Shown here piece by piece: positions 1 through 64,000 of a stretch of DNA of 64,000 nt; within the stretch, counting starts at the first letter, position 1; every line of letters begins with the position of its first letter. Origin of the DNA: a virus; IMG/VR virus record IMGVR_UViG_3300022916_000006, positions 54,746-118,745 of that record. The stretch is one strand, 5' to 3'. The position numbers and the translations under genes are program-made. The notes below the pieces were generated by a model, which was not told the DNA's origin, ran no database searches, and was given only the letters and a program-made list of their open reading frames with translations.

Positions 1-2
1 TA

Positions 3-1370
3 CCAAATGGTGAGTTAAGCTTAATTGATTTGGATGGTGTATATGATATTTCAGATTACAGTTTGATGAATTCACATAATGCAGAAATCAAACCAAATAC
101 ATTAAAAAAATATATACAACAAAAATGGAGTGATAAATATATGAAGCCAATTAGTTTTATAATACCAAGCAGAACAAATCTAAAATATTTAAAACAAGCA
201 TATAATTCAATAAGACAAAATCTACATCCAATGCATGAAATTTGTATTGCCGATGATGCTTCAACAGATGATACTTGGAAGTGGTTGACTGAAAAAGTCA
301 AAACAGATGTTAATTTAAAATTATATAAAAATGAAGGTCCAGATAGATTAGGTCACACAATATTATATGATACATTGGTGAATGAAATATCAACAAAGGA
401 TATTATCTGTATATTTCATGCTGATATGTATGCATGTAAAGGATTAGATGATGAGTTTATTAAATATCTAAAGCCAAGTGTAGTTGTGTCAGGTACTCGA
501 ATTGAACCACCATTACATCCAGACGGTCCTGAAAAGATAATAAAAGATTTTGGAATAGAACCAGAAGAATTTAAAGAAAGTGAATTAAACGATTTTGTTG
601 AAAATTTAAAAAATCAACATAGAACCAAATTAACAAATGGTATATTTGCACCCTGGGCTATGTATAAAGATGACTTTCAATCAATTCATGGACACGATCC
701 ATTATATGCCCCACAATCAAAAGAAGATTCGGACATCTTTAATAAGATGCATCTTGCTGGATATGATTTTATTCAGACTTGGAATGGTTTTGTATATCAT
801 ATGACATGTCGTGGAAGTAGATTTGCTGATGGTGCAAAGAGAAATCCAAATGGTGAAGTATTTATGAAAAATCGTGAGACTGATGAATGGTTGACTCAGA
901 ATAAAAAATCACATAGAAACTTCATTCGTAAATGGAGCTCAACGGTATTACATGATGCATATTTGAAACCAATAGTAAAGAATAAATATAATATTGGATT
1001 AGTAATATCAAATGCTAACTATGAATTAATTGAAATACTTGAACCATTCTTTGCAACATTATATGTAGATTGTGATTTTAAAATATATGTTGACAATGAA
1101 CAACCAAACACATTATATTCAATGATGGATAGAGTACAGAATATTGATGTTACACCACATAATGATATTGTTGTAGAATTCGATGCATCAAAATTAACAA
1201 ATGAATTGCTCAATGAATTCTTGATAAAATTATCAGATGTGATTGCAGATTCTGGTGAAATTGGTGAGTTCGAATATGAGATATTTAAAATAAAAATAAA
1301 AAGTGTTTCATCATATCAAAAAGATTTATTATATTATGATAACAATATAATCAATAAAAGAGCGTTTTAA
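3..1370 (+). CDS. Family 2 (GT-A) glycosyltransferase, 5' end outside window
   Basis: The reading frame is open to the left edge, so the gene probably starts before the window; the first in-window initiators (TTG 30, ATG 66) have no ribosome binding site. A GT-A domain starts near base 141 with the strand KPISFIIPSRTN, followed by DDASTDDTW (nucleotide-sugar site), an FHADMY segment where the metal-binding DxD motif is expected, and KEDSDIF for the ED motif region. About 130 C-terminal residues are of unknown type. It probably transfers a sugar to a phage structure, DNA base or host surface; the acceptor cannot be told. Its TAA overlaps the next ATG by one base (TAATG). Confidence 0.8.
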   Translation, partial: PNGELSLIDLDGVYDISDYSLMNSHNAEIKPNTLKKYIQQKWSDKYMKPISFIIPSRTNLKYLKQAYNSIRQNLHPMHEICIADDASTDDTWKWLTEKVKTDVNLKLYKNEGPDRLGHTILYDTLVNEISTKDIICIFHADMYACKGLDDEFIKYLKPSVVVSGTRIEPPLHPDGPEKIIKDFGIEPEEFKESELNDFVENLKNQHRTKLTNGIFAPWAMYKDDFQSIHGHDPLYAPQSKEDSDIFNKMHLAGYDFIQTWNGFVYHMTCRGSRFADGAKRNPNGEVFMKNRETDEWLTQNKKSHRNFIRKWSSTVLHDAYLKPIVKNKYNIGLVISNANYELIEILEPFFATLYVDCDFKIYVDNEQPNTLYSMMDRVQNIDVTPHNDIVVEFDASKLTNELLNEFLIKLSDVIADSGEIGEFEYEIFKIKIKSVSSYQKDLLYYDNNIINKRAF

Positions 1371-1645
1371 TGAAATATCCATGTTATATAGTCAAGATGA
1401 AGTCAACCAACAATATGGCGTTTAGTTGTAGTCCAGCATATTTAACCAAAGCATCAACAGGTGTTGTGACTGGTAAAATATGGATAGATTCTAATATTAA
1501 TGATGCTATTAGATTTGAAAGAAACGTAGATATAAAAAACTTACATAAACATGAAATTCCAATTAATTTATCAATATTAGTGGCTAAATATGGCGAACCA
1601 ATGAAAATAAATTCAGAAGCTGAATGGGTAGCAATGATGTTATGA
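1370..1645 (+). CDS. MKYYI-ELVA family protein, 91 aa (first of block 1)
   Basis: First member of the large paralogous family. Family architecture seen across the window: an N-terminal beta strand beginning MKYYI, a variable stretch usually with one Trp, a short strand plus an Ala-containing helix (PF.SYEDA or FKTK.EA), then a C-terminal strand and the tail S-E-x-E-L-V-A-x-L-L. This copy is divergent: MKYPCYIVKMK start, KIWIDSNINDAIRFER centre, an extra loop rich in Lys/Asn and tail SEAEWVAMML. Its start overlaps the glycosyltransferase stop; its stop overlaps the next start as ATGA. Function unknown. Confidence 0.8.
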   Translation: MKYPCYIVKMKSTNNMAFSCSPAYLTKASTGVVTGKIWIDSNINDAIRFERNVDIKNLHKHEIPINLSILVAKYGEPMKINSEAEWVAMML

Positions 1646-1860
1646 AATATTATATGATATATGATCCAGGTATGAGTGCCACCGAATTAAAATTTGTTTT
1701 TTATAATAGAGCATTGACTGTTTATAAATATACAACTGACTTTAGCAATAGTGATATTGTAGTATCAGATTCTAGAGATAAATTAAATAGTAATAGTGGT
1801 AAACGTTGGGGAAATGTTAAAGTATTTTCTGAAAATGAAATTATACCATATATATTGTAA
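1642..1860 (+). CDS. MKYYI-ELVA family protein, 72 aa
   Basis: Start taken at the ATGA junction (MKYYMIYDPG) rather than an in-frame ATG 18 bases upstream. Centre NSGKRWGNVKVFSENE, tail ENEIIPYIL. The Trp lies unusually close to the tail and the helix is poorly preserved. Ends with TAA, so the ATGA chain is broken and the next gene starts five bases downstream. Confidence 0.8.
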   Translation: MKYYMIYDPGMSATELKFVFYNRALTVYKYTTDFSNSDIVVSDSRDKLNSNSGKRWGNVKVFSENEIIPYIL

Positions 1861-1865
1861 AACAT

Positions 1866-2090
1866 ATGAAATATTATATTATAAGACCCAAGACAGATAT
1901 AAAAAATCCATATATTGCCCAAATGTCTAAGAATGATTATTATGCTACCCGTAATGTTGAAGACATTGTATCATTTAAAACCAAGTCTGAAGCTCAAAGA
2001 GTGATAGCACATGAAAGTATGAGGTATCCTGAGTTCTGGTGTGATGCTTATGTGATAGATGAAAATGAACTGATACCCCATCTGTTATGA
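1866..2090 (+). CDS. MKYYI-ELVA family protein, 74 aa
   Basis: MKYYIIRPKTD start; VEDIVSFKTKSEAQRVI helix; FWCDAYVIDENELIPHLL end. Closest in-window relatives by eye are the next gene and the copy at 25795 (same FW.D/T...V.NENE arrangement). Overlaps the next start by ATGA. Confidence 0.85.
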   Translation: MKYYIIRPKTDIKNPYIAQMSKNDYYATRNVEDIVSFKTKSEAQRVIAHESMRYPEFWCDAYVIDENELIPHLL

Positions 2091-2317
2091 AATATTATAT
2101 TATACGAATAAGTGATAATGAAAACCATTACAAATATGTTATGACAAGTGGATCAGGGTTACATTATGGGGCATCACCAGACTATACAAGGATAACAGCA
2201 TTCAAGTCCAAAACACAAGCACAAAACATAATAACTGCAGGCTGTAAACGTGATATGAATTTTTGGCATGATATGGTGGTAGTAAATGAGAATGAATTGG
2301 TTGCACATATTTTATGA
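2087..2317 (+). CDS. MKYYI-ELVA family protein, 76 aa
   Basis: MKYYIIRISDNE start, ITAFKSKTQAQNIITAG helix and NFWHDMVVVNENELVAHIL end. Clearly a duplicate of its upstream neighbour with diverged middle, consistent with local tandem duplication. ATGA on both sides. Confidence 0.87.
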   Translation: MKYYIIRISDNENHYKYVMTSGSGLHYGASPDYTRITAFKSKTQAQNIITAGCKRDMNFWHDMVVVNENELVAHIL

Positions 2318-2568
2318 AACGTTATTATATTGTATGGAAATATGTTGATATTGATAAGAGTTCAGTTGGAAATTGGCTCTGGCATTATGCTTACATGCGT
2401 AAGTATGTAATTGATGATGAACATGATGTTTTTTATTGGACATTTAATATAAATGAAGCACGGGTTTTTAATTATAAACTTTATGCTAAATGGTACATGT
2501 GGAGTCGAAAACGAACAGCTCATATGTGTATATTATCAGAACAAGAATTAGTATTGAAATTATTATGA
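2314..2568 (+). CDS. MKYYI-ELVA family protein, 84 aa
   Basis: Trp/Tyr-rich member: MKRYYIVWKYVDID start, GNWLWHYAYMRKYV, FYWTFNINEARVFNYK and tail LSEQELVLKLL. The TFN.NEA.VFN motif matches the copies at 12341 and 16532. ATGA junctions on both sides. Confidence 0.83.
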   Translation: MKRYYIVWKYVDIDKSSVGNWLWHYAYMRKYVIDDEHDVFYWTFNINEARVFNYKLYAKWYMWSRKRTAHMCILSEQELVLKLL

Positions 2569-2777
2569 ACAAATATTATATTGTATATCGTGTTAGTAGC
2601 TCAAATGAGTACGTATATAGAGGATCGAATGGGTGGTTGAGTACAACAAATGATAGAAAAATTATACCATATGAATCATATGAACATGCTATGGTGGATT
2701 ATGTTGGGTTGCATTGGGATATAGCGGATAACACATCAATAATGGATGAAATTGAATTGCTTGCTAAATTATTATGA
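2565..2777 (+). CDS. MKYYI-ELVA family protein, 70 aa
   Basis: Start set at the ATGA junction (MNKYYIVYRV). Belongs by eye to the 'Y.G..GW.....IPYESYE.A' subgroup: YRGSNGWLSTTNDRK followed by IIPYESYEHA. Tail MDEIELLAKLL is a variant. A longer in-frame version starting inside the upstream gene is not preferred. Confidence 0.83.
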   Translation: MNKYYIVYRVSSSNEYVYRGSNGWLSTTNDRKIIPYESYEHAMVDYVGLHWDIADNTSIMDEIELLAKLL

Positions 2778-3088
2778 ACAAAACGCTCAAACCAAGAATA
2801 TATCCATATTATGTATTAAGATTAAAAGATGGTAAAAAAGGATATGCATCTCAAGTACATCATCGTAAAACATCTCACATATTTAGACGACAATTTGGAT
2901 CATTTAAACAAACAGTCAAGCGACCTAAGATAATACATTCAGTGGATATGTTGGAAGCTCATAAATTTAAAACCTTTATTGAAGCATATGCTATGTGCAA
3001 TATTAGTGTGAAATGGACCAATGAAGATAGTTTATATGATATAATTAAAATATCAGATGAAGCATGTGAAATGGTATATTTATTATGA
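2774..3088 (+). CDS. MKYYI-ELVA family protein, 104 aa, basic
   Basis: Longer, Lys/His/Arg-rich member (MNKTLKPRIYPYYVLRLKDG start), with HKFKTFIEAYAM as the helix and SDEACEMVYLL as a degenerate tail. The positive charge sets it apart from the mostly acidic relatives. ATGA at both ends keeps it in the translational chain. Confidence 0.8.
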   Translation: MNKTLKPRIYPYYVLRLKDGKKGYASQVHHRKTSHIFRRQFGSFKQTVKRPKIIHSVDMLEAHKFKTFIEAYAMCNISVKWTNEDSLYDIIKISDEACEMVYLL

Positions 3089-3327
3089 AACATTATATAA
3101 TATATAAAGATGAAAGAGATAGTGGATATGTTCAATATGATATTACGGCAAATTCTTATGAATTAACTAAAAATATTAATAATATTATTGGATTTGATTC
3201 CAAAAGAAAAGCACAATTTATGATTACAGAGAGAATTAATTATTGTATTAAGCGTGGGTATAATTATCACTTCTGGAGTTATGTAACAATAGTGACAGAA
3301 AGTGAATTGGTTGCATATTTATTATGA
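3085..3327 (+). CDS. MKYYI-ELVA family protein, 80 aa
   Basis: MKHYIIYKDERDSG start; NNIIGFDSKRKAQFMI helix; YHFWSYVTIVTESELVAYLL end. Standard layout with the FW pair before the last strand. ATGA on both sides. Confidence 0.86.
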   Translation: MKHYIIYKDERDSGYVQYDITANSYELTKNINNIIGFDSKRKAQFMITERINYCIKRGYNYHFWSYVTIVTESELVAYLL

Positions 3328-3566
3328 AATATTATATTATAGCAATAAAGGGTGATACAACATATTACAGATCATATTTCTTAAGGAGACATGAAGATAT
3401 ATATTCATACTGGTCAATAAAATTTAAAAAAGCAATAGAATTTATATCTAGGGATGAAGCAACTAAGTTTACAAAAACTCATAGCTATAAATATACAGTT
3501 GGTGTACCATCTATGAGTGATCTTAAAATTGTATCAGAAACTGAATTAGTTGCATATTTATTATAG
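3324..3566 (+). CDS. MKYYI-ELVA family protein, 80 aa (last of block 1)
   Basis: MKYYIIAIKGDTTYYR start, SYWSIKFKKAIEFISRDEA centre, KIVSETELVAYLL end. Stops with TAG, which ends the coupled block; the next gene has its own ribosome binding site. Confidence 0.86.
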   Translation: MKYYIIAIKGDTTYYRSYFLRRHEDIYSYWSIKFKKAIEFISRDEATKFTKTHSYKYTVGVPSMSDLKIVSETELVAYLL

Positions 3567-3601
3567 TGTAAGAGAATAACATATGAATAAGGAAAATTAA
3601 A

Positions 3602-3748
3602 ATGACAAAGGTGGATTACAATGCCTTTGATGATGATAAGAATGACGGCTTTAAAAAAAGCAAGAAGCGCATCAAACGAATAAAAAAACGAAAAAGTGGC
3701 TATGATAAGAAATCATCAGATCACAGAAAAAACAAACCAAAGAGGTAA
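3602..3748 (+). CDS. Small, highly basic protein, 48 aa
   Basis: Forty-eight codons behind an AAGGA site (ATAAGGAAAATTAAAATG). The N-terminus is acidic (FDDDKND), followed by a Lys/Arg-rich stretch (KKSKKRIKRIKKRKSG) and a basic end. Such composition suggests nucleic-acid binding or a small structural protein, but nothing more specific can be said. The good ribosome binding site and tight spacing to the next gene support it as real. Confidence 0.6.
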   Translation: MTKVDYNAFDDDKNDGFKKSKKRIKRIKKRKSGYDKKSSDHRKNKPKR

Positions 3749-3753
3749 GTTAC

Positions 3754-3978
3754 ATGTTGGATTTTTCAAGAATGATAGCATTTGTTGAAAATGGTGTAAA
3801 GAAGATAAAATTACCAAAATTATGCGTAATTGGAATTCATAAATTTTCAAAGTGGGAAATTGTGGACGAAGGTGATCGTATTAATAATATATCAAAAGCA
3901 CCAATTGGCAGATATATAGAACAAAAAAAAGAATGCCCAAAATGTGGTATAGTAAAACTTAGAATAGAACTTTCTTAA
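3754..3978 (+). CDS. Zinc-ribbon protein, C-x4-H / C-x2-C type, 74 aa
   Basis: A putative metal site is formed by CVIGIH (C-x4-H) and CPKC (C-x2-C) near the C-terminus, separated by a KWE-containing segment. The gene at 40650 has the same four ligands, the same IG.H...KWE core and the same CxxCG..LR end, so the two are paralogues about 37 kb apart. Function unknown; zinc ribbons of this size often mediate protein or nucleic-acid contacts. Preceded by AAGAGGTAAGTTACATG. Confidence 0.75.
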   Translation: MLDFSRMIAFVENGVKKIKLPKLCVIGIHKFSKWEIVDEGDRINNISKAPIGRYIEQKKECPKCGIVKLRIELS

Positions 3979-4006
3979 ATAAAACAAAAAAAGGATATAT
4001 AATTAT

Positions 4007-4219
4007 ATGGAAAATGATGCAGTAGATGTCGGTCAAGTAGACTGGGAAAAAGAGAGATTTGGAATGGTGGATGAATCAACAATATTTTGGTTAAAACCAA
4101 GAGTTGGGCACTTAGAACCATCATTTAGAAAATTAGATGATAATCATGCAATGAATTTAAGGAGTAGAGCTACGATACTATTACAGTATGATTCTACAAT
4201 ATATCTGAAAGAATATTAA
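4007..4219 (+). CDS. Hypothetical protein, 70 aa
   Basis: Starts at ATG behind an AAGGATATATAATT leader. Soluble, with WEKERFGMVDESTIFWLKP near the N-terminus and LRSRATILLQYDSTIYL at the end. No motif recognised; it precedes an HNH gene by three bases, so the two are probably co-translated. Confidence 0.6.
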   Translation: MENDAVDVGQVDWEKERFGMVDESTIFWLKPRVGHLEPSFRKLDDNHAMNLRSRATILLQYDSTIYLKEY

Positions 4220-4222
4220 ACA

Positions 4223-4753
4223 ATGTGTGATAATGGAGAAAAATTAAAACCAACGTTATTACCAATAAAATTACCAAATAAGCATCTACCATTAACCAAA
4301 GAGTTAATATTAGAAGCTCAAAGGCATACAAAATCTGGTGGAGCAGCCGCTAGATTTCTTGGTGTTCATATTGTCACATATACAAAATATGCAAGAATAT
4401 ATGGAATATATGAATCACATAAAAATCAAAGTGGATTTGGAATTAGAAAAGGTAGAGCCGCACCAAAATTTGAAATGAGTAGAATATTCGATGGTGAACG
4501 ACCACATAGATTTAATTGGAGATATTTTAAACGTAGATTGGTTGAAGAAGGATATTTCAAAGAAGAATGTGGTATATGTGGATTCAATGAGATCAATTTA
4601 AATTCAGGTAGAGTGTGTCTTCATGTTGATACTGTGAATGGTGATCGTACTGATTTAGCATATGATAATGTAAGATTATTATGTCTTAATTGCTACGTGT
4701 CAAATAATGGATATTTACCAGCATCACCATTAAAGATATTTTGTGGTTGGTAA
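4223..4753 (+). CDS. HNH endonuclease-like protein with HTH, 176 aa
   Basis: Residues about 25-60 resemble a helix-turn-helix (GGAAARFLGVHIVTYTKYAR). The C-terminal half is a phage-type HNH domain: CGICG, then LHVDTVNGDRTD, then YDNVRLLCLNCY, giving two zinc CxxC pairs around the HNH core. The canonical 'HxDHxNGD' is here HVDTVNGD, so the second His of that motif is missing; the protein may be a weakened nuclease or a DNA-binding derivative. Phage HNH proteins of this size are commonly free-standing homing endonucleases. Confidence 0.75.
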   Translation: MCDNGEKLKPTLLPIKLPNKHLPLTKELILEAQRHTKSGGAAARFLGVHIVTYTKYARIYGIYESHKNQSGFGIRKGRAAPKFEMSRIFDGERPHRFNWRYFKRRLVEEGYFKEECGICGFNEINLNSGRVCLHVDTVNGDRTDLAYDNVRLLCLNCYVSNNGYLPASPLKIFCGW

Positions 4754-4936
4754 ATGTTTAAAATCAATGATATGGTGCGAATTAAAATTGATGTATATAT
4801 AAATAAGAAAAGAGTTTTAAAGTATGGTGATTTAGTTGTAATATTAGGTATGGGATATCCAGATAAAGATTTATGTGTGGGTACCAGTGACGATAGAATA
4901 TATTATATTGATGATTACCAAGTAGAAGAAGAATGA
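4754..4936 (+). CDS. Small SH3/KOW-like protein, 60 aa
   Basis: Starts directly after the HNH stop. All-beta pattern F.INDMVRIK....INKKRVLKYGDLVVILGMG with a hydrophobic-Gly turn and acidic end, similar in pattern to small SH3/KOW barrels. The fold is inference from pattern only. Confidence 0.55.
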   Translation: MFKINDMVRIKIDVYINKKRVLKYGDLVVILGMGYPDKDLCVGTSDDRIYYIDDYQVEEE

Positions 4937-4945
4937 GAAAGAAAA

Positions 4946-5320
4946 ATGATAAAGTTACAATTAGAGACTATTAGAAATATAATTCAACATTATGATGTGG
5001 AATGTTCTGTGATCATCACATCCAATGCAGATTTCTATGCTATGTACAATGTGGACACAAACACTATTACGATATCGAGAGATGATAATAACTCAATAGC
5101 CAGATTAGTGAAATCACTATTGCATGAAATTCAACATGCAATCACTGCTAAAGAACTTGGTAAAGAAAAATATAAAATTGATTATGAATTGGAAATGGAA
5201 GTGTTAATGCAAAAAGGATACTCTCATGAAAAAGCATATAAAAATAATAAATATGAGAAGATTGCCAACAAGTTTGCAAAAGATAATTTAAAAAAAATAA
5301 AAAAGTTGTTTTTTTATTGA
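4946..5320 (+). CDS. Zincin-like protein (HExxH), 124 aa
   Basis: Residues around 58 carry LLHEIQHAI, an HExxH zinc-protease motif, followed about 20 residues later by a Glu-rich helix (YELEMEVLMQKG) that could supply the third ligand, as in ImmA/IrrE-type peptidases. N-terminal half is beta-rich (SVIITSNADFYAMY..TITIS). C-terminus is Lys-rich. A small phage metallopeptidase is plausible; the substrate is unknown. A promoter-like element overlaps its last codons. Confidence 0.7.
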   Translation: MIKLQLETIRNIIQHYDVECSVIITSNADFYAMYNVDTNTITISRDDNNSIARLVKSLLHEIQHAITAKELGKEKYKIDYELEMEVLMQKGYSHEKAYKNNKYEKIANKFAKDNLKKIKKLFFY

Positions 5321-5345
5321 GTAAATATGTTATAACTTTCATTGC
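5309..5345 (+). promoter_or_regulatory. Promoter-like element upstream of MoxR operon
   Basis: TAACTT at 5333-5338 followed by TCATTGCATGA matches the 3' half of the recurring phage element; 18 bases upstream is only a T-run, and the better TTGTTT (5306) is 21 bases away. A weak match, supported by its place before the 5399 operon. Confidence 0.4.
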
Positions 5346-5398
5346 ATGAAAAATTGAATAAAGATAAAATAGAGTTTTAAACAAAAAAGGAACCGTAA

Positions 5399-6526
5399 AT
5401 GAGAATAATCAAAACGACTGAATATGCTACCATACTGGAATTGTGCTACACTGCAAAACAGCCACTATTTATACAAGGTGGACCTGGAGTTGGTAAGAGT
5501 GAAATTCCACGACAAGTATTTTCTGAAATCGCTAAACGAGATAAACTTGAATTTGTCGAATGGGACAAATGCTCAAATGAGAAGAAGGCTAATTTATTTG
5601 TTAATCCAGATAAATATTTTGTATTTTGTGATCAGAGATTATCACAAATGGATACGACTGATTTAGGTGGGCTACCAATGCCAAGTGAAGCAAAAGATCG
5701 ACTGTTGAAAATTCCACAAGCGTGGATTGTTTATTTTTGTGATCAAAAATCAAATGGTGTTATTTTCTTTGATGAAATTAACTTAGCACCACCTGTTGTT
5801 ACTGGATCAGCATATCAGATCATTCTTGATAGATCAATGTCTGACATGAAATTATCCGATAATGTTTATGTGATGGCTGCTGGAAATAGATCAGAAGATC
5901 AAGCGTTCACACATCAAATGCCATTGCCACTACGTGACCGATTTAATGAAATTGAAATACGACCTGATAAGAAATCTTGGGTTAGTTGGGCATCTAAAAA
6001 TGGTGTGAATCCTCACTTGATTGCATTCATTAACTGGAAAGAAAGTTATCTATACAAAGTTGATCAAAACGCATCAAATAAAAGTGTAACTCCTCGTGGT
6101 ATTGTTCGGGCATCACATTTGCTTGGTGATTTGAATTTCTTGGGAAGTGTATCGAATACAAAGAAAGCAAGATTGTATCTTGATATTTCTGTTGGTGAAG
6201 GATTCTCACAAGAGTTCATGGCTTACATCAAATATTACAAAAAACTCAAATGGGATACTATTTACAAAAACCCAAAAGAAGCACTTGCTAAACTTGAACG
6301 AAATGAAATCTTTGCTGTTACTGGTGGATTGATTGAACATTACATGGGAACTAAATACAGCACTGATCAAATCATCAATGTCATTAAGTACTTGGGATCA
6401 GAATTCTCAATCATGACACTACGAATGATTAAAGATACTGATGAAGCTAAATTTATGAAAGTTGCATTGAAGAATAAAACTTTCATCTCTGAAATCACTG
6501 ACGATATTAAAAAATACTTACTATAA
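5399..6526 (+). CDS. MoxR-type AAA+ ATPase, 375 aa
   Basis: Walker A GGPGVGKS at residues 27-34, Walker B GVIFFDEI near 120, sensor-1 Asn in MAAGNRSED and an Arg-finger region in PLPLRDRF: a complete MoxR-family ATPase core, about the usual family length. MoxR ATPases act as chaperone-like remodelers with VWA-domain partners, and the next gene encodes exactly such a protein, so the two very likely form a functional pair. Good ribosome binding site (AAAAAGGAACCGTAAATG). A second ATPase/VWA pair lies at 34.1-37.9 kb. Confidence 0.9.
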   Translation: MRIIKTTEYATILELCYTAKQPLFIQGGPGVGKSEIPRQVFSEIAKRDKLEFVEWDKCSNEKKANLFVNPDKYFVFCDQRLSQMDTTDLGGLPMPSEAKDRLLKIPQAWIVYFCDQKSNGVIFFDEINLAPPVVTGSAYQIILDRSMSDMKLSDNVYVMAAGNRSEDQAFTHQMPLPLRDRFNEIEIRPDKKSWVSWASKNGVNPHLIAFINWKESYLYKVDQNASNKSVTPRGIVRASHLLGDLNFLGSVSNTKKARLYLDISVGEGFSQEFMAYIKYYKKLKWDTIYKNPKEALAKLERNEIFAVTGGLIEHYMGTKYSTDQIINVIKYLGSEFSIMTLRMIKDTDEAKFMKVALKNKTFISEITDDIKKYLL

Positions 6527-6559
6527 ATTTTAATATCAAAAAGCAAAAAGGAGAAGTGA

Positions 6560-7855
6560 GTGAGTAGTAATAATACAAGTCACACGTTAAATGCTGAAGA
6601 CAGATTGCTTCGTGGTAAAATTAAACTACAACGTGAACAGCCATTTTATGCATATCTATTACTGGGGTTGGAATGTGTTAAAAACAATAAAATTCCAACT
6701 GCTGGTGTTGATATGGGAAGACACATGTATTACAATGAGAAGTGGGTTCAAAACTTATCTGATGAACATTTAAAGTTTGTCCTATGTCATGAAATCTTAC
6801 ATGTTGTGTTGTGTCATTTGATTCGTGGTGGAACTAGAAAACATCGTTTATTTAATATTGCGGCTGATATAGTTATAAATGCTATGTTGGTTGAAGATGG
6901 ATTTTCTACACCACCAGACGTAATTCAAATTGTTGATAACAGATGGGAATACAAAGACGCAAAAGGCAAAAAACATTACATTGACAAGTGCTCAGAAAAA
7001 TCATCAGAAGAAGTATATGATGAACTTCAAAAGATTTCTGAAGATATGGATGAACGAGATGCACATTATAAATGTGATGGTAATTGTCAACCTGGTGATG
7101 GTGATGGTCAGTGTAAAGGTGGTGGTGAATGTACTTGTGGTAATGAATTTGGTGATGTTGATCAATTTGATGAACACATGAGAGAATCAGGAATGTCACA
7201 AGATGAAATCGATGAAGCCAAAGAGGAGTTCAGAAGACAAATGGTTGAAGCCGCTACCCATGCAAAAAGTAGAGGCAACATGCCAGGATCAATGAAACGA
7301 ATCTTAGATGATTTGTTAAACCCTCAACTTGATTGGAAAACATTATTATATAATTATATCACAAAAGATATAATATATGATTTCACAATGAAACGCCCAG
7401 GTAGAAGAAGCTTTGCGGCAGGAGTATATCTACCAACCGTATTGAGAGAAAATCTTGATATTGATATTACAATTGATACATCTGGTTCAATTGGTGCAGA
7501 AGAATATAAGTCATTCATGAGTGAAGTGATTGGTATTGCAAATGCATTTGAAAGTATCAAAATGAACATTATCTTTTGGGATACTCAAGTTAGAGAACCA
7601 ATTGAAAAAGTTACAATGGGAAACAAAGAGCATTTGTTAAAAATGACACCAAAAGGTGGTGGTGGAACTACAATGTCATGTCTTGGTAAATACTATGAAG
7701 GTAAACAATTACCAAAATTGATTGTCACCCTAACAGACGGATATGTTGAATGTAATCCTAAATTACCAATGGGTGTACAACATCTGTTTGTGCTATCAAA
7801 AGATAGCTCAGATGAACAGCTTAAAGGTCTTGGAGTCATAACCAAGTTAAAATGA
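6560..7855 (+). CDS. VWA-like protein with N-terminal metallopeptidase motif, 431 aa
   Basis: GTG start chosen because AAGGAG lies just upstream. Residues 77-81 are HEILH within FVLCHEILHVVLCH, a zincin motif; a Gly/Cys/Asp-rich middle (about 155-200, several CxGxG/CTCG pairs) links to a VWA domain whose MIDAS is DTSGS near residue 306. This matches the DUF2201-type 'putative metallopeptidase plus VWA' architecture that bacteria encode beside MoxR ATPases. Overlaps the next gene by ATGA. Confidence 0.85.
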   Translation: MSSNNTSHTLNAEDRLLRGKIKLQREQPFYAYLLLGLECVKNNKIPTAGVDMGRHMYYNEKWVQNLSDEHLKFVLCHEILHVVLCHLIRGGTRKHRLFNIAADIVINAMLVEDGFSTPPDVIQIVDNRWEYKDAKGKKHYIDKCSEKSSEEVYDELQKISEDMDERDAHYKCDGNCQPGDGDGQCKGGGECTCGNEFGDVDQFDEHMRESGMSQDEIDEAKEEFRRQMVEAATHAKSRGNMPGSMKRILDDLLNPQLDWKTLLYNYITKDIIYDFTMKRPGRRSFAAGVYLPTVLRENLDIDITIDTSGSIGAEEYKSFMSEVIGIANAFESIKMNIIFWDTQVREPIEKVTMGNKEHLLKMTPKGGGGTTMSCLGKYYEGKQLPKLIVTLTDGYVECNPKLPMGVQHLFVLSKDSSDEQLKGLGVITKLK

Positions 7856-8208
7856 GCAAGTCAGATAAAAACAAAAATGATAATAAAACAAGATCATCAG
7901 GAACACCACCTGATGATCTTCTTCAACATATATTAAATTCTAAAACTACAGAATTGGATGATATTATCCTGCAATTACTGGGCACTGGAAAAATGAAAGA
8001 TGATGATGAATTCTTTACTGTGTCGGATATTAATGTAGAACAATTTACACTTGATGAAATTTTAGTCATGATAAAAGAGACATTACAAATAACATATGAT
8101 ACATCAAATAATGTAGTCAATATTAGTTTTAAAGGTGTTGATGCAAACAAATTCAACAAACAAATTCAACAAAAATTAACAGCAGGTGCAGTGACTGATA
8201 AATTATAA
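7852..8208 (+). CDS. Hypothetical protein of the MoxR/VWA operon, 118 aa
   Basis: Lys/Asn-rich N-terminus, a TPPDDLLQHIL helix, then a beta-rich end. Overlapping ATGA with the VWA gene suggests coupled translation and a role in the same complex, which is inference. No family recognised. Confidence 0.65.
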   Translation: MSKSDKNKNDNKTRSSGTPPDDLLQHILNSKTTELDDIILQLLGTGKMKDDDEFFTVSDINVEQFTLDEILVMIKETLQITYDTSNNVVNISFKGVDANKFNKQIQQKLTAGAVTDKL

Positions 8209-8219
8209 TATAAAATTAC

Positions 8220-8263
8220 TTGATAGATGTTATGATTTAATCGTAATTTTAAGTAGTTATGAC
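8220..8263 (+). promoter_or_regulatory. Phage promoter-like element
   Basis: TTGATA (8220-8225), 18 bp, TAATTT (8244-8249), then TAAGTAGTTATGACAGA. Fits the recurring bipartite consensus; the next gene at 8295 has an AAAGGA site. Confidence 0.6.
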
Positions 8264-8294
8264 AGATAAGAATTAAACAAAGGATAAAAATAAA

Positions 8295-8498
8295 ATGAAT
8301 GAAATCACAGTACATTATTGGCATGGTACAAAATATGAAGATATCAATTTTAATCATGGAGCAGTGTTTCCGTATACAGTTCGCAAACGAAATCAAATTA
8401 TTAATGCAGTTCAAAATGCTGGAAAATCAATCATGTTAAGACCATCTGGTGATAGCTTACAGATATGGATTGATGATGGTATGTTTAGGCAGAGGTAG
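8295..8498 (+). CDS. Hypothetical protein, 67 aa
   Basis: First gene behind the 8220 element with AAAGGATAAAAATAAAATG. Pattern EITVHYWHGTKYEDINF then KRNQIINAVQNAGKSIM and LQIWIDDGMF suggests a small alpha/beta protein. Not recognised. Confidence 0.6.
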   Translation: MNEITVHYWHGTKYEDINFNHGAVFPYTVRKRNQIINAVQNAGKSIMLRPSGDSLQIWIDDGMFRQR

Positions 8499-8501
8499 AT
8501 T

Positions 8502-8936
8502 ATGAAAAACGATATAAGAAATGCCACAAGAGGAACACCATCAGAGATTAAACTGGTGCTATATACTCAACTTGGTATTATCGGATTATTGATGCTTGTT
8601 ATATTTAAAATATCTGGTATTTTTACTGTTATATTTGGTGCAATAAGTGTGTATATGGCGTTCGATGCATTGGTAATAATCATTAATGCAATATCTCAAA
8701 ATAAAACAACTCCATCACATTCTAAAAATATATTTGATGATAGAGTTAGAGACTGTTATACTACAGGCATATCTAATAATACATTTTGGGTTATGACTTG
8801 GAGTAAAGTATTTATACTTCTATTTGCTGGTTGGTATTTTTATGCTGTTCTATGGTTAATCATTGGATGGGTGCATACTGAAGTTCGAAATACTGCAATT
8901 GAAAAATATGTCACAAAAACAAATAAAGGTAAATGA
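8502..8936 (+). CDS. Membrane protein with four predicted helices, 144 aa
   Basis: Two hydrophobic segments near residues 24-68 (LGIIGLLMLVIFKI, VYMAFDALVIIIN) and two near 95-125 (VMTWSKVFILLFAGW, FYAVLWLIIGWV) give a helical inner-membrane protein with short charged ends. Followed after four bases by another membrane-anchored protein. Confidence 0.65.
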   Translation: MKNDIRNATRGTPSEIKLVLYTQLGIIGLLMLVIFKISGIFTVIFGAISVYMAFDALVIIINAISQNKTTPSHSKNIFDDRVRDCYTTGISNNTFWVMTWSKVFILLFAGWYFYAVLWLIIGWVHTEVRNTAIEKYVTKTNKGK

Positions 8937-8940
8937 TATT

Positions 8941-9363
8941 ATGAAAGCTCGCTTAGTAACAAATCACGCTGTAGATTTTATATTAACTGCATTATTAATA
9001 ACATTAATTGGTGCATTTGTGATATCAATGTTTGCTGGTGATCCAGATGATTCTGTATATGCTAATAGTCCTGAAACCATTTTACAACCAACAACACCAA
9101 CAGATGTAAATGTGGTCACATATGATATGTCAATTGAAGTGACAAGACATAATGGTGATGTTGATACATTATCATATTCACATAGTACTAATAAATTATG
9201 GATTGATGGAAAAGGTGATCGTACATATTTAATGACATCATATCCAGAATCAGAAATTAACATTAAATACAATACTGATGAAAATGGTAAAACTGATACT
9301 TTATATTATGATCGAGTAGTATCATATGATGTTAAATCATATAGGATTCTATCAGCTGAATGA
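8941..9363 (+). CDS. Membrane-anchored exported protein with GDVDTL motif, 140 aa
   Basis: Start at ATG 8941 (MKARLVTNH), after the upstream stop. One transmembrane segment (FILTALLITLIGAFVISMF), then an exported beta-rich domain containing NGDVDTLSY and GKTDTLYYD. The 'GD.DT' repeat is shared with proteins at 40962, 41353 and 54493, forming a second paralogous family. Its stop overlaps the next array block (ATGA). Confidence 0.7.
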   Translation: MKARLVTNHAVDFILTALLITLIGAFVISMFAGDPDDSVYANSPETILQPTTPTDVNVVTYDMSIEVTRHNGDVDTLSYSHSTNKLWIDGKGDRTYLMTSYPESEINIKYNTDENGKTDTLYYDRVVSYDVKSYRILSAE

Positions 9364-9656
9364 TACGTTATTATATTTTAGGAACCCATATTAATGGTAA
9401 TGCTCCTGCTGGTATATATCTTGGTGATAACTTTTCAAGAGATACATATGGTAATGGAATAAGATGGAGTAAATTATCAACATGCCCATCTACTGTAGGT
9501 GATGTATCATTTAGTGCTGGATCATATCATATATTTAAAAATGAACATACAGCACAACAAAAATTAAATATGTTATTAAAACAAAAAAAGTTGAATATAG
9601 ATGCTTATAGTTTTAAAGTTATTTCAGACTCAGAGATGGTAGCATTAATATTATGA
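9360..9656 (+). CDS. MKYYI-ELVA family protein, 98 aa (start of block 2)
   Basis: MIRYYILGTHINGN start; AGIYLGDNFS, then IRWSKLSTCPS, a QQKLNMLLKQKKLNI helix and SFKVISDSEMVALIL end. It pairs with the 28284 copy: both share GIY.G, STCP/DSCP and the D.YSFKV ending. Confidence 0.85.
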   Translation: MIRYYILGTHINGNAPAGIYLGDNFSRDTYGNGIRWSKLSTCPSTVGDVSFSAGSYHIFKNEHTAQQKLNMLLKQKKLNIDAYSFKVISDSEMVALIL

Positions 9657-9985
9657 AATCTAAAAAATATTATATCGTAGACGTTGATAATGAAGCAAAT
9701 ATGACTGATATGAGTATGTTGTATGAAGTATATTATTATAAGAAATTACCATTCCCTACAAATAAGAACACTCCAATATTATACAGTAGTACATGGAGTA
9801 GTTGGCAATATGGTTATCGTATAAATAAATCAGACATATTTAATAGATCGATGGAATTGGATTCAAAAAAGAAAGCTGAGTTTTTAATAAACGAATTGAA
9901 AAAATTACAAGAGAATTTTGGTAAGAATATTGTTGCAATGTCAAGAGAGGACATTGAACTTAGATTGGTGATAGACGAATTATGA
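9653..9985 (+). CDS. MKYYI-ELVA family protein, 110 aa
   Basis: One of the longest copies: MKSKKYYIVDVDNEAN start, WSSWQYGYRINKSDIF centre, MELDSKKKAEFLINEL helix, and a diverged tail REDIELRLVIDEL. Shares the MKSxKYYIV start with its downstream neighbour. Confidence 0.82.
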   Translation: MKSKKYYIVDVDNEANMTDMSMLYEVYYYKKLPFPTNKNTPILYSSTWSSWQYGYRINKSDIFNRSMELDSKKKAEFLINELKKLQENFGKNIVAMSREDIELRLVIDEL

Positions 9986-10245
9986 AATCTGAAAAATATT
10001 ATATTGTATCTCAATTTATTGGTGATGCGTCTGCTATGGGATTTAATGGCGAATTTGATCGTATAGCTTGTTACGTTAATACAACAGCAACTTGGACTGG
10101 TAAGCTAAAGGACGCTAAACATTTCAATTCGAAAGATGAGGCTCAAAAATATTATGATGATGTTATAACAATGCCAGATGGATATATTGATCATATATTA
10201 AATACAGATGAAATTGAAGCCCTTAAAATAGCTGTAGAATTATGA
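9982..10245 (+). CDS. MKYYI-ELVA family protein, 87 aa
   Basis: MKSEKYYIVSQFIGDA start, ATWTGKLKDAKHFNSKDEA centre, tail TDEIEALKIAVEL. The EALKIA.EL tail variant also occurs at 12341 and 32144, so tail subtypes exist. ATGA on both sides. Confidence 0.83.
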   Translation: MKSEKYYIVSQFIGDASAMGFNGEFDRIACYVNTTATWTGKLKDAKHFNSKDEAQKYYDDVITMPDGYIDHILNTDEIEALKIAVEL

Positions 10246-10493
10246 AATGGTATGTATTCAATACGGGAGAATATGGTGAAGAAGATACTTATCGTGAAAT
10301 ATTTCTACATACTGGCAATGTTAATCTTAGTAGTGGATGGAGATGTCTACAATCTGTAATTGATGTGGATGGCATTTATCACTGTGAATTTAAAACAAAA
10401 GAAGACGCAATTGAGGCAATGGAAAATGCCACAGACAAACTACCAAGTGATATAGTTATTAATGGGTCAGAGTTAATGGTATATGTATTATGA
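10242..10493 (+). CDS. MKYYI-ELVA family protein, 83 aa
   Basis: MKWYVFNTGEYGEED start, EIFLHTGNVNLSSGWRCLQ, CEFKTKEDAIEAM helix, NGSELMVYVL end. Part of a 'MKWY.V/F...IHT...GW....C.FKTK.EA' subgroup with 10723 and 21999. Confidence 0.86.
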   Translation: MKWYVFNTGEYGEEDTYREIFLHTGNVNLSSGWRCLQSVIDVDGIYHCEFKTKEDAIEAMENATDKLPSDIVINGSELMVYVL

Positions 10494-10726
10494 AATGGTA
10501 TATTTTATGGAAACATGATGCGAGTGATATAACAGTTTTCGTTCGCAAAGTTGAAGACTTCAATAAAAGAAATAATCTATATTCAATAACTATGGAAATT
10601 GAAGACGCTCTAGTATTTGATACTGAGAATGATGCTCTTGATAATTTAGAGATAATGTGCGATGATAAAAATACAATTGGATATGAAGTAGTATCTGAAA
10701 CTAAATTGATTGCTATGATGTTATGA
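10490..10726 (+). CDS. MKYYI-ELVA family protein, 78 aa
   Basis: MKWYILWKHDASDIT start, EIEDALVFDTENDALDNL centre, VVSETKLIAMML end. The middle has no Trp after residue 7. Junctions ATGA on both sides. Confidence 0.84.
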   Translation: MKWYILWKHDASDITVFVRKVEDFNKRNNLYSITMEIEDALVFDTENDALDNLEIMCDDKNTIGYEVVSETKLIAMML

Positions 10727-10977
10727 AGTGGTATGTAGTTAATTCTGGGCGTTATTTTACTTACAAGGGGAAGCCAAAGATTGAAATACTTGTACACACT
10801 TTCAATATTAGGAATGGAACTGAAATTGGTTGGCAAGAGATTGAAGATATAGTTGATTTTGATGAGTGTGCTTTTAAAACAAAAGCTGAAGCAACTAATG
10901 CTAAAGCAACCAATACATATAAACAATCAAGTGATCTTGTCGTTAATGAATATGGATTGGTTGCATTTTTATTATGA
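10723..10977 (+). CDS. MKYYI-ELVA family protein, 84 aa
   Basis: MKWYVVNSGRYFTYKGK start, EILVHTFNIRNGTEIGWQEI, CAFKTKAEATNAKATN helix, VVNEYGLVAFLL end. Same subgroup as 10242 and 21999, sharing the HT..I..G.E..W pattern. Confidence 0.86.
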   Translation: MKWYVVNSGRYFTYKGKPKIEILVHTFNIRNGTEIGWQEIEDIVDFDECAFKTKAEATNAKATNTYKQSSDLVVNEYGLVAFLL

Positions 10978-11231
10978 AATGTTATATCATATATTACTCA
11001 CCTACTACGTTAGATATTGTTTCTTATAATAATAATAGCGAATATAAGAATGTCTTACAATGGGAAGCATATATAGGGTCAGGAGCTAAACATAGTATTA
11101 ATCCAAGGCCATATTTATTTAAAACCAAAGCTGAAGCTAAATTATGGTATAATGATAGAAGTAAAAATGAAAATAAATTAATGAACGATAAAATCATATC
11201 AGAAAAAGAATTAATGTTTTATTTATTATGA
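10974..11231 (+). CDS. MKYYI-ELVA family protein, 85 aa (last of block 2)
   Basis: MKCYIIYYSPTTLDI start, NPRPYLFKTKAEAKLWYND helix, IISEKELMFYLL end. The terminal ATGA opens only a 19-codon frame running into the next promoter, so the chain ends here. Confidence 0.85.
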   Translation: MKCYIIYYSPTTLDIVSYNNNSEYKNVLQWEAYIGSGAKHSINPRPYLFKTKAEAKLWYNDRSKNENKLMNDKIISEKELMFYLL

Positions 11232-11246
11232 ATGATAATAAAAATG

Positions 11247-11292
11247 TTTCATTGTATTATGTTTTATTCTTAAATTTAAGTAGTTAAGAAAT
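11247..11292 (+). promoter_or_regulatory. Phage promoter-like element
   Basis: TTTCAT (11247-11252), 18 bp, TAAATT (11271-11276), then TAAGTAGTTAAGAAATGA. Precedes an AAAGGAAACACACATG start at 11315. Confidence 0.65.
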
Positions 11293-11314
11293 GACAAAAA
11301 CAAAGGAAACACAC

Positions 11315-11584
11315 ATGCCAAAATTATATCAGATCGAAACAATAAACGATAATGAAGTTATTGAATCAGGTCTTTCAGAAAATGAAGTAGAGTCATTGTT
11401 GGAAACACTTGATTTTCAAGGGAAGTCTGTTCATGATGAATATGTTGTTGTTGAAATGGAATGTGAATCTTGTCATGGTGAGCGTGTTGTTGAATATATT
11501 ACAAATTGTGGACATACTGGACATGACGAACCAATTTATGATATGGTAGACTGCCCAATGTGTTCAAGCATCATTATTGATTAA
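11315..11584 (+). CDS. Zinc-binding small protein, 89 aa
   Basis: Start at 11315 (MPKLYQIETIND) because AAAGGAAACACACATG is the ribosome binding context; an in-frame ATG 24 bases upstream lies in the promoter tail. C-terminal half has CESCHG, CGHTGHDE and CPMC, four or more Cys/His ligands typical of a zinc ribbon/DnaJ-like finger. It heads the operon that runs straight into array block 3 (the next ATG follows its TAA directly). Confidence 0.75.
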   Translation: MPKLYQIETINDNEVIESGLSENEVESLLETLDFQGKSVHDEYVVVEMECESCHGERVVEYITNCGHTGHDEPIYDMVDCPMCSSIIID

Positions 11585-11794
11585 ATGAAATTTTATATTA
11601 TACATGTTAGTGAGAAGTTTGGAATACGATATGCGACTGCACGAATTACATGGTCGCTAGATTTTAGTAAGTCTTTATCATTTCCCACCCGTAAGAAAGC
11701 ACGAGATTATTACAGTGATAATTTAATTAAAATTGATCCATATTTTAAAAGAAAAATCGTAGCTGATGCAGAATTGACAATAATGAAATTATGA
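11585..11794 (+). CDS. MKYYI-ELVA family protein, 69 aa (first of block 3)
   Basis: MKFYIIHVSEKFG start, ARITWSLDFSKSLSFPTRKKA centre, VADAELTIMKL end. It abuts the zinc-protein stop (TAAATG) rather than overlapping it, so block 3 is presumably read from the 11247 element. Confidence 0.84.
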   Translation: MKFYIIHVSEKFGIRYATARITWSLDFSKSLSFPTRKKARDYYSDNLIKIDPYFKRKIVADAELTIMKL

Positions 11795-12072
11795 AATCTG
11801 AAAAATATTATGTGATATATCACAATAGACCACATGATTTTGTGTATGTGAGATCAGACGCCGCTAAGATACGAGATGATGATTTAACGATTATGACAAT
11901 TGATCCATTGTGGTCTAATTATTTTGATTGTGCTAAATCATTCAATTCGTATGATGAAGCATTGAAATGTGCAAATAAATTATATCATAAATCTCAGTTC
12001 AGAAGTGGTTATGATTATATGGATGATATTCATATATTGACAGAAGAAGAATTGGTGGCGTATGCAATCTAA
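11791..12072 (+). CDS. MKYYI-ELVA family protein, 93 aa
   Basis: MKSEKYYVIYHNRPHDF start, PLWSNYFDCAKSFNSYDEA centre, LTEEELVAYAI end. Ends with TAA, so the chain pauses; the next gene carries its own ribosome binding site. Confidence 0.85.
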   Translation: MKSEKYYVIYHNRPHDFVYVRSDAAKIRDDDLTIMTIDPLWSNYFDCAKSFNSYDEALKCANKLYHKSQFRSGYDYMDDIHILTEEELVAYAI

Positions 12073-12102
12073 TTACTAAAAAAATAAATTGGAGAAAGAG
12101 TT

Positions 12103-12336
12103 ATGAAATGTTATATATTTAATGAAAAATTTAAAGCATATCCATATTCTGGATTGGAATATGGATTGTGGTATAATGTGGATGATGTGAAACAAGGAAT
12201 GATGTGTTCTGGTAATCCAAAGTGCAGACCATTTAAAACAGCAAAAGATGCAGAAGATGCTATTCAAGAACGATATGGTGAAGTCTCATGGATGTATGTT
12301 GTACTGGAATCAAAAATAATTGCAGATTTATTGTAG
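12103..12336 (+). CDS. MKYYI-ELVA family protein, 77 aa
   Basis: MKCYIFNEKFKAYPYSG start, GLWYNVDDVKQGM, RPFKTAKDAEDAI helix and the diverged end LESKIIADLL. Unusually it has its own GGAG site (12091-12094), and ends in TAG. Confidence 0.84.
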   Translation: MKCYIFNEKFKAYPYSGLEYGLWYNVDDVKQGMMCSGNPKCRPFKTAKDAEDAIQERYGEVSWMYVVLESKIIADLL

Positions 12337-12340
12337 AGAT

Positions 12341-12565
12341 ATGGGATATTATGTGATAGCATATTCATTAACTTTAACTAATATGTGGTATAAAACAACA
12401 CCAGAATATAACTATTGGACATTTAATAAATCTCAAGCACTGGTATATAATACATCAACTCAAGCTGAATATGTTAAATCACAGAATACATTAACTAAAG
12501 ACTATGGGATACAAGTTGTGCGTGAGCAAGAACTTGAAACGTTCAAAGTTATGATTGAATTGTGA
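12341..12565 (+). CDS. MKYYI-ELVA family protein, 74 aa
   Basis: Start placed at ATG 12341 (MGYYVIAYSLT), five bases after the upstream TAG. YNYWTFNKSQALVYNTSTQA centre resembles 2314 and 16532; tail QELETFKVMIEL belongs to the longer tail subtype. Confidence 0.82.
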   Translation: MGYYVIAYSLTLTNMWYKTTPEYNYWTFNKSQALVYNTSTQAEYVKSQNTLTKDYGIQVVREQELETFKVMIEL

Positions 12566-12801
12566 TGAAGCATTATGTAGTATCAATGAGTGGTAATCAT
12601 TTACGATTTTATGTTACTAAAAAGATTGATAATAATAAATTAATTTGGATAGGTGGCTCAAATTTAAAAGACACCTCAATTCATCCATTTAAGACTAGAG
12701 AGGATGCTGTCAAGTGGTATAAATATTGTGATGTTAATACTAAAGAGGATAAATACGATAAAGTTGTATCAGATGCAGAATTGATGGTTATATTGTTATG
12801 A
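12565..12801 (+). CDS. MKYYI-ELVA family protein, 78 aa
   Basis: Junction is TTGTGATGAAG: the stop TGA overlaps a GTG (12562) and an ATG (12565); ATG gives MKHYVVSMSGNH. Centre IHPFKTREDAVKWYKY, tail VVSDAELMVILL. Confidence 0.84.
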   Translation: MKHYVVSMSGNHLRFYVTKKIDNNKLIWIGGSNLKDTSIHPFKTREDAVKWYKYCDVNTKEDKYDKVVSDAELMVILL

Positions 12802-13028
12802 AATATTATATTATATGCACAGACGATGCTAATAGTGATGTTGTTACGTATATTGAAGATACAACACATAGTAGGTATTCGTCTTCATTTTTAACTAACG
12901 ATGTATCAAAAGCTGTGGTATTTAATAATGAGAAATCAGCTATAGATTATATGCAAGCTGGGTTATTTGCCACATCAACATGTGATATTATTATATCAGA
13001 AAAAGAATTGATTGCAAGGTTATTATGA
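12798..13028 (+). CDS. MKYYI-ELVA family protein, 76 aa
   Basis: MKYYIICTDDANSDVV start, NDVSKAVVFNNEKSAIDYM helix, IIISEKELIARLL end. No central Trp. ATGA on both sides. Confidence 0.86.
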   Translation: MKYYIICTDDANSDVVTYIEDTTHSRYSSSFLTNDVSKAVVFNNEKSAIDYMQAGLFATSTCDIIISEKELIARLL

Positions 13029-13291
13029 AATATTATGTAGTTGATAAAAGTGACCGTGAAGATTTACCATTCATGAGCAATAGTTTTGAAATGTGTACGG
13101 ATGGTAAAGATCAATTTGATTGGTTTGGAAATGATAACATTGAACTGGTTGTACCATTTAATTCACATGAAGATGCTTTGAGGAATGTAGTTAAAGAGAA
13201 AATAAGACTAGCAAAATATTATGAAATTACTCCTTATGAACTTGATATTGAAATACTAACAGAAAATGAATTTGTGGCATATTTGATATGA
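13025..13291 (+). CDS. MKYYI-ELVA family protein, 88 aa
   Basis: MKYYVVDKSDREDLP start, FDWFGNDNIELVVPFNSHEDA centre, a long charged helix (RNVVKEKIRLAKYYE), LTENEFVAYLI end. Phe replaces Leu in the tail. Confidence 0.86.
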   Translation: MKYYVVDKSDREDLPFMSNSFEMCTDGKDQFDWFGNDNIELVVPFNSHEDALRNVVKEKIRLAKYYEITPYELDIEILTENEFVAYLI

Positions 13292-13506
13292 CGAAAAAGA
13301 AAAAACTCTATTATTATCTATATGATCCAGATGATACTCGATATACATATGGTGGTATTGATGAAGAGTGGGATGATAAATTATCATTGATAACACCATT
13401 TGATTCTTATGAAGATGCTGAAGAAGAACAGGTGAGTTGGTCAGAATGTCCAAATATGACAATAGAGTCAATGACAGAAGCAGAATATATAGCACTTATA
13501 TTATGA
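13288..13506 (+). CDS. MKYYI-ELVA family protein, 72 aa
   Basis: Basic N-terminus MTKKKKLYYYLYDPDD; YGGIDEEWDDKLSL and ITPFDSYEDAEEEQ; end MTEAEYIALIL. Member of the YDP.D subgroup, very acidic in its second half. The stop overlaps an ATG that opens only MKYI*; the real next start is 11 bases on. Confidence 0.86.
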   Translation: MTKKKKLYYYLYDPDDTRYTYGGIDEEWDDKLSLITPFDSYEDAEEEQVSWSECPNMTIESMTEAEYIALIL

Positions 13507-13513
13507 AATATAT

Positions 13514-13738
13514 ATGAAATATTATATTGTAAATACACGTAAATTTTTAATAACAAATGGAAGTGATAAGCGAGGTTATGCTTGGTCAACAGATATATCA
13601 CTAGCCAAAGTATTTAAAACTAAGAAGAGTGCAGAAGATGCTATGCGCATTCTTAGTACATGGTGGAATTTAACTTTTGATGATCAGGACCACAATTATA
13701 TACAAACTGAAGCAGAAGTGGTGGCAATGATATTATGA
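13514..13738 (+). CDS. MKYYI-ELVA family protein, 74 aa
   Basis: MKYYIVNTRKFLITN start, GYAWSTDISLAKVFKTKKSAEDAM centre, QTEAEVVAMIL end. The upstream junction has the duplicated ATGAAATAT sequence, leaving a four-codon decoy ORF before the true ATG. Confidence 0.85.
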   Translation: MKYYIVNTRKFLITNGSDKRGYAWSTDISLAKVFKTKKSAEDAMRILSTWWNLTFDDQDHNYIQTEAEVVAMIL

Positions 13739-14001
13739 AATATTATATATATAATACGACAAATATGAGACATCGATATCAAGGAATATCAGACTGGTGG
13801 TGCGAAATACCTGTAGATGGATACGACTCATTAACTAGGGAAATGATCATTGAGGAAAATACACATATCATACCATTCAATTCAAAAGGGGATGCACAAA
13901 AGAGGTTGGATCAATTAATAAAAAGTAATAGATATGGACGACAATTTACTGAAGATTGCATTGTAGTATCAGAAAATGAATTAGTGGTTTATATGTTATG
14001 A
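13735..14001 (+). CDS. MKYYI-ELVA family protein, 88 aa
   Basis: MKYYIYNTTNMRHRYQG start, DWWCEIPVDGYD, THIIPFNSKGDAQKRLDQL helix, VVSENELVVYML end. ATGA on both sides. Confidence 0.87.
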   Translation: MKYYIYNTTNMRHRYQGISDWWCEIPVDGYDSLTREMIIEENTHIIPFNSKGDAQKRLDQLIKSNRYGRQFTEDCIVVSENELVVYML

Positions 14002-14198
14002 AATATTATCTATTTGATACGGATGAAACGTATCATCAATATTGTGGAAAAAACAATAGCTGGTCTGGTATGTTTTCAGAAGTAATTCCATTTGATTCAT
14101 ATGAAGATGCAAAAAAATGTTATGATGATGAAACGTGGATGGAGTTTGAAGATATAATAATAATATCAGAACACGAATTAGTGGCGAGAATGTTATGA
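13998..14198 (+). CDS. MKYYI-ELVA family protein, 66 aa
   Basis: A compact, near-minimal member: MKYYLFDTDETYHQYCG start, NNSWSGMFSEVIPFDSYEDA, then IIISEHELVARML. Useful as the family core because every shared element is present with little between. Confidence 0.87.
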   Translation: MKYYLFDTDETYHQYCGKNNSWSGMFSEVIPFDSYEDAKKCYDDETWMEFEDIIIISEHELVARML

Positions 14199-14446
14199 CT
14201 AAATATTATTTAATAGCAATAGATAAAACAGATATAGATATGATATATGTATATACATCAGATATCGATGGTTATGTAAAATGGAGAAATTGGGCAATGT
14301 TAGAACATATTGATAAGGTAAATACTGATGTGCCATTACAAACTCTTAAAAAAAGATATAATAAACGAGGCATACATAAATTAAATAGAACTCAGTATAA
14401 TTTTGAAATAATGACAGAGGTTGAATTAGTGGCACTACTATTATGA
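14195..14446 (+). CDS. MKYYI-ELVA family protein, 83 aa (LIAIDK subgroup)
   Basis: MTKYYLIAIDKTDID start, MIYVYTSDIDG, WRNWAMLEHIDKVNTD, VPLQTLKKRYNKRG helix, FEIMTEVELVALLL end. Subgroup mates: 17359, 25350, 26040, 26969 and 31046, sharing 'L.AIDK..VYVYT...W..I....T..PL..LK'. Confidence 0.86.
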   Translation: MTKYYLIAIDKTDIDMIYVYTSDIDGYVKWRNWAMLEHIDKVNTDVPLQTLKKRYNKRGIHKLNRTQYNFEIMTEVELVALLL

Positions 14447-14697
14447 AGTACTATATAGTGGGAATTGCTGATGTGGTTGAACATACACGATATGCAGTGG
14501 ATGGTGGTATGGTAACTGGAGAATCAAAGTTTGGTGAATATAGGGGGTATAATGAATCATATGATGTTAAAAAATGTACTTCATTCAATTCATATGATGA
14601 TGCACTTAATGCTATGACCACACCTTGTGATAATCCAGACTTTTGGAATGGTATGAAAATAGTATCAGAAACTGAACTAGTGGCACTACTATTATGA
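14443..14697 (+). CDS. MKYYI-ELVA family protein, 84 aa
   Basis: MKYYIVGIADVVEHTRYA start, KKCTSFNSYDDALNAM helix, FWNGMKIVSETELVALLL end. The FWNGMKIV element links it with the FW subgroup (1866, 2087, 25795). Confidence 0.87.
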   Translation: MKYYIVGIADVVEHTRYAVDGGMVTGESKFGEYRGYNESYDVKKCTSFNSYDDALNAMTTPCDNPDFWNGMKIVSETELVALLL

Positions 14698-14906
14698 AGT
14701 ACTATGTATTATCAATATCTAAAAAATACCATGATATACTATATTGGTATGATAATAAACCCGTTAGACGATGGTTTACTTCAAAAAGAGAAGCTATTAT
14801 TTATTTAAATTTACTTAATAAAAAAGAACCAATACATGATGATTGGTATCGGGTTATATATGATGAAAATGAACTTAATGTATTATTGGTTGCTAAAGCA
14901 TTATGA
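14694..14906 (+). CDS. MKYYI-ELVA family protein, 70 aa
   Basis: MKYYVLSISKKYHDILYWYD start, VRRWFTSKREAIIYLNLL helix, tail DENELNVLLVAKAL, extended by a few residues relative to the usual ending. Confidence 0.84.
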   Translation: MKYYVLSISKKYHDILYWYDNKPVRRWFTSKREAIIYLNLLNKKEPIHDDWYRVIYDENELNVLLVAKAL

Positions 14907-15115
14907 AACGTTATTATATATATGATCCAAATGATCCAACTGAATTTATTTTTACTAGAGAAGGGTGGTCTACACGTGTATCGGATGCAAATCCATTTAC
15001 TTCATATAAAGAAGCTAAAGATAAATTAGATGAATTTACATCATCATCATATAGTTTTATAATAGAAGACCTTATTGTTGTAAATGAAAATGAATTAGTG
15101 GTATATTTACTATGA
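14903..15115 (+). CDS. MKYYI-ELVA family protein, 70 aa
   Basis: MKRYYIYDPNDPTEFIF start, REGWSTRVSDANPFTSYKEA centre, VVNENELVVYLL end. Typical YDP.D subgroup. Stop overlaps ATGATG, giving two possible next starts. Confidence 0.87.
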   Translation: MKRYYIYDPNDPTEFIFTREGWSTRVSDANPFTSYKEAKDKLDEFTSSSYSFIIEDLIVVNENELVVYLL

Positions 15116-15366
15116 TGAAATATTATATATATGATCAACTAGATACTTATAAACCATATAGAGGAGTTAGTGATCAATGGATGACTGATGCTCAACAACT
15201 TAGTCCTGATGATAGAAAACATCTACATATTGTTGAACATAAAGATATAATACCATTCAAATCAAGAGAATCAGCCAGTTTAGAACTTGCTATGTTAAAA
15301 GATCGTAGGTGGCATAAACGTTGCATGGTAGTATCAGAACAAGAACTAATAATAAAAATGTTATGA
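15112..15366 (+). CDS. MKYYI-ELVA family protein, 84 aa
   Basis: Start ATG 15112 or 15115 (MMKYYIYDQLDTYKPYRG). SDQWMTDAQQLSPDD, then KDIIPFKSRESASLEL helix and VVSEQELIIKML. Its stop is followed by a run of five ATGAA pentamers, so reinitiation must reach the last ATG at 15383. Confidence 0.86.
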   Translation: MMKYYIYDQLDTYKPYRGVSDQWMTDAQQLSPDDRKHLHIVEHKDIIPFKSRESASLELAMLKDRRWHKRCMVVSEQELIIKML

Positions 15367-15387
15367 AATGAAATGAAATGAAATGAA
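15363..15387 (+). repeat. Tandem ATGAA pentamer run at a gene junction
   Basis: Five consecutive copies of ATGAA span the junction. Each of the first four ATGs reads M-K-stop; only the last (15383) opens the next family gene. Probably replication slippage of the conserved ATGAAATA junction. Confidence 0.85.
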
Positions 15388-15586
15388 ATACTATATATAC
15401 GATCCAATTGATAAAATACAACCATATAGAGGATATAATAAATGGGTTAATAGTACTACAACTTTAGAAGAATTAATTCCATATGAATCATATGATCAAG
15501 CTAAAAACGTTTTATTTGCTATAGAGCCACGTGATTCTACATGGAAAATAGTAACAGAAGAAGAACTAATAGCATTAATGTTATGA
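15383..15586 (+). CDS. MKYYI-ELVA family protein, 67 aa
   Basis: MKYYIYDPIDKIQPYRG start, YNKWVNSTTTLEELIPYESYDQA centre, IVTEEELIALML end. YDP.D subgroup. The terminal ATG opens only MRYI*, and the next true start is eight bases downstream of the stop. Confidence 0.86.
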   Translation: MKYYIYDPIDKIQPYRGYNKWVNSTTTLEELIPYESYDQAKNVLFAIEPRDSTWKIVTEEELIALML

Positions 15587-15593
15587 GATACAT

Positions 15594-15791
15594 ATGAAAT
15601 ATTATATATTAGATAAACACCAAAGATATTTAGATATAAATCAATATAGTTGGACATGGACAACTCGTATAGAATGTGCAAAGATATTTAATACTAGAGA
15701 AGAAGCTGAGCATTATGATATACATCACATTCATGGATATCCTAATACTAAAGTAGTATCAGACGCAGAATTGGTAGCAATGTTAATATGA
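15594..15791 (+). CDS. MKYYI-ELVA family protein, 65 aa
   Basis: MKYYILDKHQRYLDI start, YSWTWTTRIECAKIFNTREEA centre, VVSDAELVAMLI end. The W.T.I..A..F.T..EA pattern is shared with 13514 and 17616. Confidence 0.86.
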   Translation: MKYYILDKHQRYLDINQYSWTWTTRIECAKIFNTREEAEHYDIHHIHGYPNTKVVSDAELVAMLI

Positions 15792-16084
15792 AGAATACTA
15801 ATATGAATGATATGAATGATGATGGAAATATTATCAGGTATGTTATACTAATGAATAATCCTACGCTTAATTATATACTTGGTACTACACAAAATAAATC
15901 AAGTATAGTTGAATATACGTATGTAAATAAGATGGGTCAAACTAAAATTAATATCACTAATGATTGTATATATACATCAGAGTATGAAGCTCAACAAGTA
16001 ATTGAAGAACATTTACCATATACATATCGAGAAGGTTTATTGGAAATCGTTAACATGAAACATCTTGTGGCTTATCTATTATGA
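15788..16084 (+). CDS. MKYYI-ELVA family protein, 98 aa
   Basis: Unusual Asn/Met/Asp-rich N-terminal extension (MKNTNMNDMNDDGN) before IIRYVILMNNP; no Trp; YTSEYEAQQVIEEH helix; tail VNMKHLVAYLL, in which the acidic SENE part is lost but LVAYLL is kept. Confidence 0.83.
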   Translation: MKNTNMNDMNDDGNIIRYVILMNNPTLNYILGTTQNKSSIVEYTYVNKMGQTKINITNDCIYTSEYEAQQVIEEHLPYTYREGLLEIVNMKHLVAYLL

Positions 16085-16317
16085 AATATTACGTAGTAGA
16101 AATAATTAACAATAGATTAGAATATTATATACACTATAATGGCAATAATAAAGGTAATATATGGATGGATTTAGAACATGAAGATGAATATCCAATACAT
16201 GCATTTAACTCATATGAAGAAGCTAAAGAATATTATGATAATAGTGAAGATATATATAAAGCAAGCGGAACAGATAAAATTATAAATGAAAATGAATTAA
16301 TAGCATATCTCTTATGA
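16081..16317 (+). CDS. MKYYI-ELVA family protein, 78 aa
   Basis: MKYYVVEIINNRLEYYI start, GNIWMDLEHEDEYPIHAFNSYEEA centre followed by KEYYDNSE helix, IINENELIAYLL end. Acidic. ATGA on both sides. Confidence 0.87.
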   Translation: MKYYVVEIINNRLEYYIHYNGNNKGNIWMDLEHEDEYPIHAFNSYEEAKEYYDNSEDIYKASGTDKIINENELIAYLL

Positions 16318-16535
16318 AATATTATATAGTATTTTGTGCATTATATAAACACCTAATAAACGGTGATAATATGGACTGGTATGTGTGGCAAAATGCACAT
16401 CATAATCCAGAAGTATTCAACTCTAAAGAGGACGCACTTATGTACATTAATATGTTTGATTATTTAAAGCAACATTATGCTAGTGGTAAAATGAAGATAG
16501 TAGATGAAAATGTAGTAGTAGCATATATGTTATGA
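16314..16535 (+). CDS. MKYYI-ELVA family protein, 73 aa
   Basis: MKYYIVFCALYKHLIN start, MDWYVWQNAHHNPEVFNSKEDA centre with a YINMFDYLKQHYASGK helix, IVDENVVVAYML end. Subgroup mates with the '.L...Y..G..KIV.EN' ending: 17828, 25583, 28072. Confidence 0.86.
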   Translation: MKYYIVFCALYKHLINGDNMDWYVWQNAHHNPEVFNSKEDALMYINMFDYLKQHYASGKMKIVDENVVVAYML

Positions 16536-16750
16536 AATATTATATAATAGCATATACAGATTATAAAAAATATATACATTTTAAAGGTAAACCAACTTAT
16601 GGATATTGGACTAGAAATTTAGATCATGCTGAAACATATAAAACAAGACAAATTGGAGAAGATATCATTAAATTTCAACGGAAAAGAATGTTAACAACAT
16701 ATACAATTAAAGTATTATCAGAAAACGAACTAATACCATATCTCTTATGA
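16532..16750 (+). CDS. MKYYI-ELVA family protein, 72 aa
   Basis: MKYYIIAYTDYKKYIHF start, YGYWTRNLDHAETYKTRQIGED centre, VLSENELIPYLL end. The YW..N...A..Y.T arrangement relates it to 12341. Confidence 0.86.
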   Translation: MKYYIIAYTDYKKYIHFKGKPTYGYWTRNLDHAETYKTRQIGEDIIKFQRKRMLTTYTIKVLSENELIPYLL

Positions 16751-16971
16751 AATATTATTATATAATTCAATGTACTAATAGAGACGATACTAATTGTAAT
16801 AAATATGCGGCCACTAACGAGTCTGATGATACATATACTACAAATTATAATCATATGTTAATATTTGATTCTCGTAAATTAGCTAAACAAGATATAAAAG
16901 AATATGGTGATGAAACTATTGAAAGAGTTAGTAGAATATCAGAAGCAGAACTAATGACATATCTATTATGA
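16747..16971 (+). CDS. MKYYI-ELVA family protein, 74 aa
   Basis: MKYYYIIQCTNRDDTN start, NYNHMLIFDSRKLAKQDI helix, RISEAELMTYLL end. No Trp; Tyr-rich. Junction downstream is ATGAAACATATGAAATAT, giving two candidate starts for the next gene. Confidence 0.85.
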   Translation: MKYYYIIQCTNRDDTNCNKYAATNESDDTYTTNYNHMLIFDSRKLAKQDIKEYGDETIERVSRISEAELMTYLL

Positions 16972-17180
16972 AACATATGAAATATTATCTATATGATTCA
17001 ACAGCTCCCAATTATATATATGGTGGAATAAATAATCATTGGAGTAGTGAGGTATCAAATGTAACCCCATATGATACTTATGGTGAAGCATTATATACTT
17101 ATAATAGATATTGGAATACTGATAAGTATAAACATATAAAAATAGTAACAGAGAATGAACTAGTAGCATATCTATTATGA
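16968..17180 (+). CDS. MKYYI-ELVA family protein, 70 aa
   Basis: MKHMKYYLYDSTAPNYIYGG (start 16968, or the internal ATG at 16977). NNHWSSEVSNVTPYDTYGEA centre, IVTENELVAYLL end. The MKHMKYY arrangement recurs at 18052, 25795 and 26040 and looks like a duplicated start. Confidence 0.86.
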   Translation: MKHMKYYLYDSTAPNYIYGGINNHWSSEVSNVTPYDTYGEALYTYNRYWNTDKYKHIKIVTENELVAYLL

Positions 17181-17362
17181 GATATTACGTATGGCATATT
17201 AAAACAAATGAATTATATCATGTCCTTGAAAATAATATATATCTATCAAGAGAAGAAGCTATGGTAGGTGTTACAAATTATATGGCTGACTGGAGAACAA
17301 TTATATCAGTAGATGATGTAATAATATTAAATGAAAATGAATACATAGCTTATATATTATGA
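17177..17362 (+). CDS. MKYYI-ELVA family protein, 61 aa
   Basis: One of the shortest complete copies: MRYYVWHIKTNELYHV start, NIYLSREEAMVGV helix, DWRTIISVDDVIILNENE then YIAYIL. The loop before the helix is almost absent. Confidence 0.85.
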   Translation: MRYYVWHIKTNELYHVLENNIYLSREEAMVGVTNYMADWRTIISVDDVIILNENEYIAYIL

Positions 17363-17619
17363 AAGAAAATCACAAATATTATTTAATAGCAACCGATAAA
17401 CAGTCTGAAGTGGTATACGTATATTACATTAACAATACTCGTACTTACAGCAGTACCAATTGGATAAATATAAAAACTATTAATGAAAGTAAAATCATAA
17501 CTGAAAATGAGATATCATTGAGTGATCTCAAAAAAGAATTAAAATCACAAAAACATAATCTAAACTCATTTAATTTTAAAATAATAACAGAGAATGAACT
17601 AATAGCCTATATATTATGA
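17359..17619 (+). CDS. MKYYI-ELVA family protein, 86 aa (LIAIDK subgroup)
   Basis: MKENHKYYLIATDKQSE start, VVYVYYINNTRTYSSTNWI, EISLSDLKKELKSQ helix, FKIITENELIAYIL end. Compared with 14195 it has a four-residue N-terminal extension. Confidence 0.86.
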   Translation: MKENHKYYLIATDKQSEVVYVYYINNTRTYSSTNWINIKTINESKIITENEISLSDLKKELKSQKHNLNSFNFKIITENELIAYIL

Positions 17620-17831
17620 AATATTATATATTAGATAAAAGAGATGATGAATATGTACATAAAAATCGTGGTACACTAGGAACTCCAGGAAACAGGTGGA
17701 CAACAAATATAATCAATGCTATAACATTTAATAATAAAGTAGATGCAACTGAATATTATCATACAGTATTATTTACAAGTAAATATTATAGAGTAGTATC
17801 AGAAACAGAACTAATAGCACGTTTATTATGA
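17616..17831 (+). CDS. MKYYI-ELVA family protein, 71 aa
   Basis: MKYYILDKRDDEYVHKN start, GNRWTTNIINAITFNNKVDA centre, VVSETELIARLL end. Pattern W.T.I..A..F matches 15594. Confidence 0.86.
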   Translation: MKYYILDKRDDEYVHKNRGTLGTPGNRWTTNIINAITFNNKVDATEYYHTVLFTSKYYRVVSETELIARLL

Positions 17832-18055
17832 AATATTATATAATATATTCTTACTTACGTGATATGAGTACATATATTCCTTGGATTGAGATATTAGAAG
17901 GTGATCTCACATATACTAGAACTCCAATGATATTTAAAACAAAAAAGAAAGCCATAAAATATATCAATGATGAGACAGTAATATTAAAACAATATTATAA
18001 AAGAGGACAGGTAAAAGTAGTAGATGAAAATGAATACATAGCCTATATATTATGA
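17828..18055 (+). CDS. MKYYI-ELVA family protein, 75 aa
   Basis: MKYYIIYSYLRDMSTYIPW start, PMIFKTKKKAIKYI helix, LKQYYKRGQVKVVDENEY then IAYIL. Close by eye to 25583 and 28072. Confidence 0.86.
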   Translation: MKYYIIYSYLRDMSTYIPWIEILEGDLTYTRTPMIFKTKKKAIKYINDETVILKQYYKRGQVKVVDENEYIAYIL

Positions 18056-18306
18056 AACATATGAAATATTATATATATGATAGAGGAGATATAAGTTTTC
18101 CATTTAGAGGTAAAACTGGTTGGTATGATAAAGACTATCAACATTTAAGTGAAATATTACCATATGATTCATACGAAGAAGCAAGACAATATATTCAAGA
18201 TGCTCCATATGTATTAGATATCTCATTTAGTAGAATATTACGTCGAAGTGAAATAAAAAGATTAAGCGTAATATCAGAATCAGAATTAATAATAATAATG
18301 TTATGA
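18052..18306 (+). CDS. MKYYI-ELVA family protein, 84 aa (last of block 3)
   Basis: MKHMKYYIYDRGDISFPFRG start, KTGWYDKDYQHLSEILPYDSYEE, a basic ILRRSEIKRLS insert, ISESELIIIML end. Ends the longest run of coupled genes; the sequence after it is the first gene-free island. Confidence 0.86.
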   Translation: MKHMKYYIYDRGDISFPFRGKTGWYDKDYQHLSEILPYDSYEEARQYIQDAPYVLDISFSRILRRSEIKRLSVISESELIIIML

Positions 18307-18554
18307 GAAGAAGAAGCACATATGAAAAGATTTCAATTTTAAGTATAATTTTAAGTACGATTCATGCAATTCGTATGATTGTTATGATTATGATGATCAT
18401 TATCTTCATACGTGGTCCTTAACCAAAGCACCCTAGAACGAACAGAATGACACCAAATCAGAGACTTTATATGATGGGTGTCATAATATGTGACATTTTC
18501 TTATTCGATAACATATATCATATGAAATATCATGAATATGCACTAAAGTATATG

Positions 18555-18581
18555 CAGTTGTACAACTGAACCGTACAACTG
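18555..18581. promoter_or_regulatory. 14-base palindrome plus half-site (operator-like)
   Basis: CAGTTGTACAACTG (18555-18568) is a perfect palindrome, followed four bases later by a direct half-site repeat GTACAACTG (18573-18581). This is the usual look of a dimeric repressor site; the regulator is unknown. Confidence 0.45.
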
Positions 18582-18670
18582 ATTATACTATATATACATA
18601 CTGGTGTATAGAGATAATGATATGTTGTTTTTGGGGGAGCTGGTGTAATCCACTAACCAAATACATCGAC

Positions 18671-18723
18671 AACCAAAGAATATTTGGTGAAACAGCCCAA
18701 AAACCAAAGAATATTTGGTGAAA
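18671..18723. repeat. Direct repeat of a hairpin sequence
   Basis: AACCAAAGAATATTTGGTGA occurs at 18671 and again at 18702. Each copy contains ACCAAA/TTTGGT arms around a five-base loop, so it could be an operator or small RNA hairpin. Confidence 0.6.
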
Positions 18724-18773
18724 TCAACCAAAACAACATAATATTCTGTTTTGAAGATACTTTTGAATAGTTC

Positions 18774-18803
18774 TTGCATCATATTGACTATTCTTCGTAA
18801 CTT
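18774..18803 (+). promoter_or_regulatory. Phage promoter-like element (island 1, copy 1)
   Basis: TTGCAT (18774-18779), 18 bp, TAACTT (18798-18803). No ORF follows within reach, so any product would be RNA. Confidence 0.5.
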
Positions 18804-18871
18804 ATGGTGTGATCTGAGCCAATTTATTCCATCTCTCTACCCATGAAAATGAATGATTTGGAAGAAAACAC

Positions 18872-18901
18872 TTGTTTTATGTAGCAAAATAGTCTTAAAT
18901 T
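18872..18901 (+). promoter_or_regulatory. Phage promoter-like element (island 1, copy 2)
   Basis: TTGTTT (18872-18877), 18 bp, TAAATT (18896-18901). Followed directly by the hairpin ACTGG/CCAGT with TTTT (18902-18920). Shares 33 identical bases with copy 3. Confidence 0.55.
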
Positions 18902-18944
18902 ACTGGTAGAAGCCAGTTTTCCCATAAAATAAATAAGAAAACAC

Positions 18945-18974
18945 TTGTTTTATGTAGCAAAATAGTCTTAATTT
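18945..18974 (+). promoter_or_regulatory. Phage promoter-like element (island 1, copy 3)
   Basis: TTGTTT (18945-18950), 18 bp, TAATTT (18969-18974), exactly 73 bases after copy 2. Followed by GGGGGG and a CCCAG/CTGGG hairpin. Confidence 0.55.
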
Positions 18975-19088
18975 ATGGGGGGCTCCCAGATTTGAACGCC
19001 TGGGTACGGAATATCAACAATATTATGAAGAAACACCGCGCCCACCAGTAGTGAAAATGAATGATTTTGAAGAAAAGTAGGAAAGTTC

Positions 19089-19132
19089 TTGCATTGTACA
19101 TTGGAATAGTTCTAACTTTAAGCAGTTATGAG
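19089..19132 (+). promoter_or_regulatory. Phage promoter-like element of the 19.1-21.3 kb operon
   Basis: TTGCAT (19089-19094), 18 bp, TAACTT (19113-19118), then TAAGCAGTTATGAGA. Gene start with AAAGGAACTAAGCACATG follows at 19158. Confidence 0.7.
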
Positions 19133-19157
19133 ACACACAAACAAAGGAACTAAGCAC

Positions 19158-19319
19158 ATGAATATCACAAGAATTAACGATCTAATTGACACCAAGACTG
19201 ATTCAATCGTAAATACACTATTAGTTCTATTAGTTATTATGATTGGAGTTGGTGGAGTTAGTCTTTTATTGGGACTTTCATTCATTTCTACACTTTTATT
19301 AAATTCAACATCATCATAA
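19158..19319 (+). CDS. Small membrane protein, 53 aa
   Basis: Start at 19158 (MNITRINDLI) because AAAGGA precedes it; the in-frame ATG at 19128 sits in the promoter tail. A single long hydrophobic stretch (TLLVLLVIMIGVGGVSLLLG) makes a one-helix, possibly two-helix, membrane protein. Function unknown. Confidence 0.6.
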   Translation: MNITRINDLIDTKTDSIVNTLLVLLVIMIGVGGVSLLLGLSFISTLLLNSTSS

Positions 19320-19340
19320 ATAAAGAAAATAGGAGCACAC

Positions 19341-19733
19341 ATGTCAATCACTAAAATGAACGGATCAGCACTTAGACTTATTAGAGAACGAATCAATCAA
19401 GCACTTGAATCGTTGGGTGAAGAGTTAAATGTATCGTTTGCAACTGGAAATGCTAGATATACTCCAGATAGTGCAACTTTTAAATTAAATGTATCAATCA
19501 TTGATTCTGGTGGAGTAGCACTTAGACCAGAAGTTACTGACTTTAATATATACGCCAGTAGATATGGACTCAAACCAAGTGATCTTGGTAGAAAATTTAG
19601 AACGTATAGTGGTTTATATGAAATAACTGGTTGCAGACCACGTAGTCCAAAGTATCCTATCTTGGGCAAAGATGTTAATTCTGGTAAAACGTTCAAGTTT
19701 GCACCACATTCAATTAAACACAATTTAATATAA
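19341..19733 (+). CDS. Conserved phage-type protein, 130 aa
   Basis: N-terminal helix (RLIRERINQALESLGEEL) and a beta-rich end containing YGLKPSDLGRKF, YEITGCRPRSPKYPIL and GKTFKFAP. The 'YGL.P.DLG..F...G..Y.I.G......YPI' pattern recurs in small proteins of many tailed phages; no function is known to me. Ribosome binding site AATAGGAGCACACATG. Confidence 0.7.
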   Translation: MSITKMNGSALRLIRERINQALESLGEELNVSFATGNARYTPDSATFKLNVSIIDSGGVALRPEVTDFNIYASRYGLKPSDLGRKFRTYSGLYEITGCRPRSPKYPILGKDVNSGKTFKFAPHSIKHNLI

Positions 19734-19748
19734 ATTAAGGATCACCAC

Positions 19749-20183
19749 ATGTCAAACAACAAACCAGAATTTGATCGAATGTGTGAGGGCACTCTTATAG
19801 CTGTTAACACTCATCCTCAACTAGTCGAAGCTATGACAAATGCTATGACTCAAGTTATGACAGGCACAGTGTGTGATACAGACACAGTGCCCGAAGTGCG
19901 TAGAGGTGATAATGGTGAATTGTTGATATCAAATTTCTTATATAAAGTTTCATTTCATACAGATGAAATTGAACAAGCAATCAAAGATTGGTGTGGGGCA
20001 ATAAATGACGAATCTACCAAATTGGAAATGGCTACATTTATAGTAGAATCAAGCCCAAAGGTGGAAATGCGTAATGCTCAAACTGATGAAGAAAAGATTG
20101 CAGTATTGATAAAAACACAATCAGAGTCAGAGTTAAGATCACTCTGTGGAACTATCCAAAAGATATGGAGTACTAATAAATGA
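19749..20183 (+). CDS. Hypothetical acidic protein, 144 aa
   Basis: Start behind AAGGATCACCACATG. Mostly helical, with acidic patches (IEQAIKDWCGAINDESTK, QTDEEKIAVLI). Overlaps the next gene by ATGA. Not recognised. Confidence 0.65.
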   Translation: MSNNKPEFDRMCEGTLIAVNTHPQLVEAMTNAMTQVMTGTVCDTDTVPEVRRGDNGELLISNFLYKVSFHTDEIEQAIKDWCGAINDESTKLEMATFIVESSPKVEMRNAQTDEEKIAVLIKTQSESELRSLCGTIQKIWSTNK

Positions 20184-20554
20184 ATGTTAAAGACCTAACA
20201 ACACTAGAACTAGCTACCACAATTGCTGGTGCAATGAACAGAGTATTTCAACGCATCAATGAAGGTATGGGAAGCCCACCTGATGTAGATGTACCAGAAA
20301 TAATGGTAGATGAACTTCTTGATGTCAAGTCACGAGATGAACTGGAAGCTATGTATAAAGAAGCTGTGAAGGTTGAAGAGACAATGGAAAGATTCCGTGG
20401 TAGTAAAGGTATATCATTGAGTGAACCATTTAAGAATATACCATTACCACCAAGTACTGATCTGATCGACGAGAATGATGATCCTACGAAGGTTTATTCA
20501 GTGCGTGACATAAGAGCCCACTATCCATCTTTCTCAACAGATGAGATGAATTGA
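20180..20554 (+). CDS. Hypothetical acidic helical protein, 124 aa
   Basis: MNVKDLTTLELATTIAGAM start; helix VKSRDELEAMYKEAVKVEETM; a Pro-containing end (IPLPPSTDLIDENDDP). Coupled to the preceding gene by ATGA, so they may act together. Not recognised. Confidence 0.62.
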   Translation: MNVKDLTTLELATTIAGAMNRVFQRINEGMGSPPDVDVPEIMVDELLDVKSRDELEAMYKEAVKVEETMERFRGSKGISLSEPFKNIPLPPSTDLIDENDDPTKVYSVRDIRAHYPSFSTDEMN

Positions 20555-20555
20555 T

Positions 20556-20795
20556 ATGGATATATTATTTATTGATAGATATAATAATATGCGTATAATA
20601 TATAATACTAATATTTTACCTAGACATGGTGATAGAATAGATATGTTTGATTACATACCATGTCCTGTGGTAAATGAAGTATTATTATATCCTACACTTG
20701 ATACGCTGAAAGGTGTACATGCAGAAGATTTGAAGAAAAATCCTAATTATCCTATAACAATGGTAGATGCAATTATATATGTGAGGCATGCTTAA
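20556..20795 (+). CDS. Hypothetical protein, 79 aa
   Basis: MDILFIDRYNNMRIIYNTN start and DMFDYIPCPVVNEVLLYPTL centre. The N-terminal strand recalls the array proteins, but the ELVA tail is absent (ends VDAIIYVRHA), so it is not counted with them. Confidence 0.55.
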   Translation: MDILFIDRYNNMRIIYNTNILPRHGDRIDMFDYIPCPVVNEVLLYPTLDTLKGVHAEDLKKNPNYPITMVDAIIYVRHA

Positions 20796-21090
20796 TATGA
20801 AATCAAATTGGGATAAATTTAAACTATTACTTAGCACAGTTGAATCTGCTAAGATTGCATTATTTGTGATTAGTCTAATACTATATATAATCATACTTAG
20901 TGTACTTTCAGTTATTCTGGATTCGGTGTTGGTTTTTGTTATGGGTATTATATTGTTCTTTGTATATTACATCGCTGGAATATACTTTTGGATGCTGTCA
21001 GAACATGAAAAAAGTAAGATGTTTCTAAAAACACGCAAGCAATATAAAGAATTTAAATCTAAATTAAATGATAAGGAAAACACATTATGA
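20788..21090 (+). CDS. Two-helix membrane protein, 100 aa
   Basis: Two adjacent hydrophobic segments (KIALFVISLILYIIILSVL and VLVFVMGIILFFVYYIAG) form a helical hairpin; both ends are charged, the C-terminal one strongly basic. Overlaps neighbours on both sides (8 and 4 bases). Confidence 0.65.
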   Translation: MLNMKSNWDKFKLLLSTVESAKIALFVISLILYIIILSVLSVILDSVLVFVMGIILFFVYYIAGIYFWMLSEHEKSKMFLKTRKQYKEFKSKLNDKENTL

Positions 21091-21320
21091 ACGCATATCA
21101 AAAAGTAGAAGTACGCAATGGCATCATACAAGGAATCATGTTATTATTATATGGTATGTTGTTAGCATATTTAAACATTGGGTTCTGGTCATTCACAATC
21201 ATATACGTTGCAACAATGGTAATATCCACACATGGATATGTCACAGGTGTGAAAGAACAAAGAGCCAATGCAGAGTGTGACAACAAAGATTTATTAAAAC
21301 TATGGGGTAAGAACTCATAA
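21087..21320 (+). CDS. Two-helix membrane protein, 77 aa
   Basis: GIMLLLYGMLLAYLNIGFW and FTIIYVATMVISTHGYV are the hydrophobic segments, followed by a polar end (EQRANAECDNKDLL). Translationally coupled (ATGA) to the preceding membrane protein; the pair may form one complex. Unknown function. Confidence 0.62.
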   Translation: MNAYQKVEVRNGIIQGIMLLLYGMLLAYLNIGFWSFTIIYVATMVISTHGYVTGVKEQRANAECDNKDLLKLWGKNS

Positions 21321-21341
21321 AGAACAAACAATTTTGTGGCA

Positions 21342-21440
21342 ATGATCATGTGTGTGAAAGCAAGTGGTTCGATGAGTTTTTCCAAAATGTTAATTAATTG
21401 GCTCATCAATGAACTACTTGCTTTTTTCAATATAAGATGA
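21342..21440 (+). CDS. Possible leader ORF, 32 codons, over a long hairpin
   Basis: ATG at 21342 reads MIMCVKASGSMSF...FFNIR and ends at 21440, four bases before the GTG start of array block 4. The hairpin at 21357-21427 is inside it. No convincing ribosome binding site, so it could be incidental. Confidence 0.3.
   Translation: MIMCVKASGSMSFSKMLINWLINELLAFFNIR
21357..21427 (+). terminator. Long hairpin with T-run (terminator or attenuator)
   Basis: Arms AAAGCAAGT/ACTTGCTTT, GTTC/GAAC, ATGAG/CTCAT and CCAA/TTGG nest in order, and the outer arm runs into TTTTTT. It separates the 19.1-21.3 kb operon from array block 4 and could terminate the operon or regulate read-through into the array. Confidence 0.65.
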
Positions 21441-21444
21441 TGGT

Positions 21445-21711
21445 GTGAAGTACTACATATTATCATCTGATAAGAGTTTAATATTGCATCAGCATAAAAG
21501 TGAAGTCGATAATAAATGGTGGGAATCTATAGATTGGACTCATGGTGGATATTATGCTACTACAAGGGGTGGTCATACCTATAAGAGTTATGAACTAATG
21601 GCATTTGAATCACGAGAAGAAGCTGAAAAAATTATAAACAATCGTAAGTATGGTACAGATCGAGATGATGAAGTTTTATCAGAAGCAGAAGTAGTGGCAA
21701 TGATGTTATGA
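21445..21711 (+). CDS. MKYYI-ELVA family protein, 88 aa (start of block 4)
   Basis: GTG start (GTGAAGTACTAC, M-K-Y-Y-I-L-S). NKWWESIDWTHGGYY centre, YELMAFESREEAEKII helix, VLSEAEVVAMML end. The bases before it (GATGATGGTGTGA) look like the tail end of a lost upstream copy (.MM.L-stop). Confidence 0.82.
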   Translation: MKYYILSSDKSLILHQHKSEVDNKWWESIDWTHGGYYATTRGGHTYKSYELMAFESREEAEKIINNRKYGTDRDDEVLSEAEVVAMML

Positions 21712-21971
21712 AATGTTATCTATTAGCAATCCCAAAGACAAGCTTTAAAAAAGGTAAAGATTCAATGTGGTATTGTGGAGCTGTACAATATATAGGTCCT
21801 CTAACATATAACTTACATGGATGGATTGAAGACGTTGACGATGCTAAAATGATACCATCAAAGACTATGGCTAGAAAGATAATAAAAGATAGTAAAACTC
21901 ATGGAGACAATGAAAGTGGATATAATTATAGAATAGTACCAGTCTCTGAAGTAGTAGCTAGGCTTCTATAA
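21708..21971 (+). CDS. MKYYI-ELVA family protein, 87 aa
   Basis: MKCYLLAIPKTSFKKGK start, MWYCGAVQYIGPLTYN, IEDVDDAKMIPSKTMARKII centre, VPVSEVVARLL end. Tail lacks the usual Glu-x-Glu. Stops with TAA. Confidence 0.83.
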   Translation: MKCYLLAIPKTSFKKGKDSMWYCGAVQYIGPLTYNLHGWIEDVDDAKMIPSKTMARKIIKDSKTHGDNESGYNYRIVPVSEVVARLL

Positions 21972-21998
21972 TGGTAGCATAGAGGGCTTATAATCATC

Positions 21999-22256
21999 AT
22001 GAAGTGGTACATAGTCAACACAAAATTTTTAACACAGAAGAATGGTAAAGAATATAAAACATTCGAAATATATATACATACAAGACCATCAGGCACTGAA
22101 TGGAGAGGAGCATATAAAGAACTCAATATAGACTATGAGAAGGACTGTTCATTCAAGACAGAAGTAGAGGCAACATTTGCAATGAATAATAGTGATAAAC
22201 AACTAACTACTGATAGAGTAATATCAGAAGATGAACTAGTAATATTGATATTATGA
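21999..22256 (+). CDS. MKYYI-ELVA family protein, 85 aa
   Basis: MKWYIVNTKFLTQKNGK start, FEIYIHTRPSGTEWRGAYK, CSFKTEVEATFAMNN helix, VISEDELVILIL end. Mate of 10242 and 10723 although 11 kb away. It starts 27 bases after the previous stop with only a weak AGAGGG upstream. Confidence 0.85.
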   Translation: MKWYIVNTKFLTQKNGKEYKTFEIYIHTRPSGTEWRGAYKELNIDYEKDCSFKTEVEATFAMNNSDKQLTTDRVISEDELVILIL

Positions 22257-22263
22257 AGTACAT

Positions 22264-22476
22264 ATGAAACGTTATTATATATACGATTGTGATGATAATA
22301 TATTTCCATATTTTGGTATTAATGGATGGTGTATAATAGCACAAGAAAAGATTAAACCATTTGAGTCATATAAAAAAGCACATAATGCATTGGAAATGAT
22401 ATTACATGGAGTAGGTAGAAATCGCAAACATTATAAGATAGTATCAGAAGATGAGCTGATAATATTACTATTATAA
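22264..22476 (+). CDS. MKYYI-ELVA family protein, 70 aa (last of block 4)
   Basis: MKRYYIYDCDDNIFPYFG start, INGWCIIAQEKIKPFESYKKA centre, IVSEDELIILLL end. The preceding ATGA opens only MKYI-stop, as at 13503. Stop TAA, then gene-free island 2. Confidence 0.86.
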   Translation: MKRYYIYDCDDNIFPYFGINGWCIIAQEKIKPFESYKKAHNALEMILHGVGRNRKHYKIVSEDELIILLL

Positions 22477-22493
22477 GAAAGAAAACAAAACAC

Positions 22494-22523
22494 TTGTTCC
22501 ATATAAGGAAAGAGTCGTAATTT
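22494..22523 (+). promoter_or_regulatory. Phage promoter-like element (island 2, copy 1)
   Basis: TTGTTC (22494-22499), 18 bp, TAATTT (22518-22523), followed by ATAGGCT. Confidence 0.5.
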
Positions 22524-22571
22524 ATAGGCTAAACCCAGATGCACATATGCTAATATAAGCAAAGATAAGTG

Positions 22572-22601
22572 TTGCATCGTATACGGAACTATTCGTAATT
22601 T
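22572..22601 (+). promoter_or_regulatory. Phage promoter-like element (island 2, copy 2)
   Basis: TTGCAT (22572-22577), 18 bp, TAATTT (22596-22601), followed by ACGTGCT; 78 bases after copy 1. Confidence 0.5.
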
Positions 22602-22644
22602 ACGTGCTAGGGTGGTTTGCATATTTGGGCCACAAAGATAACAC

Positions 22645-22683
22645 TTGCATCACATAACAAAAGAGTCGTGCAACGCATAATTT
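22645..22683 (+). promoter_or_regulatory. Degenerate promoter-like element (island 2, copy 3)
   Basis: TTGCAT (22645-22650), 73 bases after copy 2, but TAATTT lies 27 bases downstream because of an apparent nine-base insertion (TGCAACGCA). Followed by ATGGGCTATGCCCAT, a small hairpin. Confidence 0.35.
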
Positions 22684-22757
22684 ATGGGCTATGCCCATCT
22701 TCATTTGGTTGTTCGAGCTTTTTTATTGTGTTTTTGGGTGCGTCGAGTCTCCACACG

Positions 22758-22896
22758 AATTTTTCACCAAAAATCATATGTCAACTTTTTTTTATGATGA
22801 AGACTACCACACTCCATAATTTTTCACCAAAAATCATATGATCGAAGATTCAACTTTTTTTCTGATATGATGAAGACTACCACACTCCATAATTTT
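22758..22896. repeat. Overlapping direct repeats
   Basis: AATTTTTCACCAAAAATCAT.. is at 22758 and 22818; ATGATGAAGACTACCACACT.. (30 bases identical) is at 22794 and 22867. T-runs precede the latter. No protein is encoded across both copies. Confidence 0.75.
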
Positions 22897-22969
22897 CCAA
22901 CAAAAAACAGATATGAGGATATTCCCCATATGCCCCATATGCTCAAAAAATTTCCATAAGAAAAAACAG

Positions 22970-23012
22970 TTGCATCATATCATATTTTGATTTTAAATTT
23001 CAATGTGTTAAG
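22970..23012 (+). promoter_or_regulatory. Phage promoter-like element
   Basis: TTGCAT (22970-22975), 18 bp, TAAATT (22994-22999), then TCAATGTGTTAAGA. Precedes the AAAAGGAAAACGGATG start at 23038. Confidence 0.65.
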
Positions 23013-23037
23013 AATGAACAAAAGAAAAGGAAAACGG

Positions 23038-23397
23038 ATGAACAAATATTTGGTAACAATCGAGTTTAGATTCTCAGTTACACCAAAGCATGATGATGAT
23101 TTTACCAGCAAAACAAAGAAAATAACAATTGGTGTTTATGACGATCTGAAGAGTGCTTGTGATAATGGCAATAAAAACTTAAAGGTGCTTGAGTCTAAAT
23201 TTGAACTAAATCCCAACTACAATAATAAAGAACAAAGATTCAGTGCTAATGGTGGTTGTTTTAATATTCCAATAACTTTGGTTACACATCTAGGATATCT
23301 ACTAACACCTTTTGAGTTTTATGCCAAAATAACAACATTGAATTTTGAGTCAACTGAGAATGCCATAAACGAAGTTGTGGATGCAATAAACGATTGA
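23038..23397 (+). CDS. Conserved phage-type protein, 119 aa
   Basis: Start at 23038 (MNKYLVTIEFRF) after AAAAGG. Beta-rich N-terminus, then KKITIGVYDDLKSACDNGN with a helix; C-terminus again beta-rich (FYAKITTLNFES). Small proteins with the 'VYDDL..AC..GN' stretch occur in other phages without known function. Its stop overlaps the next TTG start (TTGA). Confidence 0.68.
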   Translation: MNKYLVTIEFRFSVTPKHDDDFTSKTKKITIGVYDDLKSACDNGNKNLKVLESKFELNPNYNNKEQRFSANGGCFNIPITLVTHLGYLLTPFEFYAKITTLNFESTENAINEVVDAIND

Positions 23398-23684
23398 AAT
23401 ATCACATTGTATATTTAATTACAGCAAAACACTTTGGAAAGCCACATGGTAGGCTATCATTCTATTTGAAAAACAATACGTGGAGTACGGTGCTAAGTCG
23501 TACTTATCGAGAGTTGGGGTTTCAAGCAGTTGCATCCTTCGACACACGAGATGAGGCTACCACTAAAATGAAAACGTTATATTCCACACATAGGGTTAAA
23601 AATGGTAGAGCTCAAACATTGGTGGTGCGAACTGATGAGATTGAGTCAATGCAGGATGCGTTGTCTGTGATGATCCAATTGTGA
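23394..23684 (+). CDS. MKYYI-ELVA family protein, 96 aa (start of block 5)
   Basis: TTG start in a TTGA overlap, reading M-K-Y-H-I-V-Y-L-I. NNTWSTVLSRTYRELGF, ASFDTRDEATTKM helix, and a distinct tail TDEIESMQDALSVMIQL. It pairs with 24572, which has the same .DE....DAL.VM..L tail. Confidence 0.83.
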   Translation: MKYHIVYLITAKHFGKPHGRLSFYLKNNTWSTVLSRTYRELGFQAVASFDTRDEATTKMKTLYSTHRVKNGRAQTLVVRTDEIESMQDALSVMIQL

Positions 23685-23698
23685 TGTGAAAAAAAGTC

Positions 23699-23740
23699 TT
23701 TGTTTATATTATATTATGGTTTTAAATTTCAATCATGAGA
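23699..23740 (+). promoter_or_regulatory. Phage promoter-like element inside array block 5
   Basis: TTTGTT (23699-23704), 18 bp, TAAATT (23723-23728), then TCAATCATGAGA. It is followed by an AAAGGAACACACACATG start that leads straight into a truncated array gene. Confidence 0.6.
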
Positions 23741-23774
23741 CAAGAGAAAGAAAACAAAAAAGGAACACACACAT

Positions 23775-23837
23775 GTGTTTGCATCACATGAAGTTAGAGA
23801 AATATCAGAATCTGAATTGATTGCACTATTGATATGA
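23775..23837 (+). pseudogene. Truncated MKYYI-ELVA copy: 20-codon C-terminal remnant
   Basis: From GTG 23775 the frame reads MFASHEVREISESELIALLI and ends in an intact ATGA overlap with the next gene. Everything before the tail is gone, and a promoter plus AAGGA leader is joined to it. An ATG two bases earlier (23773) reads a different short frame (MCLHHMKLEKYQ). It may still serve to deliver ribosomes to the next start. Confidence 0.7.
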
Positions 23838-24130
23838 AATATTACATAATACGAAACATGAATATAAAAAAAAGAAGTAAACGTAATCGCACTACTTACG
23901 TGTACGATACTGGCAAAGTAGATAATGGTGCTCGTAATATTCATGGTTTAGTAAATGAATTCAGAGCATATGATAATATTAATTATGCCACCACATATGA
24001 TAATAGACAAGAACCACAAAATATTATTAAACTAGGAAAACTATATAGTGGTAGTGACACTTGGTGGAATGATGCTGAAGTATTATCAGAAGCACAACTT
24101 AAAGCATATATGGTTATATTAGAATTGTGA
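23834..24130 (+). CDS. MKYYI-ELVA family protein, 98 aa
   Basis: Basic N-terminal half (MKYYIIRNMNIKKRSKRNR), YDNRQEPQNIIKLG where the helix should be, DTWWNDAEVLSEAQLKAYM and a terminal VILEL. The WW.D.EVLSE part aligns with the FW subgroup. Confidence 0.83.
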   Translation: MKYYIIRNMNIKKRSKRNRTTYVYDTGKVDNGARNIHGLVNEFRAYDNINYATTYDNRQEPQNIIKLGKLYSGSDTWWNDAEVLSEAQLKAYMVILEL

Positions 24131-24357
24131 AACGATATTTGATAATTGATCCACTTGATAATACATATATACTTAAAGATACGAGTGCTATATGGGGAAG
24201 ATCAGTGGATGATGCCGCCTCATTTGATACTAAAGAAGAAGCTAAAATATATTTAAAAAAAATAATATATAAATATGTAGTGCGAAATCAATGTGAACCT
24301 GTTATGAAAAGACATATCATTTTAACAGAACCAGAATTAATTGTGAGGATGTTATGA
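24127..24357 (+). CDS. MKYYI-ELVA family protein, 76 aa
   Basis: GTG start in a GTGA overlap (MKRYLIIDPLDNTYI). SAIWGRSVDDAASFDTKEEA centre, a basic KKIIYKYVVRNQ helix, ILTEPELIVRML end. Confidence 0.84.
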   Translation: MKRYLIIDPLDNTYILKDTSAIWGRSVDDAASFDTKEEAKIYLKKIIYKYVVRNQCEPVMKRHIILTEPELIVRML

Positions 24358-24575
24358 AATTTTATTACGTAGTTGTTTTAAAGTTATCAGCGACACCATA
24401 TCACAATGCATATTTAGATCGTTATGGGATGTGGCATAGGACCTTGGATGATGATTGTAGATTTTCAAAAAAATATGATGCCATAAGTGTTTGTAAAGAA
24501 CGTTGGTCCATCGCCTGGCATGAGGGTAGAATTGACATCATAACAGAACCAGAATTAATTGCGAGGATGTTATGA
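24354..24575 (+). CDS. MKYYI-ELVA family protein, 73 aa
   Basis: MKFYYVVVLKLSATPYH start, YGMWHRTLDDDCRFSKKYDA centre, IITEPELIARML end. Subgroup with 24891, 26515, 27199 and 31700, which share 'DD.C.F.S..EA......W...Y..G.I.I..ESEL'. Confidence 0.85.
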   Translation: MKFYYVVVLKLSATPYHNAYLDRYGMWHRTLDDDCRFSKKYDAISVCKERWSIAWHEGRIDIITEPELIARML

Positions 24576-24889
24576 ATAATAATAATAATAATAATATGAA
24601 GTTTCATATAGTACAAGCAGTTTCAATGATATGGGAACACGCCCCATGTGGAATAGTGTTATATTATTTAGCAGAAGATGCATGGATGGTCGAATATTCA
24701 TTGTTGAAGGACAGTGGATGTTTGATTGCATCGTTTGATTCGCACAATGAAGCTACCGATAAAATGGAATCATTGAAAAATCATGGACATATTTTTAAGA
24801 CAAATGATTCCACGTCACAAATGATGGTGGTGCAAACTGATGAACTTGCTACAATGAAAGATTCATTGGATGTGATGGTTAAATTGTGA
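24572..24889 (+). CDS. MKYYI-ELVA family protein, 105 aa, poly-Asn start
   Basis: From the ATGA start it reads M plus seven Asn from an AAT repeat, then MKFHIVQAVSMIW; an internal ATG at 24596 could also be used. ASFDSHNEATDKM helix and a TDELATMKDSLDVMVKL tail match 23394. Confidence 0.82.
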   Translation: MNNNNNNNMKFHIVQAVSMIWEHAPCGIVLYYLAEDAWMVEYSLLKDSGCLIASFDSHNEATDKMESLKNHGHIFKTNDSTSQMMVVQTDELATMKDSLDVMVKL

Positions 24890-24890
24890 T

Positions 24891-25115
24891 ATGAAATATG
24901 TTGCATTAAGATTGAAAGATTATATTAGTGATCCTTCTAGATATTCATATATATGTACCAATGGTATGTGGCAATATGATTATGATCCAAAGTTCTGCTT
25001 ATTTGAATCAAAAGAACAAGCAATGAAAATAATAGACTTTCACTGGCCTCATGTCTATAAATCAAAATGTATAAAGTTATTAACTGAGAGTGAATTAATA
25101 GCTTACTTATTATAA
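24891..25115 (+). CDS. MKYYI-ELVA family protein, 74 aa
   Basis: MKYVALRLKDYISDPS start, NGMWQYDYDPKFCLFESKEQA centre, HWPHVYKSKCIKLLTESE then LIAYLL. 'CLFESKEQAM.I...WP..Y' defines the CALL-KDY subgroup with 26515 and 27199. Starts one base after the previous TGA (TGATATG). Confidence 0.86.
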   Translation: MKYVALRLKDYISDPSRYSYICTNGMWQYDYDPKFCLFESKEQAMKIIDFHWPHVYKSKCIKLLTESELIAYLL

Positions 25116-25122
25116 AACATAT

Positions 25123-25353
25123 ATGAAAAAAAAACATTACATTTTTATAAAGCTTAGAGGAGAAGATCAATATGTTACAACTGAATCAATGTATTTTGAT
25201 GCAGGTGCATATACATCAGATATAAGATATGCTAGAATATATGAATCAAAAAAAATTGCAGAATTGGATATGGTTGGTTTTGGTGAAATTCCAAGAAAAC
25301 ATGAAAGAATTTTAATAATGTCTGAATCAGAATATATGGCTAGATTATTGTGA
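25123..25353 (+). CDS. MKYYI-ELVA family protein, 76 aa
   Basis: MKKKHYIFIKLRGEDQY start, TSDIRYARIYESKKIAELDM centre, IMSESEYMARLL end. Begins seven bases after a TAA, with no ribosome binding site except an A-rich leader. Confidence 0.84.
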   Translation: MKKKHYIFIKLRGEDQYVTTESMYFDAGAYTSDIRYARIYESKKIAELDMVGFGEIPRKHERILIMSESEYMARLL

Positions 25354-25586
25354 AACAATATTTAATAGCAACATATATAATTGATGATACCTCATATTTA
25401 TATACTCCAACACGCCCAAGTGGTATGGGTACATGGACAGCTATATCAGAATTAACTATGGATATATTCAACGATATAAATACAAGTCAATCAGAGATGG
25501 ATGATAAAGTGAAGTCATTAAGACACGTTCCAACTTATACTTTTAAGATCATATCAGAAATAGAATTAATGGTGATGGTATTATGA
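25350..25586 (+). CDS. MKYYI-ELVA family protein, 78 aa (LIAIDK subgroup)
   Basis: GTG start in a GTGA overlap (MKQYLIATYIIDDTSYLYT). GMGTWTAISELTMDI, then DDKVKSLRHVPTYTFKI and SEIELMVMVL. Confidence 0.84.
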   Translation: MKQYLIATYIIDDTSYLYTPTRPSGMGTWTAISELTMDIFNDINTSQSEMDDKVKSLRHVPTYTFKIISEIELMVMVL

Positions 25587-25798
25587 AATATATGAAATAC
25601 TATATAATATATATGTGGGCAAGTGAACCGTCAAACTGGCGTATATGGACTCATCTTGGTACTGATAAACCTCAATCGTTTAAAACTAGAAATAAAGCAA
25701 TGAAGTATATTAATCATAGTATACCATTGAGTAGACATTATAAAAAGGGATATATAAAAATAGTAAATGAAAATGAAGTGGTAGCTTATATATTGTGA
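25583..25798 (+). CDS. MKYYI-ELVA family protein, 71 aa
   Basis: MKYMKYYIIYMWASEP (ATG 25583 or 25592). NWRIWTHLGTDKPQSFKTRNKA, LSRHYKKGYIKIVNENE then VVAYIL. Mate of 17828 and 28072. Confidence 0.86.
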   Translation: MKYMKYYIIYMWASEPSNWRIWTHLGTDKPQSFKTRNKAMKYINHSIPLSRHYKKGYIKIVNENEVVAYIL

Positions 25799-26043
25799 AA
25801 CATATGAAATACTACATAATACGATTGAGTAAAGATAACTTTTTTAATGAATATGGATTTATACAACAACATTACGATGAGTTGAGAGTGCTACATTATA
25901 GAACAGTGAGAATATCAAAAGCGACAATATTTAAATCAAGAACAGACGCTCAAAATATAATTGATGCTAAACCACATTATGATGCATTTTGGACAAATAC
26001 TAAAGTGTTAAATGAAAATGAAGTAGTTGCATATCTATTGTGA
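25795..26043 (+). CDS. MKYYI-ELVA family protein, 82 aa
   Basis: GTG start in GTGA (MKHMKYYIIRLSKDNFF), with an ATG three codons in. RISKATIFKSRTDAQNII helix, DAFWTNTKVLNENE then VVAYLL. FW subgroup (1866, 2087). Confidence 0.86.
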   Translation: MKHMKYYIIRLSKDNFFNEYGFIQQHYDELRVLHYRTVRISKATIFKSRTDAQNIIDAKPHYDAFWTNTKVLNENEVVAYLL

Positions 26044-26297
26044 AACATATGAAATACTACCTACTAGGAATTGATAAAGAACATATAGATAGTGTATATG
26101 TATATACTACCAATAGTACACAACATAAGCGTGTAGATTATGCTAATTGGACACATATAAGATATATCAATGAAGTGGATACAGAGATACCATTACAGAC
26201 GCTTAAAGATGTGATTGATAATATAGATAAATTGAATACAACTGTATACAAATTTAAAATAGTAAGTGAGCCAGAACTAGTGGTAATGATGATATGA
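26040..26297 (+). CDS. MKYYI-ELVA family protein, 85 aa (LIAIDK subgroup)
   Basis: GTG start in GTGA (MKHMKYYLLGIDKEHIDS). VYVYTTNSTQHKR, YANWTHIRYINEVDTEIPLQ, TLKDVIDNIDKLN helix, IVSEPELVVMMI end. Very like 14195 in layout. Confidence 0.86.
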   Translation: MKHMKYYLLGIDKEHIDSVYVYTTNSTQHKRVDYANWTHIRYINEVDTEIPLQTLKDVIDNIDKLNTTVYKFKIVSEPELVVMMI

Positions 26298-26518
26298 CCT
26301 CTAAAAGATATTATGTATATGATCCAATTGATGATTCTATGCCATTTGCCAGTAAGGATGGTCCGTGGAAAGTGTGTATAGAGGAGGTGATACCATTCGA
26401 CTCAAAAGAAGAAACTCAAATGGAATGTGATCGATATAACACATGTTCAAGAAATTATCCACAATCAATAAAAGTTCTAGTATTAACTGAAAATAAAATG
26501 GTAGCATATTTGTTATGA
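26294..26518 (+). CDS. MKYYI-ELVA family protein, 74 aa
   Basis: MTSKRYYVYDPIDDSMPFA start, GPWKVCIEEVIPFDSKEETQM centre, VLTENKMVAYLL end. YDP.D subgroup with Lys in place of the second tail Glu. Confidence 0.86.
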   Translation: MTSKRYYVYDPIDDSMPFASKDGPWKVCIEEVIPFDSKEETQMECDRYNTCSRNYPQSIKVLVLTENKMVAYLL

Positions 26519-26733
26519 AATATGTAGCATTAATAAAAAGCGGTGCTGGAAACAAACAGTCATATAGTTATATAAGCAATCACGCTAATGCTTACTTTTC
26601 ATTCACTGACGATTGTAAATTCGATTCATATGCAGAAGCAATGGATATAGTTAAGTTAAAATGGCCCCATTCATATGCAGAAGGTTGGATAACAATAATA
26701 CCAGAATCTGATTTAGTGGCATATATATTATGA
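26515..26733 (+). CDS. MKYYI-ELVA family protein, 72 aa
   Basis: MKYVALIKSGAGNKQSY start, FTDDCKFDSYAEAMDIV centre, KWPHSYAEGWITIIPESD then LVAYIL. Nearest relative by eye: 27199. Confidence 0.86.
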   Translation: MKYVALIKSGAGNKQSYSYISNHANAYFSFTDDCKFDSYAEAMDIVKLKWPHSYAEGWITIIPESDLVAYIL

Positions 26734-26972
26734 GTGGTTACTATATATTTGATCCCAATGATAAACTCAGACCATATCGTGGTTCAAACATATGGGTTGG
26801 TGGCATGGGTTATGAAGAAGATAAAAAAAATGAACCAAGAGTTACCACGTTTAAAGATGTTATACCATTTGAATCATATGCAGATGCAGAACGTATTGTA
26901 ATTGAAACGTGTAGTATAAATACTAATGTACGTATTGTAAACGAAAAAGAATTAATAGCTTTGATGTTATGA
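26730..26972 (+). CDS. MKYYI-ELVA family protein, 80 aa
   Basis: MSGYYIFDPNDKLRPYRG start, NIWVGGMGYEEDKKNEP insert, KDVIPFESYADAERIV helix, IVNEKELIALML end. YDP.D subgroup. Confidence 0.87.
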   Translation: MSGYYIFDPNDKLRPYRGSNIWVGGMGYEEDKKNEPRVTTFKDVIPFESYADAERIVIETCSINTNVRIVNEKELIALML

Positions 26973-27202
26973 AATATTATTTAATATCAACTCAAAATTA
27001 TGATGCTGATAATATACAGGTGTTGGTTACAAGTTCAACATTGAATGTAAATTATTGGTGTAGATTGGATCGTATGATGAAGGCTGATTTAGATAATACT
27101 GATATACCAATACGTAGATTGGATTATTTAAAAATAATGTATAGCTCAGGATTTACAAGAAAGATTATATCAGAAGCTGAATTGATGATAATGATATTAT
27201 GA
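26969..27202 (+). CDS. MKYYI-ELVA family protein, 77 aa (LIAIDK subgroup)
   Basis: MKYYLISTQNYDADNIQVLV start, NYWCRLDRMMKADLDNTD, IPIRRLDYLKIMYSSG helix, IISEAELMIMIL end. Confidence 0.85.
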   Translation: MKYYLISTQNYDADNIQVLVTSSTLNVNYWCRLDRMMKADLDNTDIPIRRLDYLKIMYSSGFTRKIISEAELMIMIL

Positions 27203-27423
27203 AATATATTGCATTGCTAAAGGATTATGATTCTCCCGTTGACAAGTCACCTAGATATATTTCTAAACATGATGCCGCCGCCTATCCTAATCTAACTGAT
27301 GATTGTAAGTTTGATTCTGATCGTGAAGCAAGAAGTTATGTAGAAACTTATTGGCCCGCTAATTATAAAATAGGGTTTATTGTTATCGTAAAAGAATCAG
27401 AATTGGTGGCATATTTATTATGA
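27199..27423 (+). CDS. MKYYI-ELVA family protein, 74 aa
   Basis: MKYIALLKDYDSPVDKS start, LTDDCKFDSDREARSYV centre, YWPANYKIGFIVIVKESE then LVAYLL. Strongly similar to 26515 although two unrelated subgroup members lie between them. Confidence 0.86.
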   Translation: MKYIALLKDYDSPVDKSPRYISKHDAAAYPNLTDDCKFDSDREARSYVETYWPANYKIGFIVIVKESELVAYLL

Positions 27424-27668
27424 AGTTTTATATTGTAAATATTGAACATAATGAAATATTAAGTAATGAGATGCACAATCCAGCAGATGCGTCTCCACGT
27501 TATTTTTGGTATGGGCTTGATGATATTGATGATATTATACCATTTGATTCATATGAGGATGCTCAAGTTGCGGTAAAAAATGAAAAAAAAGCTTGGAAAC
27601 CATTTAGGTATGACACTACTCTATTTAAGATTATAGATGAAAATGAATTAATTGCGAGGATATTATGA
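27420..27668 (+). CDS. MKYYI-ELVA family protein, 82 aa
   Basis: MKFYIVNIEHNEILSNE start, RYFWYGLDDIDDIIPFDSYEDA centre, a basic KNEKKAWKPF helix, IIDENELIARIL end. Confidence 0.86.
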   Translation: MKFYIVNIEHNEILSNEMHNPADASPRYFWYGLDDIDDIIPFDSYEDAQVAVKNEKKAWKPFRYDTTLFKIIDENELIARIL

Positions 27669-28075
27669 AAAAAACAAAAGAAATAAACAAAGCCCTTAGG
27701 AAACTTAATAATTTATTGGATTATGTCAAACTTGAAAAACAAGAATCTCTTTCAGATGATATCATAAAATCTATTGATGTACTTTATGATAAGTATAATA
27801 AAGAAAAAACTCTTGATATGAAATATTACATATATGATCCAAAAGCAAAAAGTGGAAATGCATTTTGTGGTAAATATGGTGTATGGGCAAATGTTAATGA
27901 ATTATGGAGACGCAAGACTTCAGATTACAAAACCATCATTCCATTCCCATGCAAGCGATTGGCATACGATGCCCTAGCTAGATATAGGAGTGCTTGTTAT
28001 TGGGATGGTGGTCATACTTGGGCAAGAGATGCAAAAGTGGTATCAGGAGATGAGTTATTGATGATAGTGTTATGA
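27665..28075 (+). CDS. MKYYI-ELVA family protein with N-terminal helical extension, 136 aa
   Basis: The largest copy: 51 residues of Lys/Leu-rich helix (KEINKALRKLNNLLDYV, DDIIKSIDVLYDKY) are fused to a family domain that begins MKYYIYDPKAK at ATG 27818. That internal ATG lacks a ribosome binding site, so the fusion from the ATGA start is preferred. Domain: YGVWANVNELW, IIPFPCKRLAYDAL, VVSGDELLMIVL. Related by eye to 29001 and 30777. Confidence 0.8.
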   Translation: MKKTKEINKALRKLNNLLDYVKLEKQESLSDDIIKSIDVLYDKYNKEKTLDMKYYIYDPKAKSGNAFCGKYGVWANVNELWRRKTSDYKTIIPFPCKRLAYDALARYRSACYWDGGHTWARDAKVVSGDELLMIVL

Positions 28076-28287
28076 AGTGGTATATTGTATATAAATCGAT
28101 ATTTCGTGAAGATGGTAATGAGATGATACCGTGGAGAAATGGTTTACACGATGACCACCCTCACCCATTTGCAACAAAAGCTAAAGCTATAGAATATATT
28201 AATACTATGATATTATTAAAATCACAACTTAAATCTGGACATGCAAAAATAATAACAGAAAATGAGTTGGTGGCTTATTTATTATGA
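28072..28287 (+). CDS. MKYYI-ELVA family protein, 71 aa
   Basis: MKWYIVYKSIFREDGNEMI start, HPFATKAKAIEYIN helix, LKSQLKSGHAKIITENE then LVAYLL. Mate of 16314, 17828 and 25583. Confidence 0.86.
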   Translation: MKWYIVYKSIFREDGNEMIPWRNGLHDDHPHPFATKAKAIEYINTMILLKSQLKSGHAKIITENELVAYLL

Positions 28288-28592
28288 ACGATCAATCACC
28301 ATATATCATTGTTGTGTATTGTCGAGAATTTAATACACACACACCACAACCAATTGGTATTTATGTTGGATCAAGTGCATCACCAGCAAGGCGATTTAAA
28401 CGAATTGATTCATGTCCAGATGATTTTCCAGATAGCTTATTTGCAGATGCAACCACAAATATTCATTTGTTTAAATTGAAGAGAACTGCAAAAATGGTAT
28501 TGACTAAATTAATCAACAATGGTAAGTTACACATTGAAGATTATAGTTTTAAAGTACAACCAGAATCTGAATTGGTTGCTATGATGTTATGA
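28284..28592 (+). CDS. MKYYI-ELVA family protein, 102 aa
   Basis: MNDQSPYIIVVYCREFN start, IGIYVGSSASPARRFKRID, TAKMVLTKLINNGKLHI helix, SFKVQPESELVAMML end. The GIYVG stretch superficially recalls GIY-YIG nucleases, but the rest matches its paralogue at 9360, not a nuclease. Confidence 0.84.
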   Translation: MNDQSPYIIVVYCREFNTHTPQPIGIYVGSSASPARRFKRIDSCPDDFPDSLFADATTNIHLFKLKRTAKMVLTKLINNGKLHIEDYSFKVQPESELVAMML

Positions 28593-28780
28593 AATATTAT
28601 ATATACGATCCACATGATAAAAACTATCCATATCGAGGACACTTTAGATGGGTTCATATAAACAATGTACATACTGTAAGACCATATAGTTCATATGAAA
28701 TTGCCCACGCAGATTTATCTGCTTGTAGTGAAGACTGTATGGTTGTTAATGAAAATGAGTTGGTAGCACTACTGATATGA
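28589..28780 (+). CDS. MKYYI-ELVA family protein, 63 aa
   Basis: Compact YDP.D copy: MKYYIYDPHDKNYPYRG start, HFRWVHINNVHTVRPYSSYEIA centre, VVNENELVALLI end. Confidence 0.87.
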   Translation: MKYYIYDPHDKNYPYRGHFRWVHINNVHTVRPYSSYEIAHADLSACSEDCMVVNENELVALLI

Positions 28781-29004
28781 AATGGTATATATACGATCCA
28801 AATGATAAAGACCTACCATATATGGGAAGGAATACAAAATGGTTGGGTGAATTCGATGGAACTCTTACTACACACGAAGACATCATACCATTCAAAACAA
28901 AAAAAGATGCATTACATTATTTACACGATACTAGTGGTTTATATCTAGATGATGATTATTTTATTGTTGTGAATGAATTAAAATTGATTGCATTGATGTT
29001 ATGA
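28777..29004 (+). CDS. MKYYI-ELVA family protein, 75 aa
   Basis: MKWYIYDPNDKDLPYMG start, NTKWLGEFDGTLTTHED, IIPFKTKKDALHYL helix, VVNELKLIALML end. Probably a recent duplicate of the preceding copy's subgroup. Confidence 0.87.
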   Translation: MKWYIYDPNDKDLPYMGRNTKWLGEFDGTLTTHEDIIPFKTKKDALHYLHDTSGLYLDDDYFIVVNELKLIALML

Positions 29005-29276
29005 AATATTATTTATATGCATATGAATTGACAGGTGATAATGCACCATACTATATTGGTATGTATGGAGTGTGGGCACTTCCTAGAGTTAAAAGTTGGG
29101 CTAGTAAAGAAATATATATGCCAAAAGTGACACCATTTAATTCGAGAGAAAAAGCACAACGTGCATTGTATCGTTATATAAGACTTTATAATGAAAATAA
29201 ACCATTTACTTCATATCGTTGGGCAACTAAAAGTAGGGTGATAACTGAAACTGAACTTGTTGCGTTAATGTTATGA
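29001..29276 (+). CDS. MKYYI-ELVA family protein, 91 aa
   Basis: MKYYLYAYELTGDNAPYY start, MYGVWALPRVKSWASKE, VTPFNSREKAQRALYRYI helix, RVITETELVALML end. The 'G.W......PF....AQ.AL.RY.R' pattern is shared with 27665 and 30777. Confidence 0.86.
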   Translation: MKYYLYAYELTGDNAPYYIGMYGVWALPRVKSWASKEIYMPKVTPFNSREKAQRALYRYIRLYNENKPFTSYRWATKSRVITETELVALML

Positions 29277-29500
29277 AAAAATATGTTATATATAATACGT
29301 CCGATAAACACTATCTAAGACATTTTAATGTAGATATTGATGATGTGTGTGAGTGGACACCCAATTATGATGAAGCATTGAATATTGATGATCGGGCTAT
29401 GGGTCAGGGTATGGTAAAAGAGTTGCTATGCCCATGTAAATGTGATGAAATGAGAATTTTATTAATGTCAGATCAAGATTTAGTTGCACACTTATTATAG
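29273..29500 (+). CDS. MKYYI-ELVA family protein, 75 aa (last of block 5)
   Basis: MKKYVIYNTSDKHYLRH start, CEWTPNYDEALNIDDRAMGQ centre, MSDQDLVAHLL end. Cys-containing (CPCKC). TAG stop ends the block directly before a promoter-like element. Confidence 0.85.
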   Translation: MKKYVIYNTSDKHYLRHFNVDIDDVCEWTPNYDEALNIDDRAMGQGMVKELLCPCKCDEMRILLMSDQDLVAHLL

Positions 29501-29507
29501 AAAACAG

Positions 29508-29551
29508 TTTGATTGTGTCATGTTTTATTCTTAACTTTAATTAGTTATGAA
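29508..29551 (+). promoter_or_regulatory. Phage promoter-like element
   Basis: TTTGAT (29508-29513), 18 bp, TAACTT (29532-29537), then TAATTAGTTATGAAAGA. The gene at 29583 has TTAGGAAATCACACATG. Confidence 0.68.
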
Positions 29552-29582
29552 AGACCAAAACAACAACATTAGGAAATCACAC

Positions 29583-30329
29583 ATGTCAAACACATCAACA
29601 CCAACAATGGGATTCACCAATAAATATTTCACACTGTGGATGGTAAGTGAGCCATATGAACAGTATATCGATAAACACTTATATGTTATGAGAATTGATT
29701 ATACATATAGACAGAATCTTAGTTTTAATGAAAAGTCTGCAACTGCAAAGATGGTTGATAGATTTGGTGATGATTATAACGTAGACTTGGAATTACGATC
29801 TACACAATCATTCTACAGAGACAGTTCAATTAAGAATAACTATCCAGAAGATGTGTTTTCATTTGGTATGTTCTCTGGAGTAAAGTTCAGCGAATGTGAT
29901 GATGTATGGCAGTTGAATCGAGCCAGATCAAGTGAAGAATCTGATGTCAGAAAACAACATGCATTGAATCGATTAATTGAATTGAATGAAGTTGTGAAAT
30001 GTGGTAATGAATATCTAACACAAAAAGAATATGAAAAAGTTATAATTAAAGATAAGATTAAATCACTAAATAGTGGACACTTATATGTTGATGGTAAACG
30101 AATTGAATTGTTAGTGAAAGAAATTGAGTCATTCTCATTTGAGGGTGCTTATGGATCATGTAACGTTATCACATATGAAACTGATGATGGTAATCTTGTT
30201 AAATATGTTGGTGGTGGTTATCCAGATACACTTGGTACTGAGTTTACTAAAATTAAAGCGACCATCAAACATAGTGATTACAATGGTACATCAGAAACTA
30301 AACTACAACGAATTTTTAATGTTAAATAA
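29583..30329 (+). CDS. Possible OB-fold nucleic-acid-binding phage protein, 248 aa
   Basis: Start at 29583 (MSNTSTPTMGF), with AGGA upstream, rather than the in-frame ATG 36 bases earlier. The C-terminal ~80 residues (GSCNVITYETDDGNLVKYV, then IKATIKHSDYNGTSETKLQR) match the pattern of the short OB-like module many phage proteins carry, in which a 'G..V.IKATIK.H..Y.G...T.L.R' strand pair ends the domain. Residues 60-150 are helical and charged. A role in DNA metabolism is inference. Confidence 0.62.
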   Translation: MSNTSTPTMGFTNKYFTLWMVSEPYEQYIDKHLYVMRIDYTYRQNLSFNEKSATAKMVDRFGDDYNVDLELRSTQSFYRDSSIKNNYPEDVFSFGMFSGVKFSECDDVWQLNRARSSEESDVRKQHALNRLIELNEVVKCGNEYLTQKEYEKVIIKDKIKSLNSGHLYVDGKRIELLVKEIESFSFEGAYGSCNVITYETDDGNLVKYVGGGYPDTLGTEFTKIKATIKHSDYNGTSETKLQRIFNVK

Positions 30330-30341
30330 AAGGAATCACAT

Positions 30342-30680
30342 ATGAAGTCCATGAATGCAAAAGAGTTTTTTGAAAACAATTATTATTCACTTGCTGAATA
30401 TGATGAAGGTGGATTTATTGGTATCGATGAAGTAAAAGTTGTCGATCTATTGAATGATTATGCTAATCAACTACCAAAAGAAACACTACGAGATAAATTA
30501 GCAATGTCTGCAATGCATACTAATGTGACCGTTTGGAATTCTCAGTTAAGGGATGATCAACGAAAATTTTGGGAAGATGCACTAACGAATGAATTTGGTA
30601 ATATTCCAATTGAGGAAGCTTTAGCCAAAGATAGTTATAAGATGGCAGATATAATGTTAAAAGCTCGTACTAACAATTAA
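30342..30680 (+). CDS. Hypothetical protein, 112 aa
   Basis: AAAAGGAATCACATATG leader. Mostly helical and acidic (KEFFENNYYSLAEYDEGG, DDQRKFWEDAL). Twelve bases after the OB-like gene, so co-transcribed with it. Not recognised. Confidence 0.62.
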   Translation: MKSMNAKEFFENNYYSLAEYDEGGFIGIDEVKVVDLLNDYANQLPKETLRDKLAMSAMHTNVTVWNSQLRDDQRKFWEDALTNEFGNIPIEEALAKDSYKMADIMLKARTNN

Positions 30681-30709
30681 AATTACCTTAATAACAACAC
30701 AAGGAGATA

Positions 30710-30767
30710 GTGAGTAGGCAAGAAATACCTACATTGAATTTAGTGGTCATTGTAGGTGCTTACTCAC
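30710..30767 (+). promoter_or_regulatory. Nested RNA stem in the leader of array block 6
   Basis: GTGAGTAGGC (30710-30719) pairs with GCTTACTCAC (30758-30767) over ten pairs including one G.U, and inside it ACCTACA (30727-30733) pairs with TGTAGGT (30751-30757). The stem would hide the leader start codon, leaving the AAGGAG just outside. Confidence 0.7.
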
Positions 30768-30787
30768 GTTATTATTATGACACGTAA
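30710..30787 (+). CDS. Possible leader peptide, 25 aa
   Basis: GTG start five bases after a strong AAGGAG, reading MSRQEIPTLNLVVIVGAYSR..DT and stopping 11 bases inside the next array gene. The whole frame coincides with a nested stem, and it provides the only ribosome binding site before array block 6, so it probably feeds ribosomes to ATG 30777. Confidence 0.5.
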   Translation: MSRQEIPTLNLVVIVGAYSRYYYDT

Positions 30788-31049
30788 AAATTATTATATA
30801 TATTATCAATGGAATGCACCAGGAGCATATCCACAACATCGATATTGTGGAATGCATGGTAAATGGTTAGTTGGTTGTTATTCTGATAATCTAATTGAAC
30901 CGTTTTCAAAAAAGAAACATGCACAAAAAGCACTTAATCGATATAAAAGAAATGTAATAAATGGTGGTCCACAGGCTGAATATAAATATGGTTGGTCAGC
31001 AAACGCCAGAGTAATATCAGAAGCAGAAATAATTGCAATACTCTTATGA
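30777..31049 (+). CDS. MKYYI-ELVA family protein, 90 aa (start of block 6)
   Basis: ATG 30777 (MTRKNYYIYYQWN), in a TTATTATGA context like other junctions. YCGMHGKWLVGCYSDN, IEPFSKKKHAQKALNRYKRN helix, RVISEAEIIAILL end. Mate of 29001. Its start lies inside the last codons of the 25-codon leader ORF. Confidence 0.84.
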   Translation: MTRKNYYIYYQWNAPGAYPQHRYCGMHGKWLVGCYSDNLIEPFSKKKHAQKALNRYKRNVINGGPQAEYKYGWSANARVISEAEIIAILL

Positions 31050-31300
31050 AACACTATTTAGTAGCAATACCAAAAAATTATAACAACAACGTATTATGTG
31101 TTTTTATTCAATCCGATGGTTGTAAAAAAATTAAACTACCACAAGGTTGGGTGGTTGCACGAGATGTAACTACTATAATGTTGGATAATACAAATATGAC
31201 AGACGGTGAGTTACATCAGGTGAGTAAACAATATTCATCCGTACCAGTACATGAAATAAAGATTGTAACTGAAGCAGAGTTGATGGCATTGTTGTTATGA
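31046..31300 (+). CDS. MKYYI-ELVA family protein, 84 aa (LIAIDK subgroup)
   Basis: MKHYLVAIPKNYNNN start at the ATGA junction, VLCVFIQSDGCKKIKLPQG, TDGELHQVSKQYSS helix, IVTEAELMALLL end. Confidence 0.85.
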   Translation: MKHYLVAIPKNYNNNVLCVFIQSDGCKKIKLPQGWVVARDVTTIMLDNTNMTDGELHQVSKQYSSVPVHEIKIVTEAELMALLL

Positions 31301-31437
31301 AGTGGATTATAAGATCAAAAGAACGTGTTAATAATAGAGTACTTTATTATGGTCATATTGGATCACACAGTCGTTGGATTAGTATCGCAATTGGCCTCTA
31401 TAGAGACCCATCATTGAAAATTGCAACACTATTATGA
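31297..31437 (+). CDS. Short MKYYI-ELVA family protein, 46 aa
   Basis: The smallest intact copy: MKWIIRSKERVNNRVLYYG, HSRWISIAIGLYRDP, then KIATLL. It keeps the first strand, a Trp segment and the last residues, but the SENE acidic motif is gone. It preserves ATGA junctions on both sides, which argues it is still translated. Alternatively it is an internal-deletion remnant. Confidence 0.7.
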   Translation: MKWIIRSKERVNNRVLYYGHIGSHSRWISIAIGLYRDPSLKIATLL

Positions 31438-31703
31438 AATTTTATATATACGATAAACAAGATAAAGATTTTGCTGGTATATATGATGAAAATATATTAT
31501 CTAAATATATATCTCATGATTCAGAAATGGTATCTTGGTGTCATATAAAACATGTTGATAAATTAACACCATTCAATTCATATAAAGATGCAAATGAGTT
31601 TGTGAAGTGGTATTCGGACATATATCTAGGAAATGATGATGATGCGGCTCGGCACCAATTTAAAATTATAACAGAAACAGAATTGTTGGTGATGGTATTA
31701 TGA
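31434..31703 (+). CDS. MKYYI-ELVA family protein, 89 aa
   Basis: MKFYIYDKQDKDFAGIY start, MVSWCHIKHVDKLTPFNSYKDA centre, IITETELLVMVL end. ATGA on both sides. Confidence 0.86.
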   Translation: MKFYIYDKQDKDFAGIYDENILSKYISHDSEMVSWCHIKHVDKLTPFNSYKDANEFVKWYSDIYLGNDDDAARHQFKIITETELLVMVL

Positions 31704-31927
31704 AAGAAAAATATTATATAATATATGCATTTGATGAATGTTGGGAAAGATTGCCAATGTATGATTGGAAGAACGAGAATGAGAATAATTACAAATGTAA
31801 TGAAGATGATTCATTCACAACTCACGCTGAAGCGTTTCATGTTGTGCAATCAAAATGGAAATCATTATTTAGAAGTAAGAGAATAAAAATTGTAACTGAA
31901 TCAGAATATATTGCAACGATATTGTGA
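31700..31927 (+). CDS. MKYYI-ELVA family protein, 75 aa
   Basis: MKEKYYIIYAFDECWER start, EDDSFTTHAEAFHVVQSKW centre, RSKRIKIVTESEYIATIL end. Related to the 24354/26515 subgroup (EA..VV.SKW). Confidence 0.85.
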   Translation: MKEKYYIIYAFDECWERLPMYDWKNENENNYKCNEDDSFTTHAEAFHVVQSKWKSLFRSKRIKIVTESEYIATIL

Positions 31928-31934
31928 TGAACAT

Positions 31935-32147
31935 ATGAAATACTATATATATTATAAAGCTGATAGTTTTGGTGATCAATGGATTTTAGATAAACATAGG
32001 TGGTCATTGATTGAGACGATTGGTAGAAGAGGATTAACACCATTTGATACTCATAATGAAGCAGAGATACGACTTCGTGAAGCAGTAGAGTTATATGGTG
32101 AATCATACGTTATAACTGAATCAGAATTAGTGGTGATGCTGTTATGA
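31935..32147 (+). CDS. MKYYI-ELVA family protein, 70 aa
   Basis: Start ATG 31935 (MKYYIYYKADSFGD), eight bases after the previous stop; the overlapping GTG opens only a short dead frame. KHRWSLIETIGRRGLTPFDTHNE centre shortened, VITESELVVMLL end. Confidence 0.85.
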   Translation: MKYYIYYKADSFGDQWILDKHRWSLIETIGRRGLTPFDTHNEAEIRLREAVELYGESYVITESELVVMLL

Positions 32148-32368
32148 CACGTTATTATTTATATGACCCAGTAGATAAACACATAACTGGTAAAGATGGT
32201 GGTTGGCGAAGTGATTATAATTTAGTAAAACCATATAACACTAAACTAGGGGCTGATCTACATGTAGAGAGATTGCATATTGTTTTTCCAAACGTTGAAT
32301 GGATAAATCGTGTTGAAATTATAACAGAAGAACAATTAATGGCAATTAAAGTCATAGAGGAACTATGA
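32144..32368 (+). CDS. MKYYI-ELVA family protein, 74 aa
   Basis: MTRYYLYDPVDKHITG start, DGGWRSDYNLVKPYNTKLGA centre, IITEEQLMAIKVIEEL end (extended tail subtype as in 9982 and 12341). Confidence 0.85.
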   Translation: MTRYYLYDPVDKHITGKDGGWRSDYNLVKPYNTKLGADLHVERLHIVFPNVEWINRVEIITEEQLMAIKVIEEL

Positions 32369-32607
32369 ATCCTTATTATATAATAATTGATGAGGAGTAT
32401 GAACAATACGCATTTGTATCTGGATATGACGTTAGACCAGGGCAGAGCTATTTAACTTATACTGACATTATAGAAGATGCGTATGAATTCGTATCGAAGC
32501 ACTCAGCTGAAGAAGTATTACGTAAATTGCGTAAAGAATATGCTTATTATAATATGGTAGATCATACCATTGTATCGGAAGCTGAGTTAGTAGCACTGGC
32601 ATTATAA
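32365..32607 (+). CDS. MKYYI-ELVA family protein, 80 aa
   Basis: MNPYYIIIDEEYEQYAF start, no Trp, EDAYEFVSKHSAEEVLRKL helix, IVSEAELVALAL end. Acidic. TAA stop precedes another promoter-like element. Confidence 0.85.
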   Translation: MNPYYIIIDEEYEQYAFVSGYDVRPGQSYLTYTDIIEDAYEFVSKHSAEEVLRKLRKEYAYYNMVDHTIVSEAELVALAL

Positions 32608-32623
32608 ATACTAAATATAATGG

Positions 32624-32668
32624 TTGCATCGTATTATATTTAATATCTAATTTTCAATAGTTATGAGA
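32624..32668 (+). promoter_or_regulatory. Phage promoter-like element inside array block 6
   Basis: TTGCAT (32624-32629), 18 bp, TAATTT (32648-32653), then TCAATAGTTATGAGA. Followed by TTGGAGAAAACTTATG. Confidence 0.7.
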
Positions 32669-32697
32669 CACACAAATCACACAATTGGAGAAAACTT

Positions 32698-32889
32698 ATG
32701 ATAATGAATACAATGATGGCAGTTAAACTGCATAAAACAATCAACTCAATGCATGTACCAAGAGTACGAAAAAATGTTGATTCACCTTCCACTCTCATAT
32801 GGTTGAGAGACAATTTAAAACTTAAAAACAAATCACACCCAAAATTAAACGAAGCACTAAACATCGTTAAATTATTATTATCAGCATAA
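32698..32889 (+). CDS. Hypothetical basic protein, 63 aa
   Basis: MIMNTMMAVKLHKTIN start behind TTGGAG; a second ATG two codons in is possible. Lys/Arg-rich helices (RVRKNVDSPSTLIWLRDNL, NEALNIVKLLLSA). Not a family member. Heads the sub-operon that continues with array genes. Confidence 0.6.
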   Translation: MIMNTMMAVKLHKTINSMHVPRVRKNVDSPSTLIWLRDNLKLKNKSHPKLNEALNIVKLLLSA

Positions 32890-32906
32890 ATAAAGAATAA
32901 ACACAC

Positions 32907-33137
32907 ATGGAAAATAATGAAAACAATGAAAATAATTATTATATCTACATTGAAGAATGGAATGATATACTGGATGCCGATGGACAGTTTTTTAATCTAG
33001 ATAGGGATAAAGACACCTTAGATGAAATCGTACCATTTACATCATATAGTAGCGTTTGTGCAGTACGCAAAGAAGCATACGCTGTGCAGGAATCCACAAT
33101 ACTTACTGAGGCCGAATTTGTTGCATTAGTGTTATGA
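32907..33137 (+). CDS. MKYYI-ELVA family protein, 76 aa, Asn/Glu repeat start
   Basis: N-terminus MENNENNENNYYIYIEEW, the ENN triplet repeated before the YYI strand. LDEIVPFTSYSSVCAV centre, ILTEAEFVALVL end. No close ribosome binding site; lies 17 bases after the preceding stop. Confidence 0.84.
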   Translation: MENNENNENNYYIYIEEWNDILDADGQFFNLDRDKDTLDEIVPFTSYSSVCAVRKEAYAVQESTILTEAEFVALVL

Positions 33138-33316
33138 AAAACAAAATACAAATAAAAGATATGTGTTTCAATTGTAATAAAATCATTGATGTATGTATTT
33201 GTGATCAACCAATTACTGACATACAAGAATATTATAATCATATTCAAAGTAAAACAAAAGTTGATACAGAAGAATATAGACTATATTTAAAATTGAAAAA
33301 TAAATTCAGTGAGTAA
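33134..33316 (+). CDS. Small Cys-containing protein in array, 60 aa
   Basis: Starts in an ATGA overlap but is not a family member: CFNCNKIIDVCICDQP gives C-x2-C...C-x-C, a possible metal knuckle, followed by a charged helix (TEEYRLYLKLKNKFSE). The next gene's GTG overlaps its end by eight bases. A non-family insertion that keeps the coupling. Confidence 0.68.
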   Translation: MKNKIQIKDMCFNCNKIIDVCICDQPITDIQEYYNHIQSKTKVDTEEYRLYLKLKNKFSE

Positions 33317-33551
33317 TAATCTAAATTATTATATCGAATATTTGGATATAAATACGCTTAGTTATACACAACCAATGTATATACGTAGTACTGCTGTAAT
33401 GTCTGATCGTATAACCGATGCTCGTATGTTTGATACTGAATTACAAGCTATTGCATATCGACTTGTATTATATCGAAATGATATGGTTGAAAGATGTAGA
33501 TGTACAATTAAATCAATATCAGATGTTGAATTGGTTGCATTGCATTTATGA
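33309..33551 (+). CDS. MKYYI-ELVA family protein, 80 aa
   Basis: GTG start (MSNNLNYYIEYLD) within the end of the preceding gene. ITDARMFDTELQAIAY helix, SISDVELVALHL end. No Trp. Confidence 0.82.
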   Translation: MSNNLNYYIEYLDINTLSYTQPMYIRSTAVMSDRITDARMFDTELQAIAYRLVLYRNDMVERCRCTIKSISDVELVALHL

Positions 33552-33793
33552 AATATTATATCACAAATATTAATACCGTTCATGGTGAACCAGCTACACT
33601 TTATTTAGTATATGTAAATGGTGAACATTTTTGGTCAACATTTATGACAAATGCACTACATTTTAAATCAGCACATGATGCAAATTTATTTATTTTATTT
33701 TATAATCATAATCGCTCTAGTAAACATAAAAAAGTTAATTATAGTGAATATATAATACAATCAGAAGCTGAATTGATAGCTCGTATATTATGA
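33548..33793 (+). CDS. MKYYI-ELVA family protein, 81 aa
   Basis: MKYYITNINTVHGEPA start, GEHFWSTFMTNALHFKSAHDA centre, IQSEAELIARIL end. His/Asn-rich loop before the last strand. Confidence 0.86.
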   Translation: MKYYITNINTVHGEPATLYLVYVNGEHFWSTFMTNALHFKSAHDANLFILFYNHNRSSKHKKVNYSEYIIQSEAELIARIL

Positions 33794-34038
33794 GTCCAGA
33801 ATATATATTCTATCTATATTATGATTCAGGTACGCTACACAGACATAAATATATATCCGATATAAATCGTGAAAATAATGATATAACTATAAGCATGCGT
33901 TTTAATGATTCTATGATATTTGATACGTGGGTGGATGCTTGGAATACTCGATCATATATTTTAAGTGTTGGTAGATTACGTGATAATATATCAGTTAAAA
34001 AAATGTTATTAGCAGAGTATTTAATAAAAATATTATAA
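33790..34038 (+). CDS. MKYYI-ELVA family protein, 82 aa (last of block 6)
   Basis: Divergent: MSPEYIFYLYYDSGTLH start, DSMIFDTWVDAWNTR centre, tail KKMLLAEYLIKIL. Only the hydrophobic ending and the ATGA start keep it recognisably in the family. Confidence 0.78.
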   Translation: MSPEYIFYLYYDSGTLHRHKYISDINRENNDITISMRFNDSMIFDTWVDAWNTRSYILSVGRLRDNISVKKMLLAEYLIKIL

Positions 34039-34052
34039 ATTTAAAATAATTG

Positions 34053-34095
34053 TTGTTTCACGTTATATTTTTTTCTTAACTTTAAGCAGTTATGA
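34053..34095 (+). promoter_or_regulatory. Phage promoter-like element
   Basis: TTGTTT (34053-34058), 18 bp, TAACTT (34077-34082), then TAAGCAGTTATGAGA. Best match to the consensus; precedes the VWA giant. Confidence 0.72.
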
Positions 34096-34109
34096 GAGGA
34101 CACAAACAC

Positions 34110-36488
34110 ATGAGAAGAACAAATTTTATTTCGAACTTAATCCCACAATTCGACAATACATTAGGTACAGATTCAAAACTACAAGATATCATGTACAAAG
34201 CTAATGCATTGAAACTAATCAAAAATTTTGTAAATGTTATATCAGATAAAACTGCCATTGTAAAGTTCAATACTACTGATGGAGCTGGTGGTGGTCGTGC
34301 ATCAATAACAGATAATGGTGAATATCAAGTATATATAAGTGGTAAACTAACAAAATCTACTTTTGATCATCATGTTGGTCTTGCACTACATGAAGCATCA
34401 CATCTAAGATACTCAGATATGGATTATCTTAAAAAAGTAATGGCACATGCACGATATAAGGAACTTGATCCACAATACATAACATCAGAAATGTACACTG
34501 ATGCACTTATCAAACTAGGTGTTCGTAGATCACAATTAACTGGTGCATATAAATCAATTGTTAATATAATTGAAGATCGTAGAATCGACACGTTAACATT
34601 TGAAGATGCTCCAGGATATCGAATGTACTATGAAGCATTATATAAAAAGTTTTATAGAAGTGCAATAGTGAACACTATGTTAAAATCATCAAAATATCGA
34701 GATGAAACACTTCAAAGTTATGTCGGTAGATTTTGTTATTTGATTAATAAAAATACTGATCTAAGTGCATTGAAAGAATTAAGTACAATAAATGATATGC
34801 TTGATATATCAAACATCACTAGACTTGATACTCCAGAAAAATTATTTAAACTTGGTACTGATATTTTAAATCATATATTAACTTCATTATTCACAACTAA
34901 AGAAGAGGAAGAAAAAAAAGAAGCAGAGTTGAATAACGAATCAGATGAAAATGAATCAGATGAAAACGAATCAGATGAAAATGAATCAGATGAAAATGAA
35001 TCAGATGAAAATGAATCAGATGAAAACGAATCAGATGAAAACGAATCAGATGAAAATGAATCAGATGAAAATGATGATGATGATGAAAATGAATCAGATG
35101 AAAATGAATCAGATGAAAACGAATCAGATGAAAATGAATCAGATGAAAACGAATCAGATGAAAATGATGATGATGAAAATGATGATGATGAAAATGATGA
35201 TGATGAAAATGATGATGATGATGAAAATGATGATGATGAAAATGATGATGATGAAAATGATGATGATGATGAAAATGATGATGATGATGATGATGAAAAT
35301 GATGATGATGATGATGATGATGGAACTGAATCAGATGAAAATGAATCAGATGAAAATGAATCAGATGATGATGGTGATGATGAACTTGAAGATTTAACTC
35401 CAAAAGAGGAAAAGAGTTTATACAGATCAATGAAAAAAATGGCTGGGTTTGTACATGATACACTTCAAAAACCAACAATGTCAGAAGGAAATGCAACAGC
35501 AATAACAGCATTTTCAAAAACAAAATCTACTGAGTTAATATCTTCATTTTCAGATATTCAGATACTTGAGATTGATGATATAAAAGCTACATCAGAAATG
35601 TCAAAAGTATTTCCATTTCTATCTCAACATAAACCATCAAGATATGTTGATGCAGTTGCACAGGGATTTATATCTGGAAAACAACTATCAAAAAAATTAT
35701 CAATAATCAATGATGATAAAACTACTATTAGAATGAGAACAAAACACGGAAATATCAGTCGAAGATTATTATCAAGTGCATCATTCAACTCTAATATATT
35801 TGATCAGAAAGTTACACAAGTATATGGTAATAGTTATATTCACATATCACTTGATGGTAGTGGTTCAATGTCTGGTTCAAGATGGGTCAGTGCTTTGACT
35901 ACAGCAACAGCAATTGCAGTTGCATGTGATATAGTTGGTAAATCTCATGTTGAAATCGCAATACGAACGCAAATGGATAATTCACCAGTAAGTGCTATCG
36001 TATATAATTCAAACGTAGATAAGATTTCAAAACTTAAAAATATACTTCCAATGATTACTCTTGATAGTTATACTCCAGAAGGATTATGTTTCGAATCATC
36101 AATGAATAGAATGATGTTAAATTCTAAAAAATCTCACAATTCATATTTTATTAATGTATCTGATGGTGAACCTTATGGTTGTTATCGTACAAATACACTA
36201 TCTCTAATGAAACGAACTGCAACTAGCAGATCAAATATGGATTCTACAACTTCAGTATTTAATGGAAGAAATGCTTTAGATTTTACAAAAAAACAAGTTG
36301 ACACAATTAAAAGTCATGGATTTAAAGTACTGAGTTATTTTGTGACTAGTGGGAAATCGGATGGTGGTGTTGATGATATGAAAGATATGTTCACTCATAT
36401 GTATGGTAAAGATGCATTTTTTGGTGATGTCAAATCTACCATTATTCTTGCTAAAAGTCTTAACAACATGATCATTGGTAATAAATAA
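34110..36488 (+). CDS. CobT-like zincin/VWA protein with giant acidic repeat linker, 792 aa
   Basis: Start at 34110 (MRRTNFISNLIPQ) after GAGAGGACACAAACAC; the ATG at 34092 lies in the promoter tail. HEASH near residues 94-98 (VGLALHEASHLRYSD) is a zincin motif. About residues 275-430 are an almost pure acidic repeat of ESDEN and DDDEN units. The C-terminal VWA domain has MIDAS DGSGS near residue 581 and ends near KSLNNMIIGNK. An acidic middle plus VWA is the CobT arrangement, and the next gene is a CobS/MoxR-like ATPase, so the pair likely forms a chelatase-like remodelling machine; involvement in cobalt insertion is not implied. Confidence 0.85.
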   Translation: MRRTNFISNLIPQFDNTLGTDSKLQDIMYKANALKLIKNFVNVISDKTAIVKFNTTDGAGGGRASITDNGEYQVYISGKLTKSTFDHHVGLALHEASHLRYSDMDYLKKVMAHARYKELDPQYITSEMYTDALIKLGVRRSQLTGAYKSIVNIIEDRRIDTLTFEDAPGYRMYYEALYKKFYRSAIVNTMLKSSKYRDETLQSYVGRFCYLINKNTDLSALKELSTINDMLDISNITRLDTPEKLFKLGTDILNHILTSLFTTKEEEEKKEAELNNESDENESDENESDENESDENESDENESDENESDENESDENESDENDDDDENESDENESDENESDENESDENESDENDDDENDDDENDDDENDDDDENDDDENDDDENDDDDENDDDDDDENDDDDDDDGTESDENESDENESDDDGDDELEDLTPKEEKSLYRSMKKMAGFVHDTLQKPTMSEGNATAITAFSKTKSTELISSFSDIQILEIDDIKATSEMSKVFPFLSQHKPSRYVDAVAQGFISGKQLSKKLSIINDDKTTIRMRTKHGNISRRLLSSASFNSNIFDQKVTQVYGNSYIHISLDGSGSMSGSRWVSALTTATAIAVACDIVGKSHVEIAIRTQMDNSPVSAIVYNSNVDKISKLKNILPMITLDSYTPEGLCFESSMNRMMLNSKKSHNSYFINVSDGEPYGCYRTNTLSLMKRTATSRSNMDSTTSVFNGRNALDFTKKQVDTIKSHGFKVLSYFVTSGKSDGGVDDMKDMFTHMYGKDAFFGDVKSTIILAKSLNNMIIGNK
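34936..35370 (+). repeat. In-frame DNA repeats coding the acidic linker
   Basis: Tandem 15-base units GAATCAGATGAAAAT/C (ESDEN) followed by GATGATGATGAAAAT-type units with 2-7 GAT codons. Synonymous AAT/AAC differences and variable GAT number show active expansion and contraction. Confidence 0.9.
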
Positions 36489-36508
36489 GTAATTATCTCA
36501 TAACGATG

Positions 36509-36598
36509 AACACAACACTATTCATTTCACCGATAAACACAATGTTGATAGTATGAACTCACATTGTAATTTACCTCGTGATTTGGTAGTGTTTTGTT
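36509..36598 (+). ncRNA. Nested inverted repeat in intergenic region
   Basis: AACACAACACTA (36509-36520) pairs with TAGTGTTTTGTT (36587-36598) with one mismatch, and ACAATGT/ACATTGT (36539-36545/36561-36567) pair inside. The gap between the VWA and ATPase genes (36489-36692) holds no ORF with a ribosome binding site. Could be a terminator-like or processed RNA structure. Confidence 0.45.
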
Positions 36599-36692
36599 CG
36601 AAATTTGACTATTCTGTGATTATAGATGAATCAATAAATGGTAATGTGAATACCAAAAATTATAAGAAAATAAAAAAGAGATTAAAAAGTTC

Positions 36693-36736
36693 TTGTTTCG
36701 CAATATATTTATTTCTTAACTTTCAGTAGATGAGAA
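36693..36736 (+). promoter_or_regulatory. Phage promoter-like element
   Basis: TTGTTT (36693-36698), 18 bp, TAACTT (36717-36722), then TCAGTAGATGAGAAA. Precedes the ATPase gene, giving it its own transcription start. Confidence 0.7.
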
Positions 36737-36766
36737 ACGAAACAATTAACAACTAGGAGAACACAC

Positions 36767-37894
36767 ATGATTTTACGACCAGAATTAAGAGGAACCAACA
36801 CAACAGTATTAGTTGATGTAGATACTAACGAAATTGTAAAGAAAACTGCACTGTTTACTTACCAAAAAAGACGTGCATATAAAAGTAATATGTTGATTGA
36901 TTGGAATGGTAAATTCAATAAAGAAAAACGATTTGCATACATTCCAAATGCAGACGCCCCATCATTTGTGACTCCAACATCGAACGAACCTACAAAACTT
37001 TCACCAGTAAAAAAAGTATTATCTACTGTTAATTTTAACAATGTACCAAAACCAAAACATTATATAATCAATGATTTGAAATGGAAATTTTTAGCACGTA
37101 CTGTTCTCACTGGTAGAAATGCTATGTTGCGTGGTGATCGTGGTTGTGGTAAAACAATGGGTGCTGAAGCAATTGCAATCGCAACCAACAGACCATTTTT
37201 TAATATCAATCTTGGTTCTACTCAAGACCCAAAATCAACATTGATTGGTAACACTCATTATGATACTGACTCAGGTACATATTTCAAACCAAGTTATTTT
37301 GTTCAAGCTATTCAAACACCAAATGCTGTGATTCTATTAGATGAATTATCGAGAGCTAATCCAGAAGCATGGAATATCTTGATGTCAGTTTTAGATTTGA
37401 AACAAAGATATTTAAGACTTGATGATGCTGTTGATTGTGATACAGTTAAAGTTGCAGATGGTGTTTCATTCATCGCAACTGCAAATGTTGGAACTAAATA
37501 TACATCAACAAATATTATGGATGATGCATTGATTGATAGGTTCGGAATTCTCGAACTTGATTTACTTGATGTTAGTGGTGAAATGAAATTAATGAATATG
37601 TTATTTGGTAACAGTGATGGATTACATGATGATTATAAAAAGATTGCAAAGTTTGCGGCACTGAGTAGAACACAAGCATTGTTAGATTCAGTTATCATTG
37701 ATGTTGGAATTTCAACTAGAACATCAGTTGAAATGGGTCACTTGATTGCCGATGGATTTTCATTCATGGATGCGGCAGAAATCATGATCTACCCTCAGTA
37801 TGATAATGATGGTGGTGTTGAGAGTGAACGTAACTTCGTCAAAGTCATGTTGCAGAAGTTCAATAGTGACGGGTCAGATGCTACGTTATTTTAA
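36767..37894 (+). CDS. CobS/MoxR-like AAA+ ATPase, 375 aa
   Basis: About 100 residues of N-terminal leader, then Walker A GDRGCGKT (residues ~123-130), Walker B VILLDELSRA near 188, sensor-1 ATANVG and arginine-finger DRF in ALIDRFGILELDLL. The layout fits CobS/MoxR chelatase-type ATPases, known in T4-like phages as 'cobS'. Partner of the VWA protein upstream. Strong ribosome binding site (CTAGGAGAACACACATG); an intrinsic terminator follows. Confidence 0.87.
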   Translation: MILRPELRGTNTTVLVDVDTNEIVKKTALFTYQKRRAYKSNMLIDWNGKFNKEKRFAYIPNADAPSFVTPTSNEPTKLSPVKKVLSTVNFNNVPKPKHYIINDLKWKFLARTVLTGRNAMLRGDRGCGKTMGAEAIAIATNRPFFNINLGSTQDPKSTLIGNTHYDTDSGTYFKPSYFVQAIQTPNAVILLDELSRANPEAWNILMSVLDLKQRYLRLDDAVDCDTVKVADGVSFIATANVGTKYTSTNIMDDALIDRFGILELDLLDVSGEMKLMNMLFGNSDGLHDDYKKIAKFAALSRTQALLDSVIIDVGISTRTSVEMGHLIADGFSFMDAAEIMIYPQYDNDGGVESERNFVKVMLQKFNSDGSDATLF

Positions 37895-37920
37895 GAATTG
37901 ATGAAAGTCATGTGTGTGTG

Positions 37921-37956
37921 GACTGGGTGTGGTTTGGTCACCCACCCAGTCTTTTT
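37921..37956 (+). terminator. Intrinsic terminator
   Basis: GACTGGGTG (37921-37929) pairs with CACCCAGTC (37943-37951), nine pairs, followed by TTTTT. Placed 27 bases after the ATPase stop. Confidence 0.85.
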
Positions 37957-37982
37957 AAAAAATTTAAATTGGGAGAAATGAA

Positions 37983-38393
37983 ATGGAATTTACAGAAAAA
38001 ATGTTAAAAGAATTATGTGATAAGGCAAAATGTATAGGTATAATTGAATTTGGTGGCTCTGATAGTACAGTCACTGAATCTAATTTTGATGGAATTACCA
38101 TATATTATGATGGTGAAATAGGCGCAAAATTTATCAAAAATAATGAGTGTGGATGTTGTTCAGAAAGAATAGTATCAATATCATTAGCTGATTTGAATAA
38201 ATCGATGGATCAATTACAAGCTGAACAAGTAGAAGTAATAAAAAAAGAAGAAGAAGCTAAAATTGAAAAACACCGATTAGATAAAATAGCTAGAGATAAA
38301 AAAGCTAAAGAAGAACAAATTAGAAAAGATAAAAGAGAACATGAACTTTATTTAAAGTTACATGAAAGATACAAAAACACACAGGAGAAATGA
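37983..38393 (+). CDS. Hypothetical coiled-coil protein, 136 aa
   Basis: N-terminal alpha/beta part with a CGCC pair (NNECGCCSERIVSISL), then from about residue 75 a long charged helix (EEEAKIEKHRLDKIARDKKA). Start after GGGAGAAATGAAATG. Probably cytoplasmic; role unknown. First gene after the terminator, but no clear promoter element was seen. Confidence 0.65.
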   Translation: MEFTEKMLKELCDKAKCIGIIEFGGSDSTVTESNFDGITIYYDGEIGAKFIKNNECGCCSERIVSISLADLNKSMDQLQAEQVEVIKKEEEAKIEKHRLDKIARDKKAKEEQIRKDKREHELYLKLHERYKNTQEK

Positions 38394-38396
38394 AAA

Positions 38397-38828
38397 ATGA
38401 AACTAACAAAAAAAGATAAAGTATTAGGAATTGGTGCATTTGCAATTATTGGTTTTGTTGTAATATATGGTCTTGTAATGGACATGTTATCATTCGACCG
38501 TACTGAACCAACATTTACTACAGTTGACGGTTATGACGGAAAGATGTTGCGTACTATGGTTGACATAGAATGTTTAAATTTCGATACACATAGCTATGAA
38601 GTTCAGTCACATATATATATAGTAGATGAAAGAGGTCGATATATACGGGGTGCTAATTCTATTCCATATAATACCGTTTTTAATATCACAACATCTAATA
38701 TAGATAGTGTATATTATGCTGAAGTAAATAGATTGGAGCAGATGATTGCCGATGGACTTACATATAATGTGAATACAACGGTGTATGAAAATGAACGACT
38801 AGATAAATTAAGACATGATAGTTATTAA
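38397..38828 (+). CDS. Membrane-anchored exported protein, 143 aa
   Basis: One N-terminal transmembrane helix (VLGIGAFAIIGFVVIYGLVM), then an exported domain with beta strands (HSYEVQSHIYIVDERGRYI) and a C-terminal helix (YAEVNRLEQMIADGL). Precedes two more single-pass proteins, suggesting an envelope-associated set. Confidence 0.65.
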   Translation: MKLTKKDKVLGIGAFAIIGFVVIYGLVMDMLSFDRTEPTFTTVDGYDGKMLRTMVDIECLNFDTHSYEVQSHIYIVDERGRYIRGANSIPYNTVFNITTSNIDSVYYAEVNRLEQMIADGLTYNVNTTVYENERLDKLRHDSY

Positions 38829-38844
38829 TAAGGGATAAATTAAT

Positions 38845-39333
38845 ATGAAAACAGATATACCAAAATATATGAAAATATTGATGATAGCTGGTGGAATAAT
38901 GATAGGTCTTTTAATATTTTTTAAGGGTGTTATGGGAACATTATTATTTTTTGATGTTATTGAAATCTCTATGGTTGATGAAACACCACCACCAACATCC
39001 ACAATAATTGAAATTCTCCCAGATGGATCAGTGCTTAGAATAGAGTTGGATAATGATATCGTTCTTACAGATAGTTTAATATCAGTTTTTATTGAAGAAG
39101 CTCAGCGACGAACTTCATTTATTATGCAACAAAAAATGAAGGTTGATTCTATTAGAATTGCTGATCGTGCCGTTGCTTATAGAGCGTATCAGAAAGCATT
39201 ATTAAATAATATATCTAATTTCTCTGTACCAGAAATGCCAGAAATAATAGTATCAGATAATAATGCTCGGGAGAAATATATTAAAAAATGTATTGAAGAT
39301 ATTGAAGAATACATTAACATACAGGGAAATTAA
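38845..39333 (+). CDS. Membrane-anchored coiled-coil protein, 162 aa
   Basis: Hydrophobic N-terminal segment (ILMIAGGIMIGLLIFFKGVM), a Pro-rich TPPPTS linker, then a beta hairpin and a long helix (IADRAVAYRAYQKALL). AAGGGATAAATTAATATG leader. Unknown function. Confidence 0.63.
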   Translation: MKTDIPKYMKILMIAGGIMIGLLIFFKGVMGTLLFFDVIEISMVDETPPPTSTIIEILPDGSVLRIELDNDIVLTDSLISVFIEEAQRRTSFIMQQKMKVDSIRIADRAVAYRAYQKALLNNISNFSVPEMPEIIVSDNNAREKYIKKCIEDIEEYINIQGN

Positions 39334-39489
39334 ATGAATAACGAAGTAATGACAAAAAGTGGAATCAAAGTTATTCCAGTTAGACAATCTGAAATGGCAG
39401 TTACTCCAATGTTTATCAATCAAGCAGTTTGGAATTTTATCAAACCAATCGAATCTAAAAAAATTAAAAAAGGTAAGAAGAAAAAATGA
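39334..39489 (+). CDS. Small basic protein, 51 aa
   Basis: ATG directly follows the upstream TAA; AGGGAAATTAA serves as a ribosome binding site. MNNEVMTKSGIKVIPVRQ start, a strand-rich middle and a Lys cluster at the end (SKKIKKGKKKK). Overlaps the next gene by ATGA. Confidence 0.6.
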   Translation: MNNEVMTKSGIKVIPVRQSEMAVTPMFINQAVWNFIKPIESKKIKKGKKKK

Positions 39490-39824
39490 ATAAGATAAAA
39501 AAGTTTTATGATAATTTTAGAATTCGTATCTGTACACCAAATACTACATACGCTACACTTGGTAAAACCACAATTGATAAAAAGGAAATATTTGAATGGG
39601 TTGAGATATTGGTAAGTGGAACTTTTATGATAATCCTTTTATTTTTAACATTTAAAGCATTAGAAATGCAATCAATAAATGCTCACAACGGTAAAGTTGC
39701 ATATTTTGAGAATAGACTTGACAGTTTATCGGTTGAGGCAGAAAAGCTTGAAAGTTCAATAGTACGTGAAATGGATAGTCTAAGAATAATTATAAAAAAT
39801 AATCAAACATTAATAACTATATAA
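39486..39824 (+). CDS. Single-pass membrane protein with coiled coil, 112 aa
   Basis: Basic N-terminus, one helix (ILVSGTFMIILLFLTFKAL), then a heptad-like segment (VAYFENRLDSLSVEAEKLES). ATGA-coupled to the small basic protein. Not recognised. Confidence 0.63.
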   Translation: MNKIKKFYDNFRIRICTPNTTYATLGKTTIDKKEIFEWVEILVSGTFMIILLFLTFKALEMQSINAHNGKVAYFENRLDSLSVEAEKLESSIVREMDSLRIIIKNNQTLITI

Positions 39825-39839
39825 TCGTTAACAAAATAA

Positions 39840-40088
39840 GTGAAATATTATATAAAATTTATGGAAAATAATTTACTATCTGGTTTTGTAATGCCAGGAA
39901 AGTTAGAGGATATTCCCATTCATAGGGGCATATCAGATGATCCTAAATTTGCTGAAGCATTCACATTAAAATGGAAAGCACAACATCTATCAGATGAAAT
40001 AAATGCAGACAACCTAGAACATGGTATAACTCGTAAGACTAAATGTATTGTAATAACAGAAACAGAATTGATTGCACTTATATTGTGA
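39840..40088 (+). CDS. MKYYI-ELVA family protein, 82 aa (start of block 7)
   Basis: GTG start (MKYYIKFMENNLLSG). PKFAEAFTLKWKAQHLSDEI centre, VITETELIALIL end. A small, isolated block inside a membrane-protein operon; the TGA is followed by an ATG eight bases on. Confidence 0.83.
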   Translation: MKYYIKFMENNLLSGFVMPGKLEDIPIHRGISDDPKFAEAFTLKWKAQHLSDEINADNLEHGITRKTKCIVITETELIALIL

Positions 40089-40095
40089 CGATCAT

Positions 40096-40386
40096 ATGAA
40101 ATATTATTGTATTATACGATTGGGACCAAAACGATTATCATATTTAGATATGCATTGGAGATTTAGGCAGGTTACTACCGATGGAACGGTTGATTATGCC
40201 ATAAGAACGTTTTATACAGCTGAATATGCTGAAGAGCGAAAATCCAGAATTATACGACGATCTGTATTTAGACAAAAGAAAAGAAATCGAAATCGAGATA
40301 AAACGCATCGTTGTGTTAAAATTCCAAACTTAAAAGTGATATGTATGGATGAACTATCAGCATATAAAGTTGCATATATATTATGA
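40096..40386 (+). CDS. MKYYI-ELVA family protein, 96 aa, basic
   Basis: ATG 40096 (MKYYCIIRLGPKRLSY). MHWRFRQVTTDG, FYTAEYAEERKSRI helix, then a strongly basic insert (RQKKRNRNRDKTHR) and MDELSAYKVAYIL tail. With 2774, one of the few basic copies. Confidence 0.82.
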   Translation: MKYYCIIRLGPKRLSYLDMHWRFRQVTTDGTVDYAIRTFYTAEYAEERKSRIIRRSVFRQKKRNRNRDKTHRCVKIPNLKVICMDELSAYKVAYIL

Positions 40387-40634
40387 AATATTATGTAGTA
40401 ACTCCACCTGGTTGTAGACTATGGTATGTGCGTGGTATTATTAATCACAGATTCGTTTGGGTTGACGATATTAAAGATGCTATATCATTTAAAACTGCTC
40501 GTGATGGATGGAAGTTTACAGAACAAGCGGATAGAGGTGAGGGTAATCATAAATGGAATCGACAAATTCATAATCACTATTTTACTAAACGGGTTGTTAT
40601 GTCTGGTGCAGAATTAATAATTAGAGAATTGTAA
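40383..40634 (+). CDS. MKYYI-ELVA family protein, 83 aa (last of block 7)
   Basis: MKYYVVTPPGCRLWYVRG start, HRFVWVDDIKDAISFKTARDGW centre, VVMSGAELIIREL end. His-rich loop (HKWNRQIHNHYF). TAA stop ends the block. Confidence 0.83.
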   Translation: MKYYVVTPPGCRLWYVRGIINHRFVWVDDIKDAISFKTARDGWKFTEQADRGEGNHKWNRQIHNHYFTKRVVMSGAELIIREL

Positions 40635-40649
40635 AAAAAGGAAAATGAA

Positions 40650-40949
40650 ATGTCAGAACAAAATGAAAAATTATATTTTAACATTGATCTTAAAGCGATC
40701 ATTGCAAAAATTAAAAAAATTAAATCAAGTTTGAAATTTAGAATATCATTCTGCAAAATTGGTGTTCATTCTTGGGACAAGTGGGAAGATGTTAAAGATG
40801 GTAAAGTTTATCAGCGAGAACATCATTCACAACCTAGTAAGGATTGGCCTACTGTTGGGGTTTGGTATCGGCAAAAACGATATTGTAGCTCGTGTGGTAA
40901 GATTGAGCTTAGAACAATCAATGAATACACAATCAAGAATAATAATTAA
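40650..40949 (+). CDS. Zinc-ribbon protein, paralogue of 3754 gene, 99 aa
   Basis: Ligand pattern CKIGVH (C-x4-H) and CSSC (C-x2-C) matches the 3754 protein, as do IGVHSWDKWEDV and CSSCGKIELR. It differs in a longer N-terminal helix (LKAIIAKIKKIKSSLKF) and a QPSKDWPTVGVWYRQ insert. AAAAAAGGAAAATGAAATG leader. Confidence 0.75.
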   Translation: MSEQNEKLYFNIDLKAIIAKIKKIKSSLKFRISFCKIGVHSWDKWEDVKDGKVYQREHHSQPSKDWPTVGVWYRQKRYCSSCGKIELRTINEYTIKNNN

Positions 40950-40961
40950 AGGAATAATAAA

Positions 40962-41330
40962 ATGAAATTCAATAAAATAAAAATAGAATGGGTAGTTGCA
41001 TTAGTATTAATTGTGATGGCATTGTTTATATTCACGGATTGTTCAAGTGATAATTATAATGATGCTCCAAAAAAATCAAAGAGTAGACCGAAAATTGAAT
41101 ATGAAAAGGTATTAACAATTGTGGTTCATTATGAAACTTGTGAATCTGATACAATAACATTTAGGACTCAAAGCAGTAAAGATGTTATTTGTGGATTGCG
41201 TCGTAATACAAGTACTCAACCATGTTATCTATTTGGATATGATAAAAATAATAAACGTCAAGCTATTGCAAATAACGTTCTTTCGTTTGACATTATAAAA
41301 GTTGTCAAAGCTGAACGAATCACATTATAA
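40962..41330 (+). CDS. Membrane-anchored or lipoprotein-like exported protein, 122 aa
   Basis: Signal-like N-terminus (VVALVLIVMALFIFTDCSS) with a Cys that could be lipidated, though the lipobox is poor. Exported domain starts TIVVHYETCESDTITF; the '.D.DT' strand and a final 'FDIIKVVKAERI' link it with 8941, 41353 and 54493. Confidence 0.65.
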   Translation: MKFNKIKIEWVVALVLIVMALFIFTDCSSDNYNDAPKKSKSRPKIEYEKVLTIVVHYETCESDTITFRTQSSKDVICGLRRNTSTQPCYLFGYDKNNKRQAIANNVLSFDIIKVVKAERITL

Positions 41331-41352
41331 AATAAGATAAAGGATACATGAA

Positions 41353-41847
41353 ATGAGATCAGGAACAGGTTGGATAATAATAGTATTAGTTTCAGTGTTT
41401 TTTATTGGTAGTTGTTGGATTGATAATCATGCACCAACTGATAATTACTACGATGATGATGTGGATACTATTGTCACATCACGTCATTCTACGTCCGAGG
41501 ATGTATCAAATGGAACACCAATTGAAGAACCTACTATAACTATTGAAGATGATAATTCCGATGGTCTTATCGATGATGATAGTGATGATGGTTATATTCA
41601 TCCAGATGACCGAACAACTATAGACAAATACACTATTGAAGTTCAATATACATCTGGTGATATAGATACAATAGTATATAAAAGTAATTGGAAATATAAA
41701 GATAGATCATCATCTTTATTTTTAAAAAATAGTGATGGTATCATGTGTTTAATTGGAACTAAAGCAGAAAATATAAGAGATATCAAATTAGCATGTTATG
41801 TGCGAAATTTCACAGTTATAAGTAAAGAAATAGTCAATAAAAAATAA
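41353..41847 (+). CDS. Putative lipoprotein with GDIDT motif, 164 aa
   Basis: MRSGTGWIIIVLVSVFFIGSC gives a signal peptide ending in a reasonable lipobox (I-G-S-C). A long acidic, Ser/Thr-rich linker (residues ~27-85) leads to a domain with YTSGDIDTIVYKSNW and FTVISKEIV. Second paralogue in a row after 40962, suggesting tandem duplication. Confidence 0.66.
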   Translation: MRSGTGWIIIVLVSVFFIGSCWIDNHAPTDNYYDDDVDTIVTSRHSTSEDVSNGTPIEEPTITIEDDNSDGLIDDDSDDGYIHPDDRTTIDKYTIEVQYTSGDIDTIVYKSNWKYKDRSSSLFLKNSDGIMCLIGTKAENIRDIKLACYVRNFTVISKEIVNKK

Positions 41848-41853
41848 AAATTG

Positions 41854-41896
41854 TTTCATTGTATCATATTTTGTTTGTAACTTTCAGTAGTTATGA
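41854..41896 (+). promoter_or_regulatory. Phage promoter-like element
   Basis: TTTCAT (41854-41859), 18 bp, TAACTT (41878-41883), then TCAGTAGTTATGAGAAGA. The gene at 41922 has AAAGGAAACATACATG. Confidence 0.7.
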
Positions 41897-41921
41897 GAAG
41901 ACAAAAATAAAGGAAACATAC

Positions 41922-42254
41922 ATGTTAAAACATAAAGAAGTAGAAATTAAACAAACAGTTAACTTTGATATAATTCATTGTGATTTCTGTGATGCCGTTT
42001 CTGTACAGCAACCACATACAATTGGTTCATTTAACAAAAATGATGTACATGTCAACACCGTTCCATTTGATTGGATAGCTCGATGTAATTTATGTGGTAA
42101 AGATGTTTGTAGCAATCACGGTTATTGTGATGGGTGTGAAGATGCATTTTTATGTCATGAATGTTCCGAAACACATTATATTGATAATAGTGAGGGTGTT
42201 GGTATTATTAATAAAAATACTGGTAAAAGTGTTAAGTGGGATTGTTCTTATTAA
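41922..42254 (+). CDS. Cys-rich multi-zinc protein, 110 aa
   Basis: Start at 41922 (MLKHKEVEIKQTVNF), not the TTG 63 bases upstream in the promoter. Cys pairs CDFC, CNLC, CDGC and CHEC with interspersed His (SNHGYC, SETHYI) imply two or more zinc sites, treble-clef/RING-like. Likely binds protein or nucleic acid; partner unknown. Confidence 0.72.
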   Translation: MLKHKEVEIKQTVNFDIIHCDFCDAVSVQQPHTIGSFNKNDVHVNTVPFDWIARCNLCGKDVCSNHGYCDGCEDAFLCHECSETHYIDNSEGVGIINKNTGKSVKWDCSY

Positions 42255-42474
42255 GTTAATACTAATAATAATCATAGGTCTTTTGAACACTAGTTTTGTT
42301 CCAGTTGAATTAAAAACTATCACCGTTCAAAAGGTATTTCTACCAAATACAGTTAATGGTAATACTTCATTTGAATATGTTGTAGACAATGATGGTGATG
42401 TTGGTGGTTATGTTTCAGATACAGAATATGACACTGGTGATACTATCTCTGAATATTATGATGTGTCATTATAA
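42229..42474 (+). CDS. Small exported or membrane protein, 81 aa
   Basis: The open frame is longer upstream, but the likely start is GTG 42229 inside the end of the zinc-protein gene: VLSGIVLIKLILIIIIGLL is a signal/anchor segment followed by an acidic exported part (DNDGDVGGYVSDTEYDTGD). No ribosome binding site is clear. Confidence 0.45.
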   Translation: MLSGIVLIKLILIIIIGLLNTSFVPVELKTITVQKVFLPNTVNGNTSFEYVVDNDGDVGGYVSDTEYDTGDTISEYYDVSL

Positions 42475-42489
42475 GAATAAAGATCAATT

Positions 42490-42678
42490 ATGAAAATTAA
42501 AAAAACACTTAAATCAGTAGGCACGTTTATCTTCAATTCATTCATCAAGGTATTAGAAAATATGTTTACTGAAAAATGTTTAAAATGTGGTGGATTTGGT
42601 ATTAGATTGCGTAGAAACTTAACACATGAGTCATACAAATGTGAATTATGTGGTAGCACTTGGGTAAAGAGATTATAA
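42490..42678 (+). CDS. Zinc-ribbon protein, 62 aa
   Basis: Amphipathic N-terminal helix (KSVGTFIFNSFIKVLENMF) followed by a two-knuckle ribbon: CLKCGG and CELCGS, 22 residues apart. Typical of small zinc ribbons that bind nucleic acid or RNA polymerase, but unassigned. Confidence 0.66.
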   Translation: MKIKKTLKSVGTFIFNSFIKVLENMFTEKCLKCGGFGIRLRRNLTHESYKCELCGSTWVKRL

Positions 42679-42682
42679 CAAT

Positions 42683-42952
42683 ATGACAACTTATCATTAT
42701 TATATAGAGCTTGCAGATATATTATCAAGTGATTGGAATGTTTTATTTTATTCAAAATATAGAACTAAAATCAATGGTGATAAAATCAAAGCATATTATT
42801 GGAAAGCTCAATTAAACGATGCTAATTTAAAAAGTATATCATGTGGATTTACCACATCAAAAGATTGTATCAAAAATTTAATAAACACACTAAATACTGG
42901 AGATAATAATACAAATGAGAAAAACATTAGTAACACGTATGCTTCATGTTGA
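42683..42952 (+). CDS. Hypothetical protein, possible distant array relative, 89 aa
   Basis: MTTYHYYIELADILSSDW start and YYWKAQLNDANLKSISCGF centre resemble the family strand-Trp-helix order, but the C-terminus is Asn/Thr-rich and lacks the ELVA tail. Overlaps the next gene by 38 bases. Confidence 0.5.
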   Translation: MTTYHYYIELADILSSDWNVLFYSKYRTKINGDKIKAYYWKAQLNDANLKSISCGFTTSKDCIKNLINTLNTGDNNTNEKNISNTYASC

Positions 42953-43106
42953 TCTGGAATGGGAAATTGATAAGATTGCAACCAAGCATCATGTTAAAGC
43001 TGAAATCAAAATGGTGAAATATCACACAGCCCAAACTGCATATGTGACATTGCATGGAAATAAAAAAGAAATAGTTGATGTCTTAATGGAAATTCATCGA
43101 ATTTAA
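42915..43106 (+). CDS. Hypothetical protein, 63 aa
   Basis: MRKTLVTRMLHVDLEWEID start and KMVKYHTAQTAYVTLHGNKK; beta-alpha-beta pattern ending in a helix (EIVDVLMEIHRI). A GGAG lies 13 bases upstream within the preceding gene. Not recognised. Confidence 0.5.
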   Translation: MRKTLVTRMLHVDLEWEIDKIATKHHVKAEIKMVKYHTAQTAYVTLHGNKKEIVDVLMEIHRI

Positions 43107-43141
43107 ATATTAATAAAAAAAGAAAGAAAGTGAAATAATAA

Positions 43142-43354
43142 ATGCGACATTTTATGGAAAATCCGAACTGTGACAAATGTGGAAGTAAAAGAATCAATAT
43201 ACAGTATAAAAGTCATACTCTTGAACCTCATCATAAAGATGAAATTGAATATATTCTTTGTACTTGTAGGACATGTAAGCACGATTGGGAAATGAAAGTC
43301 AAAGATGCTACTGTGGATGAAGGTGTTGATAATCGTGAACTCTTGTGTGACTGA
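43142..43354 (+). CDS. Zinc-ribbon protein, 70 aa
   Basis: CDKCGS and CTCRTCKHDW supply the metal ligands, with KRINIQYKSHTLEPHHKDE between. Looks like a transcription-factor-type zinc ribbon (CxxC...CxxC with a W after the second knuckle). AGAAAGAAAGTGAAATAATAAATG leader. Confidence 0.68.
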   Translation: MRHFMENPNCDKCGSKRINIQYKSHTLEPHHKDEIEYILCTCRTCKHDWEMKVKDATVDEGVDNRELLCD

Positions 43355-43362
43355 ATAAATAG

Positions 43363-43818
43363 ATGTCAACAAATACCTACACATCTTTGGTTGATGATTT
43401 CATTGAGACAATTGAGAATGAAATTACAATTTCAAAAAAATTAGGTAGAGGTGTCATATTATCATCACTTGAATACGTAGAACATATTGCACTTCAAAAT
43501 AAATCAGAAGCACAAGAAATGTTAATGTCTGCAATTATAAAGTTAATAGCCTCAAATAATATAGATCATATTTTAGTGATAATAGATATATTGTTAAAAA
43601 CTAATGTTAAATTAATTGGTAATGTTGGATTATTCTTGATGCCGACTATATATACTATCGATGATCAAGTTGTTAAATTTCTTTCAATACAATTATTAGA
43701 ACGAGCAATATCAAGCCAACCAAAGATTGTTAAATCAATTGTGACATCTTTACGTGCACCATCGAGTAAAATTGCACGCCAAAAATTTGATGCACTATTA
43801 GTTTTGTGTGAATTATAA
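43363..43818 (+). CDS. Hypothetical all-helical protein, 151 aa
   Basis: Repeated amphipathic helices (TSLVDDFIETIENEI, AQEMLMSAIIKLIASN, HILVIIDILLKTN, VKFLSIQLLERAISSQ) recall HEAT/ARM-like packing. Eight bases after the zinc-ribbon gene. No family recognised. Confidence 0.62.
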   Translation: MSTNTYTSLVDDFIETIENEITISKKLGRGVILSSLEYVEHIALQNKSEAQEMLMSAIIKLIASNNIDHILVIIDILLKTNVKLIGNVGLFLMPTIYTIDDQVVKFLSIQLLERAISSQPKIVKSIVTSLRAPSSKIARQKFDALLVLCEL

Positions 43819-43840
43819 AATAAAAAGGAAATAATAAACA

Positions 43841-43867
43841 ATGAAGATTATTGGAATTGAACAATGA
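43841..43867 (+). CDS. Eight-residue upstream minicistron (MKIIGIEQ)
   Basis: ATG behind AAAAAGGAAATAATAAAC, reading MKIIGIEQ and stopping in an ATGA overlap with the 43864 gene. It carries the only ribosome binding site for that gene, so it may be a leader for reinitiation or a gene remnant. Confidence 0.4.
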   Translation: MKIIGIEQ

Positions 43868-44085
43868 CTAACGTAATACCAATTAACGCAATCATTCAAA
43901 TAACAAATACTGAGCATCATTTATATAGATGTTTCTTATGTGTAACTACTCAAAGTGAAGATACTGGTAATGTAGTTGCATATATTGATTATCCTGTATT
44001 AGATAAAAATGAAGATAAATATTACATTAAACGACATGAACATTTCATCCAATATGAAGATTTCAATCAAGTTGGATTAATATAA
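43864..44085 (+). CDS. Hypothetical protein, 73 aa
   Basis: Beta-rich: VIPINAIIQITNTEHHLYR, VVAYIDYPVLDKNEDKYYI and an acidic end. Start fixed by the ATGA overlap with the minicistron. Not recognised. Confidence 0.58.
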   Translation: MTNVIPINAIIQITNTEHHLYRCFLCVTTQSEDTGNVVAYIDYPVLDKNEDKYYIKRHEHFIQYEDFNQVGLI

Positions 44086-44095
44086 AAGGAATAAT

Positions 44096-44626
44096 ATGAG
44101 CAATCCACACACATCAACAAATAAACAATTAGCAATATTACGTAAGTTTTTTAGATATGCATCTTTCATATCAATCGGTATAACTTTAGCATTGGTCGCA
44201 ATTGGAATACCTTTAAAAATGTATTTCAATAGTATTGATCCAGATGTTCAATCTATATATGAATCTGGATATATGTTAGTCACGTCTCTTTATTTAAGTT
44301 ACACATTATTAACAATTGGTGCATTAGCACAGAAAGTTAAAATGACACGCATATTCATATCAAAATCACTGTCAAATGCTGATTTGATGCGAATGTTCGT
44401 ATTAACAATGATCAGCATTATTGGTGTAGCTTATTTATGTATCACGTATAAATCAATAACATATGGAGTGTTTGGAATTATAATTGCTATCACTCAATTG
44501 GATCGAATCACAATAGTTGGAATGAAATATACACAGAAATTTAGAGATGATTCAATATCAGCATATAAACAAACTCCAAAAGAATATGTAGCAATATTAG
44601 CTTCATATCTAAAACATATTAAATAA
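44096..44626 (+). CDS. Four-helix membrane protein, 176 aa
   Basis: Hydrophobic stretches ASFISIGITLALVAIGIPL, MLVTSLYLSYTLLTIGAL, MFVLTMISIIGVAYLCIT and SITYGVFGIIIAITQ, with basic loops. AAAAGGAATAATATG leader. Integral inner-membrane protein of unknown role. Confidence 0.66.
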   Translation: MSNPHTSTNKQLAILRKFFRYASFISIGITLALVAIGIPLKMYFNSIDPDVQSIYESGYMLVTSLYLSYTLLTIGALAQKVKMTRIFISKSLSNADLMRMFVLTMISIIGVAYLCITYKSITYGVFGIIIAITQLDRITIVGMKYTQKFRDDSISAYKQTPKEYVAILASYLKHIK

Positions 44627-44633
44627 TAATCAA

Positions 44634-44870
44634 ATGGATAGAAAAATAAAAACTCAAGAATTACTCGATAATGGATTCAGAGAAGTTATTAGTAGTTATA
44701 ATAACAAACCCGTTTTCGTTGGCTCACATGCATTATATTATTATGAGGCTGATTTCCTCTTTCTCAAGAGATTAACGGGTAGAAATATAATGATCGACAA
44801 TGTTGAATATAATATAGAATTACATTTCAAATTAGAAGGTGTTCCAGCTGGAATTTATGGAAAAGAATAA
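44634..44870 (+). CDS. Hypothetical protein, 78 aa
   Basis: MDRKIKTQELLDNGFREV start, then YYYEADFLFLKRLTGRN and VEYNIELHFKLEGVPAG. Soluble alpha/beta; not recognised. Confidence 0.58.
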   Translation: MDRKIKTQELLDNGFREVISSYNNKPVFVGSHALYYYEADFLFLKRLTGRNIMIDNVEYNIELHFKLEGVPAGIYGKE

Positions 44871-44882
44871 ATGGAGAATTAA

Positions 44883-45017
44883 ATGATAAAGTATCAAGTA
44901 ACATATCAATCGGGTAAAGTAATTGAAGTGGAAGTGCATCACCCAGGAGAAATATTAATGTATACTGCAAAAAATTCAGTTAAAAATGTCAAAAAGCTAT
45001 CAGAAAAGAAAACATAA
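44883..45017 (+). CDS. Small basic protein, 44 aa
   Basis: Behind ATGGAGAATTAAATG. MIKYQVTYQSGKVIEVEVHH start (a beta hairpin) and a Lys-rich helix (SVKNVKKLSEKKT). Short, but the GGAG site and spacing support it. Confidence 0.58.
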   Translation: MIKYQVTYQSGKVIEVEVHHPGEILMYTAKNSVKNVKKLSEKKT

Positions 45018-45050
45018 AAGAAAAAAATGATTAATTAGTTAAGTACTATA

Positions 45051-45083
45051 TATAAATATAGGATAGAATCACCAAGTCAACAA
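45051..45083 (-). promoter_or_regulatory. TTGACT-type promoter, leftward
   Basis: Read on the minus strand: CTTGTTGACTTGGTGATTCT then ATCCTATATTTATA. Same sequence type as the rightward copies at 45148 and 57046. It faces the end of + strand genes, so it could make antisense or short RNA. Confidence 0.6.
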
Positions 45084-45147
45084 GTTTTTTGAAAAAAGAT
45101 GAAAATAAATGAAAAAAATAAAATAAATGAAAATAAATGAAGAAAAG
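45084..45147. other. A-rich iterated segment between divergent promoters
   Basis: Repeats of TGAAAATAAATGAA/AAATAAA on an almost C-free strand, flanked by the divergent promoters. Candidate DNA-unwinding or regulator-binding region, possibly an origin; nothing decisive is visible. Confidence 0.35.
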
Positions 45148-45182
45148 TTGTTGACTTGCGACTTTTACCCTATATTTATTAT
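45148..45182 (+). promoter_or_regulatory. TTGACT-type promoter, rightward
   Basis: GTTGTTGACTTGCGACTTTT then ACCCTATATTTATTATA. Close to a host sigma70-like -35/-10 arrangement (TTGACT and TATATT/TATTTA). First gene downstream is at 45284. Confidence 0.62.
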
Positions 45183-45222
45183 AAAAAAGATAATAATAAC
45201 TAAACAAAAGATTTTAATTCTA

Positions 45223-45270
45223 TATGTAGATTAAAATAAAGAAAGATATGTAGATTAAAATAAAGAAAGA
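45223..45270 (+). repeat. Perfect 24-base tandem duplication
   Basis: TATGTAGATTAAAATAAAGA.. (24 bases) is repeated head-to-tail at 45223-45246 and 45247-45270, just upstream of the 45284 start and containing its only AGAAAGA ribosome-binding-like sequence. Confidence 0.85.
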
Positions 45271-45283
45271 TATATAATTTAAA

Positions 45284-45625
45284 ATGAATATTAATAATAT
45301 AAAACATTTTAATAGTGTTAATAATATCAGTATGGTTGATGGTTATAATTATTCATGGGAATATTCATATGATGATCGATCAGATGAAAAATCACTTAGT
45401 ATGTCAATATATGATAAAGAACATAGAACAGTTCATTTTTCATTTGATGTTAAAACTGATATATTATCGATTGTCCCAAATGCATTTTGTTACGAATCCT
45501 CAGATATGATTGAATTTAAATGCACACTTAAAGATGCAGAAATGTTAGTAAAGGCTTCATTGGAAGCAAATGGTACTGAACTGCCACCACTATTCGAAAA
45601 AAGAGAAAGTAATAATTTAAAATGA
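45284..45625 (+). CDS. Hypothetical protein, 113 aa
   Basis: MNINNIKHFNSVNNISMVDG start; beta-rich middle (YSWEYSYDDRSDEKSLSM, HFSFDVKTDILSIV) and helix KDAEMLVKASLEANG. Its stop overlaps the next array gene by ATGA. Not recognised. Confidence 0.58.
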   Translation: MNINNIKHFNSVNNISMVDGYNYSWEYSYDDRSDEKSLSMSIYDKEHRTVHFSFDVKTDILSIVPNAFCYESSDMIEFKCTLKDAEMLVKASLEANGTELPPLFEKRESNNLK

Positions 45626-45939
45626 AAAAAGATAACAATGAAAAATATTATATCGTATCCGTTAATTGCAAATTTGATGGATATGTTATATTAGATGTGA
45701 ATGATAATTGGATACGTGCAAAAGAAATTATTAACAGTCACATATTCGAATCTCGCAAATCTGCCAATGATCATTATCTTGGAAGTGTTGATGAAATTAA
45801 TTTAGTCACTAGTGATTTCGAATCAACATTTATTGAAGATGTTAGTACAATACATGATTCGAAAATTAAAACAGATTGGTTTGATGTAGTGGTATCAGAA
45901 AAAGAATTAGATTCACTTACAATAGCAACATTATTATAA
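45622..45939 (+). CDS. MKYYI-ELVA family protein, 105 aa (isolated, block 8)
   Basis: MKKDNNEKYYIVSVNCKFDG start, DNWIRAKEIINSHIFESRKSA centre, then a longer acidic insert and VVVSEKELDSLTIATLL end. A single family gene between unrelated genes, showing that the module can be inserted alone. Confidence 0.8.
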   Translation: MKKDNNEKYYIVSVNCKFDGYVILDVNDNWIRAKEIINSHIFESRKSANDHYLGSVDEINLVTSDFESTFIEDVSTIHDSKIKTDWFDVVVSEKELDSLTIATLL

Positions 45940-45963
45940 CAAAATTATAAGGAAAAGGAAAAG

Positions 45964-46461
45964 ATGAAACATACAAAAATTAGAACATCTGTATTTGAAA
46001 CAAACAGCTCAAGTACTCACAGTATGTGCATTGCAAAAAATGCAACATTGACTGTACCAGATAAATTACATTTTGCATTTGGTGAATTTGGTTGGGAGTA
46101 TGAAACTTTAACTTCCGTTGGTGAGAAAGCTAGTTATATGTTCACTGGTTTATATAATTTAAATCGGATTGAAGAAATTAAAAAAGTAATTGGTATATTG
46201 GAAGCTGATGGTATTGAAATCACGTATGAAAGTAGAGATCAAAAAAACAAATCTGCTGATTGGTGGGATTATGATTCTGGTTATGTTGATCATATGCATG
46301 ACATGGGTAACTTTTTAACTGCTCTTGTTACTGATAAAGATAAATTAAAATCATATTTATTTTCACCACTCAGTTTCGTAATAACTGGAAATGATAATGA
46401 CGAAAGTGATACGGGCATTCATGTTGATTATGATCATGATGAATATTACAAACACAATTAA
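45964..46461 (+). CDS. Conserved phage-type protein with FETNSSSTHS motif, 165 aa
   Basis: The start RTSVFETNSSSTHSMCIAK matches a conserved N-terminal signature I recall from hypothetical proteins of many large phages and some bacteria; the Ser/Thr-His cluster may bind phosphate or metal. C-terminal half acidic (GIHVDYDHDEYY). AAGGAAAAGGAAAAGATG leader; it stands directly before the radical SAM gene. Confidence 0.7.
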   Translation: MKHTKIRTSVFETNSSSTHSMCIAKNATLTVPDKLHFAFGEFGWEYETLTSVGEKASYMFTGLYNLNRIEEIKKVIGILEADGIEITYESRDQKNKSADWWDYDSGYVDHMHDMGNFLTALVTDKDKLKSYLFSPLSFVITGNDNDESDTGIHVDYDHDEYYKHN

Positions 46462-46483
46462 ATAAATAAAAAAAAAGGTTGAT

Positions 46484-47362
46484 GTGAATCAATTAGTAAA
46501 ATATATTAATGGTAATACTACTGTTACAATAATGGAAGATGGCACAAAAATACGTGAGTATGAAGGTGATCCTATTGTAGAACATCCAGAAAGCATTGAT
46601 GTTAAGATCACAGATTATTGTGATATGGGATGTGAATATTGTCACGAAGGATCGTCGGTAACAGGAGCACATGCTGATTTGACTACATTGTATGAAACGT
46701 TAAAGATACTCCCGTCTGGGGTTGAATTAGCTCTTGGTGGTGGCAATCCATTATCACATCCGAATCTATTTGAGTTTCTTGTTAAATTAAAAGATCATGG
46801 TTTCATTGCTAATATTACAATCAACCAAAATCATATCACCAGCAATTTTGAATTGATATCAGATTTGATTAATCATAAATTGGTACATGGAATTGGTATA
46901 TCAGTGGTTAATAATAATTTCATCAATAGCATACATCGATTGTTGCAGTTAACAAATAATATTGTATATCATGTGATTGCTGGTATTAATGAGATCACTA
47001 TCATCGATGATTTAAATCGGATGGATGATAATTGTAAAATATTAATATTAGGATATAAAAGATTTGGTCGTGGTGATCAATATTGGAATGTTAAAACACA
47101 TTGTAATCTACATGCATGGAAACATAATATGCGTAAATATATTACAAGTGGTGTGATATCATTTGACAATTTAGCACTTGAGCAATTGGAGATCAAAAAG
47201 TTATTAACGGTTGAAGCTTGGGATCAATTTTACATGGGTGATGATTTTACATTTTCAATGTACGTTGATGGTGTGAAAAGAGAATATGCACCAACGAGCA
47301 CAAGTGAAGAAAGACGAATGCTTTTTTCAGATATGTCTATATTAAAATATTTTAATGAGTAA
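46484..47362 (+). CDS. Radical SAM enzyme, 292 aa
   Basis: GTG start behind AAAAGG. CDMGCEYCHE (Cys 46, 50, 53) is the CxxxCxxC iron-sulfur motif, followed by the GGNPLSHP SAM-binding strand (usually GGEP). The C-terminal half has no extra Cys cluster for SPASM. Substrate unknown: phage radical SAM enzymes modify nucleotides, peptides or RNA. The pairing with the FETNSSSTHS protein suggests a possible peptide or protein substrate, which is inference. It lacks the viperin signature CNYKCxFCF. Confidence 0.85.
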   Translation: MNQLVKYINGNTTVTIMEDGTKIREYEGDPIVEHPESIDVKITDYCDMGCEYCHEGSSVTGAHADLTTLYETLKILPSGVELALGGGNPLSHPNLFEFLVKLKDHGFIANITINQNHITSNFELISDLINHKLVHGIGISVVNNNFINSIHRLLQLTNNIVYHVIAGINEITIIDDLNRMDDNCKILILGYKRFGRGDQYWNVKTHCNLHAWKHNMRKYITSGVISFDNLALEQLEIKKLLTVEAWDQFYMGDDFTFSMYVDGVKREYAPTSTSEERRMLFSDMSILKYFNE

Positions 47363-47624
47363 ATATCATTTAATATTATATCCAATTGGGAGATTTGCAG
47401 AGTCAATAACAGAAGATTTTATGTCTGTTGTTTCATATCGAGCTAGAGACGATTGGTGTGGTGATGGGTGGTGGTGTGAAGATAAAACTTATGCTAAAAT
47501 ATTTAAATCAAAAGAGCAAGCATTACATGATCCAGCACAGAAAGAAGAAACTGTTGGACTTTTAGGAATGTCTATTGTTCCAGTTGATACTGCTGAAGCA
47601 TTTATTGTAGCAATGATGTTATGA
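47355..47624 (+). CDS. MKYYI-ELVA family protein, 89 aa (block 9)
   Basis: MSKYHLILYPIGRFAES start, DDWCGDGWWCEDKTYAKIF (three Trp and two Cys) and SKEQALHDPAQK helix, VDTAEAFIVAMML end. Overlaps the radical SAM stop by eight bases. Confidence 0.82.
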   Translation: MSKYHLILYPIGRFAESITEDFMSVVSYRARDDWCGDGWWCEDKTYAKIFKSKEQALHDPAQKEETVGLLGMSIVPVDTAEAFIVAMML

Positions 47625-47851
47625 AATATTACATATATGATCCACATGGATATTATGGAAAATTTGTTTATAGTAAAAATGGATGGACGGTGGATACAGT
47701 AGGTGCAAAACCATATAATTCATATGAAGAAGCTAAAGAGTATTTTGACGGGGCAGATTGGGGTGAGATGGAGACAGAAAATGGGATGCAGGAAATGAAA
47801 TATCATTACATAATATTAGATGAAAATGAAATTATACCATATCTATTATGA
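47621..47851 (+). CDS. MKYYI-ELVA family protein, 76 aa
   Basis: MKYYIYDPHGYYGKFVYSK start, NGWTVDTVGAKPYNSYEEA centre, ILDENEIIPYLL end. YDP.D subgroup; contains an internal MKYHYII that repeats the family start. Confidence 0.86.
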   Translation: MKYYIYDPHGYYGKFVYSKNGWTVDTVGAKPYNSYEEAKEYFDGADWGEMETENGMQEMKYHYIILDENEIIPYLL

Positions 47852-47998
47852 AAAATTACGGTGTATTTTTTTAGATTTGGATCAGGACATGATAGATATA
47901 CTGGAGATGTTGACGCAGAAACAGCTAAAGAGGTGTTCGAATTAGCAATTGAAAAATATTTTGATGATATTGTGAAAAAAATAAAAAAAGTAGTTTAA
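47848..47998 (+). pseudogene. Possible frameshifted small gene at the array end
   Basis: The ATGA start reads MKNYGVFF and stops at a T7 run (TTTTTTTAG). With one T fewer the frame continues RFGSGHDRYTGDVDAETAKE and a long charged helix (EVFELAIEKYFDDIVKKIK) to TAA 47996-47998. Either a disrupted gene, a sequencing or assembly slip, or polymerase/ribosome slippage on the homopolymer. Confidence 0.5.
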
Positions 47999-48034
47999 TA
48001 TATATAATATGTTTTAAATTACACTGTAAATGAG
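47991..48034 (+). promoter_or_regulatory. Phage promoter-like element (weak upstream half)
   Basis: TAGTTT (47991-47996), 18 bp, TAAATT (48015-48020), then ACACTGTAAATGAGA. The 3' half and TGAGA fit; the first hexamer lacks TTG. Confidence 0.45.
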
Positions 48035-48067
48035 AAATAAAAAATGAAACAAAAAAAAAGGAAAAAT

Positions 48068-49219
48068 ATGGAAGTAAAACTTCAAGAACTAAATGCTAAA
48101 TTAATGGCATTGAGTAATAAGATTGACGATGTTATATATAGCGAGAAACTGCAACATATGATATTGGAGATGCAGGAGGATGTGCTAAGTATGCAAATGA
48201 TTTCTGTTAAAATGAAAAAGTCTAAATTGAGTATTGAGCAACAATGTGATATTGTAAAATCAGATGATGTACTTGAACCAACGGATACTTCAAAGTCCAA
48301 TGGTGGTAATGGTAATGCAAAAATTGAATTGATTACACGGGAGTCATTTAAAGCTATGAGAAATGCTAAAAATCTCACTGCTAAATATGTGGAAGCTAAT
48401 ACAGGAGTTCCAATGCATGCGGTCTATACGTCTGAAAATCTCAATCTTAACGTTAAGGATGAATATATTAGTATATTACAAACTTACTATGCATCTGATG
48501 ATTATAATAAAATTGCAACTCGTGATAAATCAAATGATTCAATTGATAACATTAAAGTTTGTAGAGCCAATTTCAAAAAACTTAGACTTAGAAAAAATAT
48601 ATCTGGATATAAAGTCGCTGAAATTGTGGGTGTTAGTGATTGTTCGATATATTCTGCTGAAAATGTTAAAAAATATGCAGTATCTAAGGATATGATTAAT
48701 CGAATATCTAAATTTTATATGTCTGATTATTATAAAAATATCAATATTCAATCTAACAATAAAACTATTAATATGTTTCCAAAATTGAATATGATTGAAG
48801 TATGTAGAGATAATTTTAAATTACTCAGAAATTTAAAAAACTTATCTGCTGTTAAAATGGGTATGCTTATAGGAATTTCTCAAAAGACGATATATAAAGC
48901 TGAGAATGTTGATAACGATACCGTGTCAAATATAATGATTAAACGCATAACGTATTTTTTTAATTCTACTGTTTATAAGAAAATGAGTGAAGAAATTAAA
49001 CCGTCTAAAGTTAAATCAAACCAGACTATACTTAACAACGCATCAGATGATTTATCAGGAATACAATTGAGATTGATGAGACTGAAACGTAAACTTACAC
49101 AATTGGAAGTATGTAATGCAATTCAAATATCAGCTCCAACATTAAGTAGACTTGAATGTGATGGTGGTTCTAGGTTAGAAACTAGATTACGAGTATTTAA
49201 TTATTATAACTCATTATAA
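48068..49219 (+). CDS. Putative DNA-binding regulator with four tandem HTH-like repeats, 383 aa
   Basis: Start at 48068 (MEVKLQELNAKLM), with AAAGGAAAAAT before it; ATG 48044 lacks a site. Residues ~1-65 form a coiled coil. Then four similar units of about 80 residues begin near residues 91, 168, 248 and 332: FKAMRNAKNLTAKYVEANTG, FKKLRLRKNISGYKVAEIVG, FKLLRNLKNLSAVKMGMLIG and LRLMRLKRKLTQLEVCNAIQ, each followed by a turn and a Tyr/Ser-Glu recognition-like helix (IYSAEN, IYKAEN, LSRLEC). These fit XRE/Cro-type helix-turn-helix domains. Likely a multivalent DNA-binding protein; a link to the repeated promoters is speculation. Confidence 0.72.
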   Translation: MEVKLQELNAKLMALSNKIDDVIYSEKLQHMILEMQEDVLSMQMISVKMKKSKLSIEQQCDIVKSDDVLEPTDTSKSNGGNGNAKIELITRESFKAMRNAKNLTAKYVEANTGVPMHAVYTSENLNLNVKDEYISILQTYYASDDYNKIATRDKSNDSIDNIKVCRANFKKLRLRKNISGYKVAEIVGVSDCSIYSAENVKKYAVSKDMINRISKFYMSDYYKNINIQSNNKTINMFPKLNMIEVCRDNFKLLRNLKNLSAVKMGMLIGISQKTIYKAENVDNDTVSNIMIKRITYFFNSTVYKKMSEEIKPSKVKSNQTILNNASDDLSGIQLRLMRLKRKLTQLEVCNAIQISAPTLSRLECDGGSRLETRLRVFNYYNSL

Positions 49220-49251
49220 TATAATAATATAACGTATGATGAATAATTATA

Positions 49252-49332
49252 ATGAATGTAGAGTCCACATATCAGACAATGATGATATGGTTTGCAATAG
49301 TATCATGTTACTTAATGCTACATTCATTATAA
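49252..49332 (+). CDS. Possible tiny membrane peptide, 26 aa
   Basis: ATG 49252 reads MNVESTYQTMMIWFAIVSCY..HSL, one hydrophobic helix. No clear ribosome binding site, so weakly supported; it fills the gap before the next membrane-protein operon. Confidence 0.25.
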   Translation: MNVESTYQTMMIWFAIVSCYLMLHSL

Positions 49333-49358
49333 TTTCTAATTAACAGTTAAAGGACAAC

Positions 49359-49796
49359 ATGAATTTAAACAAATTTAAATCAATACTACGTAAGATAAGT
49401 ATCTATGTTAATAATATTAAAGCACTCCGATTTATAATATTATGGACAACGATCTTGATATTATTTCGATATTTGATAGTAAACATATTTTTGTGGGGTG
49501 CCAGTAAAAATTGTATGGGGTCTGGTGAGATATTTATGTCAATGGTTGGATTTTTCTCCATTATATTTACATGTTTTGGTATGATTATGGTGATTGCTAT
49601 TGGTATAGAATGGGCAAAAGATTCAAAATCGTTTTATCATGAAGTACGAGTTGATTTATTGAAAATGTGGTTCATATTAAAATGTAAAGTTTATGATAAT
49701 CTCAATAAAGTGAAAACTTCAATAGATAATGCTAATCGAGAAGTTAAAGATTCACCACATAAAACAAATCAGGAAATTGAGGATTTAGACGAATGA
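49359..49796 (+). CDS. Two-helix membrane protein, 145 aa
   Basis: Hydrophobic segments FIILWTTILILFRYLIVNIFL and MVGFFSIIFTCFGMIMVIAIG, then a soluble tail with a helix ending NQEIEDLDE. AAAGGACAACATG leader. Similar tail (NKQIEELDNETDK) in the next protein, so the two are probable paralogues. Confidence 0.65.
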   Translation: MNLNKFKSILRKISIYVNNIKALRFIILWTTILILFRYLIVNIFLWGASKNCMGSGEIFMSMVGFFSIIFTCFGMIMVIAIGIEWAKDSKSFYHEVRVDLLKMWFILKCKVYDNLNKVKTSIDNANREVKDSPHKTNQEIEDLDE

Positions 49797-50155
49797 TTTC
49801 ATTAAAATCGTTATACGATTCTATTTATGTGCGCAACAGTATTATATATATTAATAATATGCCAATATTAAGACTGTTAATATCAGCTATATTAATCATA
49901 TTACATTTTATTGTTGGTATATATTTCTTATTCATGTTTCCAGATTACAGTGTAATAATGCCAGCACTTTTTATTGGGATTAGTTTGTTTATGATAGTTA
50001 GTGAGATATGGGTTGCTATTTGTTGGATAGAAGACCCAGTTCAATTATATAATGATATATTAGTTATAATAGATAAGACTTATGGTAATGTTAAAGACTC
50101 GTATGAAAACGCTAATAAACAAATTGAGGAGTTAGATAATGAAACCGATAAATAA
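49793..50155 (+). CDS. Two-helix membrane protein, paralogue of preceding gene, 120 aa
   Basis: Segments LLISAILIILHFIVGIYFLF and ALFIGISLFMIVSEIWVAI; NAN..I.ELD tail as in the 49359 product. ATGA overlap with its neighbour; overlaps the next gene by 17 bases. Confidence 0.65.
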   Translation: MISLKSLYDSIYVRNSIIYINNMPILRLLISAILIILHFIVGIYFLFMFPDYSVIMPALFIGISLFMIVSEIWVAICWIEDPVQLYNDILVIIDKTYGNVKDSYENANKQIEELDNETDK

Positions 50156-50552
50156 CAGATTAGAAATATTGGATATAATATGCACGGTGATAGTTGGATT
50201 TACACTATTGACAGGTTTTGTTATAGCAATGGCATTAAATAAGACTGATGATACTTTAAAATTGGTAAATGCTATATTATTAGGAATTGGCCCATTATTT
50301 GTATTAACTACAATGTTATTGAGATATATGTATAAAGTCAGTGGAGATTTAAATAAGTTTCTACATATATTGATTGGTAAAATCTTTATGATAAAATTAA
50401 TTGTTGTATTGTTATTAGTTGTATTTGGTGTGGTATTTCAATTACCAATAAAATTATATATATTCATATTACTTGGTGCGTTTATTGTGACACATCATAT
50501 TGAAGCATATTTTGCTTACACTTTATTCTTAGAGGGGAACATAAAAAAATGA
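50139..50552 (+). CDS. Four-helix membrane protein, 137 aa
   Basis: Segments LDIICTVIVGFTLLTGFVIAM, AILLGIGPLFVLTTMLLRY, IKLIVVLLLVVFGVVF and LYIFILLGAFIVTHHIEAYF with short loops. GAGGAGTTAGATAATG leader inside the preceding gene. Unknown role, probably part of a membrane complex with its neighbours. Confidence 0.65.
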   Translation: MKPINNRLEILDIICTVIVGFTLLTGFVIAMALNKTDDTLKLVNAILLGIGPLFVLTTMLLRYMYKVSGDLNKFLHILIGKIFMIKLIVVLLLVVFGVVFQLPIKLYIFILLGAFIVTHHIEAYFAYTLFLEGNIKK

Positions 50553-50896
50553 AATCATCAGCAGACAAACAAAAAGTAGAAATAACAGTAGCTGAATTTA
50601 TGGAATTTAATGAACTTAAAGAACATGAAAAGATGGTTAAAATTATTAATAAAACTGAATATATGGGGCATGATAATAGAAAATGGGTTTCATCAGATAT
50701 ATCCTGGAAATCAGATGGTAAGTGTTGGATGCATCTTGCGGCTAAGTTAAGTAGCCAAAGTGATAAATTAAGAGATTTAGTTAAAGAAAATAAAAAACTA
50801 AAACGAACCAAGGATGATAAAAAATCAAGTTTGGAATTTTTATTCAATTCAATAAAAAATACAATGAAACCTATGTGGAGATGGTATACAAGATGA
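50549..50896 (+). CDS. Hypothetical basic helical protein, 115 aa
   Basis: KVEITVAEFMEFNELKEHEK start, MGHDNRKWVSSDISWKSDGK middle and a Lys-rich coiled end (LRDLVKENKKLKRTKDDKK). ATGA overlaps on both sides bridge the membrane genes to the PRPP synthetase operon. Confidence 0.62.
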   Translation: MKSSADKQKVEITVAEFMEFNELKEHEKMVKIINKTEYMGHDNRKWVSSDISWKSDGKCWMHLAAKLSSQSDKLRDLVKENKKLKRTKDDKKSSLEFLFNSIKNTMKPMWRWYTR

Positions 50897-51780
50897 GTAC
50901 AGCTATATTAAATCTAACAGATGGATTTGAACCATATTTTGAAACATCTCTACCAGAGTTTAATTATGATTCATTCATATTTAATGGGGGAGAAGTTCAT
51001 TTTAAACTTGATCTTCATAATATGGGCTATCCAGCATATGATAAAGTCATAATCACATCTAGAGCATCATGTAGTGATGATATCATGAGAATATTAATTG
51101 CTAAAGATGCATTAGAACGTACTGGTGTTAAATCATTTGAATTGATAATGCCATATATCCCATATGCTCGTCAAGATAGAGTATGCGATGAAGGTGAATC
51201 GTTTTCATTGAAAGTATTTGCTAATATAATTAATTCAGCTGAATTTGATAAAGTGATAACATTAGATGCACATTCATTAGTGGCTCCTGCATTATTAAAC
51301 AATTGTGTTGATGGTAGTAATGAATCATACATATTAAATTCGGGACATGCTACTTGGAGAATTTTACAAGATGAAACAAAAGAATTATTATTAATATCAC
51401 CAGATATGGGAGCTAATAAGAAGTCTGAAAAATTAATGAGAGATTCTGATTTCAAAGAAATGATTCAATGTGATAAGACTCGTGATCCAAAGACTGGAAA
51501 ATTAACAGGATTCAAAGTACTTGCTGATGATCTTGGTGGATTACCGTGTTTGATTGCTGATGATGTTTGTGATGGTGGTGGAACTTTTATGGGATTAGCA
51601 GTAGAATTGAAAAAGAAAAATGCTGGTAATTTATATTTGTTTGTTACACATGGGATTTTCTCAAATGGATTTGATGAATTAAAGAAACATTTTAAATTGA
51701 TTTTTTGTACTGATTCATTCAGTGATTTGAGTGACAATGATAATGTTATACAATATAAGGTTGAAATATATAATATATGA
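50893..51780 (+). CDS. prs: Ribose-phosphate pyrophosphokinase (PRPP synthetase), 295 aa
   Basis: Start at the ATGA overlap (MSTAILNLTDGFEP). Recognised by MPYIPYARQDRVCDEGESFS, the LDAHS strand, the DDLGG segment and the PRPP-binding loop CLIADDVCDGGGTF. Converts ribose 5-phosphate and ATP to PRPP. Slightly shorter than bacterial Prs (about 310 aa), as usual in phages. It stands two genes before NAMPT, which needs PRPP, so it presumably supplies NAD salvage. Confidence 0.92.
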   Translation: MSTAILNLTDGFEPYFETSLPEFNYDSFIFNGGEVHFKLDLHNMGYPAYDKVIITSRASCSDDIMRILIAKDALERTGVKSFELIMPYIPYARQDRVCDEGESFSLKVFANIINSAEFDKVITLDAHSLVAPALLNNCVDGSNESYILNSGHATWRILQDETKELLLISPDMGANKKSEKLMRDSDFKEMIQCDKTRDPKTGKLTGFKVLADDLGGLPCLIADDVCDGGGTFMGLAVELKKKNAGNLYLFVTHGIFSNGFDELKKHFKLIFCTDSFSDLSDNDNVIQYKVEIYNI

Positions 51781-52745
51781 GTAGTATTGTTTTTACACCT
51801 AAAGATAAGCATCAAGCAATGATATTGATGGGTTTACCATTATCTGGTAAGAGTACGTGGATAGAAGATAATGTAACATTTGATGATAATATAAAATTAG
51901 TATCAGCAGATGATATAAAAGAAGCTCATCCTGATTATGATCCAAATCGTGCATGTGATTTACATCAGTATAGTGTAAAAGAAGCTAGAAAATTGATGGA
52001 TGAATATTCAGATAAGAAGCTTGATATTGTAATGGATGGTGGTGGTATAAATAATAATTATACTATTGAAATAATAAAAATGTTACGAAAGAAACGATAT
52101 ACTATAGGACTGGTACATATAAAAACACCATATACTGTGTGTATTGAACGAAATAAAAATAGAACGAGAAAAGTTCCAGATGAAGATATAATATATAAAG
52201 CAATACGAGAAAATGCACAGCGACATAAATTATCGATGTATGTTGATAAAATACATGTTGTTGATTATTTTTCAAACAAACATATCTTTGTTGATATGGA
52301 TGGAGTGATTGCCGCATTATCTACACTACCAATAATAAATGGTGAGATTGATTTTGTAAATGCTGAAGTTCATAAATACTTAAAACCAGTACATCAAGTA
52401 ATTAGTAAATTAAGAGAATTACAATTTAAAGGTCATGAGTTATATATATTATCAGCCATACCAAATTCATTTGCATATACAGAAAAGAATGAGTGGTTAG
52501 ATCGACATTTCAATATTCCAATTGATCGACGATTTTTTGTAAATCAAGGTAGACATAAAGTTGAGATGTTATGTAACCTAGCTGATAAATTAAAATTAGA
52601 TAGAAAAGACGTTACGATGTTAGATGATATACATGATACGTTATATAAAGTGAAAAGCCGTGGAATGAATAGTATGCATGTATCAGAATTTCTAGCAAAA
52701 GTTTTTGTACCAATTAATAATGATAAAAATAAAAAGGATAAATAA
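51777..52745 (+). CDS. Polynucleotide kinase/phosphatase-like protein, 322 aa
   Basis: N-terminal P-loop kinase GLPLSGKST (residues 19-27) with an SADD strand after it, and a C-terminal HAD phosphatase with FVDMDGVIA (Asp173, Asp175) and TMLDDIHDT near the end. This kinase-then-HAD order and length match T4 Pnk/PseT (301 aa). It may repair tRNA or DNA 5'/3' ends; given its position between prs and NAMPT, a nucleotide-level role in NAD metabolism is also possible. ATGA overlap with prs. Confidence 0.78.
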   Translation: MSSIVFTPKDKHQAMILMGLPLSGKSTWIEDNVTFDDNIKLVSADDIKEAHPDYDPNRACDLHQYSVKEARKLMDEYSDKKLDIVMDGGGINNNYTIEIIKMLRKKRYTIGLVHIKTPYTVCIERNKNRTRKVPDEDIIYKAIRENAQRHKLSMYVDKIHVVDYFSNKHIFVDMDGVIAALSTLPIINGEIDFVNAEVHKYLKPVHQVISKLRELQFKGHELYILSAIPNSFAYTEKNEWLDRHFNIPIDRRFFVNQGRHKVEMLCNLADKLKLDRKDVTMLDDIHDTLYKVKSRGMNSMHVSEFLAKVFVPINNDKNKKDK

Positions 52746-52747
52746 AA

Positions 52748-54208
52748 ATGAATATTAACAGTTTACTAATCAGTGATGCATATAAACAATCACACAGAAT
52801 TCAATATCCAGAAGGAACAACATTGGTATATTCAAACTGGACACCAAGAAGTGATCGACATTCAGTAACGAAAGGTGGAGTTGTCGTATTTGGAATACAA
52901 GCATTTTTGAAAAAAATAACAAAAGAGTTTAATGATAATTTCTTTTCAATGCCTCATGATATTGTGGTTGATTCGTATAAACAAGGATATCTTGAATATT
53001 TTGGAACTGAAACTGATGCTCAACATGTTAAAGATTTACATGACTTAGGGTATTTACCAATTTGTGTGAAAGCATTACCAGAAGGTTCTATTTGTCCAAT
53101 TGGTGTTCCAATGTTGACGATATGGAATTCAATACCAAAGTTCTTCTGGATTACCAATTTTTTAGAAACGATCATGTCAACTGAATTATGGTTACCAATG
53201 ACATCAGCAACAATTGCAAAAGAATATAATAACATATTGATGGGCTGGGCGACTTGGACTTGTGATAATTATGATCACATTCCATTTCAAGCTCATGACT
53301 TTTCGATGAGAGGTATGAGTGGATTAGAATCAGCATCAGCAAGTGGAGCTGGACATTTGTTATCTTCATCTGGAAGTGATACAATTCCTGCTGTTTATTA
53401 CTTAAAAGAGTATTATCATGCAGACGCATCAAAAGAATTAATTGGTGTAAGTATTCCAGCTACGGAACATTCTGTAATGAGTATGGGCACGCAAACTGAC
53501 GAGTTGGGCACGTTTCGAAGACTTATCACAGAAACATACCCAAACGGTCTTCTATCGATAGTTTCAGACACCTGGGACCTGTGGAAAGTGTTAACAGAAT
53601 ATGTACCAGCATTAAAAAACGAAATCATGGCACGAGATGGTAAAATTGTAATCAGACCAGATAGTGGAAATCCAGTTGATATTATTTGTGGTGATTCTCA
53701 TGCTGAATATGGCACTCCACAAAGTAAAGGTGTAATTGAATTACTTTGGGATATTTTTGGTGGAACTGTGAATGATAAAACATATCGTGTATTGGATGAA
53801 CACATTGGTGCTATATATGGTGATGCAATCACATTAGCACGAGCTGATGAAATACTCAGACGATTAGAAATTAAAGGGTTTGCAAGCTCAAATATCGTAT
53901 TTGGTGTTGGTAGTTATACATATCAGTATAATACACGAGATACATATGGATTCGCTATGAAAGCGACATATGGTGAAGTTAATCATAATGGTAGAGCAAT
54001 CTACAAGAATCCAGTGACAGATTTAGGTGGTGCAAAAAAATCATTAAAAGGTTTGATTCGTGTTGAACTTGAAAATGGAAAATATGTTGCCCATGATGAA
54101 TGTAGTTGGGTGACTGAAAATACAGGTGAATTAATTGAAGTATATGCTAATGGTAAATTCGAAAAAGAATATACGTTAAGCGAAATAAGAGAACGATTAA
54201 ACGGATAA
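52748..54208 (+). CDS. nadV: Nicotinamide phosphoribosyltransferase, 486 aa
   Basis: Full-length NAMPT: LLISDAYKQSHRIQYPEGT at the N-terminus, FSMRGMSGLESASASGAG and GVSIPATEHSVMSMGTQTDE in the centre, KIVIRPDSGNPVDIICGD phosphate-binding strand, and FGVGSYTYQYNTRDTYG near the end. Makes nicotinamide mononucleotide from nicotinamide and PRPP. With Prs it forms the front half of NAD salvage; no NMN adenylyltransferase is seen here. Phages use such genes to restore NAD consumed by host defence. AAAAAGGATAAATAAAAATG leader. Confidence 0.95.
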   Translation: MNINSLLISDAYKQSHRIQYPEGTTLVYSNWTPRSDRHSVTKGGVVVFGIQAFLKKITKEFNDNFFSMPHDIVVDSYKQGYLEYFGTETDAQHVKDLHDLGYLPICVKALPEGSICPIGVPMLTIWNSIPKFFWITNFLETIMSTELWLPMTSATIAKEYNNILMGWATWTCDNYDHIPFQAHDFSMRGMSGLESASASGAGHLLSSSGSDTIPAVYYLKEYYHADASKELIGVSIPATEHSVMSMGTQTDELGTFRRLITETYPNGLLSIVSDTWDLWKVLTEYVPALKNEIMARDGKIVIRPDSGNPVDIICGDSHAEYGTPQSKGVIELLWDIFGGTVNDKTYRVLDEHIGAIYGDAITLARADEILRRLEIKGFASSNIVFGVGSYTYQYNTRDTYGFAMKATYGEVNHNGRAIYKNPVTDLGGAKKSLKGLIRVELENGKYVAHDECSWVTENTGELIEVYANGKFEKEYTLSEIRERLNG

Positions 54209-54217
54209 TATAATCTA

Positions 54218-54496
54218 ATGATGAACAAACGATTAAAAATGGTATTGTACAAAGAACCAAATAAACACTTATGTATATTTGGTAACTCTGAACATCTAAT
54301 TGGTCGGCATGTTGATATTCGTGATGAAAAGTATATTTCATTGAAAACTGATATTGAACATTCATCTGGTGTATTAATTGGATTAGAATCTGAGTTGATT
54401 GCGCCAGTTAAAGTCATTGTAGATAAATATGAATTAAATAAGGAATATGTACAGTATGTTATGTTATATAGTGTTACGGATATTTACGTAAAATGA
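54218..54496 (+). CDS. Hypothetical protein, 92 aa
   Basis: MNKRLKMVLYKEPNKHLCIF (second Met as start is possible), HVDIRDEKYISLKTDIEHSS and YVQYVMLYSVTDIYV; mixed alpha/beta. ATGA overlap with the next gene. Not recognised. Confidence 0.58.
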   Translation: MMNKRLKMVLYKEPNKHLCIFGNSEHLIGRHVDIRDEKYISLKTDIEHSSGVLIGLESELIAPVKVIVDKYELNKEYVQYVMLYSVTDIYVK

Positions 54497-54822
54497 GATT
54501 CTTATTATATATCATATTCTTTAATATTGCAATGGCATACGGACCATTTGTTCAACTTGATATTGTAGATTCTAATGGTGAAGTATATGTATCAGCACCG
54601 TCATATACATTCTTTGATATTGATGATAGTGATCGACGAATCATAATTGATGATAAATGGGATGGTGATGTTGATACTTTGTATTATGATTATGTGGATG
54701 TTGATGCTGAGAATAATGAATTCTATTATGTAGATGGTGAACCACGATTAATCATAGATAGAGTACATGAGATAATTTTAATTTTAGACATGTCATTTTC
54801 ATTGGTGTATCTTAAAAACTGA
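54493..54822 (+). CDS. Exported protein with GDVDT motif, 109 aa
   Basis: Signal peptide MRFLLYIIFFNIAMAYGPF, cleavage probably after AMA. Exported domain with DKWDGDVDTLYYDYVDVD and FYYVDGEPRLIID; acidic. Paralogue by motif of 8941, 40962 and 41353. Confidence 0.66.
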   Translation: MRFLLYIIFFNIAMAYGPFVQLDIVDSNGEVYVSAPSYTFFDIDDSDRRIIIDDKWDGDVDTLYYDYVDVDAENNEFYYVDGEPRLIIDRVHEIILILDMSFSLVYLKN

Positions 54823-54841
54823 GAGAAAAGGTAAATAAAAT

Positions 54842-55144
54842 ATGATAAAAATATTTAAGATATTAAAATTAATGGTTGATGAACTTAGATGGACTCGTCC
54901 GATTGTTGTACTGTTTGTTATATTTTTGATAATAAGTTTATTTTCAGTTAAATGTGCCCTGACGACAGTATTTGCAATTTTAGTATTGGTTGGTATGTTA
55001 TTGAGTGTTTTATTATTTGTTGGTCTATGTGCGTGGATATTTGAAGATAAAAAAGAAGATACTATTGGTGATATTATTAAGGGTATTAAAAAGCTCATCA
55101 ACAATATCAAATCTACAATTGAAAAAATTAAAGAATTAGATTAA
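54842..55144 (+). CDS. Two-helix membrane protein, 100 aa
   Basis: Segments PIVVLFVIFLIISLF and ALTTVFAILVLVGMLLSVLLF followed by an amphipathic Lys-rich helix (IIKGIKKLINNIKSTIEKIK). Similar overall to the 49359/49793 proteins. GAAAAGGTAAATAAAATATG leader. Confidence 0.63.
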   Translation: MIKIFKILKLMVDELRWTRPIVVLFVIFLIISLFSVKCALTTVFAILVLVGMLLSVLLFVGLCAWIFEDKKEDTIGDIIKGIKKLINNIKSTIEKIKELD

Positions 55145-55172
55145 ATAAAAAAAAAGAAAAGGATGATAAAAT

Positions 55173-55397
55173 ATGTTACAATTTATATTTCCAGGAATAC
55201 TAATATGTATATTTGCACTTCTAGTGTATAAAGCATTTAGACCTGCAATAGCTAAAGCTGAGATATTAGATGCTAAAGCTGATCTTCAAAACGAAATTGA
55301 TGCAAGTGATAGCGTTCCAACGAAAGGTATCAATAAAGAAGAAATGAAGAATGCTAGGAAAAAGTTAAAAGATTTTGACAATCTGAAAAACAAGTAA
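55173..55397 (+). CDS. Single-pass membrane protein, 74 aa
   Basis: N-terminal helix MLQFIFPGILICIFALLVYK followed by a charged helical tail (AKAEILDAKADLQNEIDA). GAAAAGGATGATAAAATATG leader. Directly before the SPFH gene and may cooperate with it. Confidence 0.63.
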   Translation: MLQFIFPGILICIFALLVYKAFRPAIAKAEILDAKADLQNEIDASDSVPTKGINKEEMKNARKKLKDFDNLKNK

Positions 55398-55466
55398 GAA
55401 AAGAAAAAACGTAAAAAACGTAATAATAAACAATGAACAAAAAATAACAAAATAAAGGAGTTATAA

Positions 55467-56735
55467 ATGAGTTCAACACAAAGACAGGGACTTCCTGTAT
55501 TCAAAACGATCACAATGATCTTAGGTGCACTATGCTTGCTATTAGCTATATTCTTAGGTAAGAATCTAGTAGAAGAAAATCAAGCTGGTTACTATCAAAT
55601 CAAACAATCATTTCCTAAAGGTATTATGTCAGAACGTAATGCTCCAGGATATTATGGTCAATGGCTTGATAAGTTGACAACATATAAAATATCAGAAGAA
55701 ATTGCCTTATCATCTGACGATTTGGATGGTGGAGATGGTGCTGAAGCTCAAGCTGTACGAGTTCAATTTCCAGATGGATATGCCGATATTGATATTGTAG
55801 TTCAATATATATTGTCAACTGAAAGTACAAATCAGCAAGAGTTGCATAGATTATATGGATCAAATGTTGCGGTAAAAAGTATGATCAGACAGCAAATAAT
55901 TGAAGCCTTTCAAAATACAGGCTCATTATTTAATTCTGGTGATGCATACGCTGATAGACGATCTGATTTCATATCAACTGCAAAAGATCAAGTAGTTGAT
56001 GGGCTGTATATGCCTATGGTAACAGTTGAAACTATCACAAATAAAGATAATACAACCAGAACGAAAAAGCATTATACGGTTAAGTTAGATAATAACGGTT
56101 TCCCAATAATCAAAAAAGAATCAACAATTGCTAGCTTTGGCATTACGTTTACTCAATTTAATGTTAAAGATATGAAATTTGATCCAAAATTGATGGCATT
56201 AATTGATGCAAAGAAAGATGCTCAGAAAGCCGAACAAGATGCTATTACAGCTAAAGCGGCTGGTGATGCTAAGATTGCAACAGAACGTGCTACTCAAGAA
56301 ATTGAGAAAATCAAACAAGTTACAATCGCTCAAAAAAATAAAGAAGTTGCTGTTTTAGATGCCAATAGGAAATATGAAGTTGAAGTTAGACTTGCTGAAA
56401 AAGCATTTGAAACTGAAAGACTTGCGGCTTTGAAAGCTCTTGAAACTGCAAAGAAAATCGAAGCTGAAGGTATGGCGAAAGCTAATGCAAATAGAGCTCT
56501 GGTTGCGGCTGGTTTAACTCCACTTGAACGTGCTAACATTGATAAAGATACTGCAATTGGTGTTGCACGAGAGATTGCAAAAGTGAATCTACCTGGTATG
56601 ATGATAATTGGTGGTGATGGTCAAGGTGGAACTCCAGTTGATCCATTTACGGCCGTTGGTGTTAAAGCTATTTGGGACTTGTCAAAAGAGATGAGTGACA
56701 GTGGCACATCTAGTGCTAGAGTAAATAACAAATAG
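55467..56735 (+). CDS. SPFH/Band 7 (prohibitin-like) protein, 422 aa
   Basis: Transmembrane helix near residues 12-32 (TITMILGALCLLLAIFLG), then a Band 7 domain (about 35-250; YADIDIVVQYILSTEST, VKSMIRQQIIEAFQ), then an Ala/Lys/Glu-rich coiled coil (260-370) and a short Gly-rich end. SPFH proteins form large membrane-bound rings; phage copies are known in T4-like and jumbo phages, where they may counter host lysis or protect membrane proteins. AAAGGAGTTATAAATG leader; terminator follows. Confidence 0.87.
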   Translation: MSSTQRQGLPVFKTITMILGALCLLLAIFLGKNLVEENQAGYYQIKQSFPKGIMSERNAPGYYGQWLDKLTTYKISEEIALSSDDLDGGDGAEAQAVRVQFPDGYADIDIVVQYILSTESTNQQELHRLYGSNVAVKSMIRQQIIEAFQNTGSLFNSGDAYADRRSDFISTAKDQVVDGLYMPMVTVETITNKDNTTRTKKHYTVKLDNNGFPIIKKESTIASFGITFTQFNVKDMKFDPKLMALIDAKKDAQKAEQDAITAKAAGDAKIATERATQEIEKIKQVTIAQKNKEVAVLDANRKYEVEVRLAEKAFETERLAALKALETAKKIEAEGMAKANANRALVAAGLTPLERANIDKDTAIGVAREIAKVNLPGMMIIGGDGQGGTPVDPFTAVGVKAIWDLSKEMSDSGTSSARVNNK

Positions 56736-56765
56736 ATAGATAAGTAGTTTATTTATTACATTGAA

Positions 56766-56800
56766 AATGGACTGCAACATAAGAACCAGTCCATTTTTTT
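56766..56800 (+). terminator. Intrinsic terminator
   Basis: AATGGACTG (56766-56774) pairs with CAGTCCATT (56787-56795) followed by a seven-T run; it closes the SPFH operon. Confidence 0.88.
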
Positions 56801-56823
56801 AATACTAAGAGAATGATAATATT

Positions 56824-57030
56824 ATGATCAAACAAGAACGAGAAGCTATTGATTTAGCAATTGAACTTTGTGAAAAAGCACAATATGGACAGCGACACAT
56901 AAAACATTTAGAAAATATAAGACTGATATTAGAAGGTGTGGATACTCCTAAAGTATTGTTAATGTTAGAGCAGGCTAGAATAGCTAGTATCAAACATTGC
57001 AAAAAATGTGGTCAAGAAATAAAAAAATAA
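56824..57030 (+). CDS. Small protein with C-terminal CxxC, 68 aa
   Basis: Helical (EREAIDLAIELCEKAQYGQ, LMLEQARIASIK) ending in CKKCGQEIKK, a half zinc ribbon that would need dimerisation to bind metal. Weak leader (GAGAATGATAATATTATG). Not recognised. Confidence 0.6.
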   Translation: MIKQEREAIDLAIELCEKAQYGQRHIKHLENIRLILEGVDTPKVLLMLEQARIASIKHCKKCGQEIKK

Positions 57031-57045
57031 AAAAAAATGAAAAAA

Positions 57046-57081
57046 GTTGTTGACTTACTGATTTTACCCTATATTTATATA
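57046..57081 (+). promoter_or_regulatory. TTGACT-type promoter
   Basis: GTTGTTGACTTACTGATTTT then ACCCTATATTTATATAT, nearly identical to the pair at 45.05-45.18 kb. It reads towards the tRNA cluster. Confidence 0.65.
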
Positions 57082-57164
57082 TAGTAAGTGATGTAACTTA
57101 CATAAACGTTTTAACAGATAATAACTGTTGAATTAAGGAGAACAATAACTTATATTGTAAAATT

Positions 57165-57344
57165 ATGAGAATGTTAGTAGTAAATAGTAAAATTAATTTG
57201 AATGAATCGAATATTAGATTTATTGGGACTTGGGATATAAGTCTTGGTGTGATTGGTACGGATTGTCGTGACCATTATATGGAACATCAAGCGAGACTAC
57301 CAAGAACTGAAAATTTAATGAAACCGATTATATCATCAAACTAA
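57165..57344 (+). CDS. Hypothetical protein, 59 aa
   Basis: ATG 57165 reads MRMLVVNSKINLNES, FIGTWDISLGVIGTD and HQARLPRTENLMK. An AAGGAG lies 24 bases upstream, too far for a normal start, so the start is uncertain; the frame is clean and follows the TTGACT promoter. Confidence 0.42.
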   Translation: MRMLVVNSKINLNESNIRFIGTWDISLGVIGTDCRDHYMEHQARLPRTENLMKPIISSN

Positions 57345-57463
57345 TAATAAACTAATAAACTATAAAATACTAAACATAAAATATAACTCATAATCCTTAA
57401 ACTTTAAACAGTGTAGTTTTAAAGACACTTAAAAAACTTTAAATTTGACATAAGAAAAATATT

Positions 57464-57539
57464 GCAGTAGTAGTTCCAATTGGCTAGAACGTGAGATTTC
57501 CAATCTTGATGCTTATGGGTTCGAGTCCCATCTACTGCA
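57464..57539 (+). tRNA. tRNA-Gly(UCC)
   Basis: Acceptor GCAGTAG/CTACTGC, anticodon arm TGAGA-TTTCCAA-TCTTG (anticodon TCC), T arm ATGGG-TTCGAGT-CCCAT. Confidence 0.88.
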
Positions 57540-57543
57540 CACT

Positions 57544-57614
57544 GCGAATATAGTTCAGTGGAAGAACACAACGTTGCCAACGTTGGTATGAGAGTTCGAT
57601 TCTCTCTATTCGCT
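57544..57614 (+). tRNA. tRNA-Gly(GCC)
   Basis: Acceptor GCGAATA/TATTCGC, anticodon arm CAACG-TTGCCAA-CGTTG, T arm GAGAG-TTCGATT-CTCTC. Only four bases after the previous tRNA. Confidence 0.92.
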
Positions 57615-57724
57615 CAAATGAAAAAATAATTTAAAATAATTGTTTTTTTATATAGATTATATGTTATAGATTACATAACATAATTGAGATGCTATTTGAC
57701 ATTGTTGGTAACTGTTTTAATAAT

Positions 57725-57785
57725 TGCTATGTTCATGAAACACGGTACAGTAGTTCGCTACACATCAAAAGTAGTGAACATAGCA
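57725..57785 (+). ncRNA. Structured RNA candidate in tRNA cluster (A)
   Basis: TGCTATGTTCA (57725-57735) pairs perfectly with TGAACATAGCA (57775-57785), enclosing a GTAG-TTCG-CTAC tetraloop hairpin. No tRNA arms; ends eight bases before the next tRNA. Confidence 0.55.
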
Positions 57786-57792
57786 TAAGTTT

Positions 57793-57862
57793 GGCGATAT
57801 GTGATGGTTCACGTGAATGCTTCATACGTATTCATTGATCAGTTCGAAACTGGTTGTCGCTA
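57793..57862 (+). tRNA. tRNA with CAU anticodon (Met or Ile2)
   Basis: Acceptor GGCGATA/TGTCGCT (two wobbles), anticodon arm AATGC-TTCATAC-GTATT, T arm ATCAG-TTCGAAA-CTGGT. The D arm is small and poorly defined. Met versus lysidine-Ile cannot be told. Confidence 0.72.
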
Positions 57863-57864
57863 CT

Positions 57865-57950
57865 GTGTAGGTGGTTAGATTGGTAATACACTCGACTGTG
57901 AATCGAGTTGGAAGATGTTCCTCATGCGGGTTCAAATCCCGTCCTACACC
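57865..57950 (+). tRNA. tRNA-like gene with His(GUG) anticodon and long variable arm
   Basis: Acceptor GTGTAGG/CCTACAC, anticodon arm CTCGA-CTGTGAA-TCGAG (anticodon GTG), T arm GCGGG-TTCAAAT-CCCGT, C discriminator as in bacterial tRNA-His. Between anticodon and T arms lie 18 bases with a GGAA-GATG-TTCC hairpin, a type II variable arm that tRNA-His does not normally have. Confidence 0.8.
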
Positions 57951-57951
57951 C

Positions 57952-58039
57952 TATAGGATGGCGTGGTAGCCTGAGTGGAAAGATGTTTTGAGATAGGGAC
58001 CTCAAACTCATAGAAACTTGTAAGCCAATTACTCCTATA
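57952..58039 (+). tRNA. Atypical tRNA-like sequence (anticodon unclear)
   Basis: TATAGGA/TCCTATA make a perfect acceptor stem, and GTGGTAGCCTGAGTGGAAAG looks like a D arm; TTGAG/CTCAA encloses an eight-base loop (ATAGGGAC). No TTC-containing T loop is present, so it may be degenerate or need an unusual fold. Confidence 0.4.
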
Positions 58040-58043
58040 TTTT

Positions 58044-58123
58044 GGATGTTTAGCCCGACTGGTAAGGGGGGAATCTGTAAAATTTCTTAACCATCAAGAT
58101 GAGTTCGAATCTCTCAACATCCA
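58044..58123 (+). tRNA. tRNA-Tyr(GUA)
   Basis: Acceptor GGATGTT/AACATCC, anticodon arm GGAAT-CTGTAAA-ATTTC, extended variable region, T loop TTCGAAT with a weak outer stem. Confidence 0.82.
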
Positions 58124-58125
58124 CA

Positions 58126-58256
58126 AAGTGAAGTCTGATTAATAAATTGATTCTTTAATGCTTATTTGTAATATACTGAGAGTGTATTTATTTTATTGAA
58201 TTTTTATAATTACGCTGTATATTTAATTAAATAATGTATTTAACTAGACTTCACTT
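58126..58256 (+). ncRNA. Structured RNA candidate in tRNA cluster (B)
   Basis: AAGTGAAGTCT (58126-58136) pairs perfectly with AGACTTCACTT (58246-58256); inside is AATATAC-TGAGA-GTGTATT among AT-rich sequence. Fills the gap between tRNA-Tyr and tRNA-Asn. Confidence 0.5.
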
Positions 58257-58261
58257 AATTT

Positions 58262-58332
58262 GGTTTGGTAGCTCAATGGTAGAGCGTGGGGCTGTTAACC
58301 TCGTGACTAAGGTTCGATTCCTTATCAAACCG
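58262..58332 (+). tRNA. tRNA-Asn(GUU)
   Basis: Acceptor GGTTTGG/TCAAACC, anticodon arm TGGGG-CTGTTAA-CCTCG, T arm TAAGG-TTCGATT-CCTTA, G discriminator. Confidence 0.92.
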
Positions 58333-58336
58333 CAAT

Positions 58337-58408
58337 AGGAGTATGGTGTAACGGTAGCACACTGGACTTTGAATCCGGGAATGTCGAGTTCGATTCTCAC
58401 TACTTCTG
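58337..58408 (+). tRNA. tRNA-Gln(UUG)
   Basis: Acceptor AGGAGTA/TACTTCT, anticodon arm CTGGA-CTTTGAA-TCCGG, T loop TTCGATT, G discriminator as expected for Gln. Confidence 0.88.
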
Positions 58409-58439
58409 CAAAAATAAATAAAAATGATTTAAAAATTAT

Positions 58440-58514
58440 GGGCGGTTAGTATAAATGGACTAGTACACAAAACTTTCAATTTTGGGAATGCGAGTTCGAA
58501 TCTCGTACCGTCTA
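58440..58514 (+). tRNA. tRNA-Glu(UUC)
   Basis: Acceptor GGGCGGT/ACCGTCT, anticodon arm CAAAA-CTTTCAA-TTTTG, T arm GCGAG-TTCGAAT-CTCGT. Confidence 0.88.
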
Positions 58515-58551
58515 CAGACTTGGGACAGGAGTTCGATTCTCCTATCGCCTA
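58515..58551 (+). pseudogene. 3' tRNA remnant (T arm and acceptor half)
   Basis: AGGAG-TTCGATT-CTCCT is a perfect T arm, followed by ATCGCCTA. No 5' half precedes it; its acceptor half could pair with that of the adjacent tRNA-Glu, suggesting a partial duplication or deletion. Confidence 0.65.
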
Positions 58552-58571
58552 CAAAAAAAGGATATTACATT

Positions 58572-58847
58572 ATGAACATAGCACAAAAATTTATGGCTTA
58601 TGTCTTTAAATGGCAATATGTAAGATTGATACATGATTATCGTATGAATCAACCAGATTTAATTAGACGTGCGTATTCTATCGATGATAATTGGTTTGCT
58701 AATCCATATTTACCAAGTACAAGAGTACATTTAACATCTACTGGTACAGTATATAAAGGTAGATATATTATTGATTCTGTGAATTATGCTAGTTATATTG
58801 ATAGTTGGGAGCCAATTACAAAAGGTATGATTGCGTTGTATTTATGA
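58572..58847 (+). CDS. Probable divergent MKYYI-ELVA family protein, 91 aa (block 10)
   Basis: Start at ATG 58572 (MNIAQKFMAYVFKW), after AAAAAAGGATATTACATT; the longer frame reads through tRNA sequence. The N-terminus is unlike the family, but SWEPITKGMIALYL and an ATGA end fit. Middle: DDNWFANPYLPSTRVHL, YKGRYIIDSVNYASY. Possibly a distinct gene at the block head. Confidence 0.62.
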   Translation: MNIAQKFMAYVFKWQYVRLIHDYRMNQPDLIRRAYSIDDNWFANPYLPSTRVHLTSTGTVYKGRYIIDSVNYASYIDSWEPITKGMIALYL

Positions 58848-59062
58848 AATATTGTATTTACGATATAGTCAATGAGAAATATCATACCAAATATGGTAAA
58901 ATGTTTAATTATAAACATTGGCATGATGAATTGACGAGTGATGTACAATTGTTTGATTCATATGAAGATGCATTTGATCATTTAAATCATTGTGATATGG
59001 ATGATATAGTAACAATGATAAAAGAAGTAACAGATGCAGAAGCGGTGATAATGTTATTATGA
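58844..59062 (+). CDS. MKYYI-ELVA family protein, 72 aa
   Basis: MKYCIYDIVNEKYHTKYG start at the ATGA junction, KHWHDELTSDVQLFDSYEDA centre, EVTDAEAVIMLL end. The 'W...L.SDV.LFDSYEDAF' core is shared by the next copies of this block. Confidence 0.85.
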   Translation: MKYCIYDIVNEKYHTKYGKMFNYKHWHDELTSDVQLFDSYEDAFDHLNHCDMDDIVTMIKEVTDAEAVIMLL

Positions 59063-59280
59063 AATATTATATATATGATAACAAAGTAAAATTATATTTT
59101 AAAGAAATTGGATATTATGAAGAAGGTGAATGGTCGTATGATTTATCAATACGTGTTAGATTCTTTAATTCTAACATTGAGGCTCGAAATTACATGTTTA
59201 CGTGGTTGGAATATAAATGGTACAAACATCTAGAAGTGAAATCAATATCAGATGCAGAATATATTGTAAGAATATTATGA
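59059..59280 (+). CDS. MKYYI-ELVA family protein, 73 aa
   Basis: MKYYIYDNKVKLYFKE start, EGEWSYDLSIRVRFFNSNIEA centre, SISDAEYIVRIL end. The WYKHLEVKSISDAE strand matches 59277 (WYRDLEIRSISESA). Confidence 0.86.
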   Translation: MKYYIYDNKVKLYFKEIGYYEEGEWSYDLSIRVRFFNSNIEARNYMFTWLEYKWYKHLEVKSISDAEYIVRIL

Positions 59281-59531
59281 AATATTATATGAAATATTAT
59301 ATATATGATCGAGATGATCCTGAGGAAGTATATTATAATAAGTGTGATATCGATGATCGTAATTCAATGTTCCCCTCAAGGTGGTCCAATAAAATTACAA
59401 GTGAACTTAGATTATTTGATTCATATGAAGATGCTTTTAACTACTCACAACAATGGTCTGATAATATATGGTATCGTGATTTAGAAATAAGATCAATATC
59501 AGAATCAGCGTTTGTGGCAACCATATTATGA
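59277..59531 (+). CDS. MKYYI-ELVA family protein, 84 aa
   Basis: MKYYMKYYIYDRDDPEE: the start sequence ATGAAATATTAT is duplicated, giving a doubled MKYY. PSRWSNKITSELRLFDSYEDA centre, SISESAFVATIL end. A longer frame from inside the previous gene is not used. Confidence 0.86.
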   Translation: MKYYMKYYIYDRDDPEEVYYNKCDIDDRNSMFPSRWSNKITSELRLFDSYEDAFNYSQQWSDNIWYRDLEIRSISESAFVATIL

Positions 59532-59773
59532 AATATTATATAGTGGATAAGTATGAGGATGTAACTTCAATATATTATATAGGAAACCATCGTTGGTATT
59601 CTACATTAAGTAATAATATAAAATTATTTACAACTAGATATTATGCAAAAAAATATATTACATTGAATCTTAATGTTGTGCATCATATCTTTTATAATGG
59701 GATCATACATGGGAATGGTTGCTATGTGATAAAATCAATATCAGATGAAGAAGCTGTAATAACAAAATTATAA
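59528..59773 (+). CDS. MKYYI-ELVA family protein, 81 aa (last of block 10)
   Basis: MKYYIVDKYEDVTSIYYIG start, HRWYSTLSNNIKLFTTRYYA centre, SISDEEAVITKL end. TAA stop only eight bases before tRNA-Leu(CAA), so mRNA and tRNA must be separated by processing. Confidence 0.85.
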   Translation: MKYYIVDKYEDVTSIYYIGNHRWYSTLSNNIKLFTTRYYAKKYITLNLNVVHHIFYNGIIHGNGCYVIKSISDEEAVITKL

Positions 59774-59780
59774 AATAAAT

Positions 59781-59862
59781 GGTTCTGTGGTGGAACGTAT
59801 ACACGCTGTACTCAAAATGCAGTGATCGAAAGGTCGTGAGAGTTCAAATCTCTCCAGAACTA
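59781..59862 (+). tRNA. tRNA-Leu(CAA)
   Basis: Acceptor GGTTCTG/CAGAACT, anticodon arm CTGTA-CTCAAAA-TGCAG, long variable arm (GATC-GAAA-GGTC), T arm GAGAG-TTCAAAT-CTCTC. Confidence 0.92.
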
Positions 59863-59874
59863 CAATAAAGAATT

Positions 59875-59958
59875 GGTCCTGTGGTGGAATGGTAGACACA
59901 TCAGATTTAAAATCTGTGGCTCTTTATGGGCGTGAGAGTTCAAGTCTCTCCAGGACTA
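59875..59958 (+). tRNA. tRNA-Leu(UAA)
   Basis: Acceptor GGTCCTG/CAGGACT, anticodon loop TTTAAAA between CAGA and TCTG, long variable arm, T arm GAGAG-TTCAAGT-CTCTC. Very similar to the preceding Leu tRNA in both acceptor and T arms. Confidence 0.92.
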
Positions 59959-60047
59959 CAAAAATAAAAAAAATAAATGTTTTTTTATATTAATAAAATG
60001 TAATATATTTACATAGTTAATTGATAACAAAAGTAAGGAAATCACAC

Positions 60048-60260
60048 ATGAGTAATTTATTTGATAGAATGTTTCCACCAGAGAATTATCCAAAATATAT
60101 GTTTAGATTGTTGAAAGATTTTGGTGATCATAAAGCTGATACTGAGTTTGATTGCTGTGGTGGAAATGTACGAGGTATATCAACTAAGAGTGGAGCAACG
60201 ATTAATTTTGATGATAGTGACTATTTTGAATACGTTGGAGAGGTTGAAAACAATGTCTAA
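60048..60260 (+). CDS. Hypothetical protein, 70 aa
   Basis: Start at 60048 (MSNLFDRMFPPENYP) after AAGGAAATCACAC. KADTEFDCCGGNVRGIST and INFDDSDYFEYVGEV form a beta-rich end with a vicinal Cys pair. A weak promoter-like AT-rich stretch lies at 59977-60030. Overlaps the next gene by eight bases. Confidence 0.6.
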   Translation: MSNLFDRMFPPENYPKYMFRLLKDFGDHKADTEFDCCGGNVRGISTKSGATINFDDSDYFEYVGEVENNV

Positions 60261-60486
60261 ACAAAATATCAAAAGATTTTTAGGAACAAGATTTCATGTT
60301 TCTAAACATGGTGAACGAGAACTACGTAAACATCAGTTGAATCCAATAAAAGCTATGCAACGTCTTACAGTTGAGTTAGCAAAAAATGATGATAGAGGTG
60401 GTGTTTATGTTGAATCAAATGGTAAGTTGTGGAGAAAGAATAAACACGTTTCTCCAGAAGAATTGTTTAATCAATTAGAAAAATAA
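60253..60486 (+). CDS. Hypothetical basic protein, 77 aa
   Basis: Start at ATG 60253 (MSKQNIKRFLGTRFHVS) inside the previous gene's end, with GGAGAGG upstream. SKHGERELRKHQLNPIKAM and GGVYVESNGKLWRKNKHVS; alpha/beta. Not recognised. Confidence 0.6.
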   Translation: MSKQNIKRFLGTRFHVSKHGERELRKHQLNPIKAMQRLTVELAKNDDRGGVYVESNGKLWRKNKHVSPEELFNQLEK

Positions 60487-60498
60487 AGGATTAATGAT

Positions 60499-60699
60499 AT
60501 GAAAGTAACCATGCCACTAACAGTTGGTAGATTATTATGTGGTACAGTAAGAGACTTTTTAAATAAATGTAAGTTTCAAGGAATGGATATTACATTTATA
60601 GAATCTTCTGGATGGATTGAACGAGACTTTATTGTCAAAGGTTCTAGAAAAGATATTGAAACTATTAGAATTTCAATACAAAATTATATAAATGCTTAA
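60499..60699 (+). CDS. Hypothetical protein, 66 aa
   Basis: AAAGGATTAATGATATG leader. VGRLLCGTVRDFLNKCKFQG, WIERDFIVKGSRKDIETI: beta-alpha-beta-like with two Cys; resembles in layout the 42915 product (DLEWEID..V.G.KKEI). Ends ten bases before the split tRNA. Confidence 0.58.
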   Translation: MKVTMPLTVGRLLCGTVRDFLNKCKFQGMDITFIESSGWIERDFIVKGSRKDIETIRISIQNYINA

Positions 60700-60708
60700 A
60701 AAAACAAT

Positions 60709-60740
60709 GGGTGCGTAGCTCAGCTTGGTAGAGCATTATT
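60709..60740 (+). tRNA. Split tRNA 1, 5' half
   Basis: GGGTGCG acceptor half followed by a normal D arm (TAGCTCAGCTTGGTAGAGCA) and then unrelated sequence. Its acceptor half pairs 7/7 with CGCACCT at 61771-61777. Confidence 0.75.
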
Positions 60741-60766
60741 GTTTTTAGTTTTTTGAAATATTAAAA

Positions 60767-60838
60767 TGGTCCATAGGTTAACTGGTAAACCAAATGACTT
60801 TTAATCATTAATTCTCAGTTCGAGTCTGAGTGGGCCAA
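60767..60838 (+). tRNA. tRNA-Lys(UUU), complete, inside split tRNA 1
   Basis: Acceptor TGGTCCA/TGGGCCA, anticodon arm AATGA-CTTTTAA-TCATT, T arm with TTCGAGT (CTCAG/CTGAG). Confidence 0.92.
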
Positions 60839-60904
60839 CTTAAATAAATTTTTAATCAAAAAACATAGGTTCGACTATATTTATTAGTATAGGAGAATTT
60901 ATAA

Positions 60905-61732
60905 ATGAAGAAATGTAAAAAATGTGGTGATGAATTTGAACCACGAAAAGGATTGATAAGTTATTGTTCTTTGTCATGTAGAAACACAAGAGTACATTCA
61001 GAAGAAACTAAAAAGAAAATATCAGATACGAATTCTGGTAAATATTTTGGAACATATGCATTACCAAAAAAATGTAAATATTGTGAAAAAGTATTAGTAG
61101 ATTATTTACGCAAAGCAAATACTTGTAATGGTTGTAAACCGTATGTTCTTAATATAAAATTATTTGAAAAATTAAATATACATGAAACTGATTTAGGTAA
61201 AGCTAACATATTAGCATGTGATAAATTAATTGATTTATATTATTCTAACAATAAATCATTAAGTGAGATATATGAAGAATATAATATACGTGGTAATACC
61301 ATATATTATTTTTTAAAGAAAAACGGAATACCACTACGGACAGTACGTGATGGAGTTAGATTAGCTATTGCATCTGGAAAGATAATAACACCAGTAAATA
61401 AACAATATAAGTCAGGTATACATACGACATGGTTTAATAAAGATATCTTTATGCGTAGTTCATATGAATTTAGATTTGCAACACATTTAGATAAACAGAA
61501 AGTTTTTTACCAATATGAGAAACAATTTGAATATTACTTTGATGATTTATATAGAACATATAGAGCTGATTTTTTTATTCCAGATTGGAATCTTGTGGTT
61601 GAAACAAAAAGTAGATACTATTATGAAAAAGATAAAAAAAAGATTGGAATACAAAGGCAAGCAGTGTTAGATTCAGGGTATGAATTTGTATTGTTATTAG
61701 ATGAAGATGAAATTGATAATTTTAATAAATAA
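60905..61732 (+). CDS. PD-(D/E)XK homing-type endonuclease inside split tRNA 1, 275 aa
   Basis: N-terminal zinc knuckles (CKKCGDEFEPRKG, YCSLSCRNT; CKYCEKV, CNGC) with a NUMOD3-like HSEETKKKISDTNSGK stretch; an HTH near residues 115-145 (EIYEEYNIRGNTIYYFLKKN). C-terminal nuclease: SSYEFRFATHLDKQKVFY, then YRADFFIPDWNLVVETKSRY, which supplies the D...ExK active site. Such proteins are phage homing endonucleases. Its TAA directly precedes the tRNA 3' half. GGAGAATTTATAAATG leader. Confidence 0.8.
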   Translation: MKKCKKCGDEFEPRKGLISYCSLSCRNTRVHSEETKKKISDTNSGKYFGTYALPKKCKYCEKVLVDYLRKANTCNGCKPYVLNIKLFEKLNIHETDLGKANILACDKLIDLYYSNNKSLSEIYEEYNIRGNTIYYFLKKNGIPLRTVRDGVRLAIASGKIITPVNKQYKSGIHTTWFNKDIFMRSSYEFRFATHLDKQKVFYQYEKQFEYYFDDLYRTYRADFFIPDWNLVVETKSRYYYEKDKKKIGIQRQAVLDSGYEFVLLLDEDEIDNFNK

Positions 61733-61778
61733 GGTCTTTTAAACCATTGGTCGTCGGGTTCAAATCCCACCGCACCTA
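61733..61778 (+). tRNA. Split tRNA 1, 3' half
   Basis: Starts immediately after the endonuclease TAA. GGT-CTTTTAA-ACC could be an anticodon loop (UUU, Lys) or part of a variable arm; then GTCGGG-TTCAAAT-CCCAC and CGCACCT acceptor half with A discriminator. Confidence 0.72.
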
Positions 61779-61783
61779 CAAAT

Positions 61784-61981
61784 ATGAAGTACTATATAAT
61801 ATCACATAGAGAAGATGATAAAGGTGATCCTCTAATATCTGATGCAATTGATTTAAATGAAGCAAAAGATTTATTAGCTGAAATTATGGATGCTTTTACT
61901 GGGAGTATAATTTTTCCAGATGCTACATCAGATGATTTTGAAATCGTTGATGAAAATGAAGCAGTGGCATATTTGTTATGA
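61784..61981 (+). CDS. MKYYI-ELVA family protein, 65 aa (block 11)
   Basis: MKYYIISHREDDKGDPLIS start five bases after the tRNA half, no Trp, AIDLNEAKDLLAEIMDA helix, IVDENEAVAYLL end. Acidic, compact, no ribosome binding site visible. Confidence 0.82.
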   Translation: MKYYIISHREDDKGDPLISDAIDLNEAKDLLAEIMDAFTGSIIFPDATSDDFEIVDENEAVAYLL

Positions 61982-62160
61982 AATATGTTTTAAAATATAC
62001 TATAGATGGTGAATATGTAAGTAAAGATTGTGATACTTATGTATCTAAAATGAGAGATGCTATAGTATTTGATTTAAAAGAAGATGCTGAATCTGAAGCT
62101 GGTGTGACGGAGCGTATAATCGAAATGACAGATGCAGAATATATAGTTAAAATATTATGA
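61978..62160 (+). CDS. MKYYI-ELVA family protein, 60 aa
   Basis: MKYVLKYTIDGEYVSKD start, KMRDAIVFDLKEDAESEA centre, MTDAEYIVKIL end. No Trp. ATGA on both sides. Confidence 0.83.
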   Translation: MKYVLKYTIDGEYVSKDCDTYVSKMRDAIVFDLKEDAESEAGVTERIIEMTDAEYIVKIL

Positions 62161-62429
62161 AGAAGAAAACTGATATCAAGAAAATTCATATTAAATCCAA
62201 TGGTAGTTTTTTTATGAAATCGAAAGATATTTTCGATGATAAAGAGAAATCATTAAAACTTATTAAAAAATTACAAAAGAGTGTTGATCATTATATAGGA
62301 AAAACTAATAAATATAAATGTAAACATTGTAAAAAAATAGTAGAACGTGATAGTGATAAACAATGGATTAAAAGTTATTGTGATGTGACTGGAAAGAATG
62401 TACATTTGATATTGATAAAGAAAAAATAA
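62157..62429 (+). CDS. Basic zinc-knuckle protein, 90 aa
   Basis: Enters through ATGA from the array gene but has no family features. Very Lys-rich; CKHCKKIVERDSDKQ and SYCDVTGKNVHL provide a possible CxxC...C...H site. Could bind RNA or DNA. Ends five bases before tRNA-Leu(UAG). Confidence 0.62.
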   Translation: MKKKTDIKKIHIKSNGSFFMKSKDIFDDKEKSLKLIKKLQKSVDHYIGKTNKYKCKHCKKIVERDSDKQWIKSYCDVTGKNVHLILIKKK

Positions 62430-62433
62430 AAAT

Positions 62434-62517
62434 GGCTGATTGGTGGAATTGGTATACACGCTGGCCTTAGGTCCCAGTATCCGAAAGGGTGTAAGAGTTC
62501 GAGTCTCTTATCAGCTA
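62434..62517 (+). tRNA. tRNA-Leu(UAG)
   Basis: Acceptor GGCTGAT/ATCAGCT, anticodon loop CTTAGGT between CTGG and CCAG (one C-C mismatch at the loop), long variable arm (ATCC-GAAA-GGGT), T arm AAGAG-TTCGAGT-CTCTT. Confidence 0.88.
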
Positions 62518-62530
62518 CATGAAAACATAT

Positions 62531-62606
62531 GCCTCAGTATCGCCTCGGATTTCTAACCCGTAGAAAGCGTAACGGACACATAAAGGTTCGAATCCTTTCT
62601 GGGGTA
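62531..62606 (+). tRNA. Atypical tRNA-Arg(UCU)-like gene lacking a D arm
   Basis: Acceptor GCCTCAG/CTGGGGT, TCGGA-TTTCTAA-CCCGT gives anticodon TCT, T arm AAAGG-TTCGAAT-CCTTT. Only seven bases separate acceptor and anticodon stem, while about 20 bases with a CCGT/ACGG hairpin sit where the variable arm should be. Total length (76) is normal. Confidence 0.6.
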
Positions 62607-62628
62607 CAAGTAATTGCGAATTACGTAT

Positions 62629-62708
62629 ATAATAATATATTGTCTAGTAGTCAATTCCAATGACTTTAATATTTCCTATGGATGGAAAGCTAGATGATGT
62701 GTTATTAT
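62629..62708 (+). ncRNA. Structured RNA candidate in tRNA cluster (C)
   Basis: 62629-62647 pairs with 62690-62708 over 19 positions, four of them G.U on the same side, closing on TCTAG/CTAGA. Inside are two hairpins, GTCA-attccaa-TGAC and TTTCC-tatggat-GGAAA: a three-way-junction shape with no tRNA arms. Confidence 0.6.
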
Positions 62709-62729
62709 CTGAATAAAATAAAAAATTAT

Positions 62730-62762
62730 GCTGACATTACCTAAGCGGTCGACAGCAGGATT
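62730..62762 (+). tRNA. Split tRNA 2, 5' half
   Basis: GCTGACA acceptor half, D arm TTACCTAAGCGGTCGACAGC and GGATT (likely 5' anticodon strand). Its acceptor half pairs 7/7 with TGTCAGC at 63921-63927. Confidence 0.75.
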
Positions 62763-62770
62763 TATATAAT

Positions 62771-62843
62771 GCTTCTATATGCTTAACTGGAAAAGCAACT
62801 GCCTTGTAAGCAGAAGTTCGGGGTTCGGTTCCTCGTAGAAGCC
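62771..62843 (+). tRNA. tRNA-Thr(UGU), complete, inside split tRNA 2
   Basis: Acceptor GCTTCTA/TAGAAGC, anticodon arm ACTGC-CTTGTAA-GCAGA (T27/43 mismatch tolerated), T arm CGGGG-TTCGGTT-CCTCG. Confidence 0.9.
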
Positions 62844-62867
62844 CAACAAAAAAAAATTGAAAAAAGT

Positions 62868-62911
62868 AGTTCGATTTTCATTGTTGGCTTATATTTATAT
62901 ATATATATAAG
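62868..62911 (+). promoter_or_regulatory. Possible promoter of endonuclease gene
   Basis: TTCGATTTTCATTGTTGGCT then TATATTTATATATA resembles the downstream half of the TTGACT-type promoters (CTATATTTATATAT). A similar TTCGACTATATTTATTA lies before the other endonuclease gene at about 60870. Confidence 0.4.
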
Positions 62912-62926
62912 AACGGAGAATTGAAT

Positions 62927-63877
62927 ATGTATAAATGTAAATATTGTAATAAAGAATGTAAAACGTATCAGTCGTTAGGTGGTCATACAGTCAAATGTAA
63001 TGATAATCCGAAAAAAGATGAGTATATAAAAAAAGCTAATAAAGCAAAAACACACGAACGAAATGAATATGAATTTGAGTGTAAAAAATGTAATAAAATA
63101 TATAGCGTAGAATTAACTGAAAATCAATTAAAGAAAAATCAATTTAAAAAGCACTGTAGCAGAGCGTGTGCGAATAGTAGAACCTGGTCAGATGAAGATA
63201 AAGTTAAAAAAAGTATAAGTAGTAAAACATCTAATTTTGTACGAGAATCACGAGAAAATAGATGGAAAGACTATAAAAAGAAAGTAAAAAAGGTAAGGGC
63301 TAGTTCATATATTAAGGTTAAAAATCCTAAAAAGCCTGGACCTATGCGAGCCGTGAGACGTATTGTATATTGTAAACATTGTAATGTTAAATTTGAAGTA
63401 TATAATAAATCAATTCAAAAGTTTTGTTCACAGCCATGTTCGAATGATTTTAGACGTGCAAATAAATCGTATAAAAAAATGATGAGTGAACAAATGAAAT
63501 TACAATATAAAAATGGTCGTAAAATATATGGTGGGCACGACAATGTTAAGTGGTATGAATATAATGGAATTAAAGTGCACGGTACGTGGGAATTGCGAAC
63601 TTGTAAAATTTTAGATAAGTGGAAACGAATTGGTAAAATTATAAATTGGGAATATGAATCAACACTACATAGATTTCAATATGTAAATGATACTGGACAA
63701 CATACATATATACCAGATTTTGCGATTTATAATGTTGATGGTACAGTTAGTATTCTTGAAATAAAGGGATTGAAGCGTGATGATGTTGATTTAAAAACAA
63801 AATCAACATTAAAAGCTGGATATCAAATTGAAATTTGGGATGATATTAAAACAATAAAAAGATATGAGTTGGAGTAA
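62927..63877 (+). CDS. PD-(D/E)XK homing-type endonuclease inside split tRNA 2, 316 aa
   Basis: Start ATG 62927 with GGAG eight bases upstream. Three N-terminal zinc modules: CKYCNKECKTYQSLGGHTVKC (C2HC), CKKCNK with CSRACAN, and CKHCNVKFE with CSQPCSN. C-terminal nuclease: VHGTWELRTCKILDKWK, then YIPDFAIYNVDGTVSILEIK with the D...ExK residues. Same architecture as the 60905 protein with an extra finger and no clear HTH. Its TAA overlaps the 3' anticodon strand of the split tRNA. Confidence 0.8.
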   Translation: MYKCKYCNKECKTYQSLGGHTVKCNDNPKKDEYIKKANKAKTHERNEYEFECKKCNKIYSVELTENQLKKNQFKKHCSRACANSRTWSDEDKVKKSISSKTSNFVRESRENRWKDYKKKVKKVRASSYIKVKNPKKPGPMRAVRRIVYCKHCNVKFEVYNKSIQKFCSQPCSNDFRRANKSYKKMMSEQMKLQYKNGRKIYGGHDNVKWYEYNGIKVHGTWELRTCKILDKWKRIGKIINWEYESTLHRFQYVNDTGQHTYIPDFAIYNVDGTVSILEIKGLKRDDVDLKTKSTLKAGYQIEIWDDIKTIKRYELE

Positions 63878-63928
63878 TCAGGTGGATAGATAAGTTCTCC
63901 CACGTAGGTTCGAATCCTACTGTCAGCT
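63876..63928 (+). tRNA. Split tRNA 2, 3' half
   Basis: AATCA (complementary to GATT of the 5' half), a long variable region, T arm GTAGG-TTCGAAT-CCTAC and acceptor half TGTCAGC. The two halves would make a type II tRNA interrupted in the anticodon loop, so its identity is lost. Confidence 0.73.
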
Positions 63929-63946
63929 CAAATAAAAAGGAAAAAA

Positions 63947-64000
63947 ATGACTGATCTAAAAGAAAAACTAATAGCACTTGCTGTTGTAGTATTTTGTGTT
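63947..64000 (+). CDS. Membrane or exported protein, 3' end outside window
   Basis: ATG after AAAAAGGAAAAAA reads MTDLKEKLIALAVVVFCV and continues past the end; the hydrophobic run suggests a signal anchor. Confidence 0.55.
   Translation, partial: MTDLKEKLIALAVVVFCV

What the first reader, a model, noticed from the sequence alone, without database searches (positions are those of the whole stretch)
62730..63928. Split tRNA 2: the same arrangement with tRNA-Thr and a second endonuclease
GCTGACA...GGATT and AATCA...TGTCAGC again pair 7/7 in the acceptor and 4 in the anticodon stem, with tRNA-Thr(UGU) and a related nuclease inside and the stop codon overlapping the 3' anticodon strand. Two independent cases with identical order (5' half, whole tRNA, endonuclease, 3' half) point to a specific mobile-element strategy in tRNA genes.
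Basis: partly seen in the sequence, partly recalled or inferred. Interest (0 to 1): 0.8.

Follow-up and report, generated by a model that had tools for sequence, protein, structure and literature searches.

The report
Nuclease gene swaps a viral tRNA
A selfish nuclease gene has landed in the anticodon region of a phage tRNA-Thr gene and destroyed it, but it brought along a complete, different tRNA-Thr gene that reads the same codon, and the same virus population most likely still holds the uninterrupted version.

Summary
The insertion is real and is confirmed by an empty site. L018, a contig most likely from the same population, holds intact tRNA-Thr(UGU). It is identical to the window over 127 bp on each side; 1,118 bp in the window replace 10 bp (positions 25-34, tRNA numbering) of that gene. 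The 3' junction lies exactly between anticodon positions 34 and 35. The insert carries a complete but divergent (53% identical) tRNA-Thr(UGU) and a PD-(D/E)XK homing-endonuclease-like gene (HEG2) whose stop codon is supplied by the tRNA remnant. So broken gene and cargo tRNA share an anticodon; the same holds for the sister element (both Lys, UUU), whose empty site I could not find. The 5' anticodon strand is lost, so this is a dead gene with a replacement, not a functional split tRNA. HEG2 is related to phrog_15137; in Citrobacter, Acinetobacter and Aeromonas T4-like phages its relatives split tRNA(CAT) genes in the anticodon loop without net loss of tRNA sequence. Best reading: an anticodon-targeting homing endonuclease that carries a replacement tRNA, a natural 'home and rescue' arrangement. 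Cutting, and cargo resistance to cutting, are inferred, not shown.

The parts
62730..62755 (+). 5' remnant of the interrupted tRNA-Thr(UGU): GCTGACATTACCTAAGCGGTCGACAG (to position 24)
   Evidence: identical to intact tRNA-Thr in L018
62756..63873 (+). inserted element, 1118 bp, replacing 10 bp (GTCCTGACTT) of the target
   Evidence: alignment to the empty site L018
62771..62844 (+). cargo tRNA-Thr(UGU), complete, 53% identical to the target tRNA-Thr
   Evidence: ARAGORN; Rfam tRNA 50.5 bits; alignment
62865..62926 (+). leader of HEG2: hairpin that pairs the Shine-Dalgarno region, with GTTCGA..ATATTTAT motif (62869-62898)
   Evidence: motif count; fold
62927..63877 (+). HEG2, 316 aa from ATG (318 aa from TTG 62921): C2H2-like zinc finger, further Cys motifs, PD-(D/E)XK T7-endonuclease-I-like domain; phrog_15137 relative; stop TAA supplied by the tRNA remnant
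63874..63929 (+). 3' remnant of the interrupted tRNA-Thr, from G35 of the anticodon to the 3' end
   Evidence: identical to L018
60709..60735 (+). sister element: 5' remnant of an interrupted tRNA (acceptor and D arm); exact 5' junction unknown
   Evidence: sequence
60767..60839 (+). sister element: cargo tRNA-Lys(UUU)
60865..60904 (+). sister element: leader hairpin of HEG1 with GTTCGACTATATTTAT
60905..61732 (+). HEG1, 275 aa: zinc-ribbon-like N-terminus, NUMOD3, T7-endonuclease-I-like nuclease
61733..61779 (+). sister element: 3' remnant with anticodon loop CTTTTAA (Lys, UUU) and acceptor; T-stem has mismatches (partly decayed)
   Evidence: sequence

Best explanation
A homing-endonuclease mobile element sits in the anticodon loop of a phage tRNA-Thr(UGU) gene. 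HEG2 (phrog_15137 kin, PD-(D/E)XK nuclease) most likely cuts intact tRNA-Thr genes of co-infecting phages at the anticodon, and repair from the donor copies the element in. Insertion destroys the resident tRNA-Thr. The element carries its own divergent, complete tRNA-Thr(UGU) directly upstream of the nuclease, so the recipient keeps a tRNA for the same codon and the cargo should escape cutting. Shown: empty and filled alleles, same anticodon in target and cargo, loss of positions 25-34, junction at 34/35, stop codon supplied by the target, anticodon-loop insertion of relatives in other phages. Inferred: endonuclease activity, cutting at the anticodon, cargo resistance, function of the cargo tRNA.
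For: Empty site: L018rc 1-127 and 138-264 equal window 62629-62755 and 63874-64000; target lost GTCCTGACTT. The intact gene is tRNA-Thr(UGU). The cargo is tRNA-Thr(UGU), 53% identical to the target, and the only intact Thr(UGU) found in the window's contig; Lys(UUU) likewise. Both overlaps are exactly 127 bp, the largest k-mer I know JGI assemblies to use, so the two contigs look like the arms of one assembly bubble: both alleles in one population. HEG2's relatives split tRNA(CAT) genes in the anticodon loop in CkP1, Apostate and AsFcp_1; the rejoined Apostate halves are 100% identical to intact genes of sister phages. A profile of those relatives hits HEG2 in zinc finger and nuclease. The sister element repeats the plan with Lys(UUU) in Lys(UUU). 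An HNH element in L009 with a HEG1-like N-terminus restores its target tRNA-Lys by another route; empty sites L022, L023.
Against: No biochemical evidence of cutting. HEG2 has no close relative in the searched viral or genome collections, so movement of this exact element is seen only as one polymorphism. The intact allele of the Lys target was not found, so 'same isoacceptor' rests for it on the anticodon loop in the 3' remnant. The T4-like relatives carry no tRNA upstream of the nuclease inside the split gene, so cargo is not general in the family. The structure prediction of HEG2 failed (pLDDT 38).
Confidence: 0.8

Rival explanations
1. Functional split tRNA: the two remnants pair through the acceptor stem and are joined in trans or spliced, with tRNA-Thr and the nuclease mRNA as a giant anticodon-loop intron.
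For: 7/7 acceptor pairing; the contig encodes a polynucleotide-kinase-like protein.
Against: The empty site shows that positions 25-34, including the whole 5' anticodon strand, are missing, so no splicing restores the tRNA; no group I intron match; no T4-type RNA ligase found in either contig (fragments).
Confidence: 0.03
2. Passive hitch-hiking: illegitimate recombination during DNA-break repair copied a neighbouring tRNA along with the nuclease gene, and the matching anticodon is coincidence or arose because the donor break lay in an orthologous tRNA-Thr; the cargo has no rescue role.
For: Co-conversion of flanking DNA is normal in homing (PMC2988022); T4-like relatives have no cargo tRNA inside the split gene; L009, SW16-7, IME341 have other arrangements.
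Against: Same isoacceptor in both elements of the window; cargo replaces the function that insertion destroys.
Confidence: 0.15
3. Group I intron or other self-splicing intron in a tRNA gene with an intron-encoded endonuclease.
For: The anticodon loop is a classic site for group I introns in tRNA genes (own knowledge).
Against: No group I match in Rfam for the window or for CkP1, Apostate, AsFcp_1; only a short leader precedes the nuclease in the relatives and the ORF runs into or up to the 3' half, leaving no room for an intron core.
Confidence: 0.02

Closest known systems
SegB of phages T4 and T6 (free-standing GIY-YIG homing endonuclease in the tRNA gene region; PMC2988022, PMC13096335)
   Same: Nuclease gene in a phage tRNA cluster; cleavage sites mapped within tRNA genes; spreads or amplifies linked tRNA genes; hairpin over the ribosome-binding site.
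   Different: SegB is GIY-YIG and lies between tRNA genes (tRNA-Arg/tRNA-Ile); here a PD-(D/E)XK nuclease lies inside the broken target tRNA and carries a same-anticodon replacement.
phrog_15137 'endonuclease I' genes of Straboviridae and Ackermannviridae (CkP1, Apostate, AsFcp_1, IME341, SW16-7)
   Same: Same protein family as HEG2 (zinc finger plus nuclease); several split tRNA genes in the anticodon loop; hairpin leader; reading frame runs into or up to the tRNA 3' part.
   Different: They insert without net loss of tRNA sequence (tRNA(CAT)) with no tRNA upstream of the nuclease inside the split gene, or precede a complete downstream tRNA.
Mobile ORFs of fungal mitochondria (Allomyces, Glomus atp6/atp9/cox2/nad3 hybrids; PMC3630166)
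   Same: Endonuclease element that breaks a gene and brings a divergent replacement for the lost part.
   Different: There a foreign C-terminus is fused to a protein gene; here a whole independent tRNA gene is supplied.
Engineered home-and-rescue gene drives (PMC7968924)
   Same: Logic: home into the wild-type gene and supply a rescue for its function.
   Different: Engineered CRISPR system in flies; the phage element is natural and its cutting is not yet shown.

Membership tests
phrog_15137 homing-type endonucleases | sequence match over zinc finger and nuclease | tested here: met
   HEG2 vs phrog_15137 E=3.1e-9; family profile vs HEG2 E=4.8e-15 in a two-sequence search
phrog_15137 homing-type endonucleases | insertion in the anticodon loop of a tRNA gene (several members) | tested here: met
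   3' junction at 34/35 in window; CkP1, Apostate, AsFcp_1 in the anticodon loop of tRNA(CAT)
PD-(D/E)XK (T7 endonuclease I-like) nuclease | E ... D ... E-x-K catalytic pattern | tested here: met
   alignment: WE, PDF, LEIK in HEG2; YE, ADF, VETK in HEG1; sub-threshold PF05367 hits for HEG1 and relatives
homing endonuclease element | filled and empty alleles of the same site | tested here: met
   L018 against window
homing endonuclease element | site-specific cleavage of the empty allele and super-Mendelian transfer | not testable with these tools
   needs purified protein and phage crosses
functional split or trans-spliced tRNA | halves together contain a complete tRNA | tested here: not met
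   positions 25-34 missing
group I intron | conserved intron core | tested here: not met
   no Rfam match
SegB-like (GIY-YIG) | GIY-YIG domain | tested here: not met
   Pfam and PHROG scans show T7 endonuclease I/DUF1064 type domains, no GIY-YIG

The most novel reading that the evidence does not exclude
A natural home-and-rescue element: the nuclease cuts the resident tRNA gene at the anticodon and the linked, sequence-diverged tRNA of the same isoacceptor is the cut-proof rescue copy, so the element both drives and becomes indispensable. As a by-product it swaps phage tRNA-Lys(UUU) and tRNA-Thr(UGU) variants between phages, which could also change sensitivity to tRNA-cutting host defences.
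Probability: 0.45. Interest if true: 0.75.

Novelty: new variant of a known kind. Interest (0 to 1): 0.62.

Why it matters
It would show how a selfish nuclease can use tRNA genes, which are short, conserved and shared between phages, as landing sites without costing its carrier a tRNA. It gives a mechanism for the turnover and patchiness of phage tRNA clusters, and a possible natural counterpart of an engineered gene-drive design. It also names isolated phages (CkP1, Apostate, AC4, AM101, AsFcp_1) in which tRNA genes split at the anticodon loop can be tested.

Tried and rejected
HEG2 searches of viral and genome contigs found no close relative. A pattern for the Lys 3' remnant found no empty site. 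AlphaFold2 on HEG2 alone failed. Comparison of the prohibitin-like gene gave only distant relatives without the site. The leader motif as a probe found only two known loci. Lak phage loci with HEG1/HEG2 similarity showed no clear split tRNA of this kind. The two-copy tRNA records of Acinetobacter phages (AB-Navy71, PhT2) were not cargo cases by their annotation. Literature searches returned no paper whose title or abstract describes this arrangement; most subscription papers are not held, so novelty is not proven.

Full report
What is there. The window is bases 54746-118745 of a 118,745-bp virus contig and ends at the contig end. The finding lies in a tRNA cluster of an AT-rich phage. At 62730 a tRNA begins (GCTGACATTACCTAAGCGGTCGACAG); then come a complete tRNA-Thr(UGU) at 62771-62844, an endonuclease-like gene ending at 63877, and the tRNA 3' part ending TGTCAGC. 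A second element of the same order lies at 60709-61779.

The empty site. A pattern from the 3' part found one contig, L018. There the tRNA is uninterrupted: GCTGACATTACCTAAGCGGTCGACAG-GTCCTGACTT-GTAATCAGGTGG..., called tRNA-Thr(UGU) by ARAGORN. The comparison is exact: 127 identical bases end at window 62755, then 10 bases in L018 against 1,118 in the window, then 127 identical bases from 63874 to the contig end. Both shared stretches are exactly 127 bp and each lies at an end of one of the contigs. From my knowledge of metagenome assembly (k=127 is the largest k-mer of the standard JGI metaSPAdes run) this is what the two arms of a bubble in one assembly graph look like. So most likely both alleles occur in one virus population; read mapping would settle it.

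What the empty site changes. The gene lost positions 25-34, that is the 5' anticodon strand and the first part of the loop; the 3' part starts at G35. It cannot be restored by any splicing. The interrupted gene and the complete tRNA inside the insert have the same anticodon, yet are only 53% identical. The cargo is the only intact tRNA-Thr(UGU) found in the window's contig. In the sister element the 3' remnant holds the loop CTTTTAA, so the broken gene was tRNA-Lys(UUU), and the cargo is tRNA-Lys(UUU); its empty site was not found. AAA is the commonest codon of the 22 long plus-strand reading frames counted and ACA makes up half of their Thr codons.

The nucleases. HEG2 has a C2H2-like zinc finger, further Cys motifs and a PD-(D/E)XK domain of the T7 endonuclease I type; its best PHROG is phrog_15137. 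HEG1 has a zinc-ribbon-like N-terminus, a NUMOD3 motif and the same nuclease type. A profile of HEG2's T4-like relatives matches HEG2 (4.8e-15) and, in the nuclease domain, HEG1 (3.9e-7) in a two-sequence search. The motif GTTCGANT..ATATTTAT occurs twice in the window, once before each nuclease gene (0.03 expected). It forms the 5' arm and part of the loop of a hairpin that covers the Shine-Dalgarno region. Hairpins over the ribosome-binding site with a late promoter inside are described for T4 homing endonucleases, segB included (PMC2988022).

Relatives elsewhere do the same thing. HEG2's relatives lie in tRNA regions of T4-like phages. In Citrobacter phage CkP1 the gene splits tRNA(CAT)..CGGCTC | hairpin, gene | ATAACTGG..; Edwardsiella phage PEi20 has CGGCTCATAACTGG. 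In Acinetobacter phage Apostate it splits ..GGACTCAT | | ATAATCC.. (an AT is present on both sides); the rejoined 77 nt are 100% identical to intact genes of AbTZA1, Maestro, Morttis and others. In Aeromonas phage AsFcp_1 it splits ..GGCGGCTCA | | ATAACCGC... None matches a group I intron. For CkP1 the insertion is between positions 34 and 35, the place of the 3' junction in the window. Acinetobacter phage AC4 carries the gene in a tRNA allele with a different but paired T stem; PhT2 holds an intact gene 97% identical to the AC4 halves. This fits entry into different alleles. In IME341, F25 and SW16-7 a 5' fragment, the gene and a complete tRNA follow each other. In the unrelated L009 an HNH nuclease whose first 46 residues are 63% identical to HEG1 sits in tRNA-Lys(UUU); it carries a copy of the tRNA 5' end so that tRNA-Lys is complete again, and L022 and L023 are empty sites.

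Mechanism. The simplest account is homing: the nuclease cuts an intact tRNA gene at the anticodon, the break is resected, and repair from the element-bearing genome copies nuclease and cargo. Because insertion removes tRNA sequence and kills the gene, an element that carries its own tRNA of the same isoacceptor, different enough not to be cut, costs the recipient nothing. That is the home-and-rescue reading. Target, cargo, junctions and the two alleles are shown; cutting, cargo resistance and cargo function are inferred.

Compared with what is known. SegB is the closest functional precedent: it lies between tRNA genes, its cleavage sites map within tRNA genes, and it amplifies them (PMC13096335). 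Fungal mitochondrial mobile ORFs carry a replacement C-terminus for the gene they break (PMC3630166). HEG2 is by sequence a relative of phrog_15137; carrying a whole same-anticodon tRNA upstream of the nuclease is, as far as the held literature and my searches show, new. I rate it a new variant of a known kind.

Noticed in passing
L019 2787-2942 and L020 2023-2188 (Lak phages): tRNA genes whose anticodon loop holds an insert of roughly 100 nt containing its own tRNA-like acceptor and T-arm (CTCTATA..TATAGAG; CTACATAA..TTATGTAG). They look like very short introns with a nested tRNA-like structure.
   Followed up: no
window 62531-62606; L018 reverse strand, about base 8476 counted from the start of the reverse complement: tRNA-Arg-like genes (anticodons TCT and TCG) that seem to lack a normal D arm; missed by ARAGORN, the first just below the Rfam cut-off.
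   Followed up: no
window 58515-58553: Orphan tRNA 3' half (T-arm AGGAGTTCGATTCTCCT, acceptor ATCGCCT) directly after tRNA-Glu, without a 5' half found.
   Followed up: partly
L009, L010, L023: Several copies per cluster of a tRNA-like gene with fixed ends AGTCAGGTGGCGGAATGG...ACAGGTTCGAATCCTGTCCTGACT and a highly variable middle.
   Followed up: no
window 58805-59773 and 61785-62160: Series of small related proteins (about 80-100 aa, ending in ..ISDAEAVIMLL-like motifs) set between tRNA genes.
   Followed up: no
L043 2098-2860, L046 1280-2165, L048 1500-2290: Isolated T4-like phages with tRNA(CAT) genes split in the anticodon loop by a nuclease gene, with otherwise complete halves. T4-like phages are known to carry RNA repair enzymes, so whether such a transcript is ever rejoined is worth one RNA experiment.
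   Followed up: partly
window 51777-52745: Polynucleotide-kinase-like protein with a C-terminal phosphatase-like part; no T4-type RNA ligase found in this contig or in L018's contig.
   Followed up: partly
window 34092-36488: Large protein with a long acidic repeat (ESDEN, DDDEN units) in its middle.
   Followed up: no
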